Shown here piece by piece: positions 1-64,000 of a DNA stretch of 64,000 nucleotides; position 1 is the stretch's first letter; each line of letters begins with the position of its first letter. The position numbers and the translations under genes were made by a program. The notes under the pieces were generated by a model. It had not been told where the DNA came from. It saw only the letters and a list, made by a program, of their open reading frames with translations, and ran no database searches. The stretch is from Bacteroidia bacterium. Lineage in GTDB: Bacteria > Bacteroidota > Bacteroidia > Cytophagales > JAAEPT01. The stretch is taken from assembly GCA_030431525.1 (NCBI GenBank), contig JAUIJC010000024.1, forward strand, positions 1-64,000, written 5' to 3'.

Positions 1-490
1 CCAGCTTACGATAAACATCAGCCCACTCTTGGTGGTCCATGATGTCATTATACGCCATGCTCAAGCGAGTGAAATCCTGCTGGTAGCCTTGGTTGGTTTT
101 CTCGGAAACAATACGCTTGTTTTCCAACAACTTTTTCAAGGCCATCAACACCTGATTCGGATTGATTGGCTTAATCAAATAGTCAGAAATCTTGGCCCCA
201 ATAGCCTCCTCCATCACCTGCTCCTCCTCGTTTTTGGTGATCATCACCACGGGAAGATTAGGGCGCATTTCCTTGATCTTTGCCAAGGCTTCCAAACCGG
301 TCATCCCCGGCATGGACTCATCCAAAAAAACAATGTCAAAAACTTGCCCTTCCTCGACGCGCTCAACAGCGTCCACGGCATTATTGACAGGAGTTACCTC
401 ATAGCCCTTGGCATCGAGGAACATGATATGTGGCTTGAGCAAGTCGATTTCGTCGTCTGCCCAAAGGATTTTATGTGCGAATTGTGTCAT
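1..490 (-). CDS. porX: T9SS two-component response regulator PorX, 5' part only
   Basis: The reverse strand from the ATG at 488-490 encodes a receiver domain beginning MTQFAHKILWADDE and running off the left edge, so only about 163 residues are present. The acidic pocket (ADDE), the phosphoacceptor Asp near residue 57 in FDIVFLDESMPG, and the LIKPINPNQ motif with the conserved Lys are all visible. This receiver closely resembles PorX, which joins a CheY-like receiver to a PglZ phosphatase domain and regulates type IX secretion genes, usually with the kinase PorY. The PglZ part lies outside the window, so the name rests on receiver similarity. The ORF track lists only the opposite-strand shadow here. 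It is transcribed divergently from the HD gene. Confidence 0.85.
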   Translation of the reverse strand, partial: MTQFAHKILWADDEIDLLKPHIMFLDAKGYEVTPVNNAVDAVERVEEGQVFDIVFLDESMPGMTGLEALAKIKEMRPNLPVVMITKNEEEQVMEEAIGAKISDYLIKPINPNQVLMALKKLLENKRIVSEKTNQGYQQDFTRLSMAYNDIMDHQEWADVYRKL

Positions 491-714
491 TTATAAAGTA
501 TGGTTTATAAAAATGTGTTCAATCAGGAGGAATGCTCTATGGCTTGCCCCCATTTATTGAAACGGGAAAATCCCGAATGAAAGTTCAACGCAAAAGTCTT
601 TGTTGACCCAATTTAAAGGCCCGACAGTAAAGAAACAGCGCCAACATCCTATCGGAGACAGGCAAGAAACGGGAAAATCCTCGTTTCATTGTACCTTGAG
701 GGAAAATTTTTCAT
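491..714. repeat. Divergent intergenic region with a 15-bp direct repeat
   Basis: This region between porX and the HD gene must carry both promoters. The 15-mer GAAACGGGAAAATCC occurs at 559-573 and again at 666-680, 107 bp apart. The first copy continues into CCG and so forms a small GGGAAAATCCC palindrome. It could be an operator pair or chance; no known regulator site is recognised. Confidence 0.4.
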
Positions 715-1944
715 ATGCCGAAAAGAAAAATCATAAACGACCCGCTCTACGGTTTTATCAATATCAGCGGGGAACTCATTTTTGACCTCATCCATCACCC
801 TGCTTTCCAACGCCTTCGACGGATTTGCCAACTGGGTTTAACCAGTTTTGTCTATCCCGGCGCATTGCATTCTCGCTTTCACCATGCCTTGGGCGCCATG
901 CACCTCATGGGCTTGGCCTTGGATAACCTTCGGCAAAAAGGTAACGAAATTTCTGAAGAGGAATACCAATCGGCGCAAATCGCCATCCTACTCCACGACA
1001 TTGGCCACGGACCGTTTTCTCACACCTTGGAGCGAACAATTTTAAAAGAAGTTCACCACGAGGAAATTTCCGTGCTGTTAATGGAAATGCTCAACGAGGA
1101 ATTCTCGGATGAATTGGCCCTCGCCATCAAAATGTTCAAAAACACCTACGAAAGGCCGTTCTTCCATCAATTAGTTTCGAGCCAGCTCGATGTGGACCGT
1201 ATGGATTACCTTCAGCGGGATTCCTTTTTTACGGGTGTGCACGAAGGCATTATTGGGGTGGAACGCCTGATTAAGCTTTTGAATTTGGCCAATGATGAAA
1301 TTGTGGTGGAGGAAAAAGGCATCTACAGCGTGGAGAATTTCCTGAATGCACGACGCATGATGTATTGGCAAGTGTACCTACACAAAACCACCATCAGCGC
1401 CGAGCAAATGCTTATCCTCATTTTCAAACGCGCGAAACACTTGTTTCAAACAGGTGTTGAACTGCCCTGTTCCAAGGGCCTCCGAACTTTCCTTGAAAAT
1501 GAAGTCACCCTAAACCATTTTTTACAGCAAGGGGAATATTTGAACGAATTCTTGAAAATTGACGACTACGATATTTGGGGCGCCATAAAGCTCTGGGTGG
1601 ATCATGAGGACCACATCTTAAAAAGCCTTTGCCTTGACCTTTTAGACAGAAATCTCTTCAAAGTTACATTGGGTAGCACCAAAGTGGAACCCTATAAAGT
1701 AGTGGAGCTCCGCAAGAAAGTTTCCCTGTCCATGGGCATTTCCCAAAAGGAGGCAAAATACTTCGTCCGTTCGGGTAAAATCACCAATTCGGCCTATATC
1801 AGCAGGAACAAGCAGATTAATATTCTGTGCAAAGACGGACAGATTCGGAACGTGGCAGAGGCCTCAGACCTGCCAAACATTAAAGCTATCAGCAAAATTG
1901 TGAAGAAATATTACCTCTGCGTTCCCAAACAGCTATATTTGTAA
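715..1944 (+). CDS. HD-domain phosphohydrolase (SAMHD1/dGTPase-like superfamily)
   Basis: The 409-residue protein is a COG1078-type HD phosphohydrolase. The metal-binding motifs are clear in the first 170 residues: the first His in LHSRFHHALG, the HD pair in LLHDIGHGPFSH, and a downstream Asp in SSQLDVDRMDYLQRD. Relatives hydrolyse phosphate esters, often nucleotides; the substrate cannot be read from sequence. The start is the ATG at 715 in the context catATGCCGAAAAG. It lies directly upstream of lpxD in the same direction, with a 141-nt gap. This pairing with lpxD is common in Bacteroidota and may be simple co-location. No signal peptide or membrane segment is seen, so it is probably cytoplasmic. 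Confidence 0.85.
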   Translation: MPKRKIINDPLYGFINISGELIFDLIHHPAFQRLRRICQLGLTSFVYPGALHSRFHHALGAMHLMGLALDNLRQKGNEISEEEYQSAQIAILLHDIGHGPFSHTLERTILKEVHHEEISVLLMEMLNEEFSDELALAIKMFKNTYERPFFHQLVSSQLDVDRMDYLQRDSFFTGVHEGIIGVERLIKLLNLANDEIVVEEKGIYSVENFLNARRMMYWQVYLHKTTISAEQMLILIFKRAKHLFQTGVELPCSKGLRTFLENEVTLNHFLQQGEYLNEFLKIDDYDIWGAIKLWVDHEDHILKSLCLDLLDRNLFKVTLGSTKVEPYKVVELRKKVSLSMGISQKEAKYFVRSGKITNSAYISRNKQINILCKDGQIRNVAEASDLPNIKAISKIVKKYYLCVPKQLYL

Positions 1945-2085
1945 AATCCTTGTTAAACCTTAGTAGAGGGGCAATAAGCTTTGGTTGTAAGTTTGGGGTA
2001 AAGTACACCGATTTTCTTCCCGGTTATTTTCTTGATTACTCACCCAACAACCCGCTTTTGTCACTCAACTTAGTAGACTATTCTT

Positions 2086-3108
2086 ATGGAATTCTCCCTT
2101 CAGGAAATAGCCAATATGATTTCCGGAGAGCTTGTCGGGGACGGCTCTTTGACCATCAACAATGTTGGAAAAATTGAAGAAGCGGGCGCTGGGGCGATCA
2201 GCTTCTTGGCGAATCCTCGCTACGAGAAATTCCTTTACTCCACTAAGGCTTCAGCGGTGATTATCGCCAAGGACTTTGAGCCTTCGGAAGAAGTGCCTAC
2301 AACCCTCATCAAAACTGAGGATCCTTATTCCGCTTTCACCCAACTGTTGGAAACCTACGAAGCACAGGAGACTGCCAAATTGGTTGGCGTTGAAAATCCT
2401 GCCTTCATGGATGAGAGTTCCACCATTGGTGAAAACTGCTACCGTGGCGCTTTCTCCTACATCGGGAAGAACTGCAAAATCGGGAACAAGGTAAAAATCC
2501 ACCCACAATCTTACATTGGTGACAATGTGACCATTGGTGACAATGCCATCATTCACGCTGGTGTTCGTCTTCATGCGGGAACTGTAGTAGGAAACTACTG
2601 CGTCATCAAGGCCAATGCCGTCATCGGTGGTGATGGATTCGGCTTCGCTCCACAGCCTGACGGAAGCTACAAGCGCATTCCACAAGTGGGTAATGTGATC
2701 TTGGAAGACTATGTAAATATTGGCGCTAACACAGTCATTGACTGCGCCACTATGGGCTCCACCATTATCCGCAAGGGTGCAAAATTGGACAACCTTATCC
2801 AGATTGCCCACAACGTGGAAGTCGGAGAAAATACAGTAATGGCCTCACAAGTTGGTATTGCAGGTTCCAGCAAGATTGGAGCTTCTTGCCAGATTGGTGG
2901 ACAGGCAGGTTTCGCGGGTCATATCACCGTAGCTGACCGCAACCTCATCGGTGCGCAAGCCGGTGTCACAAGCAACATCAAGGAGGAAGGACTAAACCTT
3001 ATCGGTAGTCCGGTGATTAGCTTTAAGGATTACTTCCGCGCCTATTCACTCTTCCGCAAGCTTCCGCAAATTGCCGAGCGGGTAGGCAAACTTGAAAAAA
3101 ACCAGTAA
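2086..3108 (+). CDS. lpxD: UDP-3-O-acylglucosamine N-acyltransferase LpxD
   Basis: LpxD transfers the second 3-hydroxyacyl chain from acyl-ACP to UDP-3-O-acyl-glucosamine, the third step of lipid A synthesis, in the cytoplasm. The 340-residue length is normal. An N-terminal LpxD domain (about residues 1-95) is followed by a left-handed parallel beta-helix of hexapeptide repeats (for example IGENC, IGDNV, IGDNA) and a short helical tail. The likely catalytic His is in IQIAHNVEVGEN near residue 242. The frame is unambiguous from the ATG at 2086. It begins the lpxD - lpxC/fabZ - lpxA cluster. Confidence 0.97.
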   Translation: MEFSLQEIANMISGELVGDGSLTINNVGKIEEAGAGAISFLANPRYEKFLYSTKASAVIIAKDFEPSEEVPTTLIKTEDPYSAFTQLLETYEAQETAKLVGVENPAFMDESSTIGENCYRGAFSYIGKNCKIGNKVKIHPQSYIGDNVTIGDNAIIHAGVRLHAGTVVGNYCVIKANAVIGGDGFGFAPQPDGSYKRIPQVGNVILEDYVNIGANTVIDCATMGSTIIRKGAKLDNLIQIAHNVEVGENTVMASQVGIAGSSKIGASCQIGGQAGFAGHITVADRNLIGAQAGVTSNIKEEGLNLIGSPVISFKDYFRAYSLFRKLPQIAERVGKLEKNQ

Positions 3109-3142
3109 ATTCGCCCCCATCATTACATCCCCTGATGGGCGA
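3109..3142 (+). terminator. Hairpin between lpxD and lpxC-fabZ
   Basis: An inverted repeat CGCCCCCATCA ... TGATGGGCG follows the lpxD stop within a few bases. It lacks a long T tract, so it may be an attenuator or mRNA-stabilising hairpin rather than a full terminator. lpxC-fabZ starts about 60 bp further on. Confidence 0.5.
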
Positions 3143-3203
3143 TAATATAGGTATTTGACCATTTTTTGATGGATCAAACACCGTACATCTCTTTTGTAAA
3201 GTA

Positions 3204-4601
3204 ATGAATCTCAAGCAACAAACTTTAGCGTCAGAAGTTAGCGTCAAAGGCATCGGTCTGCATACTGGGGCTGAAGTAACTTTGACTTTTTGCCCTGCTG
3301 AGGCGGATCAAGGCATTAAATTCCAACGCATCGATTTGAAAGGCGAGCCGATTATCGAGGCTGTTGCCGACAATGTTGTAGATACTTCTCGTAGCACTAC
3401 GCTTGGTGTTGAGGACGCCAAGGTTTCTACCGTAGAGCACGTGTTGTCCGCTTTGGGTGGACTTCAGATTGACAACGTATTGATTAAACTTGATGGCGAA
3501 GAAATTCCCATCATGGACGGAAGCGCCCTCCCATTTGTTGAAGCCTTCGAGGAGGCTGGCATCAAGGAGCAAGGCGCTGTTCGTGAATATTTCGACATTC
3601 CTAAGACCATCTCCTATGTCGAGGAGGATCGTGGAGTTGAGCTGACCGCCATGCCATTGGACGGCTACCGCATCACCACCATGATTGATTACCAATCACC
3701 AGTGTTGCCTCCGCAACAGGTGACTTTGGGAACTATTGAGGACTACAAAGAGAATTTTGCTTCTTCTCGTACGTTCTGTTTCTTCCGTGAAATTGAGCCG
3801 TTGTTCAAGGCAGGTTTGATCAAAGGAGGAGATGTTGACAATGCCATTGTCATTGTTGACCACGAGGTAAGCAAAGAGGAGTTGGACGAAGTGTCCAGCA
3901 TGTTGGGCAAACCTCATCTTGAAGTTAAAGAAGAGGGCACCTTGAACAATGTGGAGCTTCGCTACAAGGACGAGGCTTCTCGCCATAAATTGCTCGACGT
4001 AGTTGGTGACCTGATGTTGGTCGGTAAACCTCTTCGTGGACAAATCATTGCCTCACGTCCTGGCCACAAGGCTAACGTGGAGCTGGCTAAAGCTATCCGC
4101 AAGGAGATGATTAAGGCCCAGAAGAAAGCGAGTTATACCCCAGAACTTCCTACGGATGATGTTCTTTGGGATACACAGCGTGTATATGATGCGCTTCCAC
4201 ACGAATACCCGTTCAAACTCGTTGATAGGATTACCTACTTGGATGATTCATCCGTTGTGGGTCTGAAAAACGTTACTATCAATGAGCCGGTATTTACAGG
4301 TCACTTCCCTGGCAATCCTGTGTTCCCAGGCGTTTTGATTCTGGAAACAATTGCCCAAGTAGGTGGTATCTTTGCCCTAAGTAAAACAGACGACCCAGGT
4401 GGTTACTGGACGTTCTTCTTGGGCATCGATAAGTGTAAATTCCGCCAACAGGTGGTTCCTGGCGACCAAATGGTTATCCGTTGTGACCAATTGCGTCCAA
4501 TCAACCGCGGTCTGATTAACATGATAGGCCGGGCCTATGTCAATGATGTTCTCGTATGTGAGGCCGAGATGTTAGCGCGTATCGTTAAGAAAGAAGGATG
4601 A
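3204..4601 (+). CDS. lpxC/fabZ: Bifunctional LpxC deacetylase / FabZ dehydratase fusion
   Basis: The 465-residue protein fuses two enzymes. Residues ~1-310 are LpxC, the zinc deacetylase that commits UDP-acyl-GlcNAc to lipid A; the zinc-site histidines sit in VEHVLSALG and in the GHKANVELAKAI region. Residues ~325-465 are FabZ, 3-hydroxyacyl-ACP dehydratase, with LPHEYPFKLVDR and the active-site HFPGNPVFPGVLILE. The fusion is a known Bacteroidota/Chlorobi arrangement and ties partition of hydroxyacyl-ACP between lipid A and membrane fatty acids to one polypeptide. The stop overlaps the lpxA start by 4 nt (ATGA), indicating translational coupling. Confidence 0.97.
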   Translation: MNLKQQTLASEVSVKGIGLHTGAEVTLTFCPAEADQGIKFQRIDLKGEPIIEAVADNVVDTSRSTTLGVEDAKVSTVEHVLSALGGLQIDNVLIKLDGEEIPIMDGSALPFVEAFEEAGIKEQGAVREYFDIPKTISYVEEDRGVELTAMPLDGYRITTMIDYQSPVLPPQQVTLGTIEDYKENFASSRTFCFFREIEPLFKAGLIKGGDVDNAIVIVDHEVSKEELDEVSSMLGKPHLEVKEEGTLNNVELRYKDEASRHKLLDVVGDLMLVGKPLRGQIIASRPGHKANVELAKAIRKEMIKAQKKASYTPELPTDDVLWDTQRVYDALPHEYPFKLVDRITYLDDSSVVGLKNVTINEPVFTGHFPGNPVFPGVLILETIAQVGGIFALSKTDDPGGYWTFFLGIDKCKFRQQVVPGDQMVIRCDQLRPINRGLINMIGRAYVNDVLVCEAEMLARIVKKEG

Positions 4602-5365
4602 TTCATCAACTTGCTTGTGTAGATTCGAAAGCCAAAATTGGCGAAAACGTTACGATTGAACCTTTTTCCACCATCGCTGGCGATGTGGAGATTGGTGACG
4701 GCACTTGGATTGGGTCCAACGTAACCATCATGGAAGGCGCTCGAATCGGCAAGAATTGTAAAATATTTCCGGGAGCGGTGATTGCCGCCATTCCACAGGA
4801 CTTGAAGTTTGCGGGTGAGGTCACTACCGTTGAAATCGGTGATGGTACGACCATTCGCGAATGCTGTACAATCAACCGTGGAACCGTGGATAAACTGAAG
4901 ACCGTAATCGGCAAGAACTGCCTGCTTATGGCCTACTGCCACGTTGCTCATGATTGTGTGGTTGGAGACAATGTTGTGATGGCCAACGTGGTTCAGTTAG
5001 CGGGGCACGTTGAGGTAGGAGACCATGCCGTCATTGGTGGCATGACTGCCGTGCACCAATTTGTAAAAATTGGCACCCACACCATGATTGCCGCTCAGTC
5101 TTTTGCCGTAAAAGACGTCCCTCCTTTTGTAACGGCAGGACGTGAGCCAATGGCTTATATGGGAGTGAATTCAACAGGCCTACGTCGTCGTGGATTCTCC
5201 AACGAGCAAATCAACCACATCCAAGACCTCTACCGTACCGTTTTCCAAAAGGGATTGAACTACGGACAGGCCAAGGAAGCTCTTGCTTCAGAATTCGAAG
5301 CTACCGAGGAACAAAAAATCGTGTTGGACTTCTTGGAGTCCTCAAACAGAGGACTTATCAAGTAA
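4598..5365 (+). CDS. lpxA: UDP-N-acetylglucosamine O-acyltransferase LpxA
   Basis: LpxA catalyses the first acyl transfer to UDP-GlcNAc in lipid A synthesis. The 255-residue length is typical. The protein is mostly left-handed beta-helix hexapeptide repeats followed by a C-terminal helical domain. The catalytic His lies in CHVAHDCVVGDN, and the characteristic CTINRGT and GGMTAVHQFVKIG segments are present. The start overlaps the lpxC/fabZ stop by 4 nt. A terminator follows at about 5390, so lpxA probably ends this transcription unit. Confidence 0.97.
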   Translation: MIHQLACVDSKAKIGENVTIEPFSTIAGDVEIGDGTWIGSNVTIMEGARIGKNCKIFPGAVIAAIPQDLKFAGEVTTVEIGDGTTIRECCTINRGTVDKLKTVIGKNCLLMAYCHVAHDCVVGDNVVMANVVQLAGHVEVGDHAVIGGMTAVHQFVKIGTHTMIAAQSFAVKDVPPFVTAGREPMAYMGVNSTGLRRRGFSNEQINHIQDLYRTVFQKGLNYGQAKEALASEFEATEEQKIVLDFLESSNRGLIK

Positions 5366-5389
5366 GCCCATCGAATACTTAGCATAACT

Positions 5390-5422
5390 AAAATCCCTGT
5401 CTCATTGGCAGGGATTTTTTTG
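5390..5422 (+). terminator. Rho-independent terminator after lpxA
   Basis: Perfect short stem AATCCCTG ... CAGGGATT followed by a run of seven T. It overlaps the ORF-track start of the next ORF, which is why the downstream ATG at 5426 is chosen as that gene's real start. Confidence 0.85.
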
Positions 5423-5425
5423 ATT

Positions 5426-6043
5426 ATGGCCAACCAGCTCAGCATAGAACTACAAAAGGTGGGGAAACGCTTCGGTAGGGAGTGGATTTTCAAAGGCGTT
5501 GATTACACCTTTGAATGGGGAAAAAGCTACGCCATTACGGGCAGAAACGGCTCTGGAAAATCTACTTTGCTGAAAGTTATGTCGGGCATTGAGCCACCTT
5601 CTGCTGGAAAGGTACTTTTCCATAAAGATGGAAAGCTCGTTCCTGAACACGATTATTTCCGAGAACTCTCCTATTGCGCCCCTTACCAAGAATTGGTTGA
5701 GGAATTCACCTTAAAGGAACTTCTGGCCTTCCATTTTTCACTTCAGGGCATCAAACCTGACATCAACCAAATGATGGCGGACATGTGGTTGGAATCATCA
5801 GCCAACAAAGCCATTTCCCATTTCTCCTCGGGCATGAAACAGCGAGTCCGCCTGTATCTCGCTTTCCACTCCCAAAAACCCATTATCCTCTTGGATGAGC
5901 CCACGGTTAACCTCGACAAGGAAGGCATTGCGTGGTACAGGGAACAGGTCGAAAAAAAGCTAAAGAACCATCTGGTGGTCATTTGCTCCAACGAAGAACG
6001 GGAATATGACTTCTGTGATGAGATTTTTGATGTGAACAGGTAA
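5426..6043 (+). CDS. Orphan ABC transporter ATP-binding protein
   Basis: This 205-residue ATPase has a Walker A motif (GRNGSGKST, about residues 39-47), a degenerate signature (FSSGMKQR) and Walker B plus catalytic Glu (IILLDEPTVNLD). It is short and single-domain, resembling CcmA-like subunits. The listed upstream start at 5405 lies inside the lpxA terminator, so ATG 5426 is preferred. No permease gene is adjacent; the partner is probably encoded elsewhere. Position after lpxA hints at an envelope lipid or heme role, but the substrate is unknown. Confidence 0.85.
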   Translation: MANQLSIELQKVGKRFGREWIFKGVDYTFEWGKSYAITGRNGSGKSTLLKVMSGIEPPSAGKVLFHKDGKLVPEHDYFRELSYCAPYQELVEEFTLKELLAFHFSLQGIKPDINQMMADMWLESSANKAISHFSSGMKQRVRLYLAFHSQKPIILLDEPTVNLDKEGIAWYREQVEKKLKNHLVVICSNEEREYDFCDEIFDVNR

Positions 6044-6047
6044 TAGC

Positions 6048-6124
6048 GTACAATGTATTGTGTATTAAGTACAATGATTGGCTAAGGGCTGAGCTCATTG
6101 TACATAATACATTGTACTTAATAC
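6048..6124. repeat. Palindromic intergenic element, family A copy 1
   Basis: Imperfect inverted repeat with ~30-bp arms built from the words GTACAATG, TATTAAGTAC and AATACATTGTAC. Three related copies occur at 12377, 53420 and 60914, always between genes. It looks like a REP/MITE-type dispersed palindrome. It ends just before the terminator at 6150. Confidence 0.8.
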
Positions 6125-6149
6125 AAATTCGATCCAATTGACGAATTCA

Positions 6150-6192
6150 AAAAAGTCCGTAAGCGCCATGATTTGGCCTTACGGACTTTTTG
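6150..6192 (+). terminator. Rho-independent terminator after the ABC ATPase
   Basis: Stem AAGTCCGTAAG ... CTTACGGACTT with a short loop and trailing T run, placed after the family A palindrome and before the phosphatidyltransferase gene. Confidence 0.8.
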
Positions 6193-6238
6193 CGTTTTGA
6201 GAGCTTTGGAGCACAAAAGTTAATCAACTGCTTAGACC

Positions 6239-6844
6239 ATGAAACGTCATCTCCCAATCACGCTCATTTTGTTCCGTCTTTTTTTAGCTCCACTCATGAT
6301 TATCCTTGCCATTGGCTGGGGCATAGACGCAAAAATTCCCTTGCTCACTGCGCTCTATCTTGGTCTCTTCTCTGACATTTTTGATGGTATTATCGCCAGA
6401 AAGCTGAACGTTTCCTCCGCAAATCTCCGCCGATTGGACAGCCAAGTGGACATGCTATTCTGGCTTTCTGCGGGCTTTTCGATTTGGCTGATTCATCCTG
6501 AACTGATTAAGGAAAACATGGTGGGCATCATTGGACTTTTCATCATGGAAGGCCTTTGCTATGGTGTCAGCCTTTTAAAATTCAGAAGGGAAACTTGCAC
6601 ACATGCCTACCTGTCCAAACTCTGGGGAATCACTCTCCTTATCGCCTTCACGGCCATGATTGGATTTGGCACGGCTGGAATTCCTTTCAACATCTGCTTA
6701 GCCGTTGGGGTCATTTCACACCTTGACCGTATCCTCATCACCCTTATCCTTCCTCATTGGACACATGATATTCCCAGCGCCTATCATGCCCTAAAAATCC
6801 GACAAGGGAAAACGATTAAACGTCATTCACTTTTTAATGGGTGA
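6239..6844 (+). CDS. CDP-alcohol phosphatidyltransferase-family membrane protein with altered motif
   Basis: The 201-residue protein has about five to six hydrophobic segments and the CDP-alcohol phosphatidyltransferase signature (D-x2-D-G-x2-A-R-x8-G-x3-D-x3-D) beginning near residue 46: SDIFDGIIARKLN ... RRLDSQVD. The four Asp residues and the DG/AR elements are intact, but the second conserved Gly is Leu (SSANLRRLD). Family members swap CMP from CDP-diacylglycerol for an alcohol to make phospholipids such as PG or PS. The acceptor here cannot be predicted. Neighbouring dagK-like and App1-like genes suggest a phospholipid context. Confidence 0.8.
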   Translation: MKRHLPITLILFRLFLAPLMIILAIGWGIDAKIPLLTALYLGLFSDIFDGIIARKLNVSSANLRRLDSQVDMLFWLSAGFSIWLIHPELIKENMVGIIGLFIMEGLCYGVSLLKFRRETCTHAYLSKLWGITLLIAFTAMIGFGTAGIPFNICLAVGVISHLDRILITLILPHWTHDIPSAYHALKIRQGKTIKRHSLFNG

Positions 6845-6869
6845 ATCGATAAATGGGAATTCAGAACCA

Positions 6870-7095
6870 AGGACGTTGTCCTTGGCTAACAGATTTCGCC
6901 CTTTCAGGGCTTCCTACGAGCCCTAAGGAGGCGCCTTACCAAAAAAGTGGATGCTAATCCAATGCTGTCAACTTAAGGAATATAACCATAGATATTAGAC
7001 ATAGGGTGATGTCTGCAATTCATTCCTGAGAGCCCTGTAAGGGCGAAATATGTCAGAGTGGGGCGTATAGCCCTACTCTTATTAGATGTTAATCC
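6870..7095. repeat. Intergenic structured repeat region (family E)
   Basis: This gene-free stretch of about 320 bp (6845-7164) contains mirrored blocks: ATTTCGCCCTTTCAGGGCT near 6891-6909 and its near-reverse complement AGCCCTGTAAGGGCGAAAT near 7032-7050. Further small inverted repeats flank them (AAGGACGTTGTCCTT; GGGGCGTATAGCCC). The CCCTTTCAGGG-type words resemble dispersed repeats of Bacteroidota genomes. No ORF or RNA family is recognised in it. Confidence 0.6.
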
Positions 7096-7164
7096 ATCGA
7101 AACCAAATGGAAATCGACTGCGTAAAATGGACTGTCCCGATTGTTCAACAAAACACTTTTTGGT

Positions 7165-7419
7165 ATGCCACAAAACTTACTTGCAATCAGCGCCTTTGGA
7201 GCCCTCCTTGACATCTTTGTGACTGGTTTTATTGGCATCAACCTCGAATTGCCTCTCTATTCGGAAATAAACTTTTTCTTCCACGCCTATCCCTACAAAA
7301 TTCTTACTCAGGGACTGGAAGTTTGGAAAGCCCTTGGCTATTACGCCATCCTTTGGTTGGCCCTTACAATGTTGATTCATTACCTGCTATCGAATAGGCT
7401 GAATAGCTTGAATGAATAA
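7165..7419 (+). CDS. Small membrane protein of unknown function
   Basis: About 84 residues starting at ATG 7165 (MPQNLLAIS). The ORF-track start at 7141 is a TTG. Two hydrophobic segments are visible, near residues 5-28 and 50-75, with an amphipathic linker (FFFHAYPYK). No family is recognised. It lies between the family E repeats and the convergent diacylglycerol kinase gene. Its reality rests on length and membrane-like composition only. Confidence 0.5.
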   Translation: MPQNLLAISAFGALLDIFVTGFIGINLELPLYSEINFFFHAYPYKILTQGLEVWKALGYYAILWLALTMLIHYLLSNRLNSLNE

Positions 7420-7440
7420 AATGGGGAATGTGAAAAGTCG

Positions 7441-8316
7441 TTAAGGGACAATGCGAACTGCCTTGGGAACCATCTTAACAGAAATCTCAGATACCCTTCC
7501 AACCAACTCACCATCAATCTGAAACAATTGGGGCTTTTTGAATCGTACCACAGCCTCCTTGCAACTTACAACCTCTCGGCTTCCATAGTCCTCGATGGTC
7601 AATAAACTGCTGAAGCCCGCCTTAAAAACATCCCAAACCTTAGCACTGACAATATTGACCAATTCAAATTTCCCGTCAGATAGGTTTGATTTAGGGTTCA
7701 GCACGATTCCCGTCCCATATTTCCCTGCATTGGCGAATGCCAATTGATACCCACGCCATTGGTAGATTTTTCCATTCACCTCTACTTCATAGCGCAACTT
7801 CCTTCGTAAGCGCCAAAGGGAAATAAAATGCTTTAAATAAGCCAGCTTTCCCCTACTTTTCCCGCCATCAAAGGAGGCAATCAAGTGGGCGTTCATCCCC
7901 ACATCGGCAATATGAAGACCGTAGTATTTATCATTGAAAAGCATCAGGTCCAGATAGCGCCCTTTTCTGGATTTGAGCATCTCCCGCAAAGCCGTTTCTG
8001 GGTCTGAAGAGATTCCCAACTCAGTGGCCATTCCATTAGCTGAACCCAAGGGAATGATGCCCATTACGCCATTTTTTCCCACTAAGCTTTCGGCCACCAG
8101 TTTCACCGTACCATCTCCACCAATGGCCACTACCATATCTGGCTGATAGCTTTCTATGGACCGAATCAGGCTTTCACGGTCCCCCTCACCTTTTGTGTGA
8201 AACAAGCGATACTTCCAGCCTTTCCGCCACAAATACCCCCGCATGAAGTCGAGAAAATCTTCTTTGCTTTTCCCACCTGCAATGGGGTTATGGACACATA
8301 AGATTTTCTTAGACAT
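7441..8316 (-). CDS. Diacylglycerol/lipid kinase, DagK/YegS family
   Basis: The 291-residue protein has the DAGK catalytic hallmarks: an N-terminal nucleotide-binding segment (VHNPIAGGKSKED), the GGDGTVKLVAE motif near residue 65, and PLGSANGMATELG. The C-terminal beta domain ends with FQIDGELVGRVSEISVKM, typical of YegS/DgkB-like soluble kinases. It would phosphorylate diacylglycerol or a related lipid (sphingoid bases are possible in Bacteroidota) at the inner face of the membrane. The start is the ATG ending at 8316. It is divergent from the App1-like gene. Confidence 0.85.
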   Translation of the reverse strand: MSKKILCVHNPIAGGKSKEDFLDFMRGYLWRKGWKYRLFHTKGEGDRESLIRSIESYQPDMVVAIGGDGTVKLVAESLVGKNGVMGIIPLGSANGMATELGISSDPETALREMLKSRKGRYLDLMLFNDKYYGLHIADVGMNAHLIASFDGGKSRGKLAYLKHFISLWRLRRKLRYEVEVNGKIYQWRGYQLAFANAGKYGTGIVLNPKSNLSDGKFELVNIVSAKVWDVFKAGFSSLLTIEDYGSREVVSCKEAVVRFKKPQLFQIDGELVGRVSEISVKMVPKAVRIVP

Positions 8317-8463
8317 TCGTTTAGACTATAAAATTGAACGAATAAAAGGGATTGCTCCTGCATGGAATAGCCCAGAAGAGCAATTAACGGTAAATTACCC
8401 TTATAATAAAACGCTGACCAAGCTGGAATCTTCTCCCAAAATCAGCGCCAAATCAGATTAACG

Positions 8464-9456
8464 ATGTCTTCTAAACCTGCCATCCTTCCACATATCAGCT
8501 TGTTGACTCCAAACGGAGTCTGGTTGGAAGGGCAGATTCTTGCCATTCGGGATAGCTATACCTACCTACCAGAAAAGGATACGATTTGGAAGAACATCAA
8601 CAGGTTATGGCGCTTTTACAGAGCGAAGCTTATCCAACAGCACAGCTTGGAATTGCGTTATGAGGATATCAAAATTCCCATTTTGACGAATAACACGGGC
8701 TGTTTTCAGCTTGAGATTCCTGTCAGTCCCCATAAATTCCGCCAAGAGAAGCTGGTTTACCACCTGAACGGGAGCCGTACACCCATCGCCAAACTCTGCG
8801 AACAAGACATCTACGATTATCAATTCTTCAAGAAGGGCGTCATTTCAGACATTGACGATACCGTACTTATAAGTCATGCCACCAAGCCACTTCAAAAGGC
8901 TCGACACCTGTTGTTCCGAAGCATTTTGAAACGCAAGGAAGTCTTACAGGCCTCACAGCTTTACCAAGAGCTCCATGCCCACGGAAACCGTTTTTTCTAT
9001 GTTTCCAATAGCGAGATGAACCTGTTCTATCCACTAAGGGTCTTTCTTCATCACAAGAGCTTTCCCAATGGGCCCATTTACTTGAAGCCCTTTAAGAAAC
9101 TGAATCAGACGTTTAGAAGGCCTTCGGTGGAACTACGCATTTCCTACAAACTGGAGCGCATCCGCTTTCTCTTGAGTGCTTTTCCACAAAAACAATTCCT
9201 CCTCATTGGGGATGGCGGACAAAGTGATTTTATGATTTACCATGAAATCGCCACCAAACACCCCAATCAAATTGCTGGAGTTTACATTCGGCACTTGGAC
9301 CCCATGGCTAAAAAATTGGCTGAGGAAACTCCTGAAAACAACGAGCTTTTGGAAAGACAGATTCCCGTATTCCACTTTGAGCATTACGAGGAACTTCACC
9401 AGCACCTACAAAACACCAAGGTCTTGTCATTTTTTGACCAACAGCAAAGCGGGTAA
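8464..9456 (+). CDS. App1-like phosphatidate phosphatase (DUF2183 family)
   Basis: The 330-residue protein carries the App1 catalytic domain: the HAD-type nucleophile motif SDIDDTVLIS near residue 135, VSNSEMNLF where App1 proteins have VSxSPW, and IGDGGQSDFMIY with the terminal Asp pair. Yeast App1 dephosphorylates phosphatidate to diacylglycerol. Here it is divergent from a diacylglycerol-kinase-like gene that would catalyse the opposite step. The N-terminal ~120 residues match a regulatory beta-rich region. No signal peptide is evident. The stop directly abuts the convergent stop of the peptidase gene. Confidence 0.8.
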   Translation: MSSKPAILPHISLLTPNGVWLEGQILAIRDSYTYLPEKDTIWKNINRLWRFYRAKLIQQHSLELRYEDIKIPILTNNTGCFQLEIPVSPHKFRQEKLVYHLNGSRTPIAKLCEQDIYDYQFFKKGVISDIDDTVLISHATKPLQKARHLLFRSILKRKEVLQASQLYQELHAHGNRFFYVSNSEMNLFYPLRVFLHHKSFPNGPIYLKPFKKLNQTFRRPSVELRISYKLERIRFLLSAFPQKQFLLIGDGGQSDFMIYHEIATKHPNQIAGVYIRHLDPMAKKLAEETPENNELLERQIPVFHFEHYEELHQHLQNTKVLSFFDQQQSG

Positions 9457-12321
9457 TTAATAGAAGGAAATCCCAAAAATTCCTTCAAACACGGGATTCT
9501 GTTCCTTGGTCACATAGGAAAATCTTGCACCTACACTCAGCAAATAGCCATAACGGAGAAAGTTTGCATCCGTGGTGAGCTCCAATCCGAACGACTCAAA
9601 ATTCTTGTGGTTGCCCAAATATGTTGACCACGAGTAGTCATAAAATGGCGAGGCATTGATTCGCTGAAAATAGGCCAACCACCACACCCGAAGATCTGGA
9701 TAAGCAATGGGAAATGTGTAATCCACTTGCAGGGTGGCCAAATGGTCGGTATCCTCTTCCTTAACCCCTCGAGGGAAATTCAAATAGCCTCTTCGGAAAC
9801 GCAATCGTTCACCACCAATGTATTGCCCACCCAAGCGAACCCGCAAAACTTGGTGCTTGAACAGCCCCGGAAAATTGAATCTGCCGGTGGCGTAATAAAG
9901 CTCCTCTTGGCCATCGTTAAAGGGCGCTTTGGCAATGGAGAAACGTAGGTATTGTTCCCAAGGGCTCAAAATATCTCGGACGGCACGCTTCCTCACCCGA
10001 CGGAAAATCAGATGCCCACGCAAAGGCGTCCATTCAAATTGACTTCTGAACTGAGGTCCTGTGAACAAAATGTCCTCATAGGAGGCTGAAAGAATAGGCG
10101 TGAAAAACACAAAATGCTTGCCCTTGGTGAAATTCAACGGCAGAGAAACCGAAAAATCATAGTCCACTTCTCTTCTGTCCGTCACCTCAAGGGTATCATC
10201 GCCAGACAATACAAACCGATTGAAATTGCTCTGTTGCTCACGTTCCACCCCAAAATCCAACACGGGATACCAGCCACGATAACTGAGTTCGGCCGACAAG
10301 GTATTGATGTCATTCACTCCATCATAGCCCCATCTTCCACCAAGAATCGCTGTACTCAGCACATTTTGTGATTTGACCTCCACACCAATCGTTGTGGAAT
10401 AATCATTCGGGTCCATGGCGACAGGTTGCCAGCTATGGAAATTCAGCAAGTGGCCAATTTTCCTGTATTTCTTGGATTCAAGGTCCAATTGCGGAATGGA
10501 ATCCAGCACATTCGGTTTTAATTCCTGACGCTCTGCCGGCTCATAATACGCCACAAAATTGCTTGGTCCTTCTGGGCTGTAAAGCAAGCTATCCTTTTCC
10601 GCCCTCACCAAATCAAATCCCTCCGTGCGATAATCCGCATAGAAAAGCTGGCCTTGATGCATGAATGGGTCATAAGCCCCAAATCGAGAAGAAGTCAACT
10701 GAAAAACCTCTCGGGTGGAAACCACCACACCAAACACATTATCAATTCCAGAAGCACTTGAACGATAACACACAGTATCTCCCGACCAAGTTGGGTTTGC
10801 CACCTGAAAACGGCTGTAAGCCAATAAATCCCCGTCTGCTTGGCCTGAATTGGCATCAAACACAGCCAACGTGTTTCCCAAGCCACGGACAAATTTGACG
10901 ACCACCACTTTTTTTCCATCCGAGGAAAACCACGGCATTTTATAAAAGATGGAGTCCGACTCCCCCATTTTCTTGAGTTGCTTCCCCGATTTAGCATTCA
11001 AAATCACCACGGAAGAATGGTTCAGCTCATCCACTTCGACAGCCACCACCTTCTCTCCATCCATGGAAATAGCTGGTGCATACAGTCGGCTCTTTCTGCT
11101 TAACTCATAGCGTTTCTTCTCTGCTAAATCATAGCGCAAGACGACCGAAAAACTGCGGTATCCCCAACGTGGGTCTGGATGCTCTTCCGCCCACACAATG
11201 CTTTTCCCATCACTGGACAATGATATTCGGTCATAAGGTCCCGGCTCAAAAACCTTTTCCTCATTTCCCAAGGAATCCACGAGTACAAAAGCGTCAATCA
11301 TCCCATAACCGTATTTCAAAACCAAAACACGCCCATCAGGCATGGCAATCGGATGACGATAAAAGGTTGGGACTTTCGATGTTCGATGATTCAAGGCTTG
11401 ATACGGCGTTGGAGAAATCAGGCTATCCTGCTCACGCCAAAGGCTGTCCAATTCCTGCACTGTTCGCCGATAAAGCTCAGAGGTTGTCAACCCAGTAACT
11501 TTCTTCAGGCACCTCGAAAACGGAAAAAATCGAATGGGCCATCGAGCGATTTTATCCAAAGTTTTTCCCCAAACATCCTCCCCGTAATGTCGGCGAGCAT
11601 AAGCCACCATATGATAACCAAAGGGATATTGATTGGGAATGACATCCCTAAAGGAACCAAACGAGGCCTTGTCATACGTATAAGGTCCTCGCTCCAAAAG
11701 TTGCGTCCGATAGGACATGACAAACTCCGGCATACGACCTCGTCCTGACAGGGTCAAACTGGTTTCATTCAGAGTCGCATCGCCCTCCATAAACCACAAG
11801 GGTGTAGTCGCCCCGAACACCAATCCCGTGCCCTGTTCCCCCAACAACCAATAGGGAACATTTGAAAATCCTTGGCGGTATTTATCCACCTGAACCATGT
11901 GGCGGAACTCATGAATCGCCAGCTGATTCAGCCAATCAACAGGCTCTTGGTCCTGAGGCATCACCGTGAAAAATTCTGAACGCCTCGGCGCCAAAGTCAC
12001 AAAACCATTGGAGGAAGAAAGCTGGGTTTGAAGGATGATGGGGAACCTTTTGGGCTGACCGCCCAAGGAATAAGAACCGTAAGAATAGTTCAGCTCAAGG
12101 GTGCTGGTAACCCGCTTGGCCTCTTGCTCAAAATCAGCGGGATAAATAATCGTGAAATGCGGAGAACGAATCTGTCGCCAACAAATGGAAGCGGGATTCT
12201 CACCCACAGAATAAAACTGGGCATTGGCCGAAAAGGATAGCAGGAAAACCACCAAAGCCAACCATAATTTTGGTATTTCAGTAAAATCCAAAAAACGAGA
12301 ACCAAAAAAGCGGTTTGACAT
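9457..12321 (-). CDS. Exported MA-clan metallopeptidase with TolB-like propeller and barrel-like C-terminus
   Basis: A 954-residue exported protein. The N-terminus has a signal peptide ending SFSANAQ (about residue 35). A gluzincin-type zinc site follows: AIHEFRHMVQ (HExxH near residue 150), with a downstream Glu in LWFMEGDA. Residues ~300-620 show repeated TolB/WD40-like strands (SLSSDGKSIVWAEE, AISMDGEKVVAVE, WFSSDGKKVVVV). The last ~300 residues are rich in alternating aromatic beta-strands and end in a terminal aromatic (GIFGISFY), suggesting an outer-membrane beta-barrel. The combination implies a surface or periplasmic protease anchored in the outer membrane. The substrate is unknown. 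Confidence 0.75.
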   Translation of the reverse strand: MSNRFFGSRFLDFTEIPKLWLALVVFLLSFSANAQFYSVGENPASICWRQIRSPHFTIIYPADFEQEAKRVTSTLELNYSYGSYSLGGQPKRFPIILQTQLSSSNGFVTLAPRRSEFFTVMPQDQEPVDWLNQLAIHEFRHMVQVDKYRQGFSNVPYWLLGEQGTGLVFGATTPLWFMEGDATLNETSLTLSGRGRMPEFVMSYRTQLLERGPYTYDKASFGSFRDVIPNQYPFGYHMVAYARRHYGEDVWGKTLDKIARWPIRFFPFSRCLKKVTGLTTSELYRRTVQELDSLWREQDSLISPTPYQALNHRTSKVPTFYRHPIAMPDGRVLVLKYGYGMIDAFVLVDSLGNEEKVFEPGPYDRISLSSDGKSIVWAEEHPDPRWGYRSFSVVLRYDLAEKKRYELSRKSRLYAPAISMDGEKVVAVEVDELNHSSVVILNAKSGKQLKKMGESDSIFYKMPWFSSDGKKVVVVKFVRGLGNTLAVFDANSGQADGDLLAYSRFQVANPTWSGDTVCYRSSASGIDNVFGVVVSTREVFQLTSSRFGAYDPFMHQGQLFYADYRTEGFDLVRAEKDSLLYSPEGPSNFVAYYEPAERQELKPNVLDSIPQLDLESKKYRKIGHLLNFHSWQPVAMDPNDYSTTIGVEVKSQNVLSTAILGGRWGYDGVNDINTLSAELSYRGWYPVLDFGVEREQQSNFNRFVLSGDDTLEVTDRREVDYDFSVSLPLNFTKGKHFVFFTPILSASYEDILFTGPQFRSQFEWTPLRGHLIFRRVRKRAVRDILSPWEQYLRFSIAKAPFNDGQEELYYATGRFNFPGLFKHQVLRVRLGGQYIGGERLRFRRGYLNFPRGVKEEDTDHLATLQVDYTFPIAYPDLRVWWLAYFQRINASPFYDYSWSTYLGNHKNFESFGLELTTDANFLRYGYLLSVGARFSYVTKEQNPVFEGIFGISFY

Positions 12322-12376
12322 AAAAGCGTGTATTTTTGCTCTTCCTCAGCCTGTAACAGACTACTGGTCATCATTT

Positions 12377-12453
12377 GTATCAAGTACCATGTATTATGTA
12401 CAATGAGCCAATCGTGAGGGCATTCATTGTACACAATACATGATACATTGTAC
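12377..12453. repeat. Palindromic intergenic element, family A copy 2
   Basis: Left arm GTATCAAGTACCATGTATTA and right arm AATACATGATACATTGTAC form a long imperfect hairpin. The flanks also pair (CTACTGG near 12361, CCAGTAG near 12460). It lies upstream of the PIF1-like helicase start and downstream of the divergent peptidase start. Confidence 0.8.
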
Positions 12454-12482
12454 AACTATCCAGTAGCCTCAGCCTTTAAAAT

Positions 12483-13790
12483 ATGAATCTTGAACTCACC
12501 CCAGAATTCCAAGAGGCCCTCGACCTGATGGCCAAAACGAAGGATTCCTTTTTTCTGACGGGAAAGGCTGGTACAGGCAAATCTACCTTTTTAAAACATG
12601 CCATTGAGGTCCTCAAGAAAAACATTGTCGTGGTGGCCCCAACAGGCATTTCGGCCATCAATGTTGGCGGTAGCACCATCCATTCCTTTTTCCAGCTCCC
12701 TCCTCGGCCATTGTTTCCCAACGACCCCGAAATTAAGACCTTCCCGTCCAATACCAACCGCGCCTCGGTCATCCGAAACATGGATATCTTGGTCATCGAT
12801 GAGATTTCCATGGTACGGGCTGACCTGTTAGACGCCATTGACCAATGCCTCCGCAAAAATTCTAAACAGCCGTTTTTGCCCTTTGGAGGAAAACAGGTGG
12901 TCCTCATTGGCGACCTATTCCAATTAGAACCAATCGCCAAAGCGGATGAATCCGACGGTTTCTTCCATGATTTTTATGAGGGAAAACCATTCTTTTTCAA
13001 GGCCAAGGTGTTTGACCAAATTCCATTAAAAGTACTTGAGCTCACCAAAATCTATCGGCAAAAAGACGAGCGATTCATTAAAGTCCTTAATACAATCCGA
13101 AGCGGTTCCATTTCCATGGCTACGCTTCAAGGACTCAACCAACTTTGTGTCCACCCCATCACGGACAAAAACACCATTATCCTTAGCTCCAGAAACGCCA
13201 TTGCCGACCAAATCAACCAAGGACGACTTAGTGATATTCCCAACAAACAATTCAAGGCAACTGGCATTGTCGAAGGCACTTTTGAGCCGAGCAAATACCC
13301 CGTGGACCTTGAGCTGAAACTTAAGGAAGGCGCTCAAATCATGTTCGTGAAAAATGACAAAGACAAGCGCTGGATTAACGGCACCCTTGCCACGCTTCAC
13401 AAAATAGGTCCTGAGGGCATCCAAGCCCAATTAGAAGACGGCACCATCCATACCTTGGAACCTGCCACTTGGGAAAACATCACCTATCATTACAACCGAA
13501 AGGAGCGCAAGGTAGAACAAAAGGTTCTGGGTTCTTTCAAGCAATTCCCCATCAAACTGGCTTGGGCCATCACCATCCACAAAAGCCAAGGACTAACCTT
13601 TGACCGCGTGCACATTGATATGGGGGCAGGCGCTTTTGCTGGAGGTCAAACTTATGTGGCGCTCAGTCGATGCCGAAGCTTGGAAGGTCTTTCATTCCAA
13701 ACGCCACTCCGTTCTACGGATATTTTTATTGACCAAGAACTACGAGAATTTATCTCAGGGGAGAATTCTGTGACTATTGAAGAGAGCTGA
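12483..13790 (+). CDS. PIF1-family DNA helicase
   Basis: The 435-residue SF1B helicase has Walker A (LTGKAGTGKST, near residue 25-35), motif Ia (VVAPTGISAINVGG), Walker B (ILVIDEISMVRADLLD), motif III (VLIGDLFQLEPI), and the C-terminal UvrD-like motifs AITIHKSQGLTFDRV and YVALSRCRSLEGL. PIF1/RecD2-like enzymes unwind DNA 5'-3' and resolve G-quadruplex or R-loop structures. The family A palindrome sits in its leader, and a TATTTTTG promoter-like element occurs further upstream near 12327. It is compact, without N- or C-terminal extras. Confidence 0.9.
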   Translation: MNLELTPEFQEALDLMAKTKDSFFLTGKAGTGKSTFLKHAIEVLKKNIVVVAPTGISAINVGGSTIHSFFQLPPRPLFPNDPEIKTFPSNTNRASVIRNMDILVIDEISMVRADLLDAIDQCLRKNSKQPFLPFGGKQVVLIGDLFQLEPIAKADESDGFFHDFYEGKPFFFKAKVFDQIPLKVLELTKIYRQKDERFIKVLNTIRSGSISMATLQGLNQLCVHPITDKNTIILSSRNAIADQINQGRLSDIPNKQFKATGIVEGTFEPSKYPVDLELKLKEGAQIMFVKNDKDKRWINGTLATLHKIGPEGIQAQLEDGTIHTLEPATWENITYHYNRKERKVEQKVLGSFKQFPIKLAWAITIHKSQGLTFDRVHIDMGAGAFAGGQTYVALSRCRSLEGLSFQTPLRSTDIFIDQELREFISGENSVTIEES

Positions 13791-13796
13791 AACAAA

Positions 13797-13935
13797 CCAC
13801 AGAGCCCACAGAGCCCACAGAGCCCACAGAGCCCACAGAGGAATAGAGAAAAGGAGACCCAATACTATCCAAAAAGCACTTTTTTTTGAAGTAAGAAAAC
13901 CTCTAAAACCTCCCTTCCTCTGTGGCCTCTGTGGT
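13797..13935. repeat. Palindromic intergenic element with 9-bp tandem repeats (family C)
   Basis: Directly after the helicase stop, CCACAGAGC-type 9-mers are repeated about five times (13798-13841). About 75 bp later comes the reverse-complement arm CCTCTGTGGCCTCTGTGG. The two arms would form a long hairpin. CACAGAG/CTCTGTG palindromes are scattered in many Bacteroidota genomes. The left arm alone has expanded. Confidence 0.75.
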
Positions 13936-14047
13936 ACTTGACAATTAACCCTCTTAAAAATTCTCCCTTTTGAAGAACAAGGATAAGTTTTCCCAAACTA
14001 TGCCCCCTAAGCCTCGTAGAGAAAAGTGACCCCTTACTTTTCTTTAC

Positions 14048-14518
14048 ATGAAACGCATCACCCTGTACTTAAAAACTCAATTTCGTAAACTACTCAATCA
14101 AAAAGGCGACCCCAAACACTTAGCAAAAAGCTTCGCTATCGGCAATTTTTTGGGCATGATGCCCTTGCCGGGGCTACAAATGCTTGTTGCTTTCGCTCTC
14201 TCTCCCATTCTTAAACTCAATAAAACGGCATGCGTCACTGGGACGTTGAACACCAATCCCATCACCGCTCCGTTCATTTTTTTCTTCAACTACAAATTGG
14301 GTGTTTGGCTTCTGGATGTCCATCCCGTAATCCAGCATCACGACCAACTTGACCTTGCGCTTTTGATTGAGTTATCTGTTGCCGGAGGCTATATCTTGGA
14401 ATGTTTGTTGGCTGGAGGCATTGTGGCTGGAATCATCAATGCGATTGGCGCCTACTACCTGAGCTTGGCCTATTTCCGCAGAAAAATGAAACGGGTGGAA
14501 GTGCAAGCGAAGGAATAA
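14048..14518 (+). CDS. DUF2062 membrane protein
   Basis: The 156-residue protein matches the DUF2062 pattern: a basic N-terminus, then KSFAIGNFLGMMPLPGLQ, and NTNPITAPFIFFFNYKLG, with three hydrophobic segments. DUF2062 proteins are small inner-membrane proteins of unknown function, sometimes linked to glycosyltransferases or lipid export. It stands alone upstream of the OstA/LptA-like gene and in the same direction, with 48 nt between them. A TATTTTTG promoter element lies in that gap, so they may be separately transcribed. Confidence 0.8.
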   Translation: MKRITLYLKTQFRKLLNQKGDPKHLAKSFAIGNFLGMMPLPGLQMLVAFALSPILKLNKTACVTGTLNTNPITAPFIFFFNYKLGVWLLDVHPVIQHHDQLDLALLIELSVAGGYILECLLAGGIVAGIINAIGAYYLSLAYFRRKMKRVEVQAKE

Positions 14519-14533
14519 GCCCAAAGTTTCCCC

Positions 14534-14541
14534 TATTTTTG
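14534..14541 (+). promoter_or_regulatory. Bacteroidota -7 element upstream of the OstA/LptA-like gene
   Basis: TATTTTTG matches the TAnnTTTG -7 consensus and sits 26 nt before the ATG at 14567. No clear -33 TTTG is seen at the expected spacing. Confidence 0.4.
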
Positions 14542-14566
14542 CTCTTGGAAGCTTTTTCCATTAGCA

Positions 14567-16243
14567 ATGAGAACAACCCTCACTTTCATAATACTGTTGT
14601 TGGGCATCAGCAACATTTCCTTTTCCCAAGACGACGACAAGGTTCGCCTCATTCAAGCCGACCGACTCAAAGGCCGAATGATTGATGGCAAGCGAGTGAA
14701 CATGGTCATCGGGAACGTCATTTTCAAACACAAGGACGCCACGCTTTACTGTGATTCCGCTTACCAAGACAAAGGGGAAAACGTAGTCCAAGCCTATGGG
14801 CGCTCCCGTGTGCAAAAGGGCGACTCTATCACCATGTGGGCTGATGAGCTCCGTTATTTCGGTAATGACCGCAAGGCAAAGGCTTCCACAAATGTGGTTC
14901 TCAAACAGGGAAGCACCACGCTGAATACGGACAACCTCGACTTCAACTTGGAGGAGGATTTGGCCTACTACTACAATGGCGGGAAAATCCGTGACGGAAA
15001 AACCCGTCTTACCAGTCAGGTGGGCATCTATGACACGGAAAACAGAAGTTATGCGTTTCGGGATAGCATCGTGATTCGCGGAGATGGCTACAAGTTGGTT
15101 TCCGATACCCTGAACTATTTTACACGCTCCAAAATTGCCCGCTTTTTTGGGCCAACATGGATTTACTCCCAAAACGACAGGACGCTGTACGCCGAGGTTG
15201 GGGAATACAAAACGGTTTCCCAACGCTCTTACTTCAAAAAAAATGGATGGTTGGAAGACAACAAATACCGTTTGGAAGGTGACAGCCTCTATTTTGACAA
15301 CCTTGAGGATTTCGGTTATAGCTTCGGCAATGTCTATTTAGAGGCCAAAAAAGATAGTCTTATCATTTTGGGCGATGAAGCTATTCACAAAGGATACGTG
15401 GGTGAATCAACGGTTTTTGGAAATCCATTGATGAAAAAACTCCAAGGGGTAGACACGCTTTATCTCTCCGCTGACACTTTGGTTTCCCAGCAAGACACCT
15501 TGGACAGAAGGGCTCAAGTACGGGCTTATTTTGGCGTGTTGGTCTTCCATGAAAACATTCAGGCTTCCTGTGATTCATTGGTTTATGACCTTGCCGACTC
15601 CACCATTTCCTTCTTTGAAAAGCCGATTGTTTGGAGCACTCCGCACCAGATTACTGCGGACACCATTGATGTTTTGTTGAATGAAGAAGGCGCCGAGAAA
15701 ATATTCGCTCGAAGCCATTCATTCATCATTTCTGAGGACACAATTACGGAATACTACAATCAGGTGAAAGGACGGCAAACCGTGGCTTCCTTTGAAAACA
15801 ATGACCTGAAACGCGTGGATGTGGACGGAAATGGAGAGAGTTTGTACTTCGCACGACAAGAAGGACAAGCCTCTGTGATGGGCATGAACCTGATCAAATG
15901 CAGTAAGATGGTCTTGACCTTTGTAGAAAATGATCTCAACGATATCACTTTCCTCACGGAACCCAAAGCCAACTTCACCCCTCCCCAACTCATCAACTCC
16001 AGCAACAACCGCTTGGAGCAATTCCGCTGGTTGGAAGACATCAAACCAACCAAGGCCCAACTCCTCAATACAAGAAATCCTCAACCTTCCCCTAAAACGG
16101 AAGAAACCATAAAGCCTGAACCTGAAACCAATTTACCAGAACCTCCTGTTATTGAGGAGGAAAACGGTTCTCCTAAATTCGAAAAGAAGGCCAAGAAAAA
16201 AAAGTCGCGAAAAGAGCGAAAGGAGGACAAAAAGAAGGATTGA
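14567..16243 (+). CDS. OstA/LptA-like LPS transport protein
   Basis: A 558-residue exported protein with a signal peptide (IILLLGISNISFSQ) and an OstA-like N-terminal domain. Repeated beta-jellyroll strands bear the motif of LptA/LptD bridges (MIDGKRVNMVIGNVIFKHKD, ATLYCDSAYQ, NTDNLDFNLEEDLAYY). The second half repeats this pattern (LSADTLVSQQDTLD, ASCDSLVYDLADST). The last ~60 residues are a charged tail, PEPE-rich then KKAKKKKSRKERK. Bacteroidota commonly use such OstA-like proteins as the periplasmic LPS bridge. It is followed by bamD. Confidence 0.85.
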   Translation: MRTTLTFIILLLGISNISFSQDDDKVRLIQADRLKGRMIDGKRVNMVIGNVIFKHKDATLYCDSAYQDKGENVVQAYGRSRVQKGDSITMWADELRYFGNDRKAKASTNVVLKQGSTTLNTDNLDFNLEEDLAYYYNGGKIRDGKTRLTSQVGIYDTENRSYAFRDSIVIRGDGYKLVSDTLNYFTRSKIARFFGPTWIYSQNDRTLYAEVGEYKTVSQRSYFKKNGWLEDNKYRLEGDSLYFDNLEDFGYSFGNVYLEAKKDSLIILGDEAIHKGYVGESTVFGNPLMKKLQGVDTLYLSADTLVSQQDTLDRRAQVRAYFGVLVFHENIQASCDSLVYDLADSTISFFEKPIVWSTPHQITADTIDVLLNEEGAEKIFARSHSFIISEDTITEYYNQVKGRQTVASFENNDLKRVDVDGNGESLYFARQEGQASVMGMNLIKCSKMVLTFVENDLNDITFLTEPKANFTPPQLINSSNNRLEQFRWLEDIKPTKAQLLNTRNPQPSPKTEETIKPEPETNLPEPPVIEEENGSPKFEKKAKKKKSRKERKEDKKKD

Positions 16244-16262
16244 AAAAATCCTCCCAAACCCC

Positions 16263-16270
16263 TACCTTTG
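16263..16270 (+). promoter_or_regulatory. Promoter of bamD operon
   Basis: TACCTTTG matches the -7 consensus, with a TTG at 16240-16242 about 20 nt upstream at the -33 position. The predicted transcript starts within about 10 nt of the bamD ATG at 16278, giving an almost leaderless mRNA. Confidence 0.55.
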
Positions 16271-16277
16271 ACGGCTT

Positions 16278-17105
16278 ATGAAATTAGTCTCCAATACCTT
16301 TTTGAGCCTGCTCGCCACTTTGATCCTTTTAGGGAGTTGCAGCAAGTTCCAACGCCTCCAACGAAGTGACTCCGTCGATGAGCGCTACAACGGAGCTGTT
16401 GCCTATTATGAGGAAAAGGATTACTATCGGGCCAGCGTACTGTTGGAGGGTTTGATGCCCTATGTGGTGGGTTCCGAAAAAGCGGAGCACGTACAGTTCT
16501 ACTACGCTAATTGCAGCTATCAAGAAAAGGACCTGTACACTGCGGCTCATTATTTCAAACGCTTTTACACGACTTACCCAAGGAGTGAGCACACCGAGGA
16601 GGCCATGTTCTTGTATGCCAAATGCCTTTATGGAATGTCTCCAAAATCCAACTTGGACCAAGACAACACCTTGCAGGCATTGCAAGCGCTACAAACTTAC
16701 CAGCTCAAGTATCCATCTTCTCCACGCGTGGAGGAGTGCCAAAGGATGATTGATGAGTTGGAAGACAAATTGGAGTTGAAAGCTTATGAGCAGGCCAAGT
16801 TACACAACCAATTGCGTAATTATCGCGCTATGGTGATTTCGGCCCAGAACTTCTCTAAGCGTTACCCGAACTCGAAATACAACGAGGAACTGGATTTCCT
16901 CAAGCTTCAAGCGCAATACGACTTTGCGCGTAAGAGTATTGAGCAAATCATAAAGGATGGAAAGGTCGTTTACCTAAAGAAAGAGCGTCTTCAAGATGCC
17001 AAGAAGTTTTACTACGACTTCCTTTCCAGCTATCCGAATAGTAGCTACATGCCACAGGCAGAAAGTATCTACAAGCAAATTGAATCAGCATTAACCGCCA
17101 ACTAA
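16278..17105 (+). CDS. bamD: Outer membrane assembly lipoprotein BamD
   Basis: The 275-residue protein has a lipoprotein signal (LATLILLGSCSK, Cys near 21) followed by tetratricopeptide repeats typical of BamD/YfiO: YNGAVAYYEEKDYYRASVLLEGL, FYYANCSYQEKDLYTAAHYFKRF and later FLSSYPNSSYMPQAES. BamD is the essential lipoprotein of the BAM complex that inserts beta-barrels in the outer membrane. It is followed after 11 nt by rpoZ, an arrangement common in Bacteroidota. Confidence 0.93.
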   Translation: MKLVSNTFLSLLATLILLGSCSKFQRLQRSDSVDERYNGAVAYYEEKDYYRASVLLEGLMPYVVGSEKAEHVQFYYANCSYQEKDLYTAAHYFKRFYTTYPRSEHTEEAMFLYAKCLYGMSPKSNLDQDNTLQALQALQTYQLKYPSSPRVEECQRMIDELEDKLELKAYEQAKLHNQLRNYRAMVISAQNFSKRYPNSKYNEELDFLKLQAQYDFARKSIEQIIKDGKVVYLKKERLQDAKKFYYDFLSSYPNSSYMPQAESIYKQIESALTAN

Positions 17106-17116
17106 CCATAGAGATC

Positions 17117-17413
17117 ATGGCAAAGCCATCTATTGAAACCCGCAACATCGAGAAATTGATGAACGCCACTGGCAACATCTACAAGTCTGTTTATGTGGCT
17201 GGAAAGCGCGCCCGTCAGATTTCTTCCCAAACCAAGGAAGAATTGAACTCCAAGCTTTCCGAGTTTGCCTCTACGGTTGACAACTTGGAAGAGGTTCAAG
17301 AAAACCGCGAGCAAATCGAAATCTCTAAGCACTACGAGCGCATGCCTAAGCCAACAGCTATGGCCCTCGAAGAACTTCTTGATGGAGAAGTAGTGGTTAA
17401 AGAAAGAGGATAA
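17117..17413 (+). CDS. rpoZ: RNA polymerase omega subunit, Bacteroidota type
   Basis: The 98-residue protein begins MAKPSIETRNIEKLMNATGN. It matches the Bacteroidota omega subunit, which is longer than the E. coli protein and starts with an extra N-terminal segment. Omega helps RNA polymerase assembly. A strong terminator follows at 17440. Confidence 0.88.
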   Translation: MAKPSIETRNIEKLMNATGNIYKSVYVAGKRARQISSQTKEELNSKLSEFASTVDNLEEVQENREQIEISKHYERMPKPTAMALEELLDGEVVVKERG

Positions 17414-17439
17414 TCAACAGACATCTTATGTCTGCGACA

Positions 17440-17490
17440 AGAGGAAAAAGCGTTTGGTCTGTTTAACGACCAACACTTTTTCCTCTTTTT
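17440..17490 (+). terminator. Terminator after rpoZ
   Basis: A long stem GAGGAAAAAGCGTTTGGTC ... GACCAACACTTTTTCCTC followed by TTTTTC. A small hairpin CAGACATCTTATGTCTG precedes it. Confidence 0.85.
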
Positions 17491-17517
17491 CATTTCTTTA
17501 CTAAGCGTTTTGTCAGA

Positions 17518-17601
17518 GAGACTTTAGATTGGAGACATTAGACTTTAGCTTCAGTTCAAGTTTCAAGCGTGCTAACGTCTAAAATCTAATGTCTAATGTC
17601 T
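17518..17601. repeat. Palindromic intergenic element, family B copy 1
   Basis: Inverted repeat whose arms contain GACATTAGACTTTAG on the left and CTAAAATCTAATGTCTAATG on the right. A related copy lies at 50949-51025. It sits between the rpoZ terminator and the coaBC genes. Confidence 0.78.
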
Positions 17602-17638
17602 TTTCATCTCAAACTGACAAGACACTAAGAGTCCTCCA

Positions 17639-18187
17639 ATGCTCAAAGGGAAGAAAATATTGCTCGGCGTTACGGGAAGCATTGCGGCTTACAAGGCTGC
17701 GCTTATCGTCCGCCTACTTATCAAGGAAGGCGCTGAAGTCAAAGTCATCATGACCGAGAGCGCAAAGGCGTTTATCACTCCACTCACCTTGGCCACGCTT
17801 TCCAAAAATCCTGTTCACAGCGAGTTTGTGAAAGATGACCAAGGAAGCTGGACAAACCATGTGGAGCTTGGCCTTTGGGCTGATTACTTCATCATTGCAC
17901 CAGCCACGGCCAACACCTTGGGAAAAATGGCCAATGGACTTTGTGACAACCTCTTGTTGGCCACCTACCTTTCGGCAAGATGTCCTGTCATGGTTTCACC
18001 AGCGATGGACTTGGACATGTACCAGCATCCCTCTACCCTTCGAAACCTTGATCTGATACAATCCTACGGCAATAAGATTCTTGAGGCCGTCCACGGCGAA
18101 TTGGCCAGCGGACTCATCGGCCAAGGACGCATGGCAGAACCTGAAGAAATTATCACCGCTCTTCAAGAAGAGTTTGAAAAGCTTTGA
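17639..18187 (+). CDS. coaC: Phosphopantothenoylcysteine decarboxylase (CoaC half of split CoaBC)
   Basis: The 182-residue flavoprotein catalyses decarboxylation of phosphopantothenoylcysteine in coenzyme A synthesis. Motifs include GVTGSIAAYKAALIVRLL, an active-site His in WTNHVELGLWADY, the PATANTLGKMANG loop and PAMDLDMYQHPS, the substrate-recognition segment of the HFCD family. In most bacteria this is the N-terminal half of bifunctional CoaBC. Here it ends at a TGA (18185-18187) exactly where the interdomain linker would be, and the next gene continues in the same frame. Confidence 0.9.
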   Translation: MLKGKKILLGVTGSIAAYKAALIVRLLIKEGAEVKVIMTESAKAFITPLTLATLSKNPVHSEFVKDDQGSWTNHVELGLWADYFIIAPATANTLGKMANGLCDNLLLATYLSARCPVMVSPAMDLDMYQHPSTLRNLDLIQSYGNKILEAVHGELASGLIGQGRMAEPEEIITALQEEFEKL

Positions 18188-18193
18188 CCAAAA

Positions 18194-18823
18194 ATGACTG
18201 TTCTCATTACAGCTGGCCCAACCTACGAACCCATTGACCCCGTTCGTTTTATTGGCAACCACTCCAGTGGAAAGATGGGCTATGCTTTGGCAGAAGAAGC
18301 AAAACTTCGTGGACATAAGGTCATTTTAATTTCAGGACCTACGCACTTAAACGCTCCTAAAGGCGTTACGCTTGTTAAGGTCCAGTCTGCTGCCCAAATG
18401 TTTGCCGCAGTGGAACAGCATTTTGATCAGGCCGAATTATTGATTTTTGCAGCTGCCGTGGCGGACTACACCCCCAAGGTAGTGTCTGATACCAAAATCA
18501 AGAAGAAGTCCGACGAGTTTACCATTGAGTTGGTAAAGACGGTGGACATCGCCAAAACCATAGGCCAACAAAAAAAGCCAAACCAATTGATGGTGGGCTT
18601 TGCTTTGGAAACCGATAACGAATTGGAGAATGCCCAAAAAAAACTGGCATCCAAAAACATGGACTTTATAGTCCTCAACTCCACTCGAAACAAAGGAACA
18701 GCCTTTGGTTTTGATGACAACCAAATCACGATTGTTTCGAAATCGGGAACTACTGAATTTGGCAAGAAACCTAAAACCGAGGTTGCTAAAGATATTCTGG
18801 ACTTTGCGGCCCAGCTCAGATAA
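18194..18823 (+). CDS. coaB: Phosphopantothenate-cysteine ligase (CoaB half of split CoaBC)
   Basis: The 209-residue protein supplies the ligase step: it joins cysteine to 4'-phosphopantothenate using a nucleotide triphosphate. It opens with MTVLITAGPTYEPIDPVRFIGNHSSGKMG, the hallmark of the CoaB domain, and has AAAVADYTP and KIKKKSDE. Its ATG is 6 nt after the coaC stop and in the same reading frame, so only one UGA separates what is normally one polypeptide. Translation is probably by reinitiation or coupling, as there is no Shine-Dalgarno-like site. Confidence 0.9.
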   Translation: MTVLITAGPTYEPIDPVRFIGNHSSGKMGYALAEEAKLRGHKVILISGPTHLNAPKGVTLVKVQSAAQMFAAVEQHFDQAELLIFAAAVADYTPKVVSDTKIKKKSDEFTIELVKTVDIAKTIGQQKKPNQLMVGFALETDNELENAQKKLASKNMDFIVLNSTRNKGTAFGFDDNQITIVSKSGTTEFGKKPKTEVAKDILDFAAQLR

Positions 18824-18846
18824 CATCAATCATTGAATTCCTTTTT

Positions 18847-19776
18847 ATGAAATCCCTCACCCTGTTTTTCAGCCTATTTCTACTTGCGCACCTTGGCTTT
18901 TCCCAAGAGCTCAACTGTCGTGTTATTGTTGACTTGGAGCCTGTAAAAGCCAAAAACGAAAACATTTTCCAAGGCTCGGTCACCGAGGATTTGGTAAAGG
19001 ACATGGAGCAGGAAATCTTCAACTTCATGAACGCCAGAAGGTGGACTGAGGATGATTTTAACCCTGAGGAGCGCATCAAATGTAATCTTCAGATTTCGGT
19101 AACAGACATCAACACCTCCTCCAATACCTTTAAGTGTACCGCCCAGATTCTGTCTACACGCCCAGTTTATGGCTCAGACTATGAATCAGTCATGTTGAAC
19201 TTTTTGGACAAGGATTTCACCTTTGTTTACCAAGAAAGCCAGCCGATGGATTTCAACGTGAACATTTATTCAACCAACCTCACCTCCTTGCTGGGCTATT
19301 ACGGCTATCTCATTTTGGGTATGGACTACGACTCCTTCGGAGAAATGGGTGGCACAGAATACATCAACAAGGCGCGTGATGTGGCCAATGCTGCTATTTC
19401 ATCTGGTTATCCAGGCTGGGAGGCCAAAACTGCCGACCCGAACGGCCGAGCGTGGATTGTGGATCACTTGACCAACCCACAGTTCACTAACTTCCGCAAA
19501 GGCCTCTATACCTATCACCGCATCGGCATGGACCAATTAGGCGCCAAGCCTGTGGAGAGCCAACAGCAGATTTTGGCAGTTTTGGAGGAAATCAAAAAGA
19601 TTCAAGCGGTAGTTTCCCGAAGTGTGCTTTTGAATACCTTCTTCAAAGCAAAAAAAGATGAGCTGGTGAAAATCTATCAGGGAGCTAATGATGAGGAAAA
19701 ACAGAAAGCGTATGGACTTCTGCTAAAAGTAGACCCCATGAACTCGCAGACTTACGATGAAATCAAAAAGATTTAA
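18847..19776 (+). CDS. porD: Type IX secretion protein PorD (DUF4835)
   Basis: The 309-residue protein has a signal peptide ending LGFSQELNCRV and the conserved DUF4835 features, including FMNARRWTEDDF, LGYYGYLILGMDYDSF and YIDRIG-like YTYHRIGMDQLG. The DUF4835 family is annotated as PorD, a periplasmic component needed for the T9SS. Its place between coaBC and recN is common in Bacteroidota. The following hypothetical ORF overlaps its 3' end by 20 nt. Confidence 0.82.
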   Translation: MKSLTLFFSLFLLAHLGFSQELNCRVIVDLEPVKAKNENIFQGSVTEDLVKDMEQEIFNFMNARRWTEDDFNPEERIKCNLQISVTDINTSSNTFKCTAQILSTRPVYGSDYESVMLNFLDKDFTFVYQESQPMDFNVNIYSTNLTSLLGYYGYLILGMDYDSFGEMGGTEYINKARDVANAAISSGYPGWEAKTADPNGRAWIVDHLTNPQFTNFRKGLYTYHRIGMDQLGAKPVESQQQILAVLEEIKKIQAVVSRSVLLNTFFKAKKDELVKIYQGANDEEKQKAYGLLLKVDPMNSQTYDEIKKI

Positions 19777-20203
19777 AAAACTCACCCCTATCGTTTTCTC
19801 ATGCATCGTAGCCTTTTTCACTCTTGAAAACTCACATGGACAAACCTTAGATTCAATGGAAACCATTCAACATCTTGAAAAATTCTACAATCAAGATAAT
19901 TTTCCAATAAATGAATGGAGGGATAGAATGCTCACTCCTTCTCCCGTTGAAACTCGGATTGCAATGAACAATGAAGTGAAGAAGTTTATAGATTTCATTA
20001 ACCCTATTTTGTTGAATAACGATTTCAAAAAAGAAGAGATTACAGAAAACATCAAGAAATATTTCAGAGAAAATGATTTTTTTGATTTTGATACTGAAGA
20101 AACAGAATACATTCTTGAAGTAATTGATGAAATCCTGAGCCCATACAATCTTGATGCTTTTAATATTTACAACAACGCTTACAGCCTTTCCAACGATAGA
20201 TAA
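19757..20203 (+). CDS. Hypothetical exported protein between porD and recN
   Basis: The 148-residue product has a signal-peptide-like N-terminus (IVFSCIVAFFTLENSHGQ). Two later segments (AMNNEVKKFIDFINPILL, FDFDTEETEYILEVIDEIL) look like acidic helices. No family is recognised with confidence. Its coding sequence is visibly more AT-rich than porD, and it overlaps the porD end by 20 nt in another frame. It interrupts the usual porD-recN neighbourhood and is followed by a 163-bp inverted-repeat element, so it may be a late insertion. Confidence 0.55.
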   Translation: MKSKRFKKLTPIVFSCIVAFFTLENSHGQTLDSMETIQHLEKFYNQDNFPINEWRDRMLTPSPVETRIAMNNEVKKFIDFINPILLNNDFKKEEITENIKKYFRENDFFDFDTEETEYILEVIDEILSPYNLDAFNIYNNAYSLSNDR

Positions 20204-20264
20204 AATTCATTTTTTCTGAAACCACCACACAAACCAAACTTTTAGCTAACTTCATTCTCAATTA

Positions 20265-20427
20265 AGCGAAAGTGAAATAATAAGGTGAGCAACTAAGGCG
20301 CAGTTATTTTGTTCGCTGTTCGTATCAAGTTGATGAAGGGATAGCCATAGCTATCGCAAATCAAGTTGATGCGGACAGTGGGCAAAAGAACAAGCCGACT
20401 TGTTCAGTTTATTGTTTCACTTTCGCT
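20265..20427. mobile_element. 163-bp MITE-like inverted-repeat element (family D)
   Basis: Terminal inverted repeats AGCGAAAGTGAAATAATAAG (20265) and its near-complement ending in TTTCACTTTCGCT (20427) bound the element. Inside are two copies of ATCAAGTTGATG that flank a perfect small hairpin GATAGCCATAGCTATC. No ORF is present. The layout is typical of a non-autonomous miniature element or structured RNA/REP unit. The mobilising enzyme is not in this window. Confidence 0.65.
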
Positions 20428-20450
20428 AAAACACTAAAGGCAGAATCCCC

Positions 20451-20678
20451 ATGGGCAAACGCTTGATACGAATTCCTAAAGAAGCTGTTCTTGGAAAACT
20501 CCCTGAGCTGATTGACAAAGTGATTGACGTGGTTGATGCCAATGGAGTGGTTACCCACGGCAAACTGAAAAGTAAGTCTGCTGATAGCATCTTGATGATG
20601 GACGCTCGTTCCCACAAACACGAGATTGCCATTAGCGAAATTACCGAGGTCATCTTCGACCATTCCAGCGAATCGTAA
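20451..20678 (+). CDS. Small conserved-type hypothetical protein
   Basis: A 75-residue basic protein, MGKRLIRIPKEAVLGKLPEL. The middle looks like a small beta-barrel (VVDANGVVTHGKLKSKSADSILMMD), reminiscent of Sm- or carbon-storage-like strands but not assignable. The start is close to the right end of the MITE-like element. It precedes recN by 64 nt in the same direction. Function unknown. Confidence 0.55.
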   Translation: MGKRLIRIPKEAVLGKLPELIDKVIDVVDANGVVTHGKLKSKSADSILMMDARSHKHEIAISEITEVIFDHSSES

Positions 20679-20727
20679 TTGTTTTTGGTTAAAAGAGGGA
20701 CATCACTCCGCCCCCTTCCTACCCCAA

Positions 20728-20735
20728 TAACTTTG
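20728..20735 (+). promoter_or_regulatory. recN -7 promoter element
   Basis: TAACTTTG matches TAnnTTTG and lies only 8 nt before the recN ATG, predicting a very short leader. No convincing -33 element is seen at the usual spacing. Confidence 0.5.
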
Positions 20736-20742
20736 TACTTCT

Positions 20743-22395
20743 ATGCTCCAGCACCTCTCTATTAAGAATTACGTGCTCATCAAAGAGCTGTCTCTTTCGC
20801 CAAGCCGAGGTTTCAACATCATCACTGGTGAAACAGGCGCAGGTAAATCAATCATTTTGGGAGCCATTGGTCTCCTTTTGGGCAAGCGTGCAGAACTCAA
20901 CCAGTTGTACGACCCCAATGAGAAATGCGTGATTGAAGGCGAGTTTGATATCAGAGAATACGACCTGAAATCGCTCTTTGAGGAAGAGGAACTGGACTAC
21001 GAAGAAACCTGCATCATCCGTCGGGAAATCGCAAAGACGGGAAAGTCGCGTGGTTTTATCAATGACACGCCAGTGCGATTGGAAACCATGCGGAAAATTG
21101 GCTCCCGCTTATTGGACATCCACTCCCAACACCAAACCCTTCTTCTCCACGACCAAGAGTTCCAGACTGAGATTTTGGACCTGTTTGGAGACAATGGAAA
21201 ACTGCTTGAAGGCTACCAAGAAAACTTTCAGAAATACCGAAAGTCCGTTTCCGCTTACCAAAGACTCCAAAAGGAAGCTTCGGAGGCAAAAAAGGAATTG
21301 GATTACCATAGCTTCCTTTTGAATGAGCTGGTGGAAGCTTCCTTGGAACCAGACGAAAAGGAGAAAATGGAGGAGGAAGCGGAATTGATGGAAAACGCTG
21401 AAACCATCAAGGCCAGCCTTCATCAAGTCTTGGAAGGCATCAATGGCGAGGAACATTCGGCAAATAACCTGTTGCAACGCATCTCAGGACATCTTCGGCA
21501 TATCGCAGGCTTTTCAAAAAACTTGGAACAACTCCATGAACGACTGGAAAGCTGCTTGATCGAACTCCAAGATATCGGAAATGAACTTGAGCGGGAGGAA
21601 TCCAATGTAGAGTTCGATCCAGAACGCAATCAGACCCTTCAAGAACGCCTAAGCCTAATTTACGGATTGGAACAAAAGCATGGCGTCCAGAACGTAGAAG
21701 CGCTTTTGAAAATCCAAGATGACCTCCAAGGCAAGGTCGATGCGGTTACTAATGTGGATGACCAATTGGAAGCTTTAAAAGCCGAAGCGGATAAAGCCCT
21801 TACCTCCACGCAGAAATTGGGTAATGACCTGTCGGCAGCACGAAAAAAGATTGCGCCAAAACTGGAAGCCAAACTCAAGGAATTGCTCAAAGACCTCGGC
21901 ATGCCGGAGGCACAGATTCTTATCGACCAAAAAACTTGCGCCCCTTCCCCAACCGGACTGGACGAAATCACCTTCCTGTTCAGTGCCAACAAGGGCATCG
22001 CTCCAGCTTCTTTAAAACAAGCCGGCTCAGGTGGTGAGTTCTCTCGCCTAATGTTCTCCCTGAAATACCTCCTCGCTCAGAAAACTGCCTTGCCAACGGT
22101 TATTTTCGACGAGATTGATACAGGCATCTCTGGAGAGATTTCCATGAAAATGGGTGCCATGATGGAGCGCATGGCTCAAGGCCACCAAATATTCACCATC
22201 ACCCACCAGCCTCAAATTGCGGGCAAAGGCGAGGCTCATTTCTTTGTGTACAAAGACAACTCCTCAGAGAAGACCGTCAGCGACATCCGCCGACTCAATG
22301 AAAAAGAACGTCGGGAGGCTATCGCTCAAATGATTGGCGGTGAAAAACCAGGCGAAAGCGCCTATAAAAGTGCTGAGGAGCTTCTCAAGAATTAA
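20743..22395 (+). CDS. recN: DNA repair ATPase RecN
   Basis: The 550-residue SMC-like protein acts in double-strand break repair. Walker A is GETGAGKS near residue 30. Two long coiled-coil stretches occupy residues ~155-370 around a central turn. The C-terminal ABC-signature region (GSGGEFSRLMFSLKYLL) and Walker B with catalytic Glu (PTVIFDEIDTGISG) are intact. It is normal in length. The membrane protein downstream starts 8 nt after its stop. Confidence 0.96.
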   Translation: MLQHLSIKNYVLIKELSLSPSRGFNIITGETGAGKSIILGAIGLLLGKRAELNQLYDPNEKCVIEGEFDIREYDLKSLFEEEELDYEETCIIRREIAKTGKSRGFINDTPVRLETMRKIGSRLLDIHSQHQTLLLHDQEFQTEILDLFGDNGKLLEGYQENFQKYRKSVSAYQRLQKEASEAKKELDYHSFLLNELVEASLEPDEKEKMEEEAELMENAETIKASLHQVLEGINGEEHSANNLLQRISGHLRHIAGFSKNLEQLHERLESCLIELQDIGNELEREESNVEFDPERNQTLQERLSLIYGLEQKHGVQNVEALLKIQDDLQGKVDAVTNVDDQLEALKAEADKALTSTQKLGNDLSAARKKIAPKLEAKLKELLKDLGMPEAQILIDQKTCAPSPTGLDEITFLFSANKGIAPASLKQAGSGGEFSRLMFSLKYLLAQKTALPTVIFDEIDTGISGEISMKMGAMMERMAQGHQIFTITHQPQIAGKGEAHFFVYKDNSSEKTVSDIRRLNEKERREAIAQMIGGEKPGESAYKSAEELLKN

Positions 22396-22403
22396 AACCC
22401 ACT

Positions 22404-22913
22404 ATGAAAACAGAATTCTCTCTACTTGGAATCAGCATTTTAGCCGTCCTCTTCAAAATTCAACACTACCCTGGAGGATCAGTTTTATTCCTACTTTCCT
22501 TATTTGGCCTGGCAGTCCTTTACACCTTCTTTGGCTTTTATTTCTTTTCTTATAAAAACCTCAAAACTCAGGTTTTGCCACTTTCCATTTTAGCTGGCCC
22601 AGCCTTAGCCACAGCTCTCCTTGGCGTGTTGTTCAAGATTCAGCATTACCCAGGAGCCATGCCTATGCTCATGGGAGGAAGTCTCTTTGCATTCGTGGTA
22701 GCAATCGCTTCTCTCTTTATGTTCCAGAAATCGAAAAATGGCTCAAAAGAAGAATTGCACACGCTTTCCACTGACTCTGGAGATAATCTTTTGGATGATT
22801 TTATTCAAACAAATGAAAACCGAGCTGCTGATATGAATGTGTATTTCAAGCGCATGATAGGACGCTCATTAAGCTTAGGACTCTTTTGTATTGGTCTTAT
22901 GTTTATCGTTTAA
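22404..22913 (+). CDS. GldL-like membrane protein with duplicated KIQHYPG motif
   Basis: The 169-residue protein has two N-terminal helical hairpins, each containing FKIQHYPG (near residues 17 and 75), and a C-terminal hydrophobic segment (SLGLFCIGLMFIV). A K-I-x-H-x-P-G motif within a membrane helix is the hallmark of the N-terminal domain of the gliding/T9SS motor protein GldL (KIMHWPGA). GldL itself has a long cytoplasmic or periplasmic domain that is missing here. It follows recN by 8 nt. Possible role in a membrane complex; function unproven. Confidence 0.55.
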   Translation: MKTEFSLLGISILAVLFKIQHYPGGSVLFLLSLFGLAVLYTFFGFYFFSYKNLKTQVLPLSILAGPALATALLGVLFKIQHYPGAMPMLMGGSLFAFVVAIASLFMFQKSKNGSKEELHTLSTDSGDNLLDDFIQTNENRAADMNVYFKRMIGRSLSLGLFCIGLMFIV

Positions 22914-22930
22914 CAACACAGCCTTGAATA

Positions 22931-22974
22931 ACGAAAAACCCCCATTGGATTAATTTCCAATGGGGGTTTTTCGT
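22931..22974. terminator. Bidirectional terminator
   Basis: Perfect stem CGAAAAACCCCCATTGGA ... TCCAATGGGGGTTTTTCG, serving the recN unit on the plus strand and the small lipoprotein gene on the minus strand. Confidence 0.85.
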
Positions 22975-22987
22975 TTAACCGTATCGT

Positions 22988-23179
22988 TTAAAAATTCGGT
23001 GGAAGATCATACTTCTTACCATCCCGATAACTCTTGGTCTCAAAATCTTTTTTCTTCTGCTTCCCATTATACTGCTCACCAGAAGTACAATCCTGATTGG
23101 GATTATAAAAAACGTGGGATATGGACTCACACGAAGTGATTCCAGCAACCAAGAACAACAAAGAAATTAGCTTTCTCAT
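22988..23179 (-). CDS. Small putative lipoprotein
   Basis: A 63-residue product with a lipoprotein signal (LISLLFLVAGITSCES, lipobox Cys near 17) and a short polar mature part with many Lys. Its start overlaps the end of the cytochrome gene by 4 nt (ATGA), indicating coupled expression with it. No family is recognised. Confidence 0.6.
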   Translation of the reverse strand: MRKLISLLFLVAGITSCESISHVFYNPNQDCTSGEQYNGKQKKKDFETKSYRDGKKYDLPPNF

Positions 23180-23646
23180 AAATTATCCATCGTGTGCTGA
23201 TTCCTCAACACTTGATACCGCACATATTCGACAAGCGAATCTATTTCTTTTCTGGAAAAAGATTCAAATCTAATGTGATTTTTCCTGTCAAGGACTACCA
23301 CATCATAAATTTCATTAGATGTAAGAGAATCCACTTTTTGTGCCAAAGGTTCCCCAACACCTCGTTTTTCTACTCCATGGCAGACCTTGCAGTTTTCTTC
23401 AAACAAGGCTGCTCCCCTCTCCGATTTTCTCAATCCATAAAGTCGGAGAAGTGAATATTCCTGTTGTTCAAAGGCAATTTCCATCAAGGCATTTCCGCAT
23501 AAACCTTCCTTCTCCTGAGAAGATTCTTGAGTCACACCACATCTGGGAAATAGTTGAAAATAGGCAATCATACCTATCACGCACAAAAGCAATAGTGACA
23601 CGAACCAAAATACCCACAAAAGCTTAAATACAATTCTATGGGACAT
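23176..23646 (-). CDS. Membrane-anchored class I c-type cytochrome
   Basis: Start chosen at ATG 23646 (MSHRIVFKLLWVFW), giving 156 residues; the longer ORF start lies in the terminator next to the tRNA genes. One N-terminal membrane helix is followed by a periplasmic domain with a single heme site CKVCHG near the middle and a possible distal Met/His set. The domain's usual pattern is visible: GAALFEENCKVCH ... YDVVVLDRKNHIRFESFSRKEIDSLVEYVRYQ. It is likely an electron carrier; the partner oxidase is not nearby. Confidence 0.75.
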   Translation of the reverse strand: MSHRIVFKLLWVFWFVSLLLLCVIGMIAYFQLFPRCGVTQESSQEKEGLCGNALMEIAFEQQEYSLLRLYGLRKSERGAALFEENCKVCHGVEKRGVGEPLAQKVDSLTSNEIYDVVVLDRKNHIRFESFSRKEIDSLVEYVRYQVLRNQHTMDNL

Positions 23647-23672
23647 TTCGACAACCAAAAGTATGCGGACAC

Positions 23673-23703
23673 AAAAAAACCCATCCAAAATTGGATGGGT
23701 TTC
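23673..23703 (-). terminator. Terminator of the tRNA operon
   Basis: AAACCCATCC ... GGATGGGTTT hairpin, with a T run on the minus strand, directly downstream of the last tRNA. Confidence 0.8.
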
Positions 23704-23708
23704 AAATG

Positions 23709-23783
23709 TCGGGGTGGCAGGATTCGAACCTGCGACCTCCTGCTCCCAAAGCAGGCGCGATAACCGGGCTACGCTACACCCCG
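23709..23783 (-). tRNA. tRNA-Pro (anticodon TGG)
   Basis: The minus strand folds as a cloverleaf: acceptor CGGGGTG/CACCCCG, T arm GCAGGTTCGAATCCTGC, anticodon arm CCTGC-TTTGGGA-GCAGG with anticodon TGG, and discriminator A. No CCA is encoded. Confidence 0.95.
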
Positions 23784-23813
23784 AAAGGTTTGGTTCCCAA
23801 AGAGGGAAAATTG

Positions 23814-23887
23814 TGATCCATCCAGGGCTCGAACCTGGAACCTACTGCTTAGAAGGCAGTTGCTCTATCCAGTTGAGCTAATGGACC
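23814..23887 (-). tRNA. tRNA-Arg (anticodon TCT)
   Basis: Acceptor GGTCCAT/ATGGATC with discriminator A; anticodon arm ACTGC-CTTCTAA-GCAGT gives TCT; T arm CCAGGTTCGAGCCCTGG. A small hairpin ACCTGTC/GACAGGT lies in the spacer before the next tRNA and may be a processing site. Confidence 0.95.
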
Positions 23888-23928
23888 TCCTTAAAGACAA
23901 AACCTGTCCGTTTGACAGGTCTTAAAAG

Positions 23929-24003
23929 TCGGGGTGGCAGGATTCGAACCTGCGACCTCCTCGTCCCAAACGAGGCGCGATAACCGGGCTACGCTACACC
24001 CCG
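23929..24003 (-). tRNA. tRNA-Pro (anticodon TGG), second copy
   Basis: Same fold and same anticodon as the other Pro tRNA, and nearly identical throughout, except that the anticodon stem is CCTCG/CGAGG instead of CCTGC/GCAGG. The two differences are compensatory. Confidence 0.95.
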
Positions 24004-24043
24004 AAGGGTTTTCCAAAGAAGGAAAACCGTCGGTATTTCTTTG

Positions 24044-24127
24044 CGGAGAGACTGGGATTCGAACCCAGGACACGGTTACCCGTGCACAGCTTAGCAGGCT
24101 GCTGCATTACCACTCTGCCACCTCTCC
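24044..24127 (-). tRNA. tRNA-Ser (anticodon GCT)
   Basis: Type II tRNA with acceptor GGAGAGG/TCTCTCC and discriminator G, anticodon arm GCAGC-CTGCTAA-GCTGT giving GCT, and a long variable arm (CACGGGTAACCGTG). It is the first gene of the minus-strand cluster Ser-Pro-Arg-Pro. Confidence 0.94.
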
Positions 24128-24274
24128 GTTAGAAGGTGATGCAAAAGTACGGGGTTTTTGTAGGAATGCAAACAACTGGGGCAAATTTTCCGCAGCAATT
24201 ACGTACACTATCCTATAAGGATATTCATTACCAAAGACTTATACGTAAAATATTTTTTAGGTTTTTTCTGCTTC

Positions 24275-25240
24275 ATGGAGTTCGAACATCACGACATCCT
24301 ATCTATCATCGCCATATTCGCTGTTTTTGGCCTCCTCTATGGGCTTTGGTATAGGCGTGCAAAGCGATTAGCCACTAACTACAAACTCCCATTCCGAAGG
24401 TTTTGGATAAAACTCCCCATCCGGTTGGCCATTGTTAGCCTTCTTAGTTTGGCTTGGGCATCCCCCTACACGGAGAAACCTCTTAAGGCAGAATCCAAAA
24501 CAAAAACATTAAAGGACGTCTATTTCCTCGTTGACATTTCCGCCTCAATGAACTGTCAAGACCTTGCTCCCAGTCGACTTGAAAGAAGCAAGTTTGAAAT
24601 CATTCAGCACTTGGAGGGATTGCAAAACTGTCGGCTTGGGTTAATTCCCTTTTCCTCTCAGGCATTTGTCTTTTGTCCCCTAACCGAAGACAAACAGGCA
24701 TTTAATGCCTATCTCCAAAACCTGGATCAAAGCCAAACCACTGCCTCAGGGAGCAACCTAAGCGCTGCACTCCAATTGGTCCTTTCAAAGTTTGAAACCA
24801 ATAAGCAATCAACCCAGGTGGCTATCCTTATTTCCGATGGGGAAGACTTTGGGAAGGACACTAAAAAATTGGCTCGGAGGCTAAGGAAGGAAAATATCCT
24901 GCTGATAACGGTCGCTACGGGAAGCAAGGCAGGAGGTCCTATCCCGCTTGCCGACGGAAAAGTGAAAACCATTCAAGGAAAAAACATCATCAGTAAATCA
25001 GAAACCACTTACCTAAAGAAAATAACGGAACTGGCCAATGGGCGATATTTTGAGTTATCTCCTGAGCAAAACGACCTCTCTAAAATGGTGAATGCCATCA
25101 AAAGCGAACAAGGAACAGCCACCCTGAAAAGCTCCAAGTTACATTCACAAAGGCGGTATTTCTTTCCCTACCTCCTTTTGGCTGCTGTTCTCTTGATTTG
25201 CCTTGACATCCTACTTCCCGTCCGACTTTTTAAAATATGA
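24275..25240 (+). CDS. BatA/BatB-like von Willebrand factor A membrane protein
   Basis: The 321-residue protein has an N-terminal membrane helix, a VWA domain (residues ~85-265) and a C-terminal helix (YFFPYLLLAAVLLICLDILL). The MIDAS metal site is intact: DISASMNCQD (DxSxS), a Thr in TTASGSNLSAA, and an Asp in LISDGEDFG. This layout matches BatA/BatB of the Bacteroidota aerotolerance-type cluster, but the AAA ATPase (MoxR) and other bat genes are not adjacent. Its 3' end overlaps the convergent response-regulator gene by 11 bp. Confidence 0.8.
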   Translation: MEFEHHDILSIIAIFAVFGLLYGLWYRRAKRLATNYKLPFRRFWIKLPIRLAIVSLLSLAWASPYTEKPLKAESKTKTLKDVYFLVDISASMNCQDLAPSRLERSKFEIIQHLEGLQNCRLGLIPFSSQAFVFCPLTEDKQAFNAYLQNLDQSQTTASGSNLSAALQLVLSKFETNKQSTQVAILISDGEDFGKDTKKLARRLRKENILLITVATGSKAGGPIPLADGKVKTIQGKNIISKSETTYLKKITELANGRYFELSPEQNDLSKMVNAIKSEQGTATLKSSKLHSQRRYFFPYLLLAAVLLICLDILLPVRLFKI

Positions 25241-25745
25241 TAATTGACAGGACCACAAGGACCATGATTATTGCCAAAACCACCACTGCCGTCTGATATC
25301 GCTGCATCAAAACAGAAACCTCTCCCCCCTTTCTTTTAGCCTTTAAGTCTCCTACAACATTAAAAAGTGCTTTTTCAAGATTATCCCACCAGTAGCTATT
25401 TTTTACGACAAAATCTGTTGCCCCTGCCTTGAGCAACATCACTGCTTTTCTCACATCCTTTAGGGAAGTCAAAATAATGACTGGCACATCCACCGCATGG
25501 GACCTCAACTCAAATAAAACCTGTTGTCCACTGACAGTGCCCTGCTCCTCATCCAGAAAATAATCTAATAGAACAATCTGCGGACTGGAGTTGAGATTAC
25601 TATACAATGCCTCACGTGAACTAAAGGTCTCCAAAACAAAAGACACCCCCGGCAACCTTAAGGTACTAATCCGCTCACGCAGAGCTTCCAAAAAGACCGG
25701 ATCATCATCCAAGGCAAATACCTTATATGCTTCATCATGAGCCAT
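25230..25745 (-). CDS. Response regulator with C-terminal membrane anchor
   Basis: A receiver domain (residues ~8-135) is followed by a linker and a single C-terminal hydrophobic helix (VVVLAIIMVLVVLSIIIF) ending the protein. The receiver looks functional: acidic pair LDDD, phosphoacceptor Asp in IVLLDYFLDEE, Thr in IILTSL, and Lys in VVKNSYW. There is no DNA-binding or enzymatic output domain. Start is the ATG at 25745; an alternative ATG is at 25757. Membrane-tethered stand-alone receivers are uncommon. The cognate kinase is not adjacent. Confidence 0.75.
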   Translation of the reverse strand: MAHDEAYKVFALDDDPVFLEALRERISTLRLPGVSFVLETFSSREALYSNLNSSPQIVLLDYFLDEEQGTVSGQQVLFELRSHAVDVPVIILTSLKDVRKAVMLLKAGATDFVVKNSYWWDNLEKALFNVVGDLKAKRKGGEVSVLMQRYQTAVVVLAIIMVLVVLSIIIF

Positions 25746-25926
25746 AATACACTGCATTTCTACTTACTTATACACCGCCTACCCTAAAAAAGGCAAACCC
25801 GAAATATTTTTTCCCACAGTGAAATCATTGTTTTTCTTCCCCTACACCACTAATTTCCCCATCTTGTTCATGAACCCATACCTACTTCTTTGGTGTTAGC
25901 TAAGAAGTAGTCCTTATACCTCTTCG

Positions 25927-26451
25927 ATGAAAAAATCGCTCCTCATAGCAAGCACCCTTCTATTTGCACTGAGTTCTTGTAGTTCTTCTGATTCAAATAC
26001 AGACGAAGCTGTCAAAGCAGACTCAACCAAAGTGGAAACTATTAGTGTGCAAACCTTTATTAATTCCCCTTTTGAGAAAAAATTGCTGGAGGACAAAAGG
26101 TGGCAAAACTTCATTAGCCATAGCCCTAATTCGCAAGACAGTTCAATCACTGACTCGATTACCACACTCACCTTTGGAAACTCAATTGTCAATTTCCACC
26201 AAGGGGAGTTTGTCCATGCTGAATTTCTTGACACCGAATTTGTGTTTGTGGGCGACATCAAAGTTGGACTGACGCGAAGCGATTTTGAAAAGCGCTTTAA
26301 CAATTTGGGAAGCCCAGGAAGCACTGCCGTCGTAGAGGTAAACGATACAACAATCTACTTTGGTCGCGAAGAAAACTTCCAAGAAAAATGGTCTTTCCAC
26401 TTCGTTGAAGATACCCTTCGAAGCATTGATTTCGAGCAATACCACGACTAA
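25927..26451 (+). CDS. Putative lipoprotein
   Basis: 174 residues with a lipoprotein signal (ASTLLFALSSCSSSDSN, lipobox Cys near 18). The mature part has alternating strands (LTFGNSIVNFHQGEFVHAEF, VFVGDIKVGLTRSDFEKRF) and a C-terminal WSFHFVEDTLRSIDFEQY, reminiscent of SmpA/BamE-like folds, but I cannot assign it. It heads a run of three same-strand genes ending at 27358. Confidence 0.65.
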   Translation: MKKSLLIASTLLFALSSCSSSDSNTDEAVKADSTKVETISVQTFINSPFEKKLLEDKRWQNFISHSPNSQDSSITDSITTLTFGNSIVNFHQGEFVHAEFLDTEFVFVGDIKVGLTRSDFEKRFNNLGSPGSTAVVEVNDTTIYFGREENFQEKWSFHFVEDTLRSIDFEQYHD

Positions 26452-26465
26452 GGCATAGAGACGAA

Positions 26466-26906
26466 ATGACACCACAAGCGCTGTTTCATATTCACCTCTT
26501 TGTTACTCTGTTTTTAACTGGACTGATTTGGTTTGTCCAATTAGTCCATTATCCCTTGTTCAAGGCCATTCCATTTGAAGAATTCCAAGCCTATGAACAA
26601 AAACACATCAAACGGACAACGGCCTTGACCTTTCCACTCATGCTGGTGGAATTAGGAACAGGACTTGGACTTTATCTGCTTGAAGGGAATACTATTTTTC
26701 CGCCAAACAGCCTCCAACTAAATTTAGCATCCATTGCTTGTTTATGGGGCTCCACCTTTTTACTTCAGGTTCCTTTGCATAGAAAAATGGAAAGGGAACC
26801 TCGTCCCAATCACATCGACTTGTTAATCAAGAGCAATTGGTTTAGAACCATGCTTTGGAGTTGTAGGTCAATGTTCCTTTTTATTCTCCTTCCTTTGTCA
26901 GCCTAA
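26466..26906 (+). CDS. Conserved-type multi-pass membrane protein
   Basis: A 146-residue product with four hydrophobic segments: a His-rich first helix (LFHIHLFVTLFLTGLIWFVQLVHYPLF), a second with LTFPLMLVELGTGLGLYL, a third with ASIACLWGSTFLLQVPLH, and a fourth near the C-terminus. The His and Arg residues in the first helices could bind heme or metal, but no family is recognised. It starts 14 nt after the lipoprotein gene. Confidence 0.65.
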   Translation: MTPQALFHIHLFVTLFLTGLIWFVQLVHYPLFKAIPFEEFQAYEQKHIKRTTALTFPLMLVELGTGLGLYLLEGNTIFPPNSLQLNLASIACLWGSTFLLQVPLHRKMEREPRPNHIDLLIKSNWFRTMLWSCRSMFLFILLPLSA

Positions 26907-26911
26907 AGGCC

Positions 26912-27358
26912 ATGCGGTTCAAAATTGAAACACCACTCCCCTACCACTACAAAGACGTTTTTGAGGGTTTTACTTCCTCGCTTTTCCTACATCTGGCTCC
27001 ATCAAAAAAAATGATGCAGCTGGAAAGGTTTGACGGTTCCCAAAAAGGAGATGAAATCCATATCAAGTTTCTATTTCCAGTACCTGGAAAGTGGGTGAGT
27101 TTGGTAACTAATGACTGGATGGAGCCAGAGGATTGTGGATTTATAGATGAGGGACTTACCCTACCCTTTGGACTAAAAAGCTGGAAACATAAACATATCA
27201 TTCAAAACCACGGGGATCACTGCGTGATTGTCGATGACATCAGTTTCACCTGCAAGAACAAGGTCTTGGAAGTTTTACAATTTCCTGGTCTTTGGTTTTC
27301 CTTCTACCTTCGAAAACCAAAGTACAAGTCATTTTTTAAGACTCTATTCCATAAATAA
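26912..27358 (+). CDS. SRPBCC-like ligand-binding protein
   Basis: A 148-residue product starting RFKIETPLPYHYKDVFEGF. The strand pattern, LFLHLAPSK and a conserved DDISFTCKN near the C-terminus fit the START/SRPBCC helix-grip fold found in many Bacteroidota. It starts 5 nt after the preceding membrane protein stop, so the two are probably co-expressed. The ligand is unknown. Confidence 0.65.
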   Translation: MRFKIETPLPYHYKDVFEGFTSSLFLHLAPSKKMMQLERFDGSQKGDEIHIKFLFPVPGKWVSLVTNDWMEPEDCGFIDEGLTLPFGLKSWKHKHIIQNHGDHCVIVDDISFTCKNKVLEVLQFPGLWFSFYLRKPKYKSFFKTLFHK

Positions 27359-27395
27359 GCCCAAGGACAACCAACGGTCCTCGGGCTTTTATTTT
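27357..27395 (+). terminator. Terminator after the SRPBCC-like gene
   Basis: AAGCCCAAGGAC ... GTCCTCGGGCTT stem followed by TTATTTTTAG. Confidence 0.75.
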
Positions 27396-27522
27396 TAGTG
27401 TTCCTCCCTTTTCAACAGGAAGAATTATTTTACTACCTAAGTGACATCCTTTAAGTAGGGTTTACAGGATCATCCATTCTTTGTTCAAAGTGGATTTCAA
27501 CACCTATTTCCTGCACTTAATT

Positions 27523-29151
27523 TCACCCTGCTCTGCGCATGCCCTCTTCATTATCATTAGGAGCACCATCAAGAATCCCATCACTGGCAACACCTCTATA
27601 TTTTTGGAAGTTCTCATTGAATTTGGTCGCCAAGAAATGAAGCTTTTGTCGGTACATTTCTGGATCTGACCAAGTGGAAGATGGATCCAAAATTTCGGAT
27701 GGTACGCCTGGACAACTCCTCGGAATTGCGAAACCAAACACAGGCATGGTATCACAGGCTATTTGATCTAGGTTACCTTCCATGGCTTGAGAGATAAGTG
27801 CTCGAGTGTATTTAAGCTTTATCCTTGAACCCACGCCGAAAGGACCACCAGTCCAACCCGTATTCACCAACCAAACATTAATTCCTCCCTTCTCCATTCT
27901 TTCCCCAAGCATCTCTGCATACTTCGTTGGGGGAAGTGGCATAAATGGCTCTCCGAAACAAGCTGAGAAAGCCAATTGCGGATCTTTAATCCCTACTTCC
28001 GTTCCAGCAACCTTTGAGGTATAACCAGACAAGAAGTGGAACATCGCTTGTTCCTTATTCAATTTTGAGAGGGGTGGCAAAACGCCCAACCCATCACAAG
28101 CCAAGAAGAATATATTCTTTGGCGCAGCACCTCTAGCTCCAGGTTGGAGATGAAGAATATGGTTGATGGGATATGAGACCCTTGTGTTAGGGGTTAAGCT
28201 ATCATCAGCGAAGTTAATCGTGCGAGTACCTTCCAAGAAGGTGGTGTTTTCCACGATGGCCCCAAAGGTAATGGCATTCCAAATATCAGGCTCCTCCTCC
28301 TCGGAAAGATTGATCGTTTTGGCATAACACCCTCCCTCAAAATTGAAGACGCCATCTGGTCCCCAACCATGCTCATCATCCCCTATCAAGGCTCGTTCAG
28401 GATCCGCCGAAAGCGTGGTTTTACCTGTCCCTGACAAACCAAAGAACAAGGCTGTATCTCCTTGTTTTCCCACGTTTGCCGAGCAGTGCATGGCAAGCAC
28501 ATCCTGGTCATGAGGTAGAAGGAAATTCATCACTGAGAAAATACCCTTCTTCATTTCTCCTGAATAGGCCGTACCTCCAATCAATATGATTTTGTCTGTC
28601 ATATTGATGATGGCAAAATTATCCTGCCTGGTCCCATCCTCCTGAGGGTTCGCCTTAAACTCTGGAACACAGATCACCGTGAACCCAGGCTCAAATTGAT
28701 TCAACTCATCATCAGAAGGCTGAACAAACATATTGGCACAAAACAAATTATGCCAAGCCATGGTATTGTAGACACGAACATTTAAACGGTGAGATGGATC
28801 GGTCCCTGCATACATATCACGCGTGAACAAGGTTTTCCCTTCCAAGAAGTTCAGCATCTTGTCCAGCAATCCATCAAAATACTTCCGCTCAATTGGCTTG
28901 TTGATGTCACCCCAAAAGACGGAGTCTCTGGTAATATCATCTTCAACAATAAAACGATCCTGAGGTGAACGACCCGTGAACTTACCTGTATTCACGCATA
29001 AGGCTCCTGAATCCGCAAGGACGCCTTCTCCCATATCCAGAGAAAATTCATACAATTCTGCGGGTGAAAGGTTGCGCTTGATATCGCCAACAAAAACAGA
29101 TCGTTGGTTAGCTGCTGTCGCCAAAGCGGGATTCAATGTAATCGCTTCCAT
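27523..29151 (-). CDS. pckA: Phosphoenolpyruvate carboxykinase (ATP)
   Basis: The 542-residue enzyme converts oxaloacetate and ATP to PEP, CO2 and ADP, the first committed step of gluconeogenesis. The ATP-type kinase loop GLSGTGKTTLSADPERALIGDDEHGW is intact, and the metal/oxaloacetate region (FNFEGGCYAKTINL) and RTRVSYPI-like NTRVSYPINHI are present. It is single-copy here, convergent with the SRPBCC-like gene. Together with ppc at 42.1 kb it forms the opposed PEP/oxaloacetate pair. Confidence 0.97.
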   Translation of the reverse strand: MEAITLNPALATAANQRSVFVGDIKRNLSPAELYEFSLDMGEGVLADSGALCVNTGKFTGRSPQDRFIVEDDITRDSVFWGDINKPIERKYFDGLLDKMLNFLEGKTLFTRDMYAGTDPSHRLNVRVYNTMAWHNLFCANMFVQPSDDELNQFEPGFTVICVPEFKANPQEDGTRQDNFAIINMTDKIILIGGTAYSGEMKKGIFSVMNFLLPHDQDVLAMHCSANVGKQGDTALFFGLSGTGKTTLSADPERALIGDDEHGWGPDGVFNFEGGCYAKTINLSEEEEPDIWNAITFGAIVENTTFLEGTRTINFADDSLTPNTRVSYPINHILHLQPGARGAAPKNIFFLACDGLGVLPPLSKLNKEQAMFHFLSGYTSKVAGTEVGIKDPQLAFSACFGEPFMPLPPTKYAEMLGERMEKGGINVWLVNTGWTGGPFGVGSRIKLKYTRALISQAMEGNLDQIACDTMPVFGFAIPRSCPGVPSEILDPSSTWSDPEMYRQKLHFLATKFNENFQKYRGVASDGILDGAPNDNEEGMRRAG

Positions 29152-29303
29152 AATTTGATAATATGCTATGGGCCTAATTTGCCTCTGTCTAAAGGTGTGT
29201 ACGATGATCTATCTAAAAACGTATGAGCTAATTTATTATCATTTTGGGATTTTCAAGACCAAAAAATTATGGGAGACACCCATGAGATTTTAAAACCATG
29301 GCA

Positions 29304-29345
29304 CAAAAAAAGCCCCTGACTGAATTGTCAGGGGCTTTCAAAAAC
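29304..29345 (-). terminator. Terminator of the 29364-29771 gene
   Basis: Stem AGCCCCTGAC ... GTCAGGGGCT, with the T run on the minus strand. Confidence 0.85.
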
Positions 29346-29363
29346 ATTGGGGAAACAGGTTAA

Positions 29364-29771
29364 TTAGAAATCTGAATCCTCGTCATCATCATTTTGATGA
29401 GACCCTTTTTTCCCTTTTCGGGACTTTGCTTTTGCTTTTTTGTCAGCTTTCCAAGCCTCGTATTTCTTTACTTGCTCTGGGGTCAAAATCGCCGTGAAAT
29501 CTTTGTCAAACTCTTCAAGAGCGGCCTTTCGTTGTGGTCTAGCCTCCTTTCCTTTACCCTTTAGGGATTCTATGGTATTCACTCGTTTCTCTACTAAAGG
29601 ACGAGTTTTGGCCACTTGATCCTCAGTGAGGTCGAGTTTTTTAGTCAGTTTTTTTACTTGTGCGTCGATCCGCTCCTGTGGAGTGCGATCTTTCTTTCCC
29701 CTATGTTGTTGAGCGAAAATCGCAGATACGGCAAAAAGGGAAATGATGAGGGTTGCAAAAAACTTTTTCAT
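29364..29771 (-). CDS. Exported Spy/CpxP-like LTxxQ protein
   Basis: The 135-residue product has a signal peptide (FATLIISLFAVSAIFAQQ) and a helical domain with the LTxxQ-type motif: KLDLTEDQVAKTRPL, and later LTPEQVKKYEAWK. The tail is very basic then acidic (RKGKKGSHQNDDDEDSD). This is a common Bacteroidota family related loosely to Spy/CpxP periplasmic proteins, whose role here is unknown. Confidence 0.7.
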   Translation of the reverse strand: MKKFFATLIISLFAVSAIFAQQHRGKKDRTPQERIDAQVKKLTKKLDLTEDQVAKTRPLVEKRVNTIESLKGKGKEARPQRKAALEEFDKDFTAILTPEQVKKYEAWKADKKAKAKSRKGKKGSHQNDDDEDSDF

Positions 29772-29846
29772 TGGTCTCTATTTTGATGGTTAATGGCCCT
29801 TTGACAAAGGCTGTACCAAGCAGGTTTAAGTGACCTCAAAAAAAAA

Positions 29847-31118
29847 TTATTCTACCTCTAATACTTTTTCTTTCAAGCTTGGGAGTACTACCCTAAAGGT
29901 TGAACCCACTCCTTCAATACTATCGACATCAATAGTACCCTTGAGTTTCGTCACACTGGTCTTTACAATATAAAGTCCCAACCCTGTTCCCTTTGATGCT
30001 TCTGTAGCACGAAGGAACATGTCAAAAACTTGATTGATTTTACTCTCAGGAATTCCCATGCCATTGTCGCTTACCGTGCAAACAACACTTTGGTCGACAA
30101 TCGACTGTTTGATTTTAATGGCAATGCGTGGCTTCTCATGAGTGGCCCCGACTTTCCTGTATTTGATGGCATTGTCAATCAAATTCTGGAAAACCGAACC
30201 CAAGATTTTTGAGTTACTGAAGAACCCTTGGACCTCGCCCAACTCTAATTGGAAGTCAATTATATCGCTTAAGCTCTTATCAATAAGATAGCTTTGGAGA
30301 ATATCCTCCATCAACTGGCTTGGGTCCGTAGCCGTTATCTGGGAAGCGGTATTACGAAGGCGCGCCAATTCAGCCAAATCCACCAAAATGCTATTCAGAC
30401 GCTCAGCACTTTTACGAATCAGCTTAAAGTAGCTTAAGGAAACTTCGTCCTTCACTTCCAAGTTGGCGACATTGGTCAAGCCAATAATTGAAGCCAAAGG
30501 CCCTTTCAAATCATGGCTGGACTTATAAACAAAGGTGTCCAACTCACGGTTTTTCTCAAGCAACAGGCGCTCGGTCTCCTTGATTTTTGTGATGTCCTTG
30601 GCGATGTAAAGTACGCCTGTCTGCTGGTTCCTTTTATCATAAAGGATGGATGCAGAACATGAGGTAATTAAAGGCTTCTTACCTCCCGAAGGCTGAAAAT
30701 TCAGCTCAACGTTATGGCAGACTCCCTTCTCTTCCAGTTCGTCATGGATTTCCTGCAACACTTTTTCCTGACCTTCCTCCAGAAGAAAAGAAAATTCCTT
30801 TCCCTCCATGGATTTTGAGTCATGCCCTAAAAGCTGGGAAACAGTGGCGTTGCTCTCGTGGATGGTACCGTCTGGATTCTGTACGATAACCATGTCCACA
30901 ATGCCCCGATAGATGCTTTGCAAATATTCCTTGGAATAGGTGGACGAACGCAACTCCTCGCGAAGCATGCTGATGCCCGTCATGACGGCATCAAACTCGT
31001 CCTTCTCCTCCGAAGGCTCACAATCCACATCAAAATTGCCAGAAGCAAGCTCGATCAAAATGTTATTGATGCGCTCTACCCGCTTATGACTCTCTAATAT
31101 TTTGGAAACATCCTGCAT
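29847..31118 (-). CDS. Cytoplasmic PAS-domain sensor histidine kinase
   Basis: The 423-residue kinase has no membrane segment. Residues ~15-60 are HAMP-like (NILIELASGNFDVDCEPSEEKDE). A PAS domain follows (residues ~70-180; YRGIVDMVIVQNPDGTIHE). The HisKA H-box is VYKSSHDLKGPLASI (His near 206), then a HATPase with N-box LIDNAIKYR, G1 DNGMGIPES and G2 GTGLGLYIVK. It would sense an intracellular signal. No response regulator is adjacent; the tail-anchored receiver at 25.2 kb is a speculative partner. Confidence 0.88.
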   Translation of the reverse strand: MQDVSKILESHKRVERINNILIELASGNFDVDCEPSEEKDEFDAVMTGISMLREELRSSTYSKEYLQSIYRGIVDMVIVQNPDGTIHESNATVSQLLGHDSKSMEGKEFSFLLEEGQEKVLQEIHDELEEKGVCHNVELNFQPSGGKKPLITSCSASILYDKRNQQTGVLYIAKDITKIKETERLLLEKNRELDTFVYKSSHDLKGPLASIIGLTNVANLEVKDEVSLSYFKLIRKSAERLNSILVDLAELARLRNTASQITATDPSQLMEDILQSYLIDKSLSDIIDFQLELGEVQGFFSNSKILGSVFQNLIDNAIKYRKVGATHEKPRIAIKIKQSIVDQSVVCTVSDNGMGIPESKINQVFDMFLRATEASKGTGLGLYIVKTSVTKLKGTIDVDSIEGVGSTFRVVLPSLKEKVLEVE

Positions 31119-31263
31119 AACTGACTACCAAAAAATAGTCTCCACACCAACCTCGAAAATAAATACCTATGTGTGCTACCTGAAATGGAACGCAACTTAA
31201 CTAGAAAAACAATAATAATCCAATTCCGTTCCCTTCTGATTATCACATAAATAGCAAAAGAAA

Positions 31264-31290
31264 GAAAGCCACTCCAAAGGGGTGGCTTTC
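31264..31290 (-). terminator. htpG terminator
   Basis: GAAAGCCACTCC ... GGGGTGGCTTTC hairpin, downstream of htpG on the minus strand. Confidence 0.7.
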
Positions 31291-31320
31291 CAGTGATTTT
31301 TATGTCAATAAAAATCTAAC

Positions 31321-33147
31321 TCAAACCTCGGTAGCCATTTTCACGCTACGCTCAATGAAGCCTGTCAAATCAGCCCCTTTCAGGAGTCCTTGAGACAAGA
31401 GCGCCAAATCGAAACCTTGCTTGGCAAGTTCCTTCTGAGCAGACTCATCAGCCTTCAGAATTTTCTGTACCAATTCATGGTTGCCGTTCACCACCACATT
31501 ATAAGTCTCAGGCAAATCGCCCATCATGGCCATTCCGCCACCTGCCATCTGCATTTCCTTCATGCGACGCATAAATTCTGGAAGCGTGATGGAAACAGGC
31601 AGTTCATCAGTTGACAAGGCTTCCACGGAAACACTGTGCTTTTGGGTATCTCCAACAATGCCCTCGAAGATTTCCTTCACCTGCTTCTCCTCGGCTTCGC
31701 TCAAGACACTGGCCTTGGTCTCATCCTTATCAATCAACTTGTCCAAGGTGTCAGAATCCACACGCTTCACGGTGAGTTTCTCTTCCTTCTGCTCCAAGTG
31801 GCCAATGAAGTGGCTGTCAATTGGTCCGTCCAGCTCAATGACTTTATAGCTACGCTTTTGGGCATTTTGGATATAAGCATCCTGAGCGCCCTTGTCCGTT
31901 GTATAAAGCAACACCAAGTTGCCGTCCTTGTCAGTTTGGCTGTCCTTAACGGCCTCCTTCAACTCCTCAATGGTGTAAGTCGAACCGTCCACATTCTTGT
32001 AAAGGGTGAACTTGTCGGACTTCTTGGCAAACTTCTCATCGCTAAGTGTACCGTACTTCACAAAAGTTTGGATGTCCTCCCACTTCTCTTCGTAAGCCTT
32101 ACGATCCTCACGGAAGAGCTCATTAAGCTTATCGGCAACCTTCTTAGTGATATGCGCATTGATTTTTCGCACATTGGCATCAGCCTGCAAGAAGCTACGA
32201 GAAACGTTCAACGGAATATCAGAGGAGTCAATGACACCGTGAAGAAGAGTCAAGAACTCAGGAACAACATCCTTCACCTCATCCGTAATGAATACCTGAC
32301 GGCTATACAAGTGAATCTTGTTGCGCTGGAAATCAATCTGGTTGGTGATTTTCGGGAAGTAAAGTACGCCCGTCAAATTGAACGGATAATCCACATTGAG
32401 GTGAATCCAGAACAATGGGTCTGGCGCGAATGGGTGCAACTCCTTGTAGAAAGCCAAATAGTCCTCATCCTTGAGGTCCGAAGGAGACTTTGTCCACAAA
32501 GGCGTCGGATTATTCACCGTCTCACCCTCAAAATCAATGGCCACTGGCAAGAAGCGACAATACTTCTCCAAAATGCCTTTTAAGCGCATTTGCTCAAGGA
32601 ACTCCTCTCCCTCCTCGGAGATATGAAGAACGATGTCTGTTCCGCGCTCTTTCTTATCGGCATCAGAAATCTCAAACTCAGTGCTACCGTCACAAGTCCA
32701 TTTTACAGCTGGAGCATCTTGGTAGGACTTTGTCACGATGTCCACACGGTTAGCCACCATGTAGGCAGAATAGAAACCGAGACCGAAGTTGCCGATGATT
32801 TGGCTACGGTCAATGCCTTCCTGCTTGGCAAATTTCTCAACAAATTCGGTGGCTCCTGAGAAGGCAATCTGGTTGATGTATTTCTTCACCTCCTCCTCAG
32901 TCATTCCGATACCCTTATCGGAAATCGTGATGGTTTTGGCCTCCTTATCAAACGCAACCTTGATGGTTACATCACCCAACTCGCCATCGTACTGGCCGAT
33001 GGAGCTCAAATGCTTTACTTTTTGAGTGGCGTCAACAGCGTTGGACACCAACTCCCTCAAAAAAATCTCATTGTCGGAATAGAGAAACTTCTTGATGATC
33101 GGAAAGATGTTTTCCGAGTGGATGGAAATTTTTCCCTTTTCAGCCAT
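31321..33147 (-). CDS. htpG: Hsp90 chaperone HtpG
   Basis: The 608-residue chaperone has the GHKL ATPase site (ELVSNAVDATQK; DKGIGMTEEE; GNFGLGFYSAYMV), the middle domain with catalytic-loop Arg (NVSRSFLQ) and a C-terminal dimerisation region. It is about 16 residues shorter than the E. coli enzyme, with the family's normal domains. Its upstream region carries several TGTCA/TGACA boxes and a -24/-12-like element also present at groES. Confidence 0.97.
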   Translation of the reverse strand: MAEKGKISIHSENIFPIIKKFLYSDNEIFLRELVSNAVDATQKVKHLSSIGQYDGELGDVTIKVAFDKEAKTITISDKGIGMTEEEVKKYINQIAFSGATEFVEKFAKQEGIDRSQIIGNFGLGFYSAYMVANRVDIVTKSYQDAPAVKWTCDGSTEFEISDADKKERGTDIVLHISEEGEEFLEQMRLKGILEKYCRFLPVAIDFEGETVNNPTPLWTKSPSDLKDEDYLAFYKELHPFAPDPLFWIHLNVDYPFNLTGVLYFPKITNQIDFQRNKIHLYSRQVFITDEVKDVVPEFLTLLHGVIDSSDIPLNVSRSFLQADANVRKINAHITKKVADKLNELFREDRKAYEEKWEDIQTFVKYGTLSDEKFAKKSDKFTLYKNVDGSTYTIEELKEAVKDSQTDKDGNLVLLYTTDKGAQDAYIQNAQKRSYKVIELDGPIDSHFIGHLEQKEEKLTVKRVDSDTLDKLIDKDETKASVLSEAEEKQVKEIFEGIVGDTQKHSVSVEALSTDELPVSITLPEFMRRMKEMQMAGGGMAMMGDLPETYNVVVNGNHELVQKILKADESAQKELAKQGFDLALLSQGLLKGADLTGFIERSVKMATEV

Positions 33148-33208
33148 AATCTTATCTACTTAAATCTTTAACAAGCTCTAGTGGAGCACATTCGCTCGAC
33201 GCCCCCTT

Positions 33209-33292
33209 TTCAAGTTCCATTCCAGAGCCATTCCACTGACAGGATGACAAACCTGAACGACCATATTGTCAGTTTTTACTCCCATTGTCACA
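33209..33292 (-). promoter_or_regulatory. Candidate sigma-54-like htpG promoter with TGACA boxes
   Basis: On the minus strand, CTGGAATGGAACTTGAA aligns gap-free to the -24/-12 consensus (TGG ... TTG, but GA rather than GC at -12). Upstream of it are several TGTCA/TGACA sites (CCTGTCAGTGG, TTTGTCATCC, ACTGACAATATGG, ATGTGACAATGG). The same elements occur upstream of groES. Reading as a shared heat-shock control region is inference. Confidence 0.4.
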
Positions 33293-33412
33293 TAACAATC
33301 GGTCGATTATTACGTATAACTCTACCTAAGGGACTGGAACTGCCTTATTTTTTGATTGAAAATTTTGGCATATCATTTTCAGTAAAATCCTTGGGCAATA
33401 AACGGAGGACCT

Positions 33413-34195
33413 ATGAGAGACGAACACCAATATGGCATATCTCTGAGTGGAGGCGGAGCCCGAGGAGTCATACACCTTGGCGTTTTACAGGCGTTTGAAG
33501 ACCATCAATTCACGCCTACCGCAATCGCTGGCACCAGCATGGGCGCAGCAATCGGGGCACTTTACTCGGCTGGAATCTCTCCAAGAGAAATCTTCGAATA
33601 CATCAGCCAGAAACGGGTGATTTCTTACATAAATATCGAACTCCTTCGAGGAGGAGTGTTCAAATTAAAATTCCTCAGCAACGCCTTAGACAAATTCCTC
33701 CCCCACAACGATTTCGGCAAGCTTGAAAAAAAGCTTTTTGTCTGTGCCACTAACCTAAGCAAAGGTCATTATCATATTTTCTCTGACGGTGATGATCTCA
33801 AAAAAGCGGTAATGGCTTCATGTTCCATGCCTGTGCTGTTCCGTCCTGTGGAAATTAATGGTGACAAATATGTGGATGGTGGCCTGTTGAACAATATGCC
33901 CGTAGAGCCTCTGAAAAAAATCTGTAAGGAAGTTATCGGCGTTCATGTCAACCAACTTCCACCAGACCATGACCCTGATACCGTCAGAACTGTCAGCGCC
34001 TCTGTTTTTAACATTGTGATCAAGCAAAACGTACTGCCAAGACTTCGAAAATTTGACTACCTCATTGAGCCAAAATTGAATACCTTCTACGACATTCTGG
34101 ACTTCGACAAATCACAGGAGCTCTATGATATTGGATATCAGGAAGGACTCCAGTTTTTAGAGCAGATAAACAAAAGGACCCGAAAAGCGGGGTAA
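33413..34195 (+). CDS. Patatin-like phospholipase
   Basis: The 260-residue protein is a bacterial patatin (RssA-like). The oxyanion loop GGGARG, nucleophile elbow GTSMG (Ser near 44) and catalytic Asp in VDGGLLNN are all present. Such enzymes are lipid acyl hydrolases, usually cytoplasmic or membrane-associated. The start is ATG 33413, supported by the short MRDEHQYGISLSGGGARG N-terminus. It is followed after 80 nt by the porE-like gene. Confidence 0.88.
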   Translation: MRDEHQYGISLSGGGARGVIHLGVLQAFEDHQFTPTAIAGTSMGAAIGALYSAGISPREIFEYISQKRVISYINIELLRGGVFKLKFLSNALDKFLPHNDFGKLEKKLFVCATNLSKGHYHIFSDGDDLKKAVMASCSMPVLFRPVEINGDKYVDGGLLNNMPVEPLKKICKEVIGVHVNQLPPDHDPDTVRTVSASVFNIVIKQNVLPRLRKFDYLIEPKLNTFYDILDFDKSQELYDIGYQEGLQFLEQINKRTRKAG

Positions 34196-34235
34196 TATTT
34201 TTGGACGTTCTTGAACGATTACCGTCCACCAATTG

Positions 34236-34243
34236 TACCTTTG
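34236..34243 (+). promoter_or_regulatory. -7 element upstream of the porE-like gene
   Basis: TACCTTTG, with a TTG about 22 nt upstream, precedes the ATG at 34276 by 32 nt. This supports the 34276 start over the longer ORF start at 34201. Confidence 0.5.
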
Positions 34244-34275
34244 CAGGCAATTTTGACACAAAGCCTTCAAGGATT

Positions 34276-36138
34276 ATGCGTCGCCAACTGTGTATTTTAT
34301 TTCTCTTTTGCTTCCTTTTTTCTTTTAAAGGCTTGGCCCAAGACCGCAACATTCGTCTTGGGGACATGTTTTTTGAAAAGGAACGATTTCCTACTGCCCT
34401 CTACTATTACAAGATGGCCTTTCCCGACTATCCGGAGGATGCTCAACTCAACCTCCAGATGGCGCGTTGCTATGTTCGCATAGGTGAAGCCACGAAAGCT
34501 CGGGAACATATCACGACCTCCTTTGAAAAAGCCAAGAAACCGACCTTCACGATGAAGTTCACCTTGGCGGAAATCTACCAATTGGAGCAAAAATTTGACT
34601 TGGCCATCAAATACTTCAAAGCCGCCGACCCCTATGACGGCAATAAGCGCATCACTTCTAAGCGCATCAATGAATGTCAGTTTGGCAAGAAGTACCTTAA
34701 AAAGCCCACCAAGGCAAAAATCATCAACATGGGGGAAACCATTAATTCTCCCCAGCATGACATCCTTCCAAAAATTACGGCTGACCGACTAAAGCTTTAC
34801 TTCGCCTCCCACCGCAATACCTTCACAAAAGGCAAAAAGCGAGGCGAACCCGAAGACATTTACTTCTCCTTGAACCAAGCAGGAAGTTGGACCAACCCAG
34901 AAAACATTGGCCCTCCTGTGAATACCGAGAATAATGACGCCATTGTTGGCCTTTCTCAAGATGGGCAGACCATGTTCATTTTTAGGGGGAGTAATGGAGG
35001 TGACATTTATAAATCTGAATTGAAGGGAAAAAAGTGGTCAGAACCACAACCAATGCCCTTCAATACTCCCCTGCGGGAATCCTCAATTTGCATTTCCCCA
35101 GACAACCGAAGTCTTTTCTTTGTGCGAGGAAGCGAAACGGGCAATTCAAACATTTATCAATGTAAGCGAAATGCCCGCGGCAGTTGGTCCAGTCCCAAAA
35201 AACTGGGAAAGAACATCAACTCTCCTTACGACGAAGAATCCCCGTACATGCACCCTGACGGGAAGACGCTTTATTTTAGCTCCAAGGGACACTCCTCCAT
35301 GGGCGGATTTGATGTTTTCAAAAGTGTCTATGACGAAAAGACAGGGACTTGGGGAGAACCCGAAAACTTAGGTTCACCAATCAACACCTCAGGGGATGAA
35401 CTCGGCTTTGTGTTGTCTGCGGACGGCCTTTTTGGCTATTACTCCTCTTCCAACCCAGGCGGGTTTGGTGGGCAAGACCTTTACACCATCCGAATGCCCG
35501 TGAAGAAGAATGAACACAATTTAGTTCTCCTAAAAGGCGCGATTCAAGATGAGCTTTCGGGCTCCCCGATTGAAGCCAACATTACAGTTACGGATAACGA
35601 AACAGGAGAAAAAGTGGCTGAATTCCGTTCGAATAGTGCTACAGGCGAATATTTGGTTTCACTTCCATCAGGAAGAGATTATGGAATCACCATCGAAAAA
35701 CAAGGCAGCTTGTTCCATTCCGAACACATTTCTCTCACAAAGCAGGAAGGATATGCGACGGAAATCAAAAATATCAAGTTGACCAATACCCGCCCTGGAG
35801 CAACCATTGTTCTTAAAAACATTTTCTTTGAATCAGGAAGCTCGGAGCTATCTCCCTCCTCCTACCCGGAATTAAGCCGACTTACTGGACTACTGAAAAA
35901 ATACCCAGACCTCAAAGTTGAAATTTCAGGCCACACCGATGACATAGGAAACGAGGAAACAAACCAATTGCTGTCCGAAAAAAGAGCCAAGGCCGTAGTC
36001 GCCTATTTGGTCAGCCAAGGGGTGTCCTCAAGGCAGTTGGTAGCCAAGGGTTATGGAAGCCAAAACCCCTTGGGTGGGAATGATACCGAGGAGGGAAGAA
36101 AACTCAACCGACGAACAGAATTTCGAATCTTAGAATGA
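34276..36138 (+). CDS. PorE-like outer-membrane protein (TPR, PD40 propeller, CRD, OmpA)
   Basis: The 620-residue product starts at ATG 34276 (MRRQLCILF), with a signal peptide ending FKGLAQDRN. In order it has TPR-like repeats (~25-130), PD40/WD40-type propeller strands (IVGLSQDGQTMFIFRG, SICISPDNRSLFFVRG, YMHPDGKTLYFSSKG), a carboxypeptidase-regulatory-type domain (LKGAIQDELSGSPIEANITV) and a C-terminal OmpA peptidoglycan-binding domain (EISGHTDDIGNEETN, RAKAVVAYLVSQGV). This exact order matches PorE, the peptidoglycan-binding T9SS component. Similar PD40-OmpA proteins also occur outside T9SS. Confidence 0.75.
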   Translation: MRRQLCILFLFCFLFSFKGLAQDRNIRLGDMFFEKERFPTALYYYKMAFPDYPEDAQLNLQMARCYVRIGEATKAREHITTSFEKAKKPTFTMKFTLAEIYQLEQKFDLAIKYFKAADPYDGNKRITSKRINECQFGKKYLKKPTKAKIINMGETINSPQHDILPKITADRLKLYFASHRNTFTKGKKRGEPEDIYFSLNQAGSWTNPENIGPPVNTENNDAIVGLSQDGQTMFIFRGSNGGDIYKSELKGKKWSEPQPMPFNTPLRESSICISPDNRSLFFVRGSETGNSNIYQCKRNARGSWSSPKKLGKNINSPYDEESPYMHPDGKTLYFSSKGHSSMGGFDVFKSVYDEKTGTWGEPENLGSPINTSGDELGFVLSADGLFGYYSSSNPGGFGGQDLYTIRMPVKKNEHNLVLLKGAIQDELSGSPIEANITVTDNETGEKVAEFRSNSATGEYLVSLPSGRDYGITIEKQGSLFHSEHISLTKQEGYATEIKNIKLTNTRPGATIVLKNIFFESGSSELSPSSYPELSRLTGLLKKYPDLKVEISGHTDDIGNEETNQLLSEKRAKAVVAYLVSQGVSSRQLVAKGYGSQNPLGGNDTEEGRKLNRRTEFRILE

Positions 36139-36166
36139 TTTCATGCCCAAAAGTGTGCGGTTTTCA

Positions 36167-36174
36167 TATTTTTG
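36167..36174 (+). promoter_or_regulatory. -7 element upstream of the 36249 lipoprotein gene
   Basis: TATTTTTG lies 75 nt before ATG 36249. It is a consensus match only; the leader length is long for this organism's other candidates. Confidence 0.3.
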
Positions 36175-36248
36175 CTTCGATTTTAACGGTTTTCACAACT
36201 TCCTTAGGGACTTTTCCCGTTAGCCCTTATAACAGTGTACGTATCGCC

Positions 36249-36581
36249 ATGAAACGATTTATTGTTGCCTGTGTGGCATTAGGCTTTTTTTCTTGTACTC
36301 AAGAGACCCAAAACAAAATTGGGAGAGGTATCCAGAACTGGACGGGTACTGATGGCATCCTTGAAATCTATTCAGGGGGAAAACTCGTGAAGCGATTCAT
36401 GAAAATAGACAAACTTTCCACCGCCGTTTCCACCTCAGGAAAAGAGTCAAGAAATTATCGTTACGGCTACGGCTATTTGGATGAGAACCAAAATGGCTCC
36501 ATTGAGAAAAATGAAAAGAAAAAAGTGTATTTCGAAGTAGGAGGATTTACGGACTACCTCTTTTACGAGGATCCGAATTAA
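36249..36581 (+). CDS. Small lipoprotein, unknown function
   Basis: A 110-residue product starting at ATG 36249 (MKRFIVACVALGFFSCTQ), with lipobox Cys near 16. The track's longer ORF begins inside the upstream promoter region. The mature part contains TGTDGILEIYSGGKLVKRF and YGYLDENQNGSIEKNEKKK, with an Asp-rich possible calcium-binding loop (DENQNGSIE). It is not assignable to a family. Confidence 0.65.
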   Translation: MKRFIVACVALGFFSCTQETQNKIGRGIQNWTGTDGILEIYSGGKLVKRFMKIDKLSTAVSTSGKESRNYRYGYGYLDENQNGSIEKNEKKKVYFEVGGFTDYLFYEDPN

Positions 36582-36697
36582 TCCCTGTTTCGATTCTAAT
36601 CTTTTCTTTCTCCAATTACCTCAGATTCGTTTGCGCAGGAAAAAGTAGACTCCTGCGTGTCTTAACCTCGTTAACGAAAAGACAAATTTTCAAGCAA

Positions 36698-37396
36698 ATG
36701 AAAGCAACCACTACTACTCAAGGATTGATCAAGTACCTATTCTTCTTGCTCTTTGCCTTTTCTGCCTTTGGATTAAGTGCTCAAGAAGCGGAAGAATCAA
36801 GTCAGTCAACCTCTTCACGCCGTACAGCATCTACCCCAATCAAAAAAGGCCGTCGTTTCATTCCACAAGAAGGTCAAAACCTTGATCAGCAGTTTCAGTC
36901 CTTCATCAAAGGAATGATCTTCTACAATAATTATTACAGTGCTAAAGACGCTTATTTCCAAGACTTTTACGGCATTGCCAAAGACTCTTTAACGAATGAG
37001 CGTAAGGATTTGGCTACTGCCAAAAACAGAATCAAAACCCTTAAGGACACTGTTTCTACCCTGAACAAGGACATCGCAACCCTTACCCAAGAGCGTGACA
37101 AGGCGAGAGGAAACGTCGCAAACATTGAAGTATTTGGGGGAAGCATGGACAAAAACGCCTTCAGCACCTTGATGTTTATCATCGTAGTCGTTCTGATTGC
37201 TGTAGCCGTTATTTTGTTAATGATGTTCTTGCGTAGCAATGCCGTTACCCAAGAAAACAAAAAGAAGTTTTCTGACTTAGACAACGAATACAACGATTTC
37301 AAGCAACGAAGCATGGATCGCGAAACTAAACTTCGTCGTGAGTTACAGACTGAGCGCAACAAGCTTGATGAATTGACAAAGCGAGGAAAACTATAA
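36698..37396 (+). CDS. Exported coiled-coil protein with one internal membrane helix
   Basis: A 232-residue product with a signal peptide (FLLFAFSAFGLSAQEAEE). A region with YNNYYSAKDAYFQDFYG precedes a coiled coil (residues ~95-135; KNRIKTLKDTVSTLNKDIATL), then a strong membrane helix near 155-177 (FIIVVVLIAVAVILLMMF) and a second charged coiled coil to the end. The topology would place the first coil in the periplasm and the second in the cytoplasm. No family recognised; it lies just before priA. Confidence 0.6.
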   Translation: MKATTTTQGLIKYLFFLLFAFSAFGLSAQEAEESSQSTSSRRTASTPIKKGRRFIPQEGQNLDQQFQSFIKGMIFYNNYYSAKDAYFQDFYGIAKDSLTNERKDLATAKNRIKTLKDTVSTLNKDIATLTQERDKARGNVANIEVFGGSMDKNAFSTLMFIIVVVLIAVAVILLMMFLRSNAVTQENKKKFSDLDNEYNDFKQRSMDRETKLRRELQTERNKLDELTKRGKL

Positions 37397-37422
37397 GTTT
37401 CTTCCTTCATCCATAGAATTTT

Positions 37423-37452
37423 AAGCCTCGGCAATTGCTGAGGCTTTTTTAT
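37423..37452 (+). terminator. Terminator before priA
   Basis: AAGCCTCGGCAATTGCTGAGGCTT followed by TTTTAT. Confidence 0.85.
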
Positions 37453-37523
37453 GCCCTTTGCAAAACCCCAACCGAATGCTGTAACTTGTACTGTTTCCGA
37501 TAGACAGCTGATTTCCCCTTCCT

Positions 37524-40022
37524 GTGCTCGAACTCAATCAACCCGAAATCTTCGGCACCCAAGCCACTTATTTTGCTGATGTTATCTTACCTGTACCATT
37601 ACCAGGCACATATACTTATCGTATTCCTGCTGAACTTAGCAAGGACGCAAAGATAGGTTCACGGGTGATTGTCCAATTCGGCAAGAAGAAAATCCTTACA
37701 GCGATCATCGCCAACATCCATCAGACTCCTCCAGAAAACTATACGGCAAAGTACATTTTGGAGCTCTTGGATGAACACCCCATCGTCAATGAGCTGCAGT
37801 TGAAACTGCTCAATTGGATGGCCGATTACTACATGTGTCCCTTGGGTTTGGTACTGGACACTGCGCTTCCGTCTGGCCTTAAAATTTCAAGCGAATCCAA
37901 AATCCAACTCAACCCCGACAAAGCACTCAACATAGAGGAGCTTAGTCCTACCGAACTCATTTTGGTTGATGCCTTGGAAGAGAAAAAGTCCTTGGACTAC
38001 TCTGAGGTTTCGGAAATCACAGGGAAAAAAAGCATCTACAAGCTTATCAAAGAGCTGGTAGAAAAAGAGGTCATTTTGATTTACGAGGCTGTTAAAGACA
38101 AGTACACGCCTAAAAAAATCAAGAAAATACGCCTCAACGAAGACATCACCGAAGAAGAACAACTCCAAGAAGTCTTCAATATTCTGGGCTCCAAGCCAAA
38201 GCAACTGCAAGTGGTCATGATGTACATGCAACTTGCAGGCTATGATTTTGATGGAAAGCTCAATAACAATGGTGTCGAGAAAAAACGCCTGTTGGAAAAA
38301 GGCGTGTCACCATCCTCCGTAAAAACCTTGGTGGAAAACGGCTTTCTTGAGGAATTCGAGGTCATTATTTCCCGTTTTGAAGAGATTCCCGTCCAAGAAC
38401 ACCACGCCAAATTTAGCCCTGCACAAGAACGAGCTAAACAGGAAATCCTTACTGGTTTTGAACAAAACAAACCTGTATTGCTTCACGGCATCACGGGAAG
38501 CGGAAAAACGGAAATCTACATCGACCTGATTAGAAAAACCTTGGAGGAAGGAAAGCAGGTTCTTTTTCTCCTTCCAGAAATTGCCCTGAGCACTCAAATC
38601 GTCAACCGCCTTCGAAGTGTGTTCGGAAGTACAATGGGTGTTTACCACTCACGCTATTCGGACAATGAACGGGTTGAAACATGGCGTGGGGTACTCGATG
38701 GCAAATTCCCATTTGTCGTTGGTGTTCGTTCCTCCATCTTTCTTCCCTTTTCCTCCCTTGGCCTCATCATCATTGACGAAGAACACGAGCCTTCATACAA
38801 GAGTTTTGTAACACCACGTTATCAAGCCCGCGATGTGGCCATGATGATCTCGCATTTTCACAAAGCCAATACTTTACTTGGATCAGCGACACCTTCGGTA
38901 GAAAGTTATTACCACAGCAAAACTGGCAAATGGGCATTAGTGGAACTCAGTGAACGGTTTGGAGATGCCAAGCTCCCAAACATCGAAGCGGTGACCCTAA
39001 AAGCATTTGGGAAAAGCGGAAAGGAGGCCTTCAGCACAGAACTCTTTGGTGCATTAGAAAACTGCCTTGAAAAAAAGGAACAGGCTATTCTCCTTCAAAA
39101 TCGCCGTGGTTACTCCCCATTTTTGGCTTGTGACGATTGCGGGCATATTCCGAAGTGTCAAAACTGCAATGTCAGCCTTACCTACCACATGCGCGTGCAT
39201 GAGCTAAAATGCCACTATTGTTCGCATACTGAAAAAGTCCCTCATAAATGTCCCGCCTGTGAATCAAAGAAAATCCGCACCGTAGGGCAAGGAACCGAAA
39301 AGATTGAGGACGACCTGCAGATTGCCCTTCCCAATGCACGGGTTCAACGCATGGACCAAGACACAACCAAGGGTAAGAACAGTTACCAGCGCATTATCGA
39401 TGATTTCGATAAGCAACGGGTGGACTTCTTAGTGGGAACCCAAATGGTGAGCAAAGGCCTCGATTTTGACAAGGTAAACTTGGTGGGAGTCATGGATGCT
39501 GATGGCATTATCCACTTCCCCGACTTTAGAGCGCAGGAACGAGCTTTCCAGCTGATTACGCAGGTAAGTGGACGTGCTGGACGACGAGAACAGGCTGGAC
39601 GGGTGATTATCCAAACTCAGGATCCATCACAAAAAATATTGGAGAGAATCATCGCTCATGACTACCTCGGATTTTTCGCAGAGGAAATCAACGAGCGTAA
39701 ACAGTTCAGCTATCCACCATTTACCCGACTTATCAGCATTACAGTTCGCCATCAGGACCAGACCCTCTGCCTACAAATTGCTGAGCAATTGGGAAAAATC
39801 CTTTCCCACGACCTTGGTCAACAACGGATCTTGGGACCTCAGGAACCCATGGTAAACCGCATTCGCAACCTTTTCCTAATGGAAATCCTTATCAAGGTTG
39901 AACGAGAAGGAGGCCCAAACCTTAAGTTTGTAAAGGAGCGCATCCAAATCGCAACCGACTATTTGGAAACACATAAGGGCTGCAAGGGTGTTCGCTTTGA
40001 CATCAACGTGGACCCCAACTAA
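37524..40022 (+). CDS. priA: Primosomal replication-restart helicase PriA
   Basis: The 832-residue helicase restarts stalled replication. Start is GTG at 37524. Walker A (GITGSGKTEIY), DEEH box (IIIDEEHEPSYK), and motifs V/VI (VGTQMVSKGLDFDKV; QVSGRAGR) are intact. The zinc-binding insert has four CxxC pairs (CDDC, CQNC, CHYC, CPAC) around residues 535-585. The N-terminal 3'-end-binding domain begins TYFADVILPVPLPGTYTYRIP. Normal length. Confidence 0.96.
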   Translation: MLELNQPEIFGTQATYFADVILPVPLPGTYTYRIPAELSKDAKIGSRVIVQFGKKKILTAIIANIHQTPPENYTAKYILELLDEHPIVNELQLKLLNWMADYYMCPLGLVLDTALPSGLKISSESKIQLNPDKALNIEELSPTELILVDALEEKKSLDYSEVSEITGKKSIYKLIKELVEKEVILIYEAVKDKYTPKKIKKIRLNEDITEEEQLQEVFNILGSKPKQLQVVMMYMQLAGYDFDGKLNNNGVEKKRLLEKGVSPSSVKTLVENGFLEEFEVIISRFEEIPVQEHHAKFSPAQERAKQEILTGFEQNKPVLLHGITGSGKTEIYIDLIRKTLEEGKQVLFLLPEIALSTQIVNRLRSVFGSTMGVYHSRYSDNERVETWRGVLDGKFPFVVGVRSSIFLPFSSLGLIIIDEEHEPSYKSFVTPRYQARDVAMMISHFHKANTLLGSATPSVESYYHSKTGKWALVELSERFGDAKLPNIEAVTLKAFGKSGKEAFSTELFGALENCLEKKEQAILLQNRRGYSPFLACDDCGHIPKCQNCNVSLTYHMRVHELKCHYCSHTEKVPHKCPACESKKIRTVGQGTEKIEDDLQIALPNARVQRMDQDTTKGKNSYQRIIDDFDKQRVDFLVGTQMVSKGLDFDKVNLVGVMDADGIIHFPDFRAQERAFQLITQVSGRAGRREQAGRVIIQTQDPSQKILERIIAHDYLGFFAEEINERKQFSYPPFTRLISITVRHQDQTLCLQIAEQLGKILSHDLGQQRILGPQEPMVNRIRNLFLMEILIKVEREGGPNLKFVKERIQIATDYLETHKGCKGVRFDINVDPN

Positions 40023-40061
40023 AAAGAGGCCAAAGCACTCTTGAATTGCTTTGGCCTCTTC
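40023..40061 (+). terminator. priA terminator
   Basis: AAGAGGCCAAAGCA ... TGCTTTGGCCTCTT stem. It also faces the convergent universal-stress gene. Confidence 0.75.
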
Positions 40062-40080
40062 ACTCCTTCCAAAAATATTT

Positions 40081-40956
40081 TTATGCTGACCGCTTCCTCA
40101 TTTCTGACCATGGAGTGATCGGGAACAGCAACACAGGCACTTGGGCCTTCTCCTTCAACACATGAGACGGCGCTGGCTCAAACAACTGCCCCAAAGCCGT
40201 GTAAGGGTGTGAAAGCATCGCCACCATATCGGCACCAGTACGTTCCACAAAGTGCATCACACCCTCTACCACAGTATAATCAGAATAGCTGTGGAGCACA
40301 TAATTTTCAAACCCTACTTCCTCTACCACTTGCTCCAACACTTCCTGAACCTCTTGCGCAGACATAAAGTCAGCAGGGGTATTCACCCAAAGGATATGCA
40401 ACTTGGCAGAAAGCATCTCCTGCCATTCTTTAAGGCGCTCAAGGTATGGTTGCAAATTTTGCTCACCATAAGTCACCAAAACCATCTCCTTGAAGGCACT
40501 AATCTGTGTATCATCATGAACCACAAGCAAAGGAGTATTGCCTTTACTAATCACCTTTTCAGTACTTGAACCAAGCCACAAACGCTCCCATTCAGTGTGG
40601 CCTCTGGAGCCCATCACCACTAAATCTGGGGACTGTTCTTCAATGTATTGGCTTATCACCTTGCTGAAGGAGCCTGTCTGAACGATTGGATTGACCGTCA
40701 CCAACTCAAACCCCTCTCGTTGGGCAAGGGTGTTCACTTTTTCTCGCAAACGCTCCATGGGAGCCTGTAGCGCTTCCTCATCAATCGTCATCTTCCCACT
40801 AAAAAAACTCGTGGATTTAGGGTCATGGCCCAAATTATCCACAACATGAAGCAGGTCTATGGAGGCCTCCCCACTCTTCAGCGCCCAATCAAAGGCCACC
40901 GTCAGGGCATTATACGCCTCCTTAGAAAAATCCGTGGGTACAAGAATCTTTTTCAT
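40081..40956 (-). CDS. Tandem-domain universal stress protein (UspA family)
   Basis: The start is taken as ATG 40956 (MKKILVPTDFSKEAYNAL); the longer ORF begins in the divergent region before truC. 291 residues hold two Usp domains. The first has the ATP-binding signature VVMGSRGHTEWERLWLGSSTEKV; the second (from ~residue 150) is more divergent. Stand-alone tandem Usps help stress survival in many Bacteroidota; no direct partner is visible. Confidence 0.85.
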   Translation of the reverse strand: MKKILVPTDFSKEAYNALTVAFDWALKSGEASIDLLHVVDNLGHDPKSTSFFSGKMTIDEEALQAPMERLREKVNTLAQREGFELVTVNPIVQTGSFSKVISQYIEEQSPDLVVMGSRGHTEWERLWLGSSTEKVISKGNTPLLVVHDDTQISAFKEMVLVTYGEQNLQPYLERLKEWQEMLSAKLHILWVNTPADFMSAQEVQEVLEQVVEEVGFENYVLHSYSDYTVVEGVMHFVERTGADMVAMLSHPYTALGQLFEPAPSHVLKEKAQVPVLLFPITPWSEMRKRSA

Positions 40957-41053
40957 GATCGCATTATTTAGCTTCAGGGCCGAATGAACCTGAACAATGA
41001 TAGAACGTTTGGGCAAGGGCGAATCGTACCCAAAAAATGTAGAACTTTACGAC

Positions 41054-41758
41054 ATGGAACTGGAGATTTTGCACCAAGACGAACACCTCGTTGCTATCAA
41101 TAAACCGAACAACCTTTTGGTCCATCGCACGCGGTTAGCATGGCAAGACAAGCGCTTTGCCCTACAAATCTTGCGCAACCAAATCGGTCAACACGTCCAT
41201 CCTGTCCACAGACTGGATCGCGCCACCTCGGGCATTCTGTTGTTCGGTTTGGAAAAAGACGCGACCTCCATCCTTTTTGAAAAGTTCAGAGAGAAGGAAG
41301 TGGAGAAAACCTATTTAGCCATTGTTCGCGGATTTGCTCCTGAGTCTGGGGTAATCACCAACGCCCTAAAACGGATGGAAGGCGAAGAGGACGGGGAAAT
41401 CCAAGAAGCAGAAACCCATTTTCGATGCCTTGACCAAATTGAAATTGAAGAATACGTGGACCGCTTCCCTACCTCCCGTTATTCCTTGGTGGAGGTCAAT
41501 CCAAAGACAGGCCGTAGGCATCAAATCCGTCGCCACTTAGCCCGAGCAAACCATCCTATCATTGGCGATCACAAGCATGGCGATTACCGCCACAACCAAC
41601 TTTTCCGTGACAAATTCGAACTGCCCAACCTGATGCTCCACGCTTATAAAACAGTTTTTGAGCATCCAATCACCAGAGAAAAAATAGTCCTAAAAGCCAA
41701 AGTGCCTGACAACTTTAAAGGCATTTGTGAAAAATTCGGCTGGGAGCTTCCTGCCTAA
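41054..41758 (+). CDS. truC: tRNA pseudouridine(65) synthase TruC
   Basis: The 234-residue product starts at ATG 41054 (MELEILHQDEHLVAINKP). It has the RluA-family catalytic Asp in VHRLDRATSG, and the TruC-like tail features IGQHV, PKTGRRHQIRRHLAR and HPIIGDHKHGDYRHN. The latter matches TruC closely. It modifies U65 of tRNAs. It is divergent from the universal stress gene. Confidence 0.88.
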   Translation: MELEILHQDEHLVAINKPNNLLVHRTRLAWQDKRFALQILRNQIGQHVHPVHRLDRATSGILLFGLEKDATSILFEKFREKEVEKTYLAIVRGFAPESGVITNALKRMEGEEDGEIQEAETHFRCLDQIEIEEYVDRFPTSRYSLVEVNPKTGRRHQIRRHLARANHPIIGDHKHGDYRHNQLFRDKFELPNLMLHAYKTVFEHPITREKIVLKAKVPDNFKGICEKFGWELPA

Positions 41759-41761
41759 AAA

Positions 41762-41804
41762 CAATTAGGCCTGACAAGTTTCCAAAACCTATCAGGTCTA
41801 ATTG
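41762..41804. repeat. Palindromic hairpin after truC (possible repeat family)
   Basis: CAATTAGGCCTGACAAGTTT and the complement AAACCTATCAGGTCTAATTG form one long imperfect hairpin. It could serve as a bidirectional terminator between truC and the convergent small gene. CCTGTCAGG/ACCTGATAGGT-type palindromes are frequently dispersed in Bacteroidota. A smaller similar hairpin (ACCTGTC/GACAGGT) lies between two tRNAs near 23902. Confidence 0.6.
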
Positions 41805-41819
41805 CGTTTTAGGCCAGCC

Positions 41820-42014
41820 TTATCCAACCAACTCCACCGACAAAATCTTATACCGACTAAAATGTCGTCTGATTTCCTGATGAATCAGGTAAAACAGGTT
41901 TTCCACCTCATTCAAATCAGACAAATTGTAAGGTGTGGTTAGCTCAATACTTTCCTCGTAGGCTGCGCCATGGTTGGCTTGGGCAGAGAATACAATCACA
42001 TAAGTATGGCGCAT
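41820..42014 (-). CDS. Small hypothetical protein
   Basis: A 64-residue product, MRHTYVIVFSAQANHGAAYE ... SRYKILSVELVG. Strand-helix-strand pattern, no signal or membrane segment. It is divergent from nothing and lies between truC and ppc, convergent with truC. No family is recognised. Confidence 0.5.
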   Translation of the reverse strand: MRHTYVIVFSAQANHGAAYEESIELTTPYNLSDLNEVENLFYLIHQEIRRHFSRYKILSVELVG

Positions 42015-42083
42015 GAACTTTTCTTTTTCCTGATTGACAAAACTAAGTAAAGTCTCCCATTTCCACTCTCATTCCAGAAACCC

Positions 42084-42118
42084 AAAAAGGCCATCCCAAA
42101 ACGGGATGGCCTTTTTAT
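42084..42118 (-). terminator. ppc terminator
   Basis: AAAAAGGCCATCCC ... GGGATGGCCTTTTT, perfect stem with T/A runs on both sides, so it may also work on the plus strand. Confidence 0.85.
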
Positions 42119-42140
42119 ATATCAATAATCTTACAAGGTA

Positions 42141-44906
42141 TCAACCAGTGTTACGCAAAGCACCAGCGATAGCGTTGATGGACATCAAGATCGGAATCTC
42201 ATACTGCTGAGCCTCCTCAACATTTCCAGCCTCCTTGGCCTGACGCCACTTGCGGAGCAGGGCAACCTGCTTCTGGTGAAGCGTAGTCATGATGGAAGCA
42301 CGGAGCTTGTTAGAGTAGTAGTGTTGCTCACGACGCTGGTCGATGGCAGATCCCAAGAGGTCAGTCAACTTCTCACGAGTACGCTTCAACTCATCAAGAA
42401 TCAATCCCAAGAACTTCTCTTTAATTTTCTCGTCGGTAACGAGGTTACCGTAAAGCTGTAGAATCTCTTCGTCTGTGGCCGCCAAGCTGGTATCCACGTT
42501 AGTGAGAACGTAGCGCAAGAACGGATCAGTCGTAATAGACTTTTTCAGACGAGTGTACTTCTCTGGGTGCTCGCTCTCGTACTTAGCCAAGGTCGTTCCG
42601 AGACCATACCAAGAGGTCATGTTGGAACGGGACTGCGCCCAAGAGAATACCCATGGAATGGCACGCAAATCGTCCAACGTGCTCAAGCCTTTACGCTTAG
42701 CTGGACGGGAACCAATCTTACTCAACTCAATAGCGTCGATGATGGTTGCCTGACGGAAGTAAGGAATGAAACCTTCCTCATGAAGCAAACCTGAATACAC
42801 CTTCTGGCTCTCAGCGGCCAAATCGGTGAGGATATCAGCGTTCGGGTGAGGCTTACGGTCAGAGTGCTTGTCAACCAATGTACGGCCAACAGTAGAAGCC
42901 ACCAACAACTCCAAGTTGTACTCAGCATTCACCTTGTTGGCGTATTTCTGAGCGATAGTTTCACCCTGCTCTGTCAAGCGGAGGTCACCGTTAACAGAAC
43001 GATCAGGCAATGCCTTGATGAAGTAGTGCGTTGGTCCAGCACCACGGCTGATGGAACCACCTTTACCGTGGAAGAAACGAATCTTCACACCGTGATCCTC
43101 ACCAACTTTGGAAAGTTTGGACTGGGAAGTGTACAAGGTCCACTGGCTGGCCATGATACCGCCATCCTTGTTACTGTCACTGTAACCTACCATCACCATC
43201 TGAACTGGCTCGCGGAGACCGCGGTGCTCTTGGATAAATGGCAAGCTAGCTTTAGTGACAGGGTGCTCCAAGAAGGAACCAAGAATTTCCTCACCGTTGT
43301 GCAAATCCTCGATAGTCTCCAACAATGGAGCCACTGGAATCTTACAAACGAGTTTACCTTTCTCGCGGGAAGTAAGACCTGCCTCACGAGCAAGGAGGTA
43401 AACAGTCAACAAGTCAGACAAGGAACGGGTCATGCTGACGATCAAAGCGCCAATACCGCTGTAGCCGTACTTGCTAACGTGTTGCTCAATAACAGTATAC
43501 ACCTCGATAACGGCTTTGGCATTCGGGCCAAGTTCCGCTTTCGGGTGTGTGAACGGACGATTGGATTGGAGCTCGTTATTAAGGAATTCCAAACGCTTCT
43601 CTTCCGACCAGTTTTTAAAGTCTGTGTCCTCGAATCCAGCGGCCTCGAGCAATTGCTCAACAGCCAAGTCGTGGAAGTCACTGTTTTGACGGATGTCAAC
43701 AGCGGCCAAGTGGAATCCGAAAGAGGATACCGTACGAATGGCTACGTTAACGTCGTTATAGGCGATGGATTTCGCACCGAACTCCAACAATGCCTTTTTG
43801 AGCAACTGAAGGTCGCTCAACAACTCACGGTGTGAGAAGTAAGAACCAGCAGTCTCTACGATTTCCGTTGGAGCACCATGGCTGGTTTTCAACGGAAGCT
43901 TGGCCATCATCATGTTGACCATTTGCTCGAAGGCCTCGCCTTTGTACTTCTCGAGAAGCTCTTCGCCAGTCTCGCCAAGTTCCTCAGCGATTTGAAGCAC
44001 GCGCTCCTTGAGCATAGCAGGCGCATCCTTAAGGCTTACAGTGAAGGTCAATTGCTTCACCAAATCAGCCAAAGACTTACGCACCACGAAGAATGCGTTC
44101 AAGCGCAAAGTCTTCAAGGCATGGGCAGTGATGTCTGCCGTTACCAATGGGTGACCGTCACGGTCGCCACCTACCCAGTTACCAAAGACAACTTTTGGGA
44201 AAGCGAACGAATCGTTCAGTTTATCGCTATCAAAACCAGCTTCCTCCCAAGCTTGAACCATTCGACGGTCCATGATTGGAAGCACCTTTGGGAAAACATT
44301 GGAGAGGTAGTGAACAACATTGTTCAACTCCGTTTTCACGTCTGGCTTTTCAACAAAGATTTCACCTGTTTTCCAGAGACGGTAAAGCGTCAGCTGGATG
44401 TTCTTATCAATATTTGCAAGCTCCTGCTTGGTGAACATCTTGTTCTCACGCTCTACCAACAAGAGGTAAAGATGACGGTGATGCTCCAAAACAGTTTCGC
44501 GCTTAGCCTCAGTTGGGTGAGCGGTAAATACCGGCTCAATGCGCACATCACCAAGCTCATCAAGAATCTGAGACTCCGTAATGCCAGCCTCTTTCAAGGC
44601 CTTAAAGTTCTTAGCCCAAAGGCCGTTGATGCTTGCAAGGTCTTTGTCCTCCTCACGGCGACGGTTTTGCACCGCGCTGTTCACCTCTACCGTGTTGATC
44701 AACTGGAAAACGATGCTGTAAAGCTGAAGACGCTTCTCGTCAAAATCCTCAACATCAATCTCTTTCCCCTCGTTAATCCACGGAATGGCCTCCGCCATTT
44801 CCTTTTCTCCGTTATCCTCAAGCACCTTTTTCAGGGAGTGCAGGAGGTATTCTAGATCTTCGTAGGGTTTCCCCAACTTCTCTTTTACCTCGGTGAGTAT
44901 ATTCAT
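42141..44906 (-). CDS. ppc: Phosphoenolpyruvate carboxylase
   Basis: Ppc carboxylates PEP to oxaloacetate, refilling the TCA cycle. Start is ATG 44906 (MNILTEVKEKLGKP), giving 921 residues; the longer ORF begins in the 5' leader. Catalytic motifs are intact: FTAHPTEAKRETVL (His near 150), VGYSDSNKDGG, and FFHGKGGSISRGAGP, ending SINAIAGALRNTG as usual. A long leader of over 100 nt separates it from the divergent-facing terminator at 45101. Together with pckA it sets the PEP/oxaloacetate balance. Confidence 0.97.
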   Translation of the reverse strand: MNILTEVKEKLGKPYEDLEYLLHSLKKVLEDNGEKEMAEAIPWINEGKEIDVEDFDEKRLQLYSIVFQLINTVEVNSAVQNRRREEDKDLASINGLWAKNFKALKEAGITESQILDELGDVRIEPVFTAHPTEAKRETVLEHHRHLYLLLVERENKMFTKQELANIDKNIQLTLYRLWKTGEIFVEKPDVKTELNNVVHYLSNVFPKVLPIMDRRMVQAWEEAGFDSDKLNDSFAFPKVVFGNWVGGDRDGHPLVTADITAHALKTLRLNAFFVVRKSLADLVKQLTFTVSLKDAPAMLKERVLQIAEELGETGEELLEKYKGEAFEQMVNMMMAKLPLKTSHGAPTEIVETAGSYFSHRELLSDLQLLKKALLEFGAKSIAYNDVNVAIRTVSSFGFHLAAVDIRQNSDFHDLAVEQLLEAAGFEDTDFKNWSEEKRLEFLNNELQSNRPFTHPKAELGPNAKAVIEVYTVIEQHVSKYGYSGIGALIVSMTRSLSDLLTVYLLAREAGLTSREKGKLVCKIPVAPLLETIEDLHNGEEILGSFLEHPVTKASLPFIQEHRGLREPVQMVMVGYSDSNKDGGIMASQWTLYTSQSKLSKVGEDHGVKIRFFHGKGGSISRGAGPTHYFIKALPDRSVNGDLRLTEQGETIAQKYANKVNAEYNLELLVASTVGRTLVDKHSDRKPHPNADILTDLAAESQKVYSGLLHEEGFIPYFRQATIIDAIELSKIGSRPAKRKGLSTLDDLRAIPWVFSWAQSRSNMTSWYGLGTTLAKYESEHPEKYTRLKKSITTDPFLRYVLTNVDTSLAATDEEILQLYGNLVTDEKIKEKFLGLILDELKRTREKLTDLLGSAIDQRREQHYYSNKLRASIMTTLHQKQVALLRKWRQAKEAGNVEEAQQYEIPILMSINAIAGALRNTG

Positions 44907-45100
44907 CTTGGATTTGAGTTTTTTTTGGTTGGACAAGCGACGCCTTTTCCGCAAAAATCAACGGTCAAAAAACAACAAGCTGAAGGTCAAGAAAATACCT
45001 TATCTAACCATTGTTTTTGGCCAACGCATTGCTACGAAGATACAAAACACAATTTCTAATTGCAGGGGAATCCGGAAGACAATCGCCCTTTTTTCACATA

Positions 45101-45152
45101 AAAAAAGCCATTTGCAAAAAGTCGGGTCTTATCCCGCTTTGCAAATGGCTGT
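45101..45152 (-). terminator. Terminator of the T9SS client gene
   Basis: AGCCATTTGCAAA ... TTTGCAAATGGCT, with an internal GCGGGATAAGACCCG hairpin and a T7 run on the minus strand. It separates this gene from ppc, which is downstream on the same strand. Confidence 0.85.
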
Positions 45153-45202
45153 ATTGATTCTCTTGCCCAATGGACGTCGTCCTTACAAGGCTTTACGAAA
45201 AA

Positions 45203-46231
45203 TCACCGCTGAACCAACAGCGACTGCCTTACCACCTTGTCGCCATCAGAAATCTGAACCTGATAAACCCCGATGGGTAATTGAGAACAATCCATATAAA
45301 TGCCCTCAACCGTATTCTGCACATCTAGTTTTTTGGCCACCAATCCGCTCACATCAAAAAATTCGATATGTAATTTTTCGCCGTCAAAACCCTCTACGTT
45401 CAAGTGAACTTGGTCTTGGGCGGGATTCGGGTAAATCATGGCATCAATGCCCGCCAATCTTAGCGTACGGCTTACAAAAGCATCCGAACGGAAAACACAT
45501 GAGATGATTTTTTCCTGTCCATTCAGGCCAATTTCCAACAAGGGAACGCCCTGTCCCTTTCCATACCAAACCACATTTGTTCGATGACGAATCAAGGTAT
45601 CATAAGCCACCCACTCCCCTTGTTGCTGGACAAAACTATAGGTGTATTGGGTTTCCTTCACTTCCTCCTGAAGCGCCTTGTAACTGCCCGAAGGAAGCTG
45701 GAGCAATCCCTGCCCTTGGATTTTTGAGGTTCTGAATACTTCCATATCCAGCTTTATGGAATCTTTGCCTTGGGCATATTTCAACCCAAAATGGACCGTA
45801 TCCTTGCTCTCCGCTCCAAAAGCCAAAGGAAAGGCCATCACCTTATCCTTCTTCTGTGGCACTACGGACAACAGGCTTTGATCTGGACCTTCAAGGACAT
45901 AACCGACCACAGCCACTCCTGTTTCACTCACCTCAAGATAGCTTTGGTTCAAGCTTCCCAAAGTGCTTTGCTGAATCAGCTCCGGCCCTTTTTCGGATGC
46001 CTTCGAGGTTCGGGAATACTGCACTGTATCCTTCTGATGAGCCTGCAAGGTGGAAAAATCCCACTCCTGACCGGCACCCGTTTTTTGTACCAAGGACAAG
46101 TCATTGAAAGTTGTATCAACCGCCTTGACGTAACTCATTCCTGACTGAAAGAAATCAGCTCGGGAAAGTATGGTTTGGGCATAGCCCAATAATGGGGCAA
46201 CCGCCAAAAAAGAGAGTAAAAATTTCTTCAT
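45203..46231 (-). CDS. Exported protein with T9SS type A C-terminal sorting domain
   Basis: 342 residues. The signal peptide ends LLGYAQTILS. The central part is beta-rich with no recognised enzymatic motif (EWDFSTLQAHQKDTVQY; DTVHFGLKYAQGKDSIKLDMEVF). The last ~75 residues form the T9SS sorting domain: IYPNPAQDQVHLNVEGF, FFDVSGLVAKKLDV, GVYQVQISDGDKVVRQSLLV. That domain targets the protein through the outer membrane by the type IX system, whose PorX, PorD and PorE-like components are in this window. Confidence 0.88.
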   Translation of the reverse strand: MKKFLLSFLAVAPLLGYAQTILSRADFFQSGMSYVKAVDTTFNDLSLVQKTGAGQEWDFSTLQAHQKDTVQYSRTSKASEKGPELIQQSTLGSLNQSYLEVSETGVAVVGYVLEGPDQSLLSVVPQKKDKVMAFPLAFGAESKDTVHFGLKYAQGKDSIKLDMEVFRTSKIQGQGLLQLPSGSYKALQEEVKETQYTYSFVQQQGEWVAYDTLIRHRTNVVWYGKGQGVPLLEIGLNGQEKIISCVFRSDAFVSRTLRLAGIDAMIYPNPAQDQVHLNVEGFDGEKLHIEFFDVSGLVAKKLDVQNTVEGIYMDCSQLPIGVYQVQISDGDKVVRQSLLVQR

Positions 46232-46293
46232 ATTTTAATGTTTTTGAAAACGTAGCTAATAAAGCTCCAATTCAGAGAGGCCAACTGATTGTA

Positions 46294-47082
46294 CTATATA
46301 AATGTCTGCATCGTCCTATGCCCACCCCTTCTCAACCACCGTTTTTTCTCCTTAACATTCACTTTCATTTTTACTACGATGAAGAAGGTATCCAACACGA
46401 AAGAGGGATCAATTAAAGTCACACTTGTTGTTTTAAAACTTGCTGTTGCACCATATCTCCATAGACCTTTATTCCTCTCTGCCTTCACTATGACATTTTG
46501 ATTCCAATTCACTGAGTCTGGCACAACCAATTCAAAATACCCATTTGAATCTGTTGTATCCACTGCCAATACATTTCCTTCCATATCTTGTAAGGTGACT
46601 CTCACACCCCTTATCGAAATTCCATCCTTTGATTTTTTAGTTTGTTTATCCCTTTTAAGGCGTTCCTCAACCAATCCCATAATCCTCATATTCTCCTTCA
46701 TCACCTGTTTCTCTCGCAAGTCAGGCATCTGAACTTCCACACCTTTTCCACCCGTATTGATCGTTTGCGCGAAAGACAATTGAATCGTCAGCATATTGAA
46801 AAGAATCACCACTCCAGCCAATGCCAAAAACTTTCGAAATCCCGTCCAAAATGATTTTTCAACAGGATCATTTGAGGCAACCTGACCCTCTCGGAAATGG
46901 CCACAGACCTTTCCTTTTTCTGCTACCAACTCATTGAATTCCTCCTCTGTGGCACGGGTAAAATCATACACCACCTTTTGACAGGAAGCGCAAAATCGAC
47001 CCTTCTCCTCTGGAGTCATTTTGTTCCAGTCCTCGTGGCAGGGTTCGGGGATACGGATGTCTTTGAAACCTATTTCCACCAT
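46294..47082 (-). CDS. Membrane protein with N-terminal Cys/His domain and periplasmic regulatory-type domain (triplet gene 3)
   Basis: 262 residues. The N-terminal ~75 residues carry PEPCHEDWNKMTPEEKGRFC-ASC-QKVVYDF and later KVCGHF, i.e. C-H ... C-x2-C ... C, a likely metal or Fe-S site. A single membrane helix follows (LALAGVVILFNMLTIQLSFAQ), then a carboxypeptidase-regulatory-like beta domain (VRVTLQDMEGNVLAVDTTDSNGYFELVVPD). Its start overlaps the previous gene by 13 nt. It is the last of three paralogues. Confidence 0.7.
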   Translation of the reverse strand: MVEIGFKDIRIPEPCHEDWNKMTPEEKGRFCASCQKVVYDFTRATEEEFNELVAEKGKVCGHFREGQVASNDPVEKSFWTGFRKFLALAGVVILFNMLTIQLSFAQTINTGGKGVEVQMPDLREKQVMKENMRIMGLVEERLKRDKQTKKSKDGISIRGVRVTLQDMEGNVLAVDTTDSNGYFELVVPDSVNWNQNVIVKAERNKGLWRYGATASFKTTSVTLIDPSFVLDTFFIVVKMKVNVKEKKRWLRRGGHRTMQTFI

Positions 47083-47861
47083 CTGGCTGTTGTATGACGT
47101 TGCATATATCCCATCCGTGTTCTCCTCCTCAGCCTAAATCTAGTTTTATTAGGCCTAAAGCGTTTCTCCATTTCAAGGGATAGAAAGGCTGTATCGCTAA
47201 TGAACTGCTTGATTCTTTTGAACCTAGTGGCACCTCTTGGATAAATAGATTTTTGCTTTTCTTTTTCAGCTACCACAACTAGCTCATGACTCCAATCAAC
47301 GGTGTCAGGAACTACCAACTCAAACTTGCCATCTTTTCCCGTATTCGTTTGAGCTAGAATATTTCCTTCGCCATCCTCTAGTGTAATTACTGCACCCACA
47401 ACCCCATTTTTCACCGAGGAAATTTGGCTATATCTCTTCTCAACTAATTCTCCCTTAATCGTCTGATTCCCTTTCAGCACTCGTTTCTCCCTCAAATCAG
47501 GCATCTGCACCTCAACTCCCTTCCCTCCTGTATTCACCGTTTGGGCAAATGACGATTGAACCGTCAGCATCTTGAAAAGAATCACAGCCCCAGTTGAAGC
47601 CACATACTTGCGAAAAGTCGTCCAAAATGGTTTTTCAACAGGCTCATTTGAGGCAATCTGATCCTCTCGGAAACGACCACAAACCTTACCTTTTTCTGCC
47701 ACCAACTCATTGAATTCCTCCTCCGTGGCACGGGTAAAATCATACACCACCTTTTGGCAGGAAGCGCAAAATCGGCCCTGCTCTTCTGGGGTCATTTTGT
47801 TCCAGTCCTCGTGGCAGGGTTCGGGGATACGGATGTCTTTAAATCGAATGTTGTTGTGCAT
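47070..47861 (-). CDS. Cys/His membrane protein (triplet gene 2)
   Basis: Start chosen at ATG 47861 (MHNNIRFKDIRIPEPCHE); it lies 1 nt after the stop of gene 1, while the longer ORF start overlaps that gene. It shares PEPCHEDWNKMTPEEQGRFC-ASC and KVCGRFREDQIASNEP with gene 3, a membrane helix ending SFAQT, and a regulatory-type domain with ITLEDGEGNILAQTNTGKDGKFELVVPD. The tail RFRLRRRTRMGYMQ is highly basic. The N-terminal ~75 residues of genes 2 and 3 are nearly identical, implying recent duplication or gene conversion. Confidence 0.7.
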   Translation of the reverse strand: MHNNIRFKDIRIPEPCHEDWNKMTPEEQGRFCASCQKVVYDFTRATEEEFNELVAEKGKVCGRFREDQIASNEPVEKPFWTTFRKYVASTGAVILFKMLTVQSSFAQTVNTGGKGVEVQMPDLREKRVLKGNQTIKGELVEKRYSQISSVKNGVVGAVITLEDGEGNILAQTNTGKDGKFELVVPDTVDWSHELVVVAEKEKQKSIYPRGATRFKRIKQFISDTAFLSLEMEKRFRPNKTRFRLRRRTRMGYMQRHTTARWWK

Positions 47862-47862
47862 A

Positions 47863-48612
47863 TCACCAACTAGTTGAAAAAGCATGCTCCCTTCGAAAAA
47901 GTCGTTTTCTCTCCACTACCTTCATTATAAAGTTGACTTCAATGAAATCCTCCAAAGACACCTCCTTTTCAAGGGTTCTATAGTGATATCTATAACCACC
48001 TCCAGAACTTATTTCACTCTCTTTCTCTACTACTACAAAAAGCTCCTGACTATAATTGACAGTATCTGGCACCACCATTTCATACTCCCCATCAGAATTA
48101 GTTTGGGTCTGAGCCAAGACATTTCCATCCAAATTCTTTAAGCTCACCTGAACTCCTGAAAGGCCTACCAATTCTTCTCTCCACCTAAGCTTCTCGACCT
48201 TTCCCCTAATCACCTGATTTCCTTTGAACACCTTCTTTGCATTCAAATCAGGGAATTCCACTTCAACAGTTCTCCCATTCTCCCTCACAGATTGTGCTAC
48301 AGCTGATTGAAGGGAAAGCATTTTAAAGAGAAATACAGCGCTTGTCGAAGCGAGATATTTTCTAAACCTCGTCCATACCAAAGGCTTCACAGGTTTTCGG
48401 GGAGCAATTTGATCCTCTCGAAAGCGACCACAAACAGGCCCCTCCTTCTCAACTATTTCATTGTACTCCTCCTCCGTTGATCTCGAAAAATCATAAACGT
48501 TCTTTTTACAGGCTGAACAAAAACGGCCTTTCTCAAACGGGGTCATGTTATCCCAATTTTCATGACAGGGATTTGGAAGATGGATATCCTTAAATCTTAT
48601 GGGTTTTTGCAT
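47863..48612 (-). CDS. Cys/His membrane protein (triplet gene 1)
   Basis: 249 residues, MQKPIRFKDIHLPNPCHENW. The same architecture is present: C-H ... GRFCSACKKNVYDF ... PVCGRFRED, a helix (YLASTSAVFLFKMLSLQSAVAQ), then VQVSLKNLDGNVLAQTQTNSDGEYEMVVPD. It is the most divergent of the three and the first transcribed. It is divergent from the DUF1016 gene with a 105-nt gap. The N-terminal Cys/His domain is one I recall upstream of TonB-like or regulatory domains in Bacteroidota, but its function is unknown. Confidence 0.7.
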   Translation of the reverse strand: MQKPIRFKDIHLPNPCHENWDNMTPFEKGRFCSACKKNVYDFSRSTEEEYNEIVEKEGPVCGRFREDQIAPRKPVKPLVWTRFRKYLASTSAVFLFKMLSLQSAVAQSVRENGRTVEVEFPDLNAKKVFKGNQVIRGKVEKLRWREELVGLSGVQVSLKNLDGNVLAQTQTNSDGEYEMVVPDTVNYSQELFVVVEKESEISSGGGYRYHYRTLEKEVSLEDFIEVNFIMKVVERKRLFRREHAFSTSW

Positions 48613-48717
48613 AGAAAAAGGGAGCAGTAAAAAACTGTATTTGTATTTCTATTCGATGGATGGGGAAATAAGTAACCCTTTCTTGCCTTTAAGAGGGGGC
48701 TTTTCGAGTTTTACCCC

Positions 48718-49830
48718 ATGAAAAAAAACTCAGAAGACCTTAACAACCTGTCAAACTTATTTTTTGTGACCCATGAAGCCTTACAACGGCAAACGGCTCG
48801 CTCTATTGATTTGGCATTGGTCATCAGAAACTGGTTGTTTGGTTGGTACATCGTTGAATTTGAACAAAAGGGTGACGCAAAATCTAAATATGGCTCAGGC
48901 TTCCTAACAACCTTGTCCAAACAATTGCAAACACTTAAAATTAAAGGGAGTTCAACAACCCGTCTCAAGCTCTATCGCTCATTCTACCTTAGCTATTCCC
49001 AAATTAGTCCGACACTGTCGGCCCCTTCCTTTGGCCTTCCCTCAATTGGACCGACACTGTCGGACGATTTCATAAATCATGAGTTGCGAGAAGGCATTAA
49101 GGAACTCACAACCTTCTTCCAACTGGGATGGTCCCACTACGTTTCGCTACTGACTATAAAGTCAGAGACAGAACGAAAGTTTTATGAGATTGAAGCCCAT
49201 GCAAACAATTGGAGTGTCAGGGAATTAAAACGACAAATTGAGTCCTCTCTCTATGAACGACTGGCTCTCAGCAGGAATAAACATCAGGTTAAAGAATTAG
49301 CTGAAAGGGGGCAAAAAATGGATTCTCCAAAAGACCTCCTGAAAAACCCTTATATCCTTGAGTTCTTAGACCTTCCAGAACAAAACCTATATTCTGAAAA
49401 TGAACTTGAAAATGCCATCATTGACAAAATCGAGCATTTTCTCCTTGAATTAGGGAAAGGGTTTCTTTTTGAAGCTCGCCAAAAGCGTTTCACCTTTGAC
49501 GAAGACCACTTTTTTGTTGACCTCGTTTTTTACAACAGGCTCCTGCGTTGCTATGTTCTCATTGACCTAAAAAGAGACAAGCTAAAACACCAAGACCTTG
49601 GTCAAATGCAGATGTATGTCAATTATTTCGACAGACATGTAAAACTAAAGGATGAAGCCTCAACAGTGGGCATCATTCTCTGCCACCGAAAGAACGATGC
49701 TCTGGTGGAACTAACCCTTCCTGAAAACAGCAATATCCACGCATCTGAATACCAACTTTATCTTCCCAGCAAAGAAGAACTTCAAAAACAACTCCTTGAA
49801 GCTGAAAAAGATTGGAAAGAAAATCACTAA
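48718..49830 (+). CDS. DUF1016/YhcG-type PD-(D/E)XK nuclease
   Basis: 370 residues. The N-terminal DUF1016 region (ALVIRNWLFGWYIVEFEQKG) is followed by a variable segment and the YhcG nuclease domain: FVDLVFYNRLLRCYVLIDLKRDKL, giving D-x(n)-D-x-K of the PD-(D/E)XK fold, and DLGQMQMYVNYFDRHVK. Two copies of the 13-mer CCGACACTGTCGG, each coding for PTLS, sit 42 bp apart in the variable segment (49009, 49051). No restriction-modification partner is adjacent. Such genes often travel with mobile elements. Confidence 0.85.
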   Translation: MKKNSEDLNNLSNLFFVTHEALQRQTARSIDLALVIRNWLFGWYIVEFEQKGDAKSKYGSGFLTTLSKQLQTLKIKGSSTTRLKLYRSFYLSYSQISPTLSAPSFGLPSIGPTLSDDFINHELREGIKELTTFFQLGWSHYVSLLTIKSETERKFYEIEAHANNWSVRELKRQIESSLYERLALSRNKHQVKELAERGQKMDSPKDLLKNPYILEFLDLPEQNLYSENELENAIIDKIEHFLLELGKGFLFEARQKRFTFDEDHFFVDLVFYNRLLRCYVLIDLKRDKLKHQDLGQMQMYVNYFDRHVKLKDEASTVGIILCHRKNDALVELTLPENSNIHASEYQLYLPSKEELQKQLLEAEKDWKENH

Positions 49831-49835
49831 CCACC

Positions 49836-50936
49836 ATGTCCATCATAAAATCCATCATCCGCTCCCTTGAAACCCTTGCACCTCCAAGCCTTCAAGAATC
49901 CTATGACAACGCTGGCTTAATCGTCGGCGATCCGTCGGCGGAGGTCACTGGCATCCTCACCACATTGGACTGCACAGAGCCCGTGGTGGACGAGGCCATC
50001 GCCAAAGGCGTCAACCTGATTGTGGCGCACCACCCCATCGTGTTTCGAGGACTGAAAAGCTTGACAGGCAAAAACTACATCGAGCGCACAGTATTGAAAG
50101 CCATTAAAAACGATGTGGCCATTTATGCCATCCACACCAATCTGGATAATGTCCAATTGGGTGTGAACAATAAAATCTGCGAGGTGCTTGGATTGGAGAA
50201 CACAAAAATCTTGGCTCCTAAAAGTCAGCTTTTGAAAAAGCTTACTGTGTTTGCTCCTAAATCTTGCGCTGAAAAAGTGCGAAAGGCGATGAGCGATGCA
50301 GGTGCGGGACAAATCGGCAACTACAAGGATTGCAGTTTTACTTCCGAGGGTCAAGGACGTTTCACGCCAAATGAGCATGCTAACCCTTTTGAGGGTAAAC
50401 AAGGCGTGGAATCGGTGGTGTCGGAAGAACGTATCGAGGTGATTTTCCCGAATTACTTGCAGGGAGCTGTCCTTTCAGCCATGAACCAAGCACACGATTA
50501 TGAGGAGGTGGCGTATTACCTTCAGGACTTGGCGAACAAGAACCAAGAGGTTGGTTCAGGAATAGTTGGAAAACTTGCCGAGCCCATGGATGCCACAGCT
50601 TTTTTGCAACACTTGAAAGATAAATTGGGAACTCCTGTGGTTCGCCACACCCCCTTGGTGAAAGACACCGTACAAACAATTGCGGTGTGTGGTGGTGCTG
50701 GAAGCTTTTTGCTCCGCAATGCCATCGGCGCCAAGGCTGATGTTTTTGTGACGGGAGACTTCAAATACCACGAGTTTTTCGATGCCGAAGAAAACATCAT
50801 TATCGCCGATGTGGGACATTACGAAAGCGAGGCTTGCACAAAGGAGCTTTTAGCCGACTATTTAAGCAGAAATTTTCCTAATATTGCGGTTGCTTTGTCC
50901 GAAACGAGGACAAACCCTGTCAATTACTTCTTTTAA
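49836..50936 (+). CDS. Nif3-like dinuclear metal-centre protein (YbgI family)
   Basis: Start is ATG 49836 (MSIIKSIIRSLETLAPP), 5 nt after the DUF1016 stop; the track start is a TTG. 366 residues with metal-ligand motifs VAHHPIVFRG, IYAIHTNLD and later VTGDFKYHEFFDAEENIIIADVGHYESE. The length shows the middle PII-like insertion of long YqfO/Nif3 forms. Its cellular role is unresolved; related proteins are GTP cyclohydrolase-like hexamers. It is followed by a zinc-ribbon gene commonly paired with it in Bacteroidota. Confidence 0.9.
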   Translation: MSIIKSIIRSLETLAPPSLQESYDNAGLIVGDPSAEVTGILTTLDCTEPVVDEAIAKGVNLIVAHHPIVFRGLKSLTGKNYIERTVLKAIKNDVAIYAIHTNLDNVQLGVNNKICEVLGLENTKILAPKSQLLKKLTVFAPKSCAEKVRKAMSDAGAGQIGNYKDCSFTSEGQGRFTPNEHANPFEGKQGVESVVSEERIEVIFPNYLQGAVLSAMNQAHDYEEVAYYLQDLANKNQEVGSGIVGKLAEPMDATAFLQHLKDKLGTPVVRHTPLVKDTVQTIAVCGGAGSFLLRNAIGAKADVFVTGDFKYHEFFDAEENIIIADVGHYESEACTKELLADYLSRNFPNIAVALSETRTNPVNYFF

Positions 50937-50948
50937 ATGCTTCGTTGA

Positions 50949-51025
50949 GAAGATGTTAGACATTAGAAATCAGACTTTAGCCCTCCCTCGGGATGCTAAC
51001 GTCTAAGTTCTAAAATCTAATGTCC
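50949..51025. repeat. Palindromic intergenic element, family B copy 2
   Basis: Arms TTAGACATTAGAAATCAGAC and CTAAAATCTAATGTCC form an inverted repeat, with CCCTCCCTCGGGA at the loop. It matches family B at 17518-17601. Confidence 0.78.
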
Positions 51026-51059
51026 TTTTTACTTAGCTGTAAAGACTCTTCCAATAAAT

Positions 51060-51827
51060 ATGGATATCCCAGTTTCCCAAAAATTGGATGCCCTGCAACA
51101 GTTGCAGGAAATCGACTCCCGTCTTGACGCCCTTCACAAGCTTCGTGGCGACCTCCCTGAAGAGGTGAGCGACCTTGAAGATGAGATTGCTGGCTTGGAA
51201 ACCCGTGTAGGGAAATTCGAGCAAGACATCAAAGATGCCGAAGATGGCATTGAAGGTTACCGCAACGGCATCAAGGAAGCCGAGGCCTTGATGGAAAAAT
51301 ACAAAGGGCAACAACTGGAAGTCCGCAACAACCGTGAGTACGATGCCATCACCAAGGAAATCGAACTCCAAGAGTTGGAAAAGCAGGTTTGCGAGAAGCG
51401 CATCAAAGAAGGCTATGCCCGCATTGATGGCATCAAGGAGCGCATCAGCGAAACCAACGAGAAGCTTTCTGGCCGTAAAGAGGACCTAAAGCACAAGAAG
51501 AAAGAATTGACTGAGTTGGTTGAGGAGAGCAAGGAAGAGGAAGATAAGCTTTTGGCTGAGCGCGAGAAGGCTGGTAAGAAAATCGAGGAGCGTCTCTTCA
51601 ACTCTTACAACAAGATTCGCGACAACTCCCGCAACGGTCTTGCTGTTGTAAAAGTAGCTCGTGGTGCTTGTGGCGGTTGCTTCAACATCGTTCCTCCTCA
51701 GCGTCAGGCTGATATCCGTGAGCGTAAGAAAATCATCGTTTGCGAGCACTGCGGACGTATTTTCTCTGACGCCGAAGCGGTAGAGATTCCAGAAGAGCCA
51801 AAGAAAAAAACGACTCGTAAGAAATAA
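51060..51827 (+). CDS. Coiled-coil protein with C4 zinc ribbon (CdsZ/DUF164-type)
   Basis: 255 residues. Residues 1-180 are nearly all coiled coil (DLEDEIAGLETRVGKFEQD). The C-terminal zinc ribbon is CGGCFN...CEHCGR, then a basic tail (KKKTTRKK). Members of this family are nucleic-acid-associated proteins of unclear role. The leader has the family B palindrome. Start ATG 51060. Confidence 0.85.
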   Translation: MDIPVSQKLDALQQLQEIDSRLDALHKLRGDLPEEVSDLEDEIAGLETRVGKFEQDIKDAEDGIEGYRNGIKEAEALMEKYKGQQLEVRNNREYDAITKEIELQELEKQVCEKRIKEGYARIDGIKERISETNEKLSGRKEDLKHKKKELTELVEESKEEEDKLLAEREKAGKKIEERLFNSYNKIRDNSRNGLAVVKVARGACGGCFNIVPPQRQADIRERKKIIVCEHCGRIFSDAEAVEIPEEPKKKTTRKK

Positions 51828-51903
51828 GAATGATTTAATGGAATTTGCTGGGCCAGCTCATTGAGAAGACCCAAAATAAAATTCCACGCTAATTCATTTC
51901 ACT

Positions 51904-53391
51904 GTGAAAACGTCAACCCTCAAGTCTAAGCTAATCCTGACTTGGTGGTTGACGTTTTTTATTGGTCCCCTCCCACTTTTTGCACGGTATGCCTTCACCC
52001 CCGAAGTGCACTCCGCCTACAAAGATTTTATTGCCCTAAAGACCGAATCTGGCAAGCTAAGCATTGATTTGGCCTTGGCAGAAGATCCTAAAAATGGTCT
52101 GGCCGTTTGTATCGCAGACTATCATGACTTGGTTGTCCTGCTTACCTCCCAAGACCCAGCCCTTTACAAAAAGCTTGAGCCCAATGCTGAGAAGCGATTG
52201 GACAAGATTGCTTCACTTGAAAAAGACTCCCCTTTTTATCGCTACTGCCAAGCTGAAATCAAACTCCATTGGGCCTTTATCAAACTCAGCTTTGGCGACC
52301 AATTCCAAGGTGGCATCATGCTCCGTCAAGCTTTCAAGTTGCTGGAGGAAAATGAGAAACTGTATCCCAACTTCACGCCTAACAAAAAGTCCTTTGGCAC
52401 CCTGAAGATTTTAATTGGATCCATTCCCCCAGATTATCAGTGGGTCGCGAAACAACTCGGACTTTACGGAACGGTGCATGAAGGCATGAACATGGTCAAC
52501 GAGGTGGCCCAAAGTGATTCACCGCTGGCCATGGAAGCCAAACTGATTTCTCTGATGGTTCAATCCCTTTATTTCAGGGATAAAACCGCTTTGGAATCCA
52601 TCCAGTCACTTTTTAAAACTCACCCAAACAATCTCTTGCTGTGTTATCTGGAAGCACAGTTGGAGCTGAAAAACAACAAGGCTGAGAAAGCGATTCAAAC
52701 ACTGAATAACCAGCCCAAAGGCACCGAATATGCTCAGTTCCCCTACCTGAAATTTCTTTTGGGTGAAGCCTATCTTTTCAAGGGTGAGTATGCATTGAGT
52801 CAACAGTATTTTCAACAGTTCACGAAGAACTATAAAGGCGTGAACCACCTGAAAAGCGCTTATTTCCGCAGCTACCTTTCCTACTGGCTGCAAGGAAATT
52901 CCGTGGAAGCCGAAAAATTCAAGAAGCTGACGAAGGAAAAAGGCGGAACCCAGATCGATTCTGACCAGTACGCCCAACGTTTTGTGGATCAAAAATCCAT
53001 GCCCGACAAAAACTTGATGAAGGCCCGTCTCTTTTTTGATGGAGGTTATTTTGACAAGGCCCTTGCTGTTTTGAACAGCAAAGAAAAAAGCGCCTATCCT
53101 TCACATAACGAACAGCAGGAATACCTTTACCGAAAGGCAAGAATCTACCACGAAACAGGCAAAGTCCAACTGGCACTTTCCACCTACCAAGAGGTGATTG
53201 ACCATCACCGGCAAAAGGACGATAGCTACTTCGCACCGAACTCTGCGTTGCAAATGGGCTATATCTATCGCGATCAAGGGAGTAAGGAAAAAGCGCGACT
53301 GGCATTCCAAAAGGCCAGAAGCTTCCCAAAACACGAATACCAAAACAGCATTCATTCCGAAGCGAAAAGCGCCGAACAAGCCCTGAATTAA
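51904..53391 (+). CDS. Exported TPR protein
   Basis: 495 residues from a GTG start (51904), with a signal-anchor-like N-terminus (LTWWLTFFIGPLPLFARYAF). The middle and C-terminal parts show several TPR motifs (LLGEAYLFKGEYALSQQYFQQF; ALQMGYIYRDQGSKEKARLAFQKA). No enzymatic motif is recognised. It may act as a scaffold; function is unknown. Confidence 0.75.
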   Translation: MKTSTLKSKLILTWWLTFFIGPLPLFARYAFTPEVHSAYKDFIALKTESGKLSIDLALAEDPKNGLAVCIADYHDLVVLLTSQDPALYKKLEPNAEKRLDKIASLEKDSPFYRYCQAEIKLHWAFIKLSFGDQFQGGIMLRQAFKLLEENEKLYPNFTPNKKSFGTLKILIGSIPPDYQWVAKQLGLYGTVHEGMNMVNEVAQSDSPLAMEAKLISLMVQSLYFRDKTALESIQSLFKTHPNNLLLCYLEAQLELKNNKAEKAIQTLNNQPKGTEYAQFPYLKFLLGEAYLFKGEYALSQQYFQQFTKNYKGVNHLKSAYFRSYLSYWLQGNSVEAEKFKKLTKEKGGTQIDSDQYAQRFVDQKSMPDKNLMKARLFFDGGYFDKALAVLNSKEKSAYPSHNEQQEYLYRKARIYHETGKVQLALSTYQEVIDHHRQKDDSYFAPNSALQMGYIYRDQGSKEKARLAFQKARSFPKHEYQNSIHSEAKSAEQALN

Positions 53392-53419
53392 CCCATTCCC
53401 CAAGCTATTTGAGAATTTT

Positions 53420-53496
53420 GTATCAAGTACAATGTATTATGTACAATGAGCTCAGCCTTTGCTTAATCATTGTACTTAATACTTGATACATTGTAC
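53420..53496. repeat. Palindromic intergenic element, family A copy 3
   Basis: Arms GTATCAAGTACAATGTATTA and ACTTGATACATTGTAC match copy 2 more closely than copy 1. It lies between the TPR gene and pabB. Confidence 0.8.
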
Positions 53497-53524
53497 AATT
53501 TCCATGTAGCCTAAACATCCCCCA

Positions 53525-54781
53525 ATGCCCAACACCTTTCCTATCACGGATTCCTTTCTTGAAAAGGCGCTCTACTATGCCGACAAGAACATGGCTCACT
53601 TCCTACTTCTGAACGGAAATGGTTATGAGCAAGGCTTCCCTTTGGAGTTGGCCCTTGGCGCAAAATCAGTTTGCTCATGCCAAGCTGGAGAGGCGTTCAA
53701 CAATTTGGAGGCGTTTCAGCAAAAGGCAGAGAAAAAAATTTACGGCTATTTGGGCTATGACCTCAAGAATGAATGCGAGGTTTTAAACAGCATTAACCCT
53801 GACAAGCTGGGCTTTCCCGACTTCTTCTTTTTCGAGCCAGAGCATATCATCAAGTTTCAGGAACCCCACGTCATCATTGAAAGCGAAGAACCAGAGAAGC
53901 TGTTCTCGGACATCAACAATACTGAACTGCCATCAGCAACCCCTTCTTCGCCCTTGGCGATTCATCACCAAACGGTTAGAAGCGCCTACATTGAAAATGT
54001 AAAAAGCATTCAGCAAGACATTGAGGAGGGAGAAGTTTATGAGTTGAACTACTGCATTAATTTCTCTGCAGAAAATGCCTATATCAATCCAGTATCCACC
54101 TACCTCCGTCTCAATTCCCTTTCCCCGACTCCCTTCTCCTGCTTCCTAAAAACAAAAGGCAACTATCTCCTTTCCGCATCTCCAGAGCGCTTCCTTGAGA
54201 AAAAAGGAAACAAGGTTATTTCACAACCCATTAAGGGAACTGCCCGACGTGGAGCCACATTGGAGGAAGACAAACAACAACGGGAAGCACTCTTAAACAA
54301 CCCAAAAGAGCGCGCTGAAAACCTGATGATTGTGGATCTTGTCCGCAACGACCTCACGCCATTTGCCATCGCTGGAACCGTAAAAGTGGATGAACTTTTT
54401 GGCATCTACACCTTCCCGCAGGTACACCAAATGATATCCACGGTATCAGCGGAAATACAACCAGAAGCCACCCCCATCCAAGTCCTCAAACAGGCCTTCC
54501 CGATGGGTAGCATGACGGGCGCCCCGAAAGTCAGAGCCATGGAATTGATTGACCACTACGAAACCCATAAACGTGGTCTTTTCTCTGGCGCTGTCGGCTA
54601 CCTCACTCCCAAAGGAGATTTTGATTTCAATGTGGTCATTCGCTCCTTACTATATAACCAAACCAATCAGCACCTTTCCTTTTCTGTTGGATCGGCTATT
54701 ACTTACACCGCTGAAGCCGAGCAGGAATATGAGGAGTGTTTGTTAAAGGCGGAGGCGTTGGTGAGGTGCTTGGAGGGATAA
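53525..54781 (+). CDS. pabB: Aminodeoxychorismate synthase component I (PabB)
   Basis: 418 residues, chorismate-binding family. The diagnostic PIKGT (FabZ-independent, PabB-type catalytic Lys, rather than TrpE PLAGT) is at about residue 236. MIVDLVRNDLT and FPMGSMTGAPKVRAMELID, then the C-terminal AITYTAEAEQEYEECLLKAEAL, complete the active site. It makes 4-amino-4-deoxychorismate on the folate path with a glutamine amidotransferase not found here. A standalone anthranilate synthase role is less likely because of PIKGT. Confidence 0.85.
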   Translation: MPNTFPITDSFLEKALYYADKNMAHFLLLNGNGYEQGFPLELALGAKSVCSCQAGEAFNNLEAFQQKAEKKIYGYLGYDLKNECEVLNSINPDKLGFPDFFFFEPEHIIKFQEPHVIIESEEPEKLFSDINNTELPSATPSSPLAIHHQTVRSAYIENVKSIQQDIEEGEVYELNYCINFSAENAYINPVSTYLRLNSLSPTPFSCFLKTKGNYLLSASPERFLEKKGNKVISQPIKGTARRGATLEEDKQQREALLNNPKERAENLMIVDLVRNDLTPFAIAGTVKVDELFGIYTFPQVHQMISTVSAEIQPEATPIQVLKQAFPMGSMTGAPKVRAMELIDHYETHKRGLFSGAVGYLTPKGDFDFNVVIRSLLYNQTNQHLSFSVGSAITYTAEAEQEYEECLLKAEALVRCLEG

Positions 54782-54788
54782 CTACACC

Positions 54789-54934
54789 ATTGGACCTTGA
54801 TTTTTAAGGATTTTTGGATGATCAGGATTTTGTAGCAGTTCGGCCAATCCATCGTCAGCATCCTACGAATCATTGATTTTTATCCACATCCGCATCCTGA
54901 CAATCATAAAAATCCCAATAATCAAGGTCTAACG
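54789..54934. repeat. Palindromic intergenic element between pabB and miaB (family H)
   Basis: Left arm TTGGACCTTGATTTTTAAGG plus GGATGATCAGGAT; right arm ATCCTGACAATCAT plus AAATCCCAATAATCAAGGTC. These are imperfect reverse complements across about 60 bp. GACCTTGATTTTTAGGGATTT-type repeats are widespread in Bacteroidota. It ends about 45 bp before the miaB promoter motif. Confidence 0.65.
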
Positions 54935-54979
54935 ATTTTCCCACACAAGATGAATGAACCCTTCTCCCCACTTTTTTAT

Positions 54980-54987
54980 TACTTTTG
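54980..54987 (+). promoter_or_regulatory. miaB -7 element
   Basis: TACTTTTG matches TAnnTTTG and is 54 nt upstream of the miaB ATG. Confidence 0.45.
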
Positions 54988-55041
54988 TAGGTTAGATACG
55001 GAGGTGGCTCATTCCGCCTTCCGACAATCGGCATAGAAGAC

Positions 55042-56502
55042 ATGAAACAGCTCATCAAAGACATAGACATCCTCCAGCCAGAGGAGGCGCAGGCTTGCGA
55101 GGTGAAAATCTCCAAAGAAGAAGATACAGGCAAGGGACGGAAGTTCTACATCGAGAGCTATGGTTGCCAGATGAACTTCTCGGACAGTGAGATTGTCACA
55201 TCCATCCTCAAAGAGGAAGGTTTTGACACGACTTCCGATTTCACTCAGGCTGACCTGATTCTGTTGAACACTTGCTCCATTCGTGAAAAGGCCGAGCAAA
55301 CGGTACGTAACCGCTTGAAAGCCTTCAACGAGATTAAGGAGGAAAAGCCAGCCATCACCATCGGCATCTTGGGCTGTATGGCCGAACGCTTGAAGGAGAA
55401 GTTGTTGGAGGAGGAGAAAATCGTTGACTTGGTCGCTGGCCCTGATGCCTACCGCGACATGCCACGCTTGGTCAATGAGGCCCAAGGTGGTGAGAAAGCC
55501 GTCAATACCTTCCTTTCCCGTGAGGAAACCTATGCCGACATCAGCCCAATCCGATTGAACTCCAACGGCGTTACGGCCTTTATCTCCATCATGCGAGGTT
55601 GCGACAACATGTGCACCTTCTGCGTGGTACCGTTCACCCGTGGCCGTGAGCGTAGCCGTGACCCTAAATCCATTGTTCGTGAAGCCCAAGAGCTCTTCGA
55701 CAAAGGATACCGCGAGGTAACCCTTTTGGGACAAAACGTGGACTCCTACAAATGGTCCCCGAATGAAGACCTGAAAGGAAAGGCGCAAATCGAGAAATCT
55801 GGCGAAACCGATATCACCTCCTTCGCCCAGTTGTTGGAGATGGTAGCTAAAGTGCACCCAGACCTTCGTGTTCGCTTCTCCACCTCCCACCCGATGGACA
55901 TGACGGACGACGTGTTGTACGCCATGGCCAAGTATGAAAACATTTGTGAGTATATCCACCTTCCGGTACAAAGCGGTAATACCCGCGTATTGGAAAAAAT
56001 GAACCGTGGCTATACTCGTGAGGAATATATGGAGCGTGTGGATGCCATCAAGCGCATCGTAGGTGACGAATGTGGTATCTCTGCTGACGTCATCGCAGGT
56101 TTCTGCACCGAAACTGAGGAAGAACACCAAGACACCATTTCCTTGATGGAAGAGGTAAAGTTCGACTTCTCCTACATGTTCCACTACTCGGAGCGTCCTG
56201 GCACACCAGCTGCCAAAAAGTTTGAGGATGATGTGCCTTTGGCCGACAAAAAACGTCGCCTGAATGAAATCATCTCCCTTCAAAAAGAACATGGCCTTTT
56301 CCGCAACCAACAACGTGTGGGTAAAACATACAAGGTGTTGATCGAGGGCAACTCCCGTCGCTCTGATGAGCAATGGATGGGACGAAACTCGGCCAACATT
56401 GTAGTAGTATTCGACAAGCCAGAAGGCTCGAAAGTCGGAGAATACTACGAAGTAAAAGTCACTGATTGCACTGGTGCCACTTTGATTGGTGAAGCCATCT
56501 AA
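55042..56502 (+). CDS. miaB: tRNA methylthiotransferase MiaB
   Basis: 486 residues. MiaB adds the 2-methylthio group to i6A37 of tRNA. The N-terminal UPF0004 domain has Cys in [21 protein letters not shown] and GCMAERLKE; the radical-SAM triad is [10 protein letters not shown]; the TRAM domain ends the protein. Length is typical. The big opposite-strand ORF is a shadow. Confidence 0.96.
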
Positions 56503-56512
56503 AATCATATCG

Positions 56513-56546
56513 AAAAGGAACAGCCCATTGGACTGTTCCTTTTCTT
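56513..56546 (+). terminator. miaB terminator
   Basis: AAAAGGAACAGCCCATTGGACTGTTCCTTTTCTTT; perfect stem with a T-rich tail. Confidence 0.85.
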
Positions 56547-56645
56547 TCCTCCTCATTTATTGAAATGCTTTAAGCGAGGAAGCCCAAAAAGTCAGCTTCA
56601 GCTTTTTGCTGACCACAACTTTCTTCCTCACTTTTAGATGACATT

Positions 56646-57917
56646 ATGCGCGACTCCCAACTTCTTACCATCAAACAACGATTTGGCATCATTGGCAACG
56701 CCCCAGCATTGACCCATGCCATTCAGGTGGCCATGCAAGTGGCTCCTACCGACATGACGGTGTTGATTACTGGAGAGAGTGGTAGCGGTAAGGAGTCCTT
56801 TTCTAAAATCATTCATTCCCTGAGCGCCCGAAAGCACGGTCCATTTATCGCCGTGAACTGTGGCGCCATTCCAGAGGGAACCATTGATTCGGAACTTTTC
56901 GGACACGAGAAAGGCGCCTTCACAGGTGCGCACGACTCCCGAAAAGGCTATTTCGAAACGACGAACAAGGGCACCATTTTCTTAGATGAAATTGGCGAGA
57001 TGCCCATGGGAACCCAAGCCCGATTGCTCAGGGTCTTGGAAAATGGTGAATACATCAAGGTTGGTTCCTCCAAAGTGCATAAAACGGATGTCCGGGTTAT
57101 CGCCGCTACCAATGTAAACCTGCTGGATGCTGTTGAAAAAGGCACTTTCCGAGAGGATTTATATTACCGTCTGAGCACTGTGCCGATTAAAGTTCCGCCA
57201 TTACGCGATCGAGGGCTGGACATTGAATTACTTTTCCGTAAATTCTCGTCGGATTTCGCAGAGAAGTATCACGTGGAAAGCATCCAACTCACCACGGATG
57301 CCGAGGATTTGTTGCTCTCCTATCCTTTCCCAGGCAACATCAGACAATTGAAAAACATTGCAGAACAGGTTTCTGCCTTGGAGATGGATCGAACCATCGA
57401 CCGCGTTACATTGTCTAAGTATTTGCCTGACCAACGAGCAAATCGCCTTCCGGCCCTTTATCAGGGCAAAGAGGGAAAGGAAGAGTTCTCTGAACGCGAC
57501 CTACTCTACAAGATCCTTTTCGACATGAAAAGGGACATGAGCGAAATGAAAAAGCTCATTTTCGATGCAGTCCAACACGGCAATATCAGCCCTGAGATTT
57601 TGAAGGAGCATTCCAGTCTTTTCAGCGATGTACCTGAAAAACCTGCTCCGGAATCATCTCCTGCTCCTGCCAAGCAGCCCCTTTACTTGGAGGCTGGACA
57701 ACCACAACATGAGGAATCCCATGCCTTTGACATCTCTCCAGTGGAAGACGTCAACCATGAAGAGGAAGTCGAATCCCTTTCCTTGGAAGACCACGAAAAG
57801 GAGCTAATCATCAAGGCGCTGAAAAAGCATAAAAACCGCCGCAAGCGAGCAGCCAAGGATTTGGGCATTTCCGAGCGGACCTTGTACCGGAAAATCAAAC
57901 AATATGAAATCGGGTAA
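56646..57917 (+). CDS. Sigma-54-dependent enhancer-binding protein lacking a receiver domain
   Basis: 423 residues. AAA+ domain ~20-250: Walker A GESGSGKE, the sigma-54-contacting GAFTGAHD loop, Walker B GTIFLDEIGEMP and Arg finger region. A long Pro/Glu-rich linker (~290-370) precedes a Fis-type HTH (AKDLGISERTLYRKIKQYEIG). There is no receiver or sensor domain, so activity may be set by level or by partners. Its end overlaps lptE by 14 nt. Target promoters are not known, but see the htpG/groES entries. Confidence 0.93.
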   Translation: MRDSQLLTIKQRFGIIGNAPALTHAIQVAMQVAPTDMTVLITGESGSGKESFSKIIHSLSARKHGPFIAVNCGAIPEGTIDSELFGHEKGAFTGAHDSRKGYFETTNKGTIFLDEIGEMPMGTQARLLRVLENGEYIKVGSSKVHKTDVRVIAATNVNLLDAVEKGTFREDLYYRLSTVPIKVPPLRDRGLDIELLFRKFSSDFAEKYHVESIQLTTDAEDLLLSYPFPGNIRQLKNIAEQVSALEMDRTIDRVTLSKYLPDQRANRLPALYQGKEGKEEFSERDLLYKILFDMKRDMSEMKKLIFDAVQHGNISPEILKEHSSLFSDVPEKPAPESSPAPAKQPLYLEAGQPQHEESHAFDISPVEDVNHEEEVESLSLEDHEKELIIKALKKHKNRRKRAAKDLGISERTLYRKIKQYEIG

Positions 57918-58482
57918 ATTTTCCCCAACCATTTTGCTTTACGCCTTGTTAGGGTCACTCTTAGTGGGGTGCACCTTCGGCTATAACTTTACCGGCACCA
58001 AGGGCACAAAATCAAATATTCCACAAGAGGGATATATTAATATTCCCAACTTTGAACATCAGGCCTTAGACGGACCGCCAAACCTTAGTATAACCCTTAC
58101 TGAAAAAAGTAAGGAATATTGGCAGCGGAACACAGGGCTTTCAGTTGGTACGACTCAAAACCCTATTGGTCAATACACCTTAGAGGGAATTATTGAAGAA
58201 TATACAATCATCCCTATCGCAGCCTCGTCCACTGGCGAAACAGATTTGACGGAGGCCGCATTAAACCGGTTGACCATTGTTCTTGATGTTACCTACATCC
58301 CCTCCAAAGATTCTGTGAGTCAAAAGGTTGATCCTGTTGCTAAAAACTTTAAGCTCCGACAGGAACGAGATTTCTCCACGGAGCTATCCCAGTCAGAAGT
58401 AGAGCAAACGATTGTTGACGAGATTTCTGACCAATTAATTATTGAGATGTTCAACACCATCTACGGTGGTGGTGATTGGTAA
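57904..58482 (+). CDS. lptE: LPS assembly lipoprotein LptE
   Basis: 192 residues with a lipoprotein signal (LLGSLLVGCTFGYNF, Cys near 24). The core has LptE-family features (YINIPNFEHQALDGPPNLSITLTEKSKEYWQRNTGLSV; VEQTIVDEISDQLI). LptE plugs LptD for LPS insertion. The 14-nt overlap with the sigma-54 activator indicates co-transcription. The C-terminus ends IYGGGDW. Confidence 0.87.
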   Translation: MKSGKFSPTILLYALLGSLLVGCTFGYNFTGTKGTKSNIPQEGYINIPNFEHQALDGPPNLSITLTEKSKEYWQRNTGLSVGTTQNPIGQYTLEGIIEEYTIIPIAASSTGETDLTEAALNRLTIVLDVTYIPSKDSVSQKVDPVAKNFKLRQERDFSTELSQSEVEQTIVDEISDQLIIEMFNTIYGGGDW

Positions 58483-58507
58483 AACATATTCCATTACGCT
58501 TTTCGGA

Positions 58508-59254
58508 ATGAACAAAAAATCATTTCAGGAACTCTTACAAGAACCTTCGGCACTAAGCCAAGAAAACATCTCCGGACTCGAGGAAGTGGTAAAAAACTTT
58601 CCTTACTGTCAGGTAGCGCATTCCCTATTGGCTAAAGGATACAGGGAACAAGGCAATATGCTGTCTGAGAAAAAGCTGTCCAAAGCGGCGGTTTACAGCT
58701 CTTCCAGGAAAAAGCTTCGAGAATTAATCCTGAAAGAAGCTCCAAAACCACAGACTCCCGTCCAACAGGAACAACCAGCAAGGCCGTCAGAAGATGCGCT
58801 TTCCAAACTCAGGAAACTCGGATTGGAAGCACGAAACAAGGCCAAGGAAGCTCAACAAGCTTCCCAAGAAATCCCCTCCTCCTTTGACTTTGAGCTCCCA
58901 ACTGGAACTAAAGGCACCGAGGAAATCATTGAGGAAATCGCCAAAAAGGAGACTACCCCAAATCCACGGGTACAAGGAAAAAAATTCAACATCGACCTGA
59001 TTGACAATTTCATTAAGTCGAATCCTGCCATTAACCGCCAATCCTTACGTGAGGGCATTGAAAGTTTTCAGGAAGGTGATTTGGCGTGGAAATCAGGTCA
59101 GGAAAGCAACAAGTTCATATCGGAGAACTTGGCCAAAATTCACATCAGGCAAGGGAATATTGAGAAGGCAATCTCTATTTACCGAGAATTGATGTTGAAA
59201 TATCCCGATAAAAAAGGTTACTTTGTGGAGCAAATTCAACGATTAACAAAATAG
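58508..59254 (+). CDS. TPR-like hypothetical protein between lptE and secG
   Basis: Start ATG 58508 (MNKKSFQELLQEP); the track's longer start lies inside lptE. 248 residues: an N-terminal helical part, a Pro/Gln/Lys-rich linker (KPQTPVQQEQPARPSED), and a C-terminal TPR-like pair (IHIRQGNIEKAISIYRELMLKYPDKK). The C-terminus abuts secG with one nt between them. This lptE-TPR-secG order is common in Bacteroidota. Function unknown. Confidence 0.7.
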   Translation: MNKKSFQELLQEPSALSQENISGLEEVVKNFPYCQVAHSLLAKGYREQGNMLSEKKLSKAAVYSSSRKKLRELILKEAPKPQTPVQQEQPARPSEDALSKLRKLGLEARNKAKEAQQASQEIPSSFDFELPTGTKGTEEIIEEIAKKETTPNPRVQGKKFNIDLIDNFIKSNPAINRQSLREGIESFQEGDLAWKSGQESNKFISENLAKIHIRQGNIEKAISIYRELMLKYPDKKGYFVEQIQRLTK

Positions 59255-59255
59255 A

Positions 59256-59600
59256 ATGTTCACGGCACTTGTCATCTTAGCGATTTTTGTGGTTCTGCTT
59301 ACCGTTTTGACCATTTTGGCTCAAAACCCAAAAAGTGGGGCCGGTGCCCAATTCGGTGGTGGAGGATCCTCCCAAGTGATTGGAGTAAAGCACGGTACAG
59401 ATTTGATGGAAAAACTCACTTGGGGATTTGGCATTGCTCTTTTAGTGATTTGTGTGGCAGCTAACTTGGTTCAAACCAATTCAGCTGGCGTTCAAGGTGA
59501 AGGCCTTGAGCAAATCCAACAAGAGGTTCCTCAGGGAGCGCCAAGCTTGGAAGATGCTCCTTCTTTGGAAGATGCAGCTCCGCTTGAAGGCGACGAATAA
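59256..59600 (+). CDS. secG: Preprotein translocase subunit SecG
   Basis: 114 residues. Two membrane helices (LVILAIFVVLLTVLTILAQ; GFGIALLVICVAANLVQT) flank the conserved GAGAQFGGGGSSQVIGVKHGTD loop. It completes the SecYEG channel. The Pro/Glu tail (LEDAPSLEDAAPLEGDE) contains a small repeat. Confidence 0.94.
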   Translation: MFTALVILAIFVVLLTVLTILAQNPKSGAGAQFGGGGSSQVIGVKHGTDLMEKLTWGFGIALLVICVAANLVQTNSAGVQGEGLEQIQQEVPQGAPSLEDAPSLEDAAPLEGDE

Positions 59601-59623
59601 TTAACTGCAATTGCATAGCAGAC

Positions 59624-59655
59624 GAGGCCACTCATTTTGAGTGGCCTCTTTTTTT
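59624..59655 (+). terminator. secG terminator
   Basis: GAGGCCACTCATTTTGAGTGGCCTC followed by TTTTTTT. Confidence 0.9.
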
Positions 59656-59667
59656 GCTCATATTTTT

Positions 59668-60447
59668 TTAAGACATCTCCCCTTCATCCCCTTCTCCGTG
59701 TACCACCAAATAAACCAGTTTCCGCTTAATGACGGGAAATACGGTTTGTTCAAATGGAAACGGCATATCAGCCTCCACAAAAACCATTGTGGGGTTATTC
59801 ATGATCCTGTGTCGAGATAGGAAAATACTTTTCAATTCTTGTGGTCGGACATTTCCTTCAATGGAATCCACCTGACGAGTTTTTATCTCACCAAATTGAT
59901 TCTCATTATTATCAAAGACTGTGACCTCGTACTGGTAGGCCTTCACCTCATTGGTTTTATCACTCCGACAAAATAAATAACCCGAAGTTCTGTTATCAGC
60001 CTCTTTGCCATGAAGGTAATGCAGCTTTACCGCCTTACAGGCAAACTCAAACAGCGCCTGACCCTCTTGTAAATACTTTTTAAACTGCTTGGAAGCATAG
60101 CTGATTACCTTGGTCAGCTCCTTCATGAGGTTGTTGTCCTCGACGACCTTCTTTTGGACCAAATCCCACTCCTCAAAATCGAACACGGTAACCTCCTTAG
60201 GAAAGTTCTTCATAAGGAATTCCCGCTTGCGCTCGAAGGTCACCAAGTTGTCATAGTGTTCCACCAGTTCCCCAAAAAAGGGATAAAGACGTTGCTGACG
60301 GAAATCATCCTCCACGTCTTTCAGGTAGGATAACAGCTGATATTTCTTGTACTCGAAGTCAACCAACCCCTCAATCATCCAGTCTTTTGATAGCACTTTT
60401 CCCATACCCTCCCTTACGCCTGACACCTTAAGGTGGCGAGGGCTCAT
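59668..60447 (-). CDS. Hypothetical protein
   Basis: 259 residues with no signal or membrane segment. An N-terminal helical region (FEYKKYQLLSYLKDVEDDFRQQ) and a C-terminal beta region (TMVFVEADMPFPFEQTVFPVIKRKLVYLV) are visible. The sequence is unfamiliar to me, though its composition is ordinary. It is divergent from groES and convergent with secG. Confidence 0.6.
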   Translation of the reverse strand: MSPRHLKVSGVREGMGKVLSKDWMIEGLVDFEYKKYQLLSYLKDVEDDFRQQRLYPFFGELVEHYDNLVTFERKREFLMKNFPKEVTVFDFEEWDLVQKKVVEDNNLMKELTKVISYASKQFKKYLQEGQALFEFACKAVKLHYLHGKEADNRTSGYLFCRSDKTNEVKAYQYEVTVFDNNENQFGEIKTRQVDSIEGNVRPQELKSIFLSRHRIMNNPTMVFVEADMPFPFEQTVFPVIKRKLVYLVVHGEGDEGEMS

Positions 60448-60500
60448 AAAAGCTTTCCCAAGTAGGGAATCTCAGGGGATTCTGCCATATTGTCCACAGG

Positions 60501-60586
60501 AGGTGACAAAAGGATTTTGAGATGTAATTTTTTCGTTAAAACCCCTCTCATTTTGTCAGTTTGACCCTGCTGGCACAAGATGTGTC
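60501..60586 (+). promoter_or_regulatory. Candidate sigma-54-like groES promoter with TGTCA boxes
   Basis: TTTTGTCAGTTTGACC at 60551-60566 and AGGTGACAAAAGG at 60501-60513 precede CTGGCACAAGATGTGTC (60570-60586), which has a perfect TGGCAC -24 but a poor -12 (GTGT for TTGC). The htpG upstream region has the same combination. Confidence 0.4.
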
Positions 60587-60631
60587 GAGTGGCAGTTCAG
60601 CTTTTATTAACTACATAAAAACATCAAAAAA

Positions 60632-60910
60632 ATGGCAGAAGTAAGCATCAAACCGCTTGCCGACCGTGTGTTGGTGGAGCCAGCTCCGGCTGAAGAGAAA
60701 ACCGCTTCAGGAATCATCATTCCTGACACCGCTAAGGAAAAACCACAGCGTGGTGTTATTGTAGCTGTTGGCCCTGGTAAAAAAGATGAGCCATTGACCG
60801 TTAATACTGGCGATACGGTACTTTATGGCAAGTATTCCGGCACTGAGGTTTCTTTCGAAGGCAAAGACTACCTCATCATGCGCGAGTCCGACATTTTCGC
60901 AATTCTTTAA
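60632..60910 (+). CDS. groES: Co-chaperonin GroES
   Basis: 92 residues, [35 protein letters not shown] with the mobile loop, ending [13 protein letters not shown]. It forms the lid of the GroEL chamber. groEL follows after an 89-nt gap holding a family A palindrome. Confidence 0.97.
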
Positions 60911-60913
60911 GAA

Positions 60914-62634
<1,721 letters not shown>

Positions 62635-62657
62635 TTCAGCACATCGCACTTATTGAT

Positions 62658-62689
62658 AAAGGCTGGGCAACATTGTCCAGCCTTTTTTT
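62658..62689 (+). terminator. groEL terminator
   Basis: AAAGGCTGGGCAACATTGTCCAGCCTTTTTTT. Confidence 0.9.
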
Positions 62690-62756
62690 ATGCCCAAAAG
62701 GCAACATTTTTCACCAACAATTTGTTAACTTCATGCCAACCAATAGCAATATTACT

Positions 62757-63203
62757 ATGAAACTTTCTGTCGTAAAGGAACAACTGGATAATCTCAACGC
62801 CATCATCTTCGAACTGCCAAACGGTCATTTCGTGCCTGCTCACTTTCATGTGACTGAGGTGGGAATGGTCACCAAAAACTTCATTGATTGCGGAGGGACC
62901 GTAAGGGCTGAAAAAACCATCAGCTTCCAGCTTTGGGAAGACCAAGATGTGGACCACCGCCTCGCCCCGCAAAAGCTCAAAAACATCATCGAGCTTTCTG
63001 AACAAAAACTTGGCTTGGAAGACCTTGAAGTAGAGGTTGAATACCAAGGTGAAACCATTGGACGATACGGCCTTGATTTCAATGGCTCCCACTTCCTCTT
63101 GACCAACACCATGACCGATTGTTTGGCAAAAGACAAGTGTGGAATTCCTGAGCCAGAGCCTGCTCAGAGTTCTTGTTGCTCACCTGAGAGTGGGTGTTGT
63201 TAA
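62757..63203 (+). CDS. DUF6428-family protein with Cys-rich tail
   Basis: Start ATG 62757 (MKLSVVKEQLDNLNAI), 148 residues. FVPAHFHVTEVGMVTKNFIDCGGT, FQLWEDQDVDHRL and the final CCSPESGCC support DUF6428, which often sits in arsenic/metal-resistance loci. No ars gene is adjacent here. The tail with paired Cys (SSCCSPESGCC) looks like a metal ligand. An alternative start is 62733. Confidence 0.75.
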   Translation: MKLSVVKEQLDNLNAIIFELPNGHFVPAHFHVTEVGMVTKNFIDCGGTVRAEKTISFQLWEDQDVDHRLAPQKLKNIIELSEQKLGLEDLEVEVEYQGETIGRYGLDFNGSHFLLTNTMTDCLAKDKCGIPEPEPAQSSCCSPESGCC

Positions 63204-63218
63204 TTTATGCTCCCCATT

Positions 63219-63262
63219 AAAAAAGCCTGTTTGGAGTGAACCAAACAGGCTTTTGTTTTTTT
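63219..63262 (+). terminator. Terminator after the DUF6428 gene
   Basis: AAAGCCTGTTTGGAGTGAACCAAACAGGCTTTTGTTTTTTT. A close copy of this hairpin appears at 63948-63988. Confidence 0.85.
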
Positions 63263-63270
63263 AGGAGCTA

Positions 63271-63392
63271 CTCGGGCGCTTTTGAAAAGCATCCGAAACC
63301 ATCCATAACATTTTCAATGTCCCCGAACAGCCTAAGCCAAAGTATTCAAAATGCTATTTACGGTTTCGAACGCGACAGAAGTCGCGCCCGAG
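63271..63392. repeat. Structured repeat family F, copy 1
   Basis: A 122-bp unit with outer inverted repeat CTCGGGCGC / GCGCCCGAG, next inner pair CCGAAACC / GGTTTCG, and a small hairpin ACATTTTCAATGT. A second copy lies at 63768-63888 in the same orientation. Confidence 0.75.
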
Positions 63393-63453
63393 GCCGTAAA
63401 TGCGCACCAGAGGGCTCATTGGTCTCCCATTCGCAGTGGGTCACATCATCTAA

Positions 63454-63651
63454 TCAGTCGTCTGAAGGCTGGCCTCCAGTAGGGGATCTCAGAATAAACA
63501 CCCCTATAGCAAAAAAAACTATTGAAATAATGGTGATCAATGGAGTATAGTCTTCTGCATTAAAGAAATCACTGATAAATGACAATAACAGAGTTAAACT
63601 TCCCAGAATAATAAAGGCTCGCCCTATATTCAATTTATAATTCTTCCACAT
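63454..63651 (-). CDS. Small two-helix membrane protein
   Basis: 65 residues with two membrane helices (FIILGSLTLLLSFISDFF; LITIISIVFFAIGVFILR) and a polar tail. Overlaps the 3' end of the upstream small ORF by 17 nt, suggesting a two-gene unit. Function unknown. Confidence 0.55.
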   Translation of the reverse strand: MWKNYKLNIGRAFIILGSLTLLLSFISDFFNAEDYTPLITIISIVFFAIGVFILRSPTGGQPSDD

Positions 63652-63841
63652 AATCTATGGCATCACGAATGTTTGATTCAGAGTCAATACTTCCATCTTC
63701 ATGTACATTGTATTTTTCAGTCTTTTTACCCAATAGTCCGCATTTATCGCATAAAAAGCCCAGTCCTCTCGGGCGCTTTTGAAAAGCGTCCGAAACCGTC
63801 CCTAACATTTCGAATGTCCCAAACAGCCTGATCCAAAGCAT
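63635..63841 (-). CDS. Small CxxC protein whose 5' end lies in repeat F2
   Basis: 68 residues by the track. Residues ~1-25 are encoded by repeat family F copy 2, so either the start is later, the gene was truncated by the repeat, or the repeat supplies the start. The unique part is LGFLCDKCGLLGKKTEKYNV, one CxxC knuckle, and an acidic tail. No family recognised. Confidence 0.4.
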   Translation of the reverse strand: MLWIRLFGTFEMLGTVSDAFQKRPRGLGFLCDKCGLLGKKTEKYNVHEDGSIDSESNIRDAIDYVEEL

Positions 63842-63888
63842 TTAAAATGCTATTTACAGTTTCGAAAGCGACAGGAGTCGCACCCGAG
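63768..63888. repeat. Structured repeat family F, copy 2
   Basis: Same hairpin layout as copy 1 (CTCGGGCGC ... GCACCCGAG; ACATTTCGAATGT; AAGCATTTTAAAATGCT) but with differences in loops and some compensated stem positions. The two copies are about 500 bp apart. Confidence 0.75.
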
Positions 63889-63947
63889 AATACTGGGTTG
63901 TTCATACAATGAATAAAGACCTTAATGAAATATCGCCTTTTTCAAAC

Positions 63948-63988
63948 AAAAAGCCTGTCTGGACTCAACCAAACAGGCTTTCATATTT
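63948..63988. terminator. Second copy of the AAGCCTGT hairpin
   Basis: AAAAAGCCTGTCTGGACTCAACCAAACAGGCTTTCATATTTT, nearly identical to the terminator at 63219. The served gene is outside the window or absent. Confidence 0.65.
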
Positions 63989-64000
63989 TAAGAAACTCAA

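Follow-up and report, generated by a model that had tools for sequence, protein, structure and literature searches.

The window (the whole 64,000-nt stretch of DNA analysed) carries three neighbouring reverse-strand genes, designated A, B and C, whose products share an N-terminal domain with four cysteines (Cys4 domain), a signal-peptide-like hydrophobic segment and a transthyretin-like outer domain. The genes, their parts and the next gene downstream were located as follows:

47863..48612, - strand: gene A, 249 aa; Cys4 domain, signal-peptide-like segment and transthyretin-like domain
48388..48612, - strand: gene A Cys4 domain, residues 1-75 (Cys16, 32, 35, 61)
48295..48369, - strand: gene A signal-peptide-like segment, RFRKYLASTSAVFLFKMLSLQSAVA, residues 82-106; cleavage predicted between AVA and Q, from sequence and family statistics
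47923..48216, - strand: gene A transthyretin-like (CarboxypepD_reg-type) domain, residues 133-230
47070..47861, - strand: gene B, 263 aa; architecture as gene A
47637..47861, - strand: gene B Cys4 domain, residues 1-75
47544..47618, - strand: gene B signal-peptide-like segment, residues 82-106; putative site at its end, SFA before Q
46294..47082, - strand: gene C, 262 aa; architecture as genes A and B
46861..47082, - strand: gene C Cys4 domain, residues 1-74; 89% identity to the gene B domain
46768..46842, - strand: gene C signal-peptide-like segment, residues 81-105; putative site at its end, SFA before Q; highest hydrophobicity of the three
45203..46231, - strand: protein with a T9SS C-terminal sorting domain; same strand as the triplet, 62 nt beyond its downstream end

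The preliminary description of the locus as three neighbouring paralogues, overlapping or spaced by 1 nt, was confirmed: 1 nt lies between genes A and B, and genes B and C overlap by 13 nt. For gene B, the mechanically defined open reading frame runs from 47885, and the ATG at 47861 is the start that fits the family; the cysteines of gene C are numbered one lower than those of gene A. The triplet and the downstream gene (45203-46231) may share a transcript, and a YhcG/DUF1016 gene lies upstream in divergent orientation. Promoter and terminator scans gave results near chance. The genome from which the window derives contains 124 T9SS-tail matches. Two other features of the window were recorded: a protein with a coiled coil followed by a C4-type zinc ribbon (Zn_ribbon_9), encoded near the triplet at 51060-51827 (+), and an Rfam Acido-Lenti-1 RNA at 6867-6911 (+), whose 40.5 bits barely exceeded the gathering score of 37.

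The outer domains had been described as carboxypeptidase-regulatory in type. In Pfam, this assignment stayed below threshold (CarboxypepD_reg matches, E 0.001-0.02); in the AlphaFold model of gene A, the C-terminal part resembles transthyretin-like folds in the PDB, in agreement with these weak matches.

A scan of ~85,000 species genomes, which used the gene A domain and is biased toward close relatives, returned 48 loci, all with record names assigned to Bacteroidota. With profile searches, the domain was found in 45 of 297 genomes sampled phylum-wide and in 131 of the 395 sampled within the class, with up to 10 matches per genome; the recurrence in the class is beyond chance. Tandem arrays are frequent in the family. 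The window's genome contains three copies of the domain, and a fourth candidate (L004, E 0.9) was rejected as noise, the surrounding open frames being unrelated. Three plasmid records carry the domain, and searches of phages and viral contigs returned no relatives. The domain is N-terminal: it starts within a few residues of the frame's first start codon in most members and within a few dozen at most in the rest (each frame was read from its first start codon, since starts chosen near the domain would be circular). In one relative (L151, 4971-5741) the annotated start at 5124 falls inside the Cys4 domain of an open frame that begins at 4971. For a Hymenobacter canadensis plasmid relative (L152, 4001-4201), the gene table of the record, itself known to have gaps, lists nothing at this position, and the domain copies at L095 and L108 are broken by in-frame stops.

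The motif had first been read as C-H...C-x2-C...C, with unconserved Cys positions among homologues named as the sign that would speak against it. All four cysteines were kept in 140/140 distinct full-length relatives, gathered with a profile that was built from Cys-containing sequences and with truncated hits excluded. Of these 140, 84 have the His that follows the first Cys; it is no conserved ligand in the family, so that the motif reduces to Cys4. The spacing C-x15-C-x2-C was found in 135/140 members, the last gap being mostly 24-29 residues. A stand-alone short hit of 79 aa (L082) has Ser at the fourth Cys position.

The Cys4 domain modelled alone gave a mean pLDDT of 86.6, and residues 1-70 of the full-length gene A model reached block means of 87-96. 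Foldseek of the domain model against the PDB gave no fold match at E below 6, and the domain profile found nothing convincing among PDB sequences (best E 0.03, an HMG-box stretch). The copies of Pfam and NCBIfam searched hold no model that matches the N-terminal domain, and the idea of an undescribed domain was upheld to this extent. Among the Pfam matches on 59 domains, the treble-clef finger was the commonest, with 6 members at E 0.05, and was not adopted as a classification; the matches were all weak and scattered. A literature search, with most subscription papers outside its reach, found no account of the domain. The Cys4 family is real and widespread, and without a model in the libraries searched. 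Four invariant cysteines in the reducing cytosol suggest a metal site, and the domain probably binds metal, most likely Zn or else an Fe-S cluster.

The earlier proposal of a conserved inner and a diversifying outer module held across 28 adjacent pairs, with a median identity of 0.67 for the domain against 0.28 for the exported part (cargo). Synonymous differences were broadly similar in the two parts (medians 0.65 and 0.715), so protein-level selection accounts for much of this contrast. The near-identity of genes B and C over their first ~75 residues, also reported earlier, was reproduced (89% identity, against 41% past residue 140), and at synonymous sites this pair differs by 0.28 in the domain, compared with 0.76 in the cargo (Fisher p 1.4e-7). 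Because the synonymous sites are homogenised too, the near-identity of the B and C leaders points in part to gene conversion. Eight pairs in other arrays show the same tendency at p below 0.01, unadjusted (L024, L011 twice, L084, L060, L015, L072 and L038), and two show the opposite one, including an L011 pair with near-identical cargo and diverged leader; cargo alignments are rough at such divergence. Homogenisation of leaders in the window and in several arrays is what would be seen if the Cys4 domain were a buffering or structural add-on with no export role, spread together with the signal peptide by gene conversion. That explanation is improbable, given the invariant cysteines and the comparison between loci, where domain identity stays at 55-60% and that of signal peptide and cargo falls to ~25%, leaving the Cys4 domain as the most conserved part.

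The Cys4 domain is joined to the hydrophobic core by a linker of mostly 10-24 residues. At the end of the hydrophobic segment, 85 of 140 members have an SPase-I-like site and 33 a lipobox (together 118/140), against per-window backgrounds of 5.4% and 0.8%, respectively, elsewhere in the same proteins; 22/140 have no site under the pattern used, and several of these end in near-matches. An A, G or S precedes the first Gln past the hydrophobic core in 82/102 cases, compared with 71/435 elsewhere (p 6e-35; count not conditioned on AxA). The 19-residue peak mean hydropathy is 1.33 in gene A, 1.27 in gene B and 2.03 in gene C. The family median is 1.43; approximate control sets, picked with simple rules among neighbouring ORFs, have medians of 1.66 for signal peptides and 2.18 for polytopic transmembrane helices. 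A Lys breaks the hydrophobic stretch in genes A and B; the gene C segment is hydrophobic enough for a transmembrane helix. Of the single membrane helix proposed originally, the hydrophobic segment is thus present, and in genes A and B it is weak and signal-peptide-like; the proposed topology, N-terminus inside and C-terminus outside, was supported. By its sequence anatomy the family has the conserved extension before a canonical cleavable signal peptide that characterises extended signal peptides, and we consider it likely that the leader is one.

These results bear on the initial interpretation of the proteins as permanent sensors or transducers in the membrane: uncleaved single-pass (type II) proteins, with a Cys4 domain reading cytosolic metal or redox state and an outer domain meeting partners of the TonB system or envelope. 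Such proteins would have the supported topology, a segment like that of gene C would suffice as their helix, and relatives have outer domains similar to portions of TonB-dependent transporters. The low hydropathy of most segments and the SPase I or lipobox motifs at the segment end in 118/140 members speak against this, and so do the T9SS sorting domains and the 33 lipoboxes of relatives, which imply that the cargo is freed from its Sec segment; moreover, no conserved regulator gene stands beside the arrays. The permanent transducer is thus disfavoured and, on sequence evidence, unlikely, with gene C especially still a candidate.

Among 131 full-length proteins, Pfam matched CarbopepD_reg_2 in 64, CarboxypepD_reg in 59, the T9SS tail in 14, TonB_C in 11 and Plug in 3, and SusC/RagA profiles matched 69. 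When ten proteins were examined singly, 8 had SusC/RagA hits, confined to profile positions 1-120 (NTE and TonB box) or 147-209 (plug) of 981; the barrel was never reached. TonB-box-like motifs were found in 26/86 proteins, with 4.1 expected on shuffling. In TonB_C-type members picked by motif, a lipobox ends the hydrophobic segment in 7/7. In an Aureibacter plasmid array, one TonB_C protein starts with an ordinary signal peptide, and two neighbours combine a Cys4 leader with a related TonB_C domain (one pair shares 45% identity across 106 residues). A link to TonB, which had been proposed for checking at the outset, was supported by these outer domains. Most exported parts are either TonB C-terminal domains or fragments of SusC-type TonB-dependent transporters that lack the barrel (NTE/TonB box, plug). 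Proteins A, B and C have the transthyretin-like domain only, with no TonB_C domain (Pfam) and no T9SS sorting domain (Pfam, NCBIfam); as they also have no clear TonB box, the TonB link holds at the level of the family.

Zinc-binding anti-sigma factors have an overall layout like that of the family proteins. An anti-sigma function, with a cytosolic zinc-binding (ZAS-like) domain, one membrane segment and an outer sensor domain, would explain this likeness, but it is very improbable. The motif H-x3-C-x2-C is present in 4/140 members, and the Pfam matches listed include no anti-sigma or FecR family. The association with sigma or anti-sigma genes that had been suggested was not borne out either: of 71 adjacent genes on the same strand, classed by the starts of their sequences, 1 was sigma-like, which is no pattern of adjacent ECF sigma partners, and none among the window neighbours scanned. 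The sole case is a sigma-factor-like gene at L038 (2560-3825, +), directly upstream of a three-gene array. Inspection of the neighbours of family loci revealed no constant partner gene. In several Chryseobacterium loci (L005, L006, L008 and L018), a gene of ~150 aa lies downstream and overlaps the stop of the family gene by 4 nt, and L035 has a protein similar to its product. At L122 (5338-5979, -), a neighbour has a family-like lipobox segment and lacks the Cys4 domain at its start.

Taken together, we favour, on balance and from sequence, a cytosolic Cys4 leader with a metal site, carried on a cleaved extended signal peptide and combined with exchangeable cargo. In the cytosol, a small Cys4 domain would form from the first ~70 residues and most likely hold Zn or else an Fe-S cluster. 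The linker and Sec signal peptide would follow, and cleavage by signal peptidase I (II in lipoprotein members) would release the outer domain to the periplasm, the outer membrane or, where relatives bear a T9SS tag, the cell surface. Signal peptide and Cys4 domain would stay behind together as a membrane-tethered cytosolic remnant. The leader might slow, gate or sort Sec export according to its own metal or redox state or to a partner; as the outer domains are mostly barrel-less TonB/SusC modules, what it controls would probably be when or how such modules leave. Export control, proposed by analogy, is the weakest step of this explanation because the search of neighbours yielded no gene that could be the leader's partner, and we hold it tentatively, at somewhat below an even chance.

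A conserved, folded-looking domain that would remain after cleavage, and on which the strongest constraint falls rather than on the cargo, could also itself be the signal, with an intramembrane protease freeing it to the cytosol to report that export succeeded. This purely inferential scheme is doubtful, since no partner, protease or DNA-binding feature was found for it. Equally doubtful is a full export checkpoint, in which a cytosolic metal-binding domain in the signal peptide would decide the exit of TonB modules and the cut-off leader would report back from the membrane.

Among known systems, the favoured reading, a Cys4 leader on a cleaved extended signal peptide, was compared with the ESPR (PF13018), an element of 25 residues on type V secretion proteins (PMC8151025). 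In both, a conserved N-terminal extension precedes a canonical signal sequence. The family leader differs in its ~70 residues, its four cysteines and its lipoprotein, T9SS and TonB-related cargo in Bacteroidota; ESPR was absent among the Pfam families listed for the 59 domains and 131 full-length members, and no type V domain was among the cargo families listed. From these sequence comparisons, the family seems to follow the ESPR principle most closely, yet to lie outside ESPR membership. The extension of some ESPR proteins makes export across the inner membrane slower or helps the protein through the periplasm (PMC8151025), and by analogy the Cys4 domain may gate or time the export of envelope modules.

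The NTE of SusC is PF13715, of unknown function, and precedes the TonB box VDEVVV; with a SusC protein lacking it, no growth on levan was detectable after 24 h (PMC7782687). Matches to the SusC/RagA NTE, TonB box or plug are common among the family cargoes, but the family members are small proteins behind a Cys4 leader, and in the ten proteins examined the matches end by position 209 of 981. TonB is resembled by the members with TonB_C (11/131), and Aureibacter relatives are annotated as TonB (energy transducer). TonB uses an inner-membrane anchor, which the 7 motif-picked TonB_C-type members with a lipobox would lose. T9SS type A cargo (PF18962/TIGR04183) shares its sorting domain with 14/131 relatives. 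Ordinary T9SS cargo is not known to have a Cys4 domain ahead of the signal peptide; the family has one, and A, B and C carry no sorting domain.

As the Pfam and NCBIfam copies searched hold no model for it and an annotated start (L151) lies inside it, the Cys4 domain could receive a name, and the starts of its genes could be corrected. NTE-like proteins that stand alone after a leader of their own would offer a further route to studying the NTE. If the favoured reading is true, Bacteroidota possess a second type of extended signal peptide that is widespread, exceeds the ESPR in size and is probably metal-binding, and this leader feeds barrel-less SusC/TonB pieces, lipoproteins and T9SS cargo.
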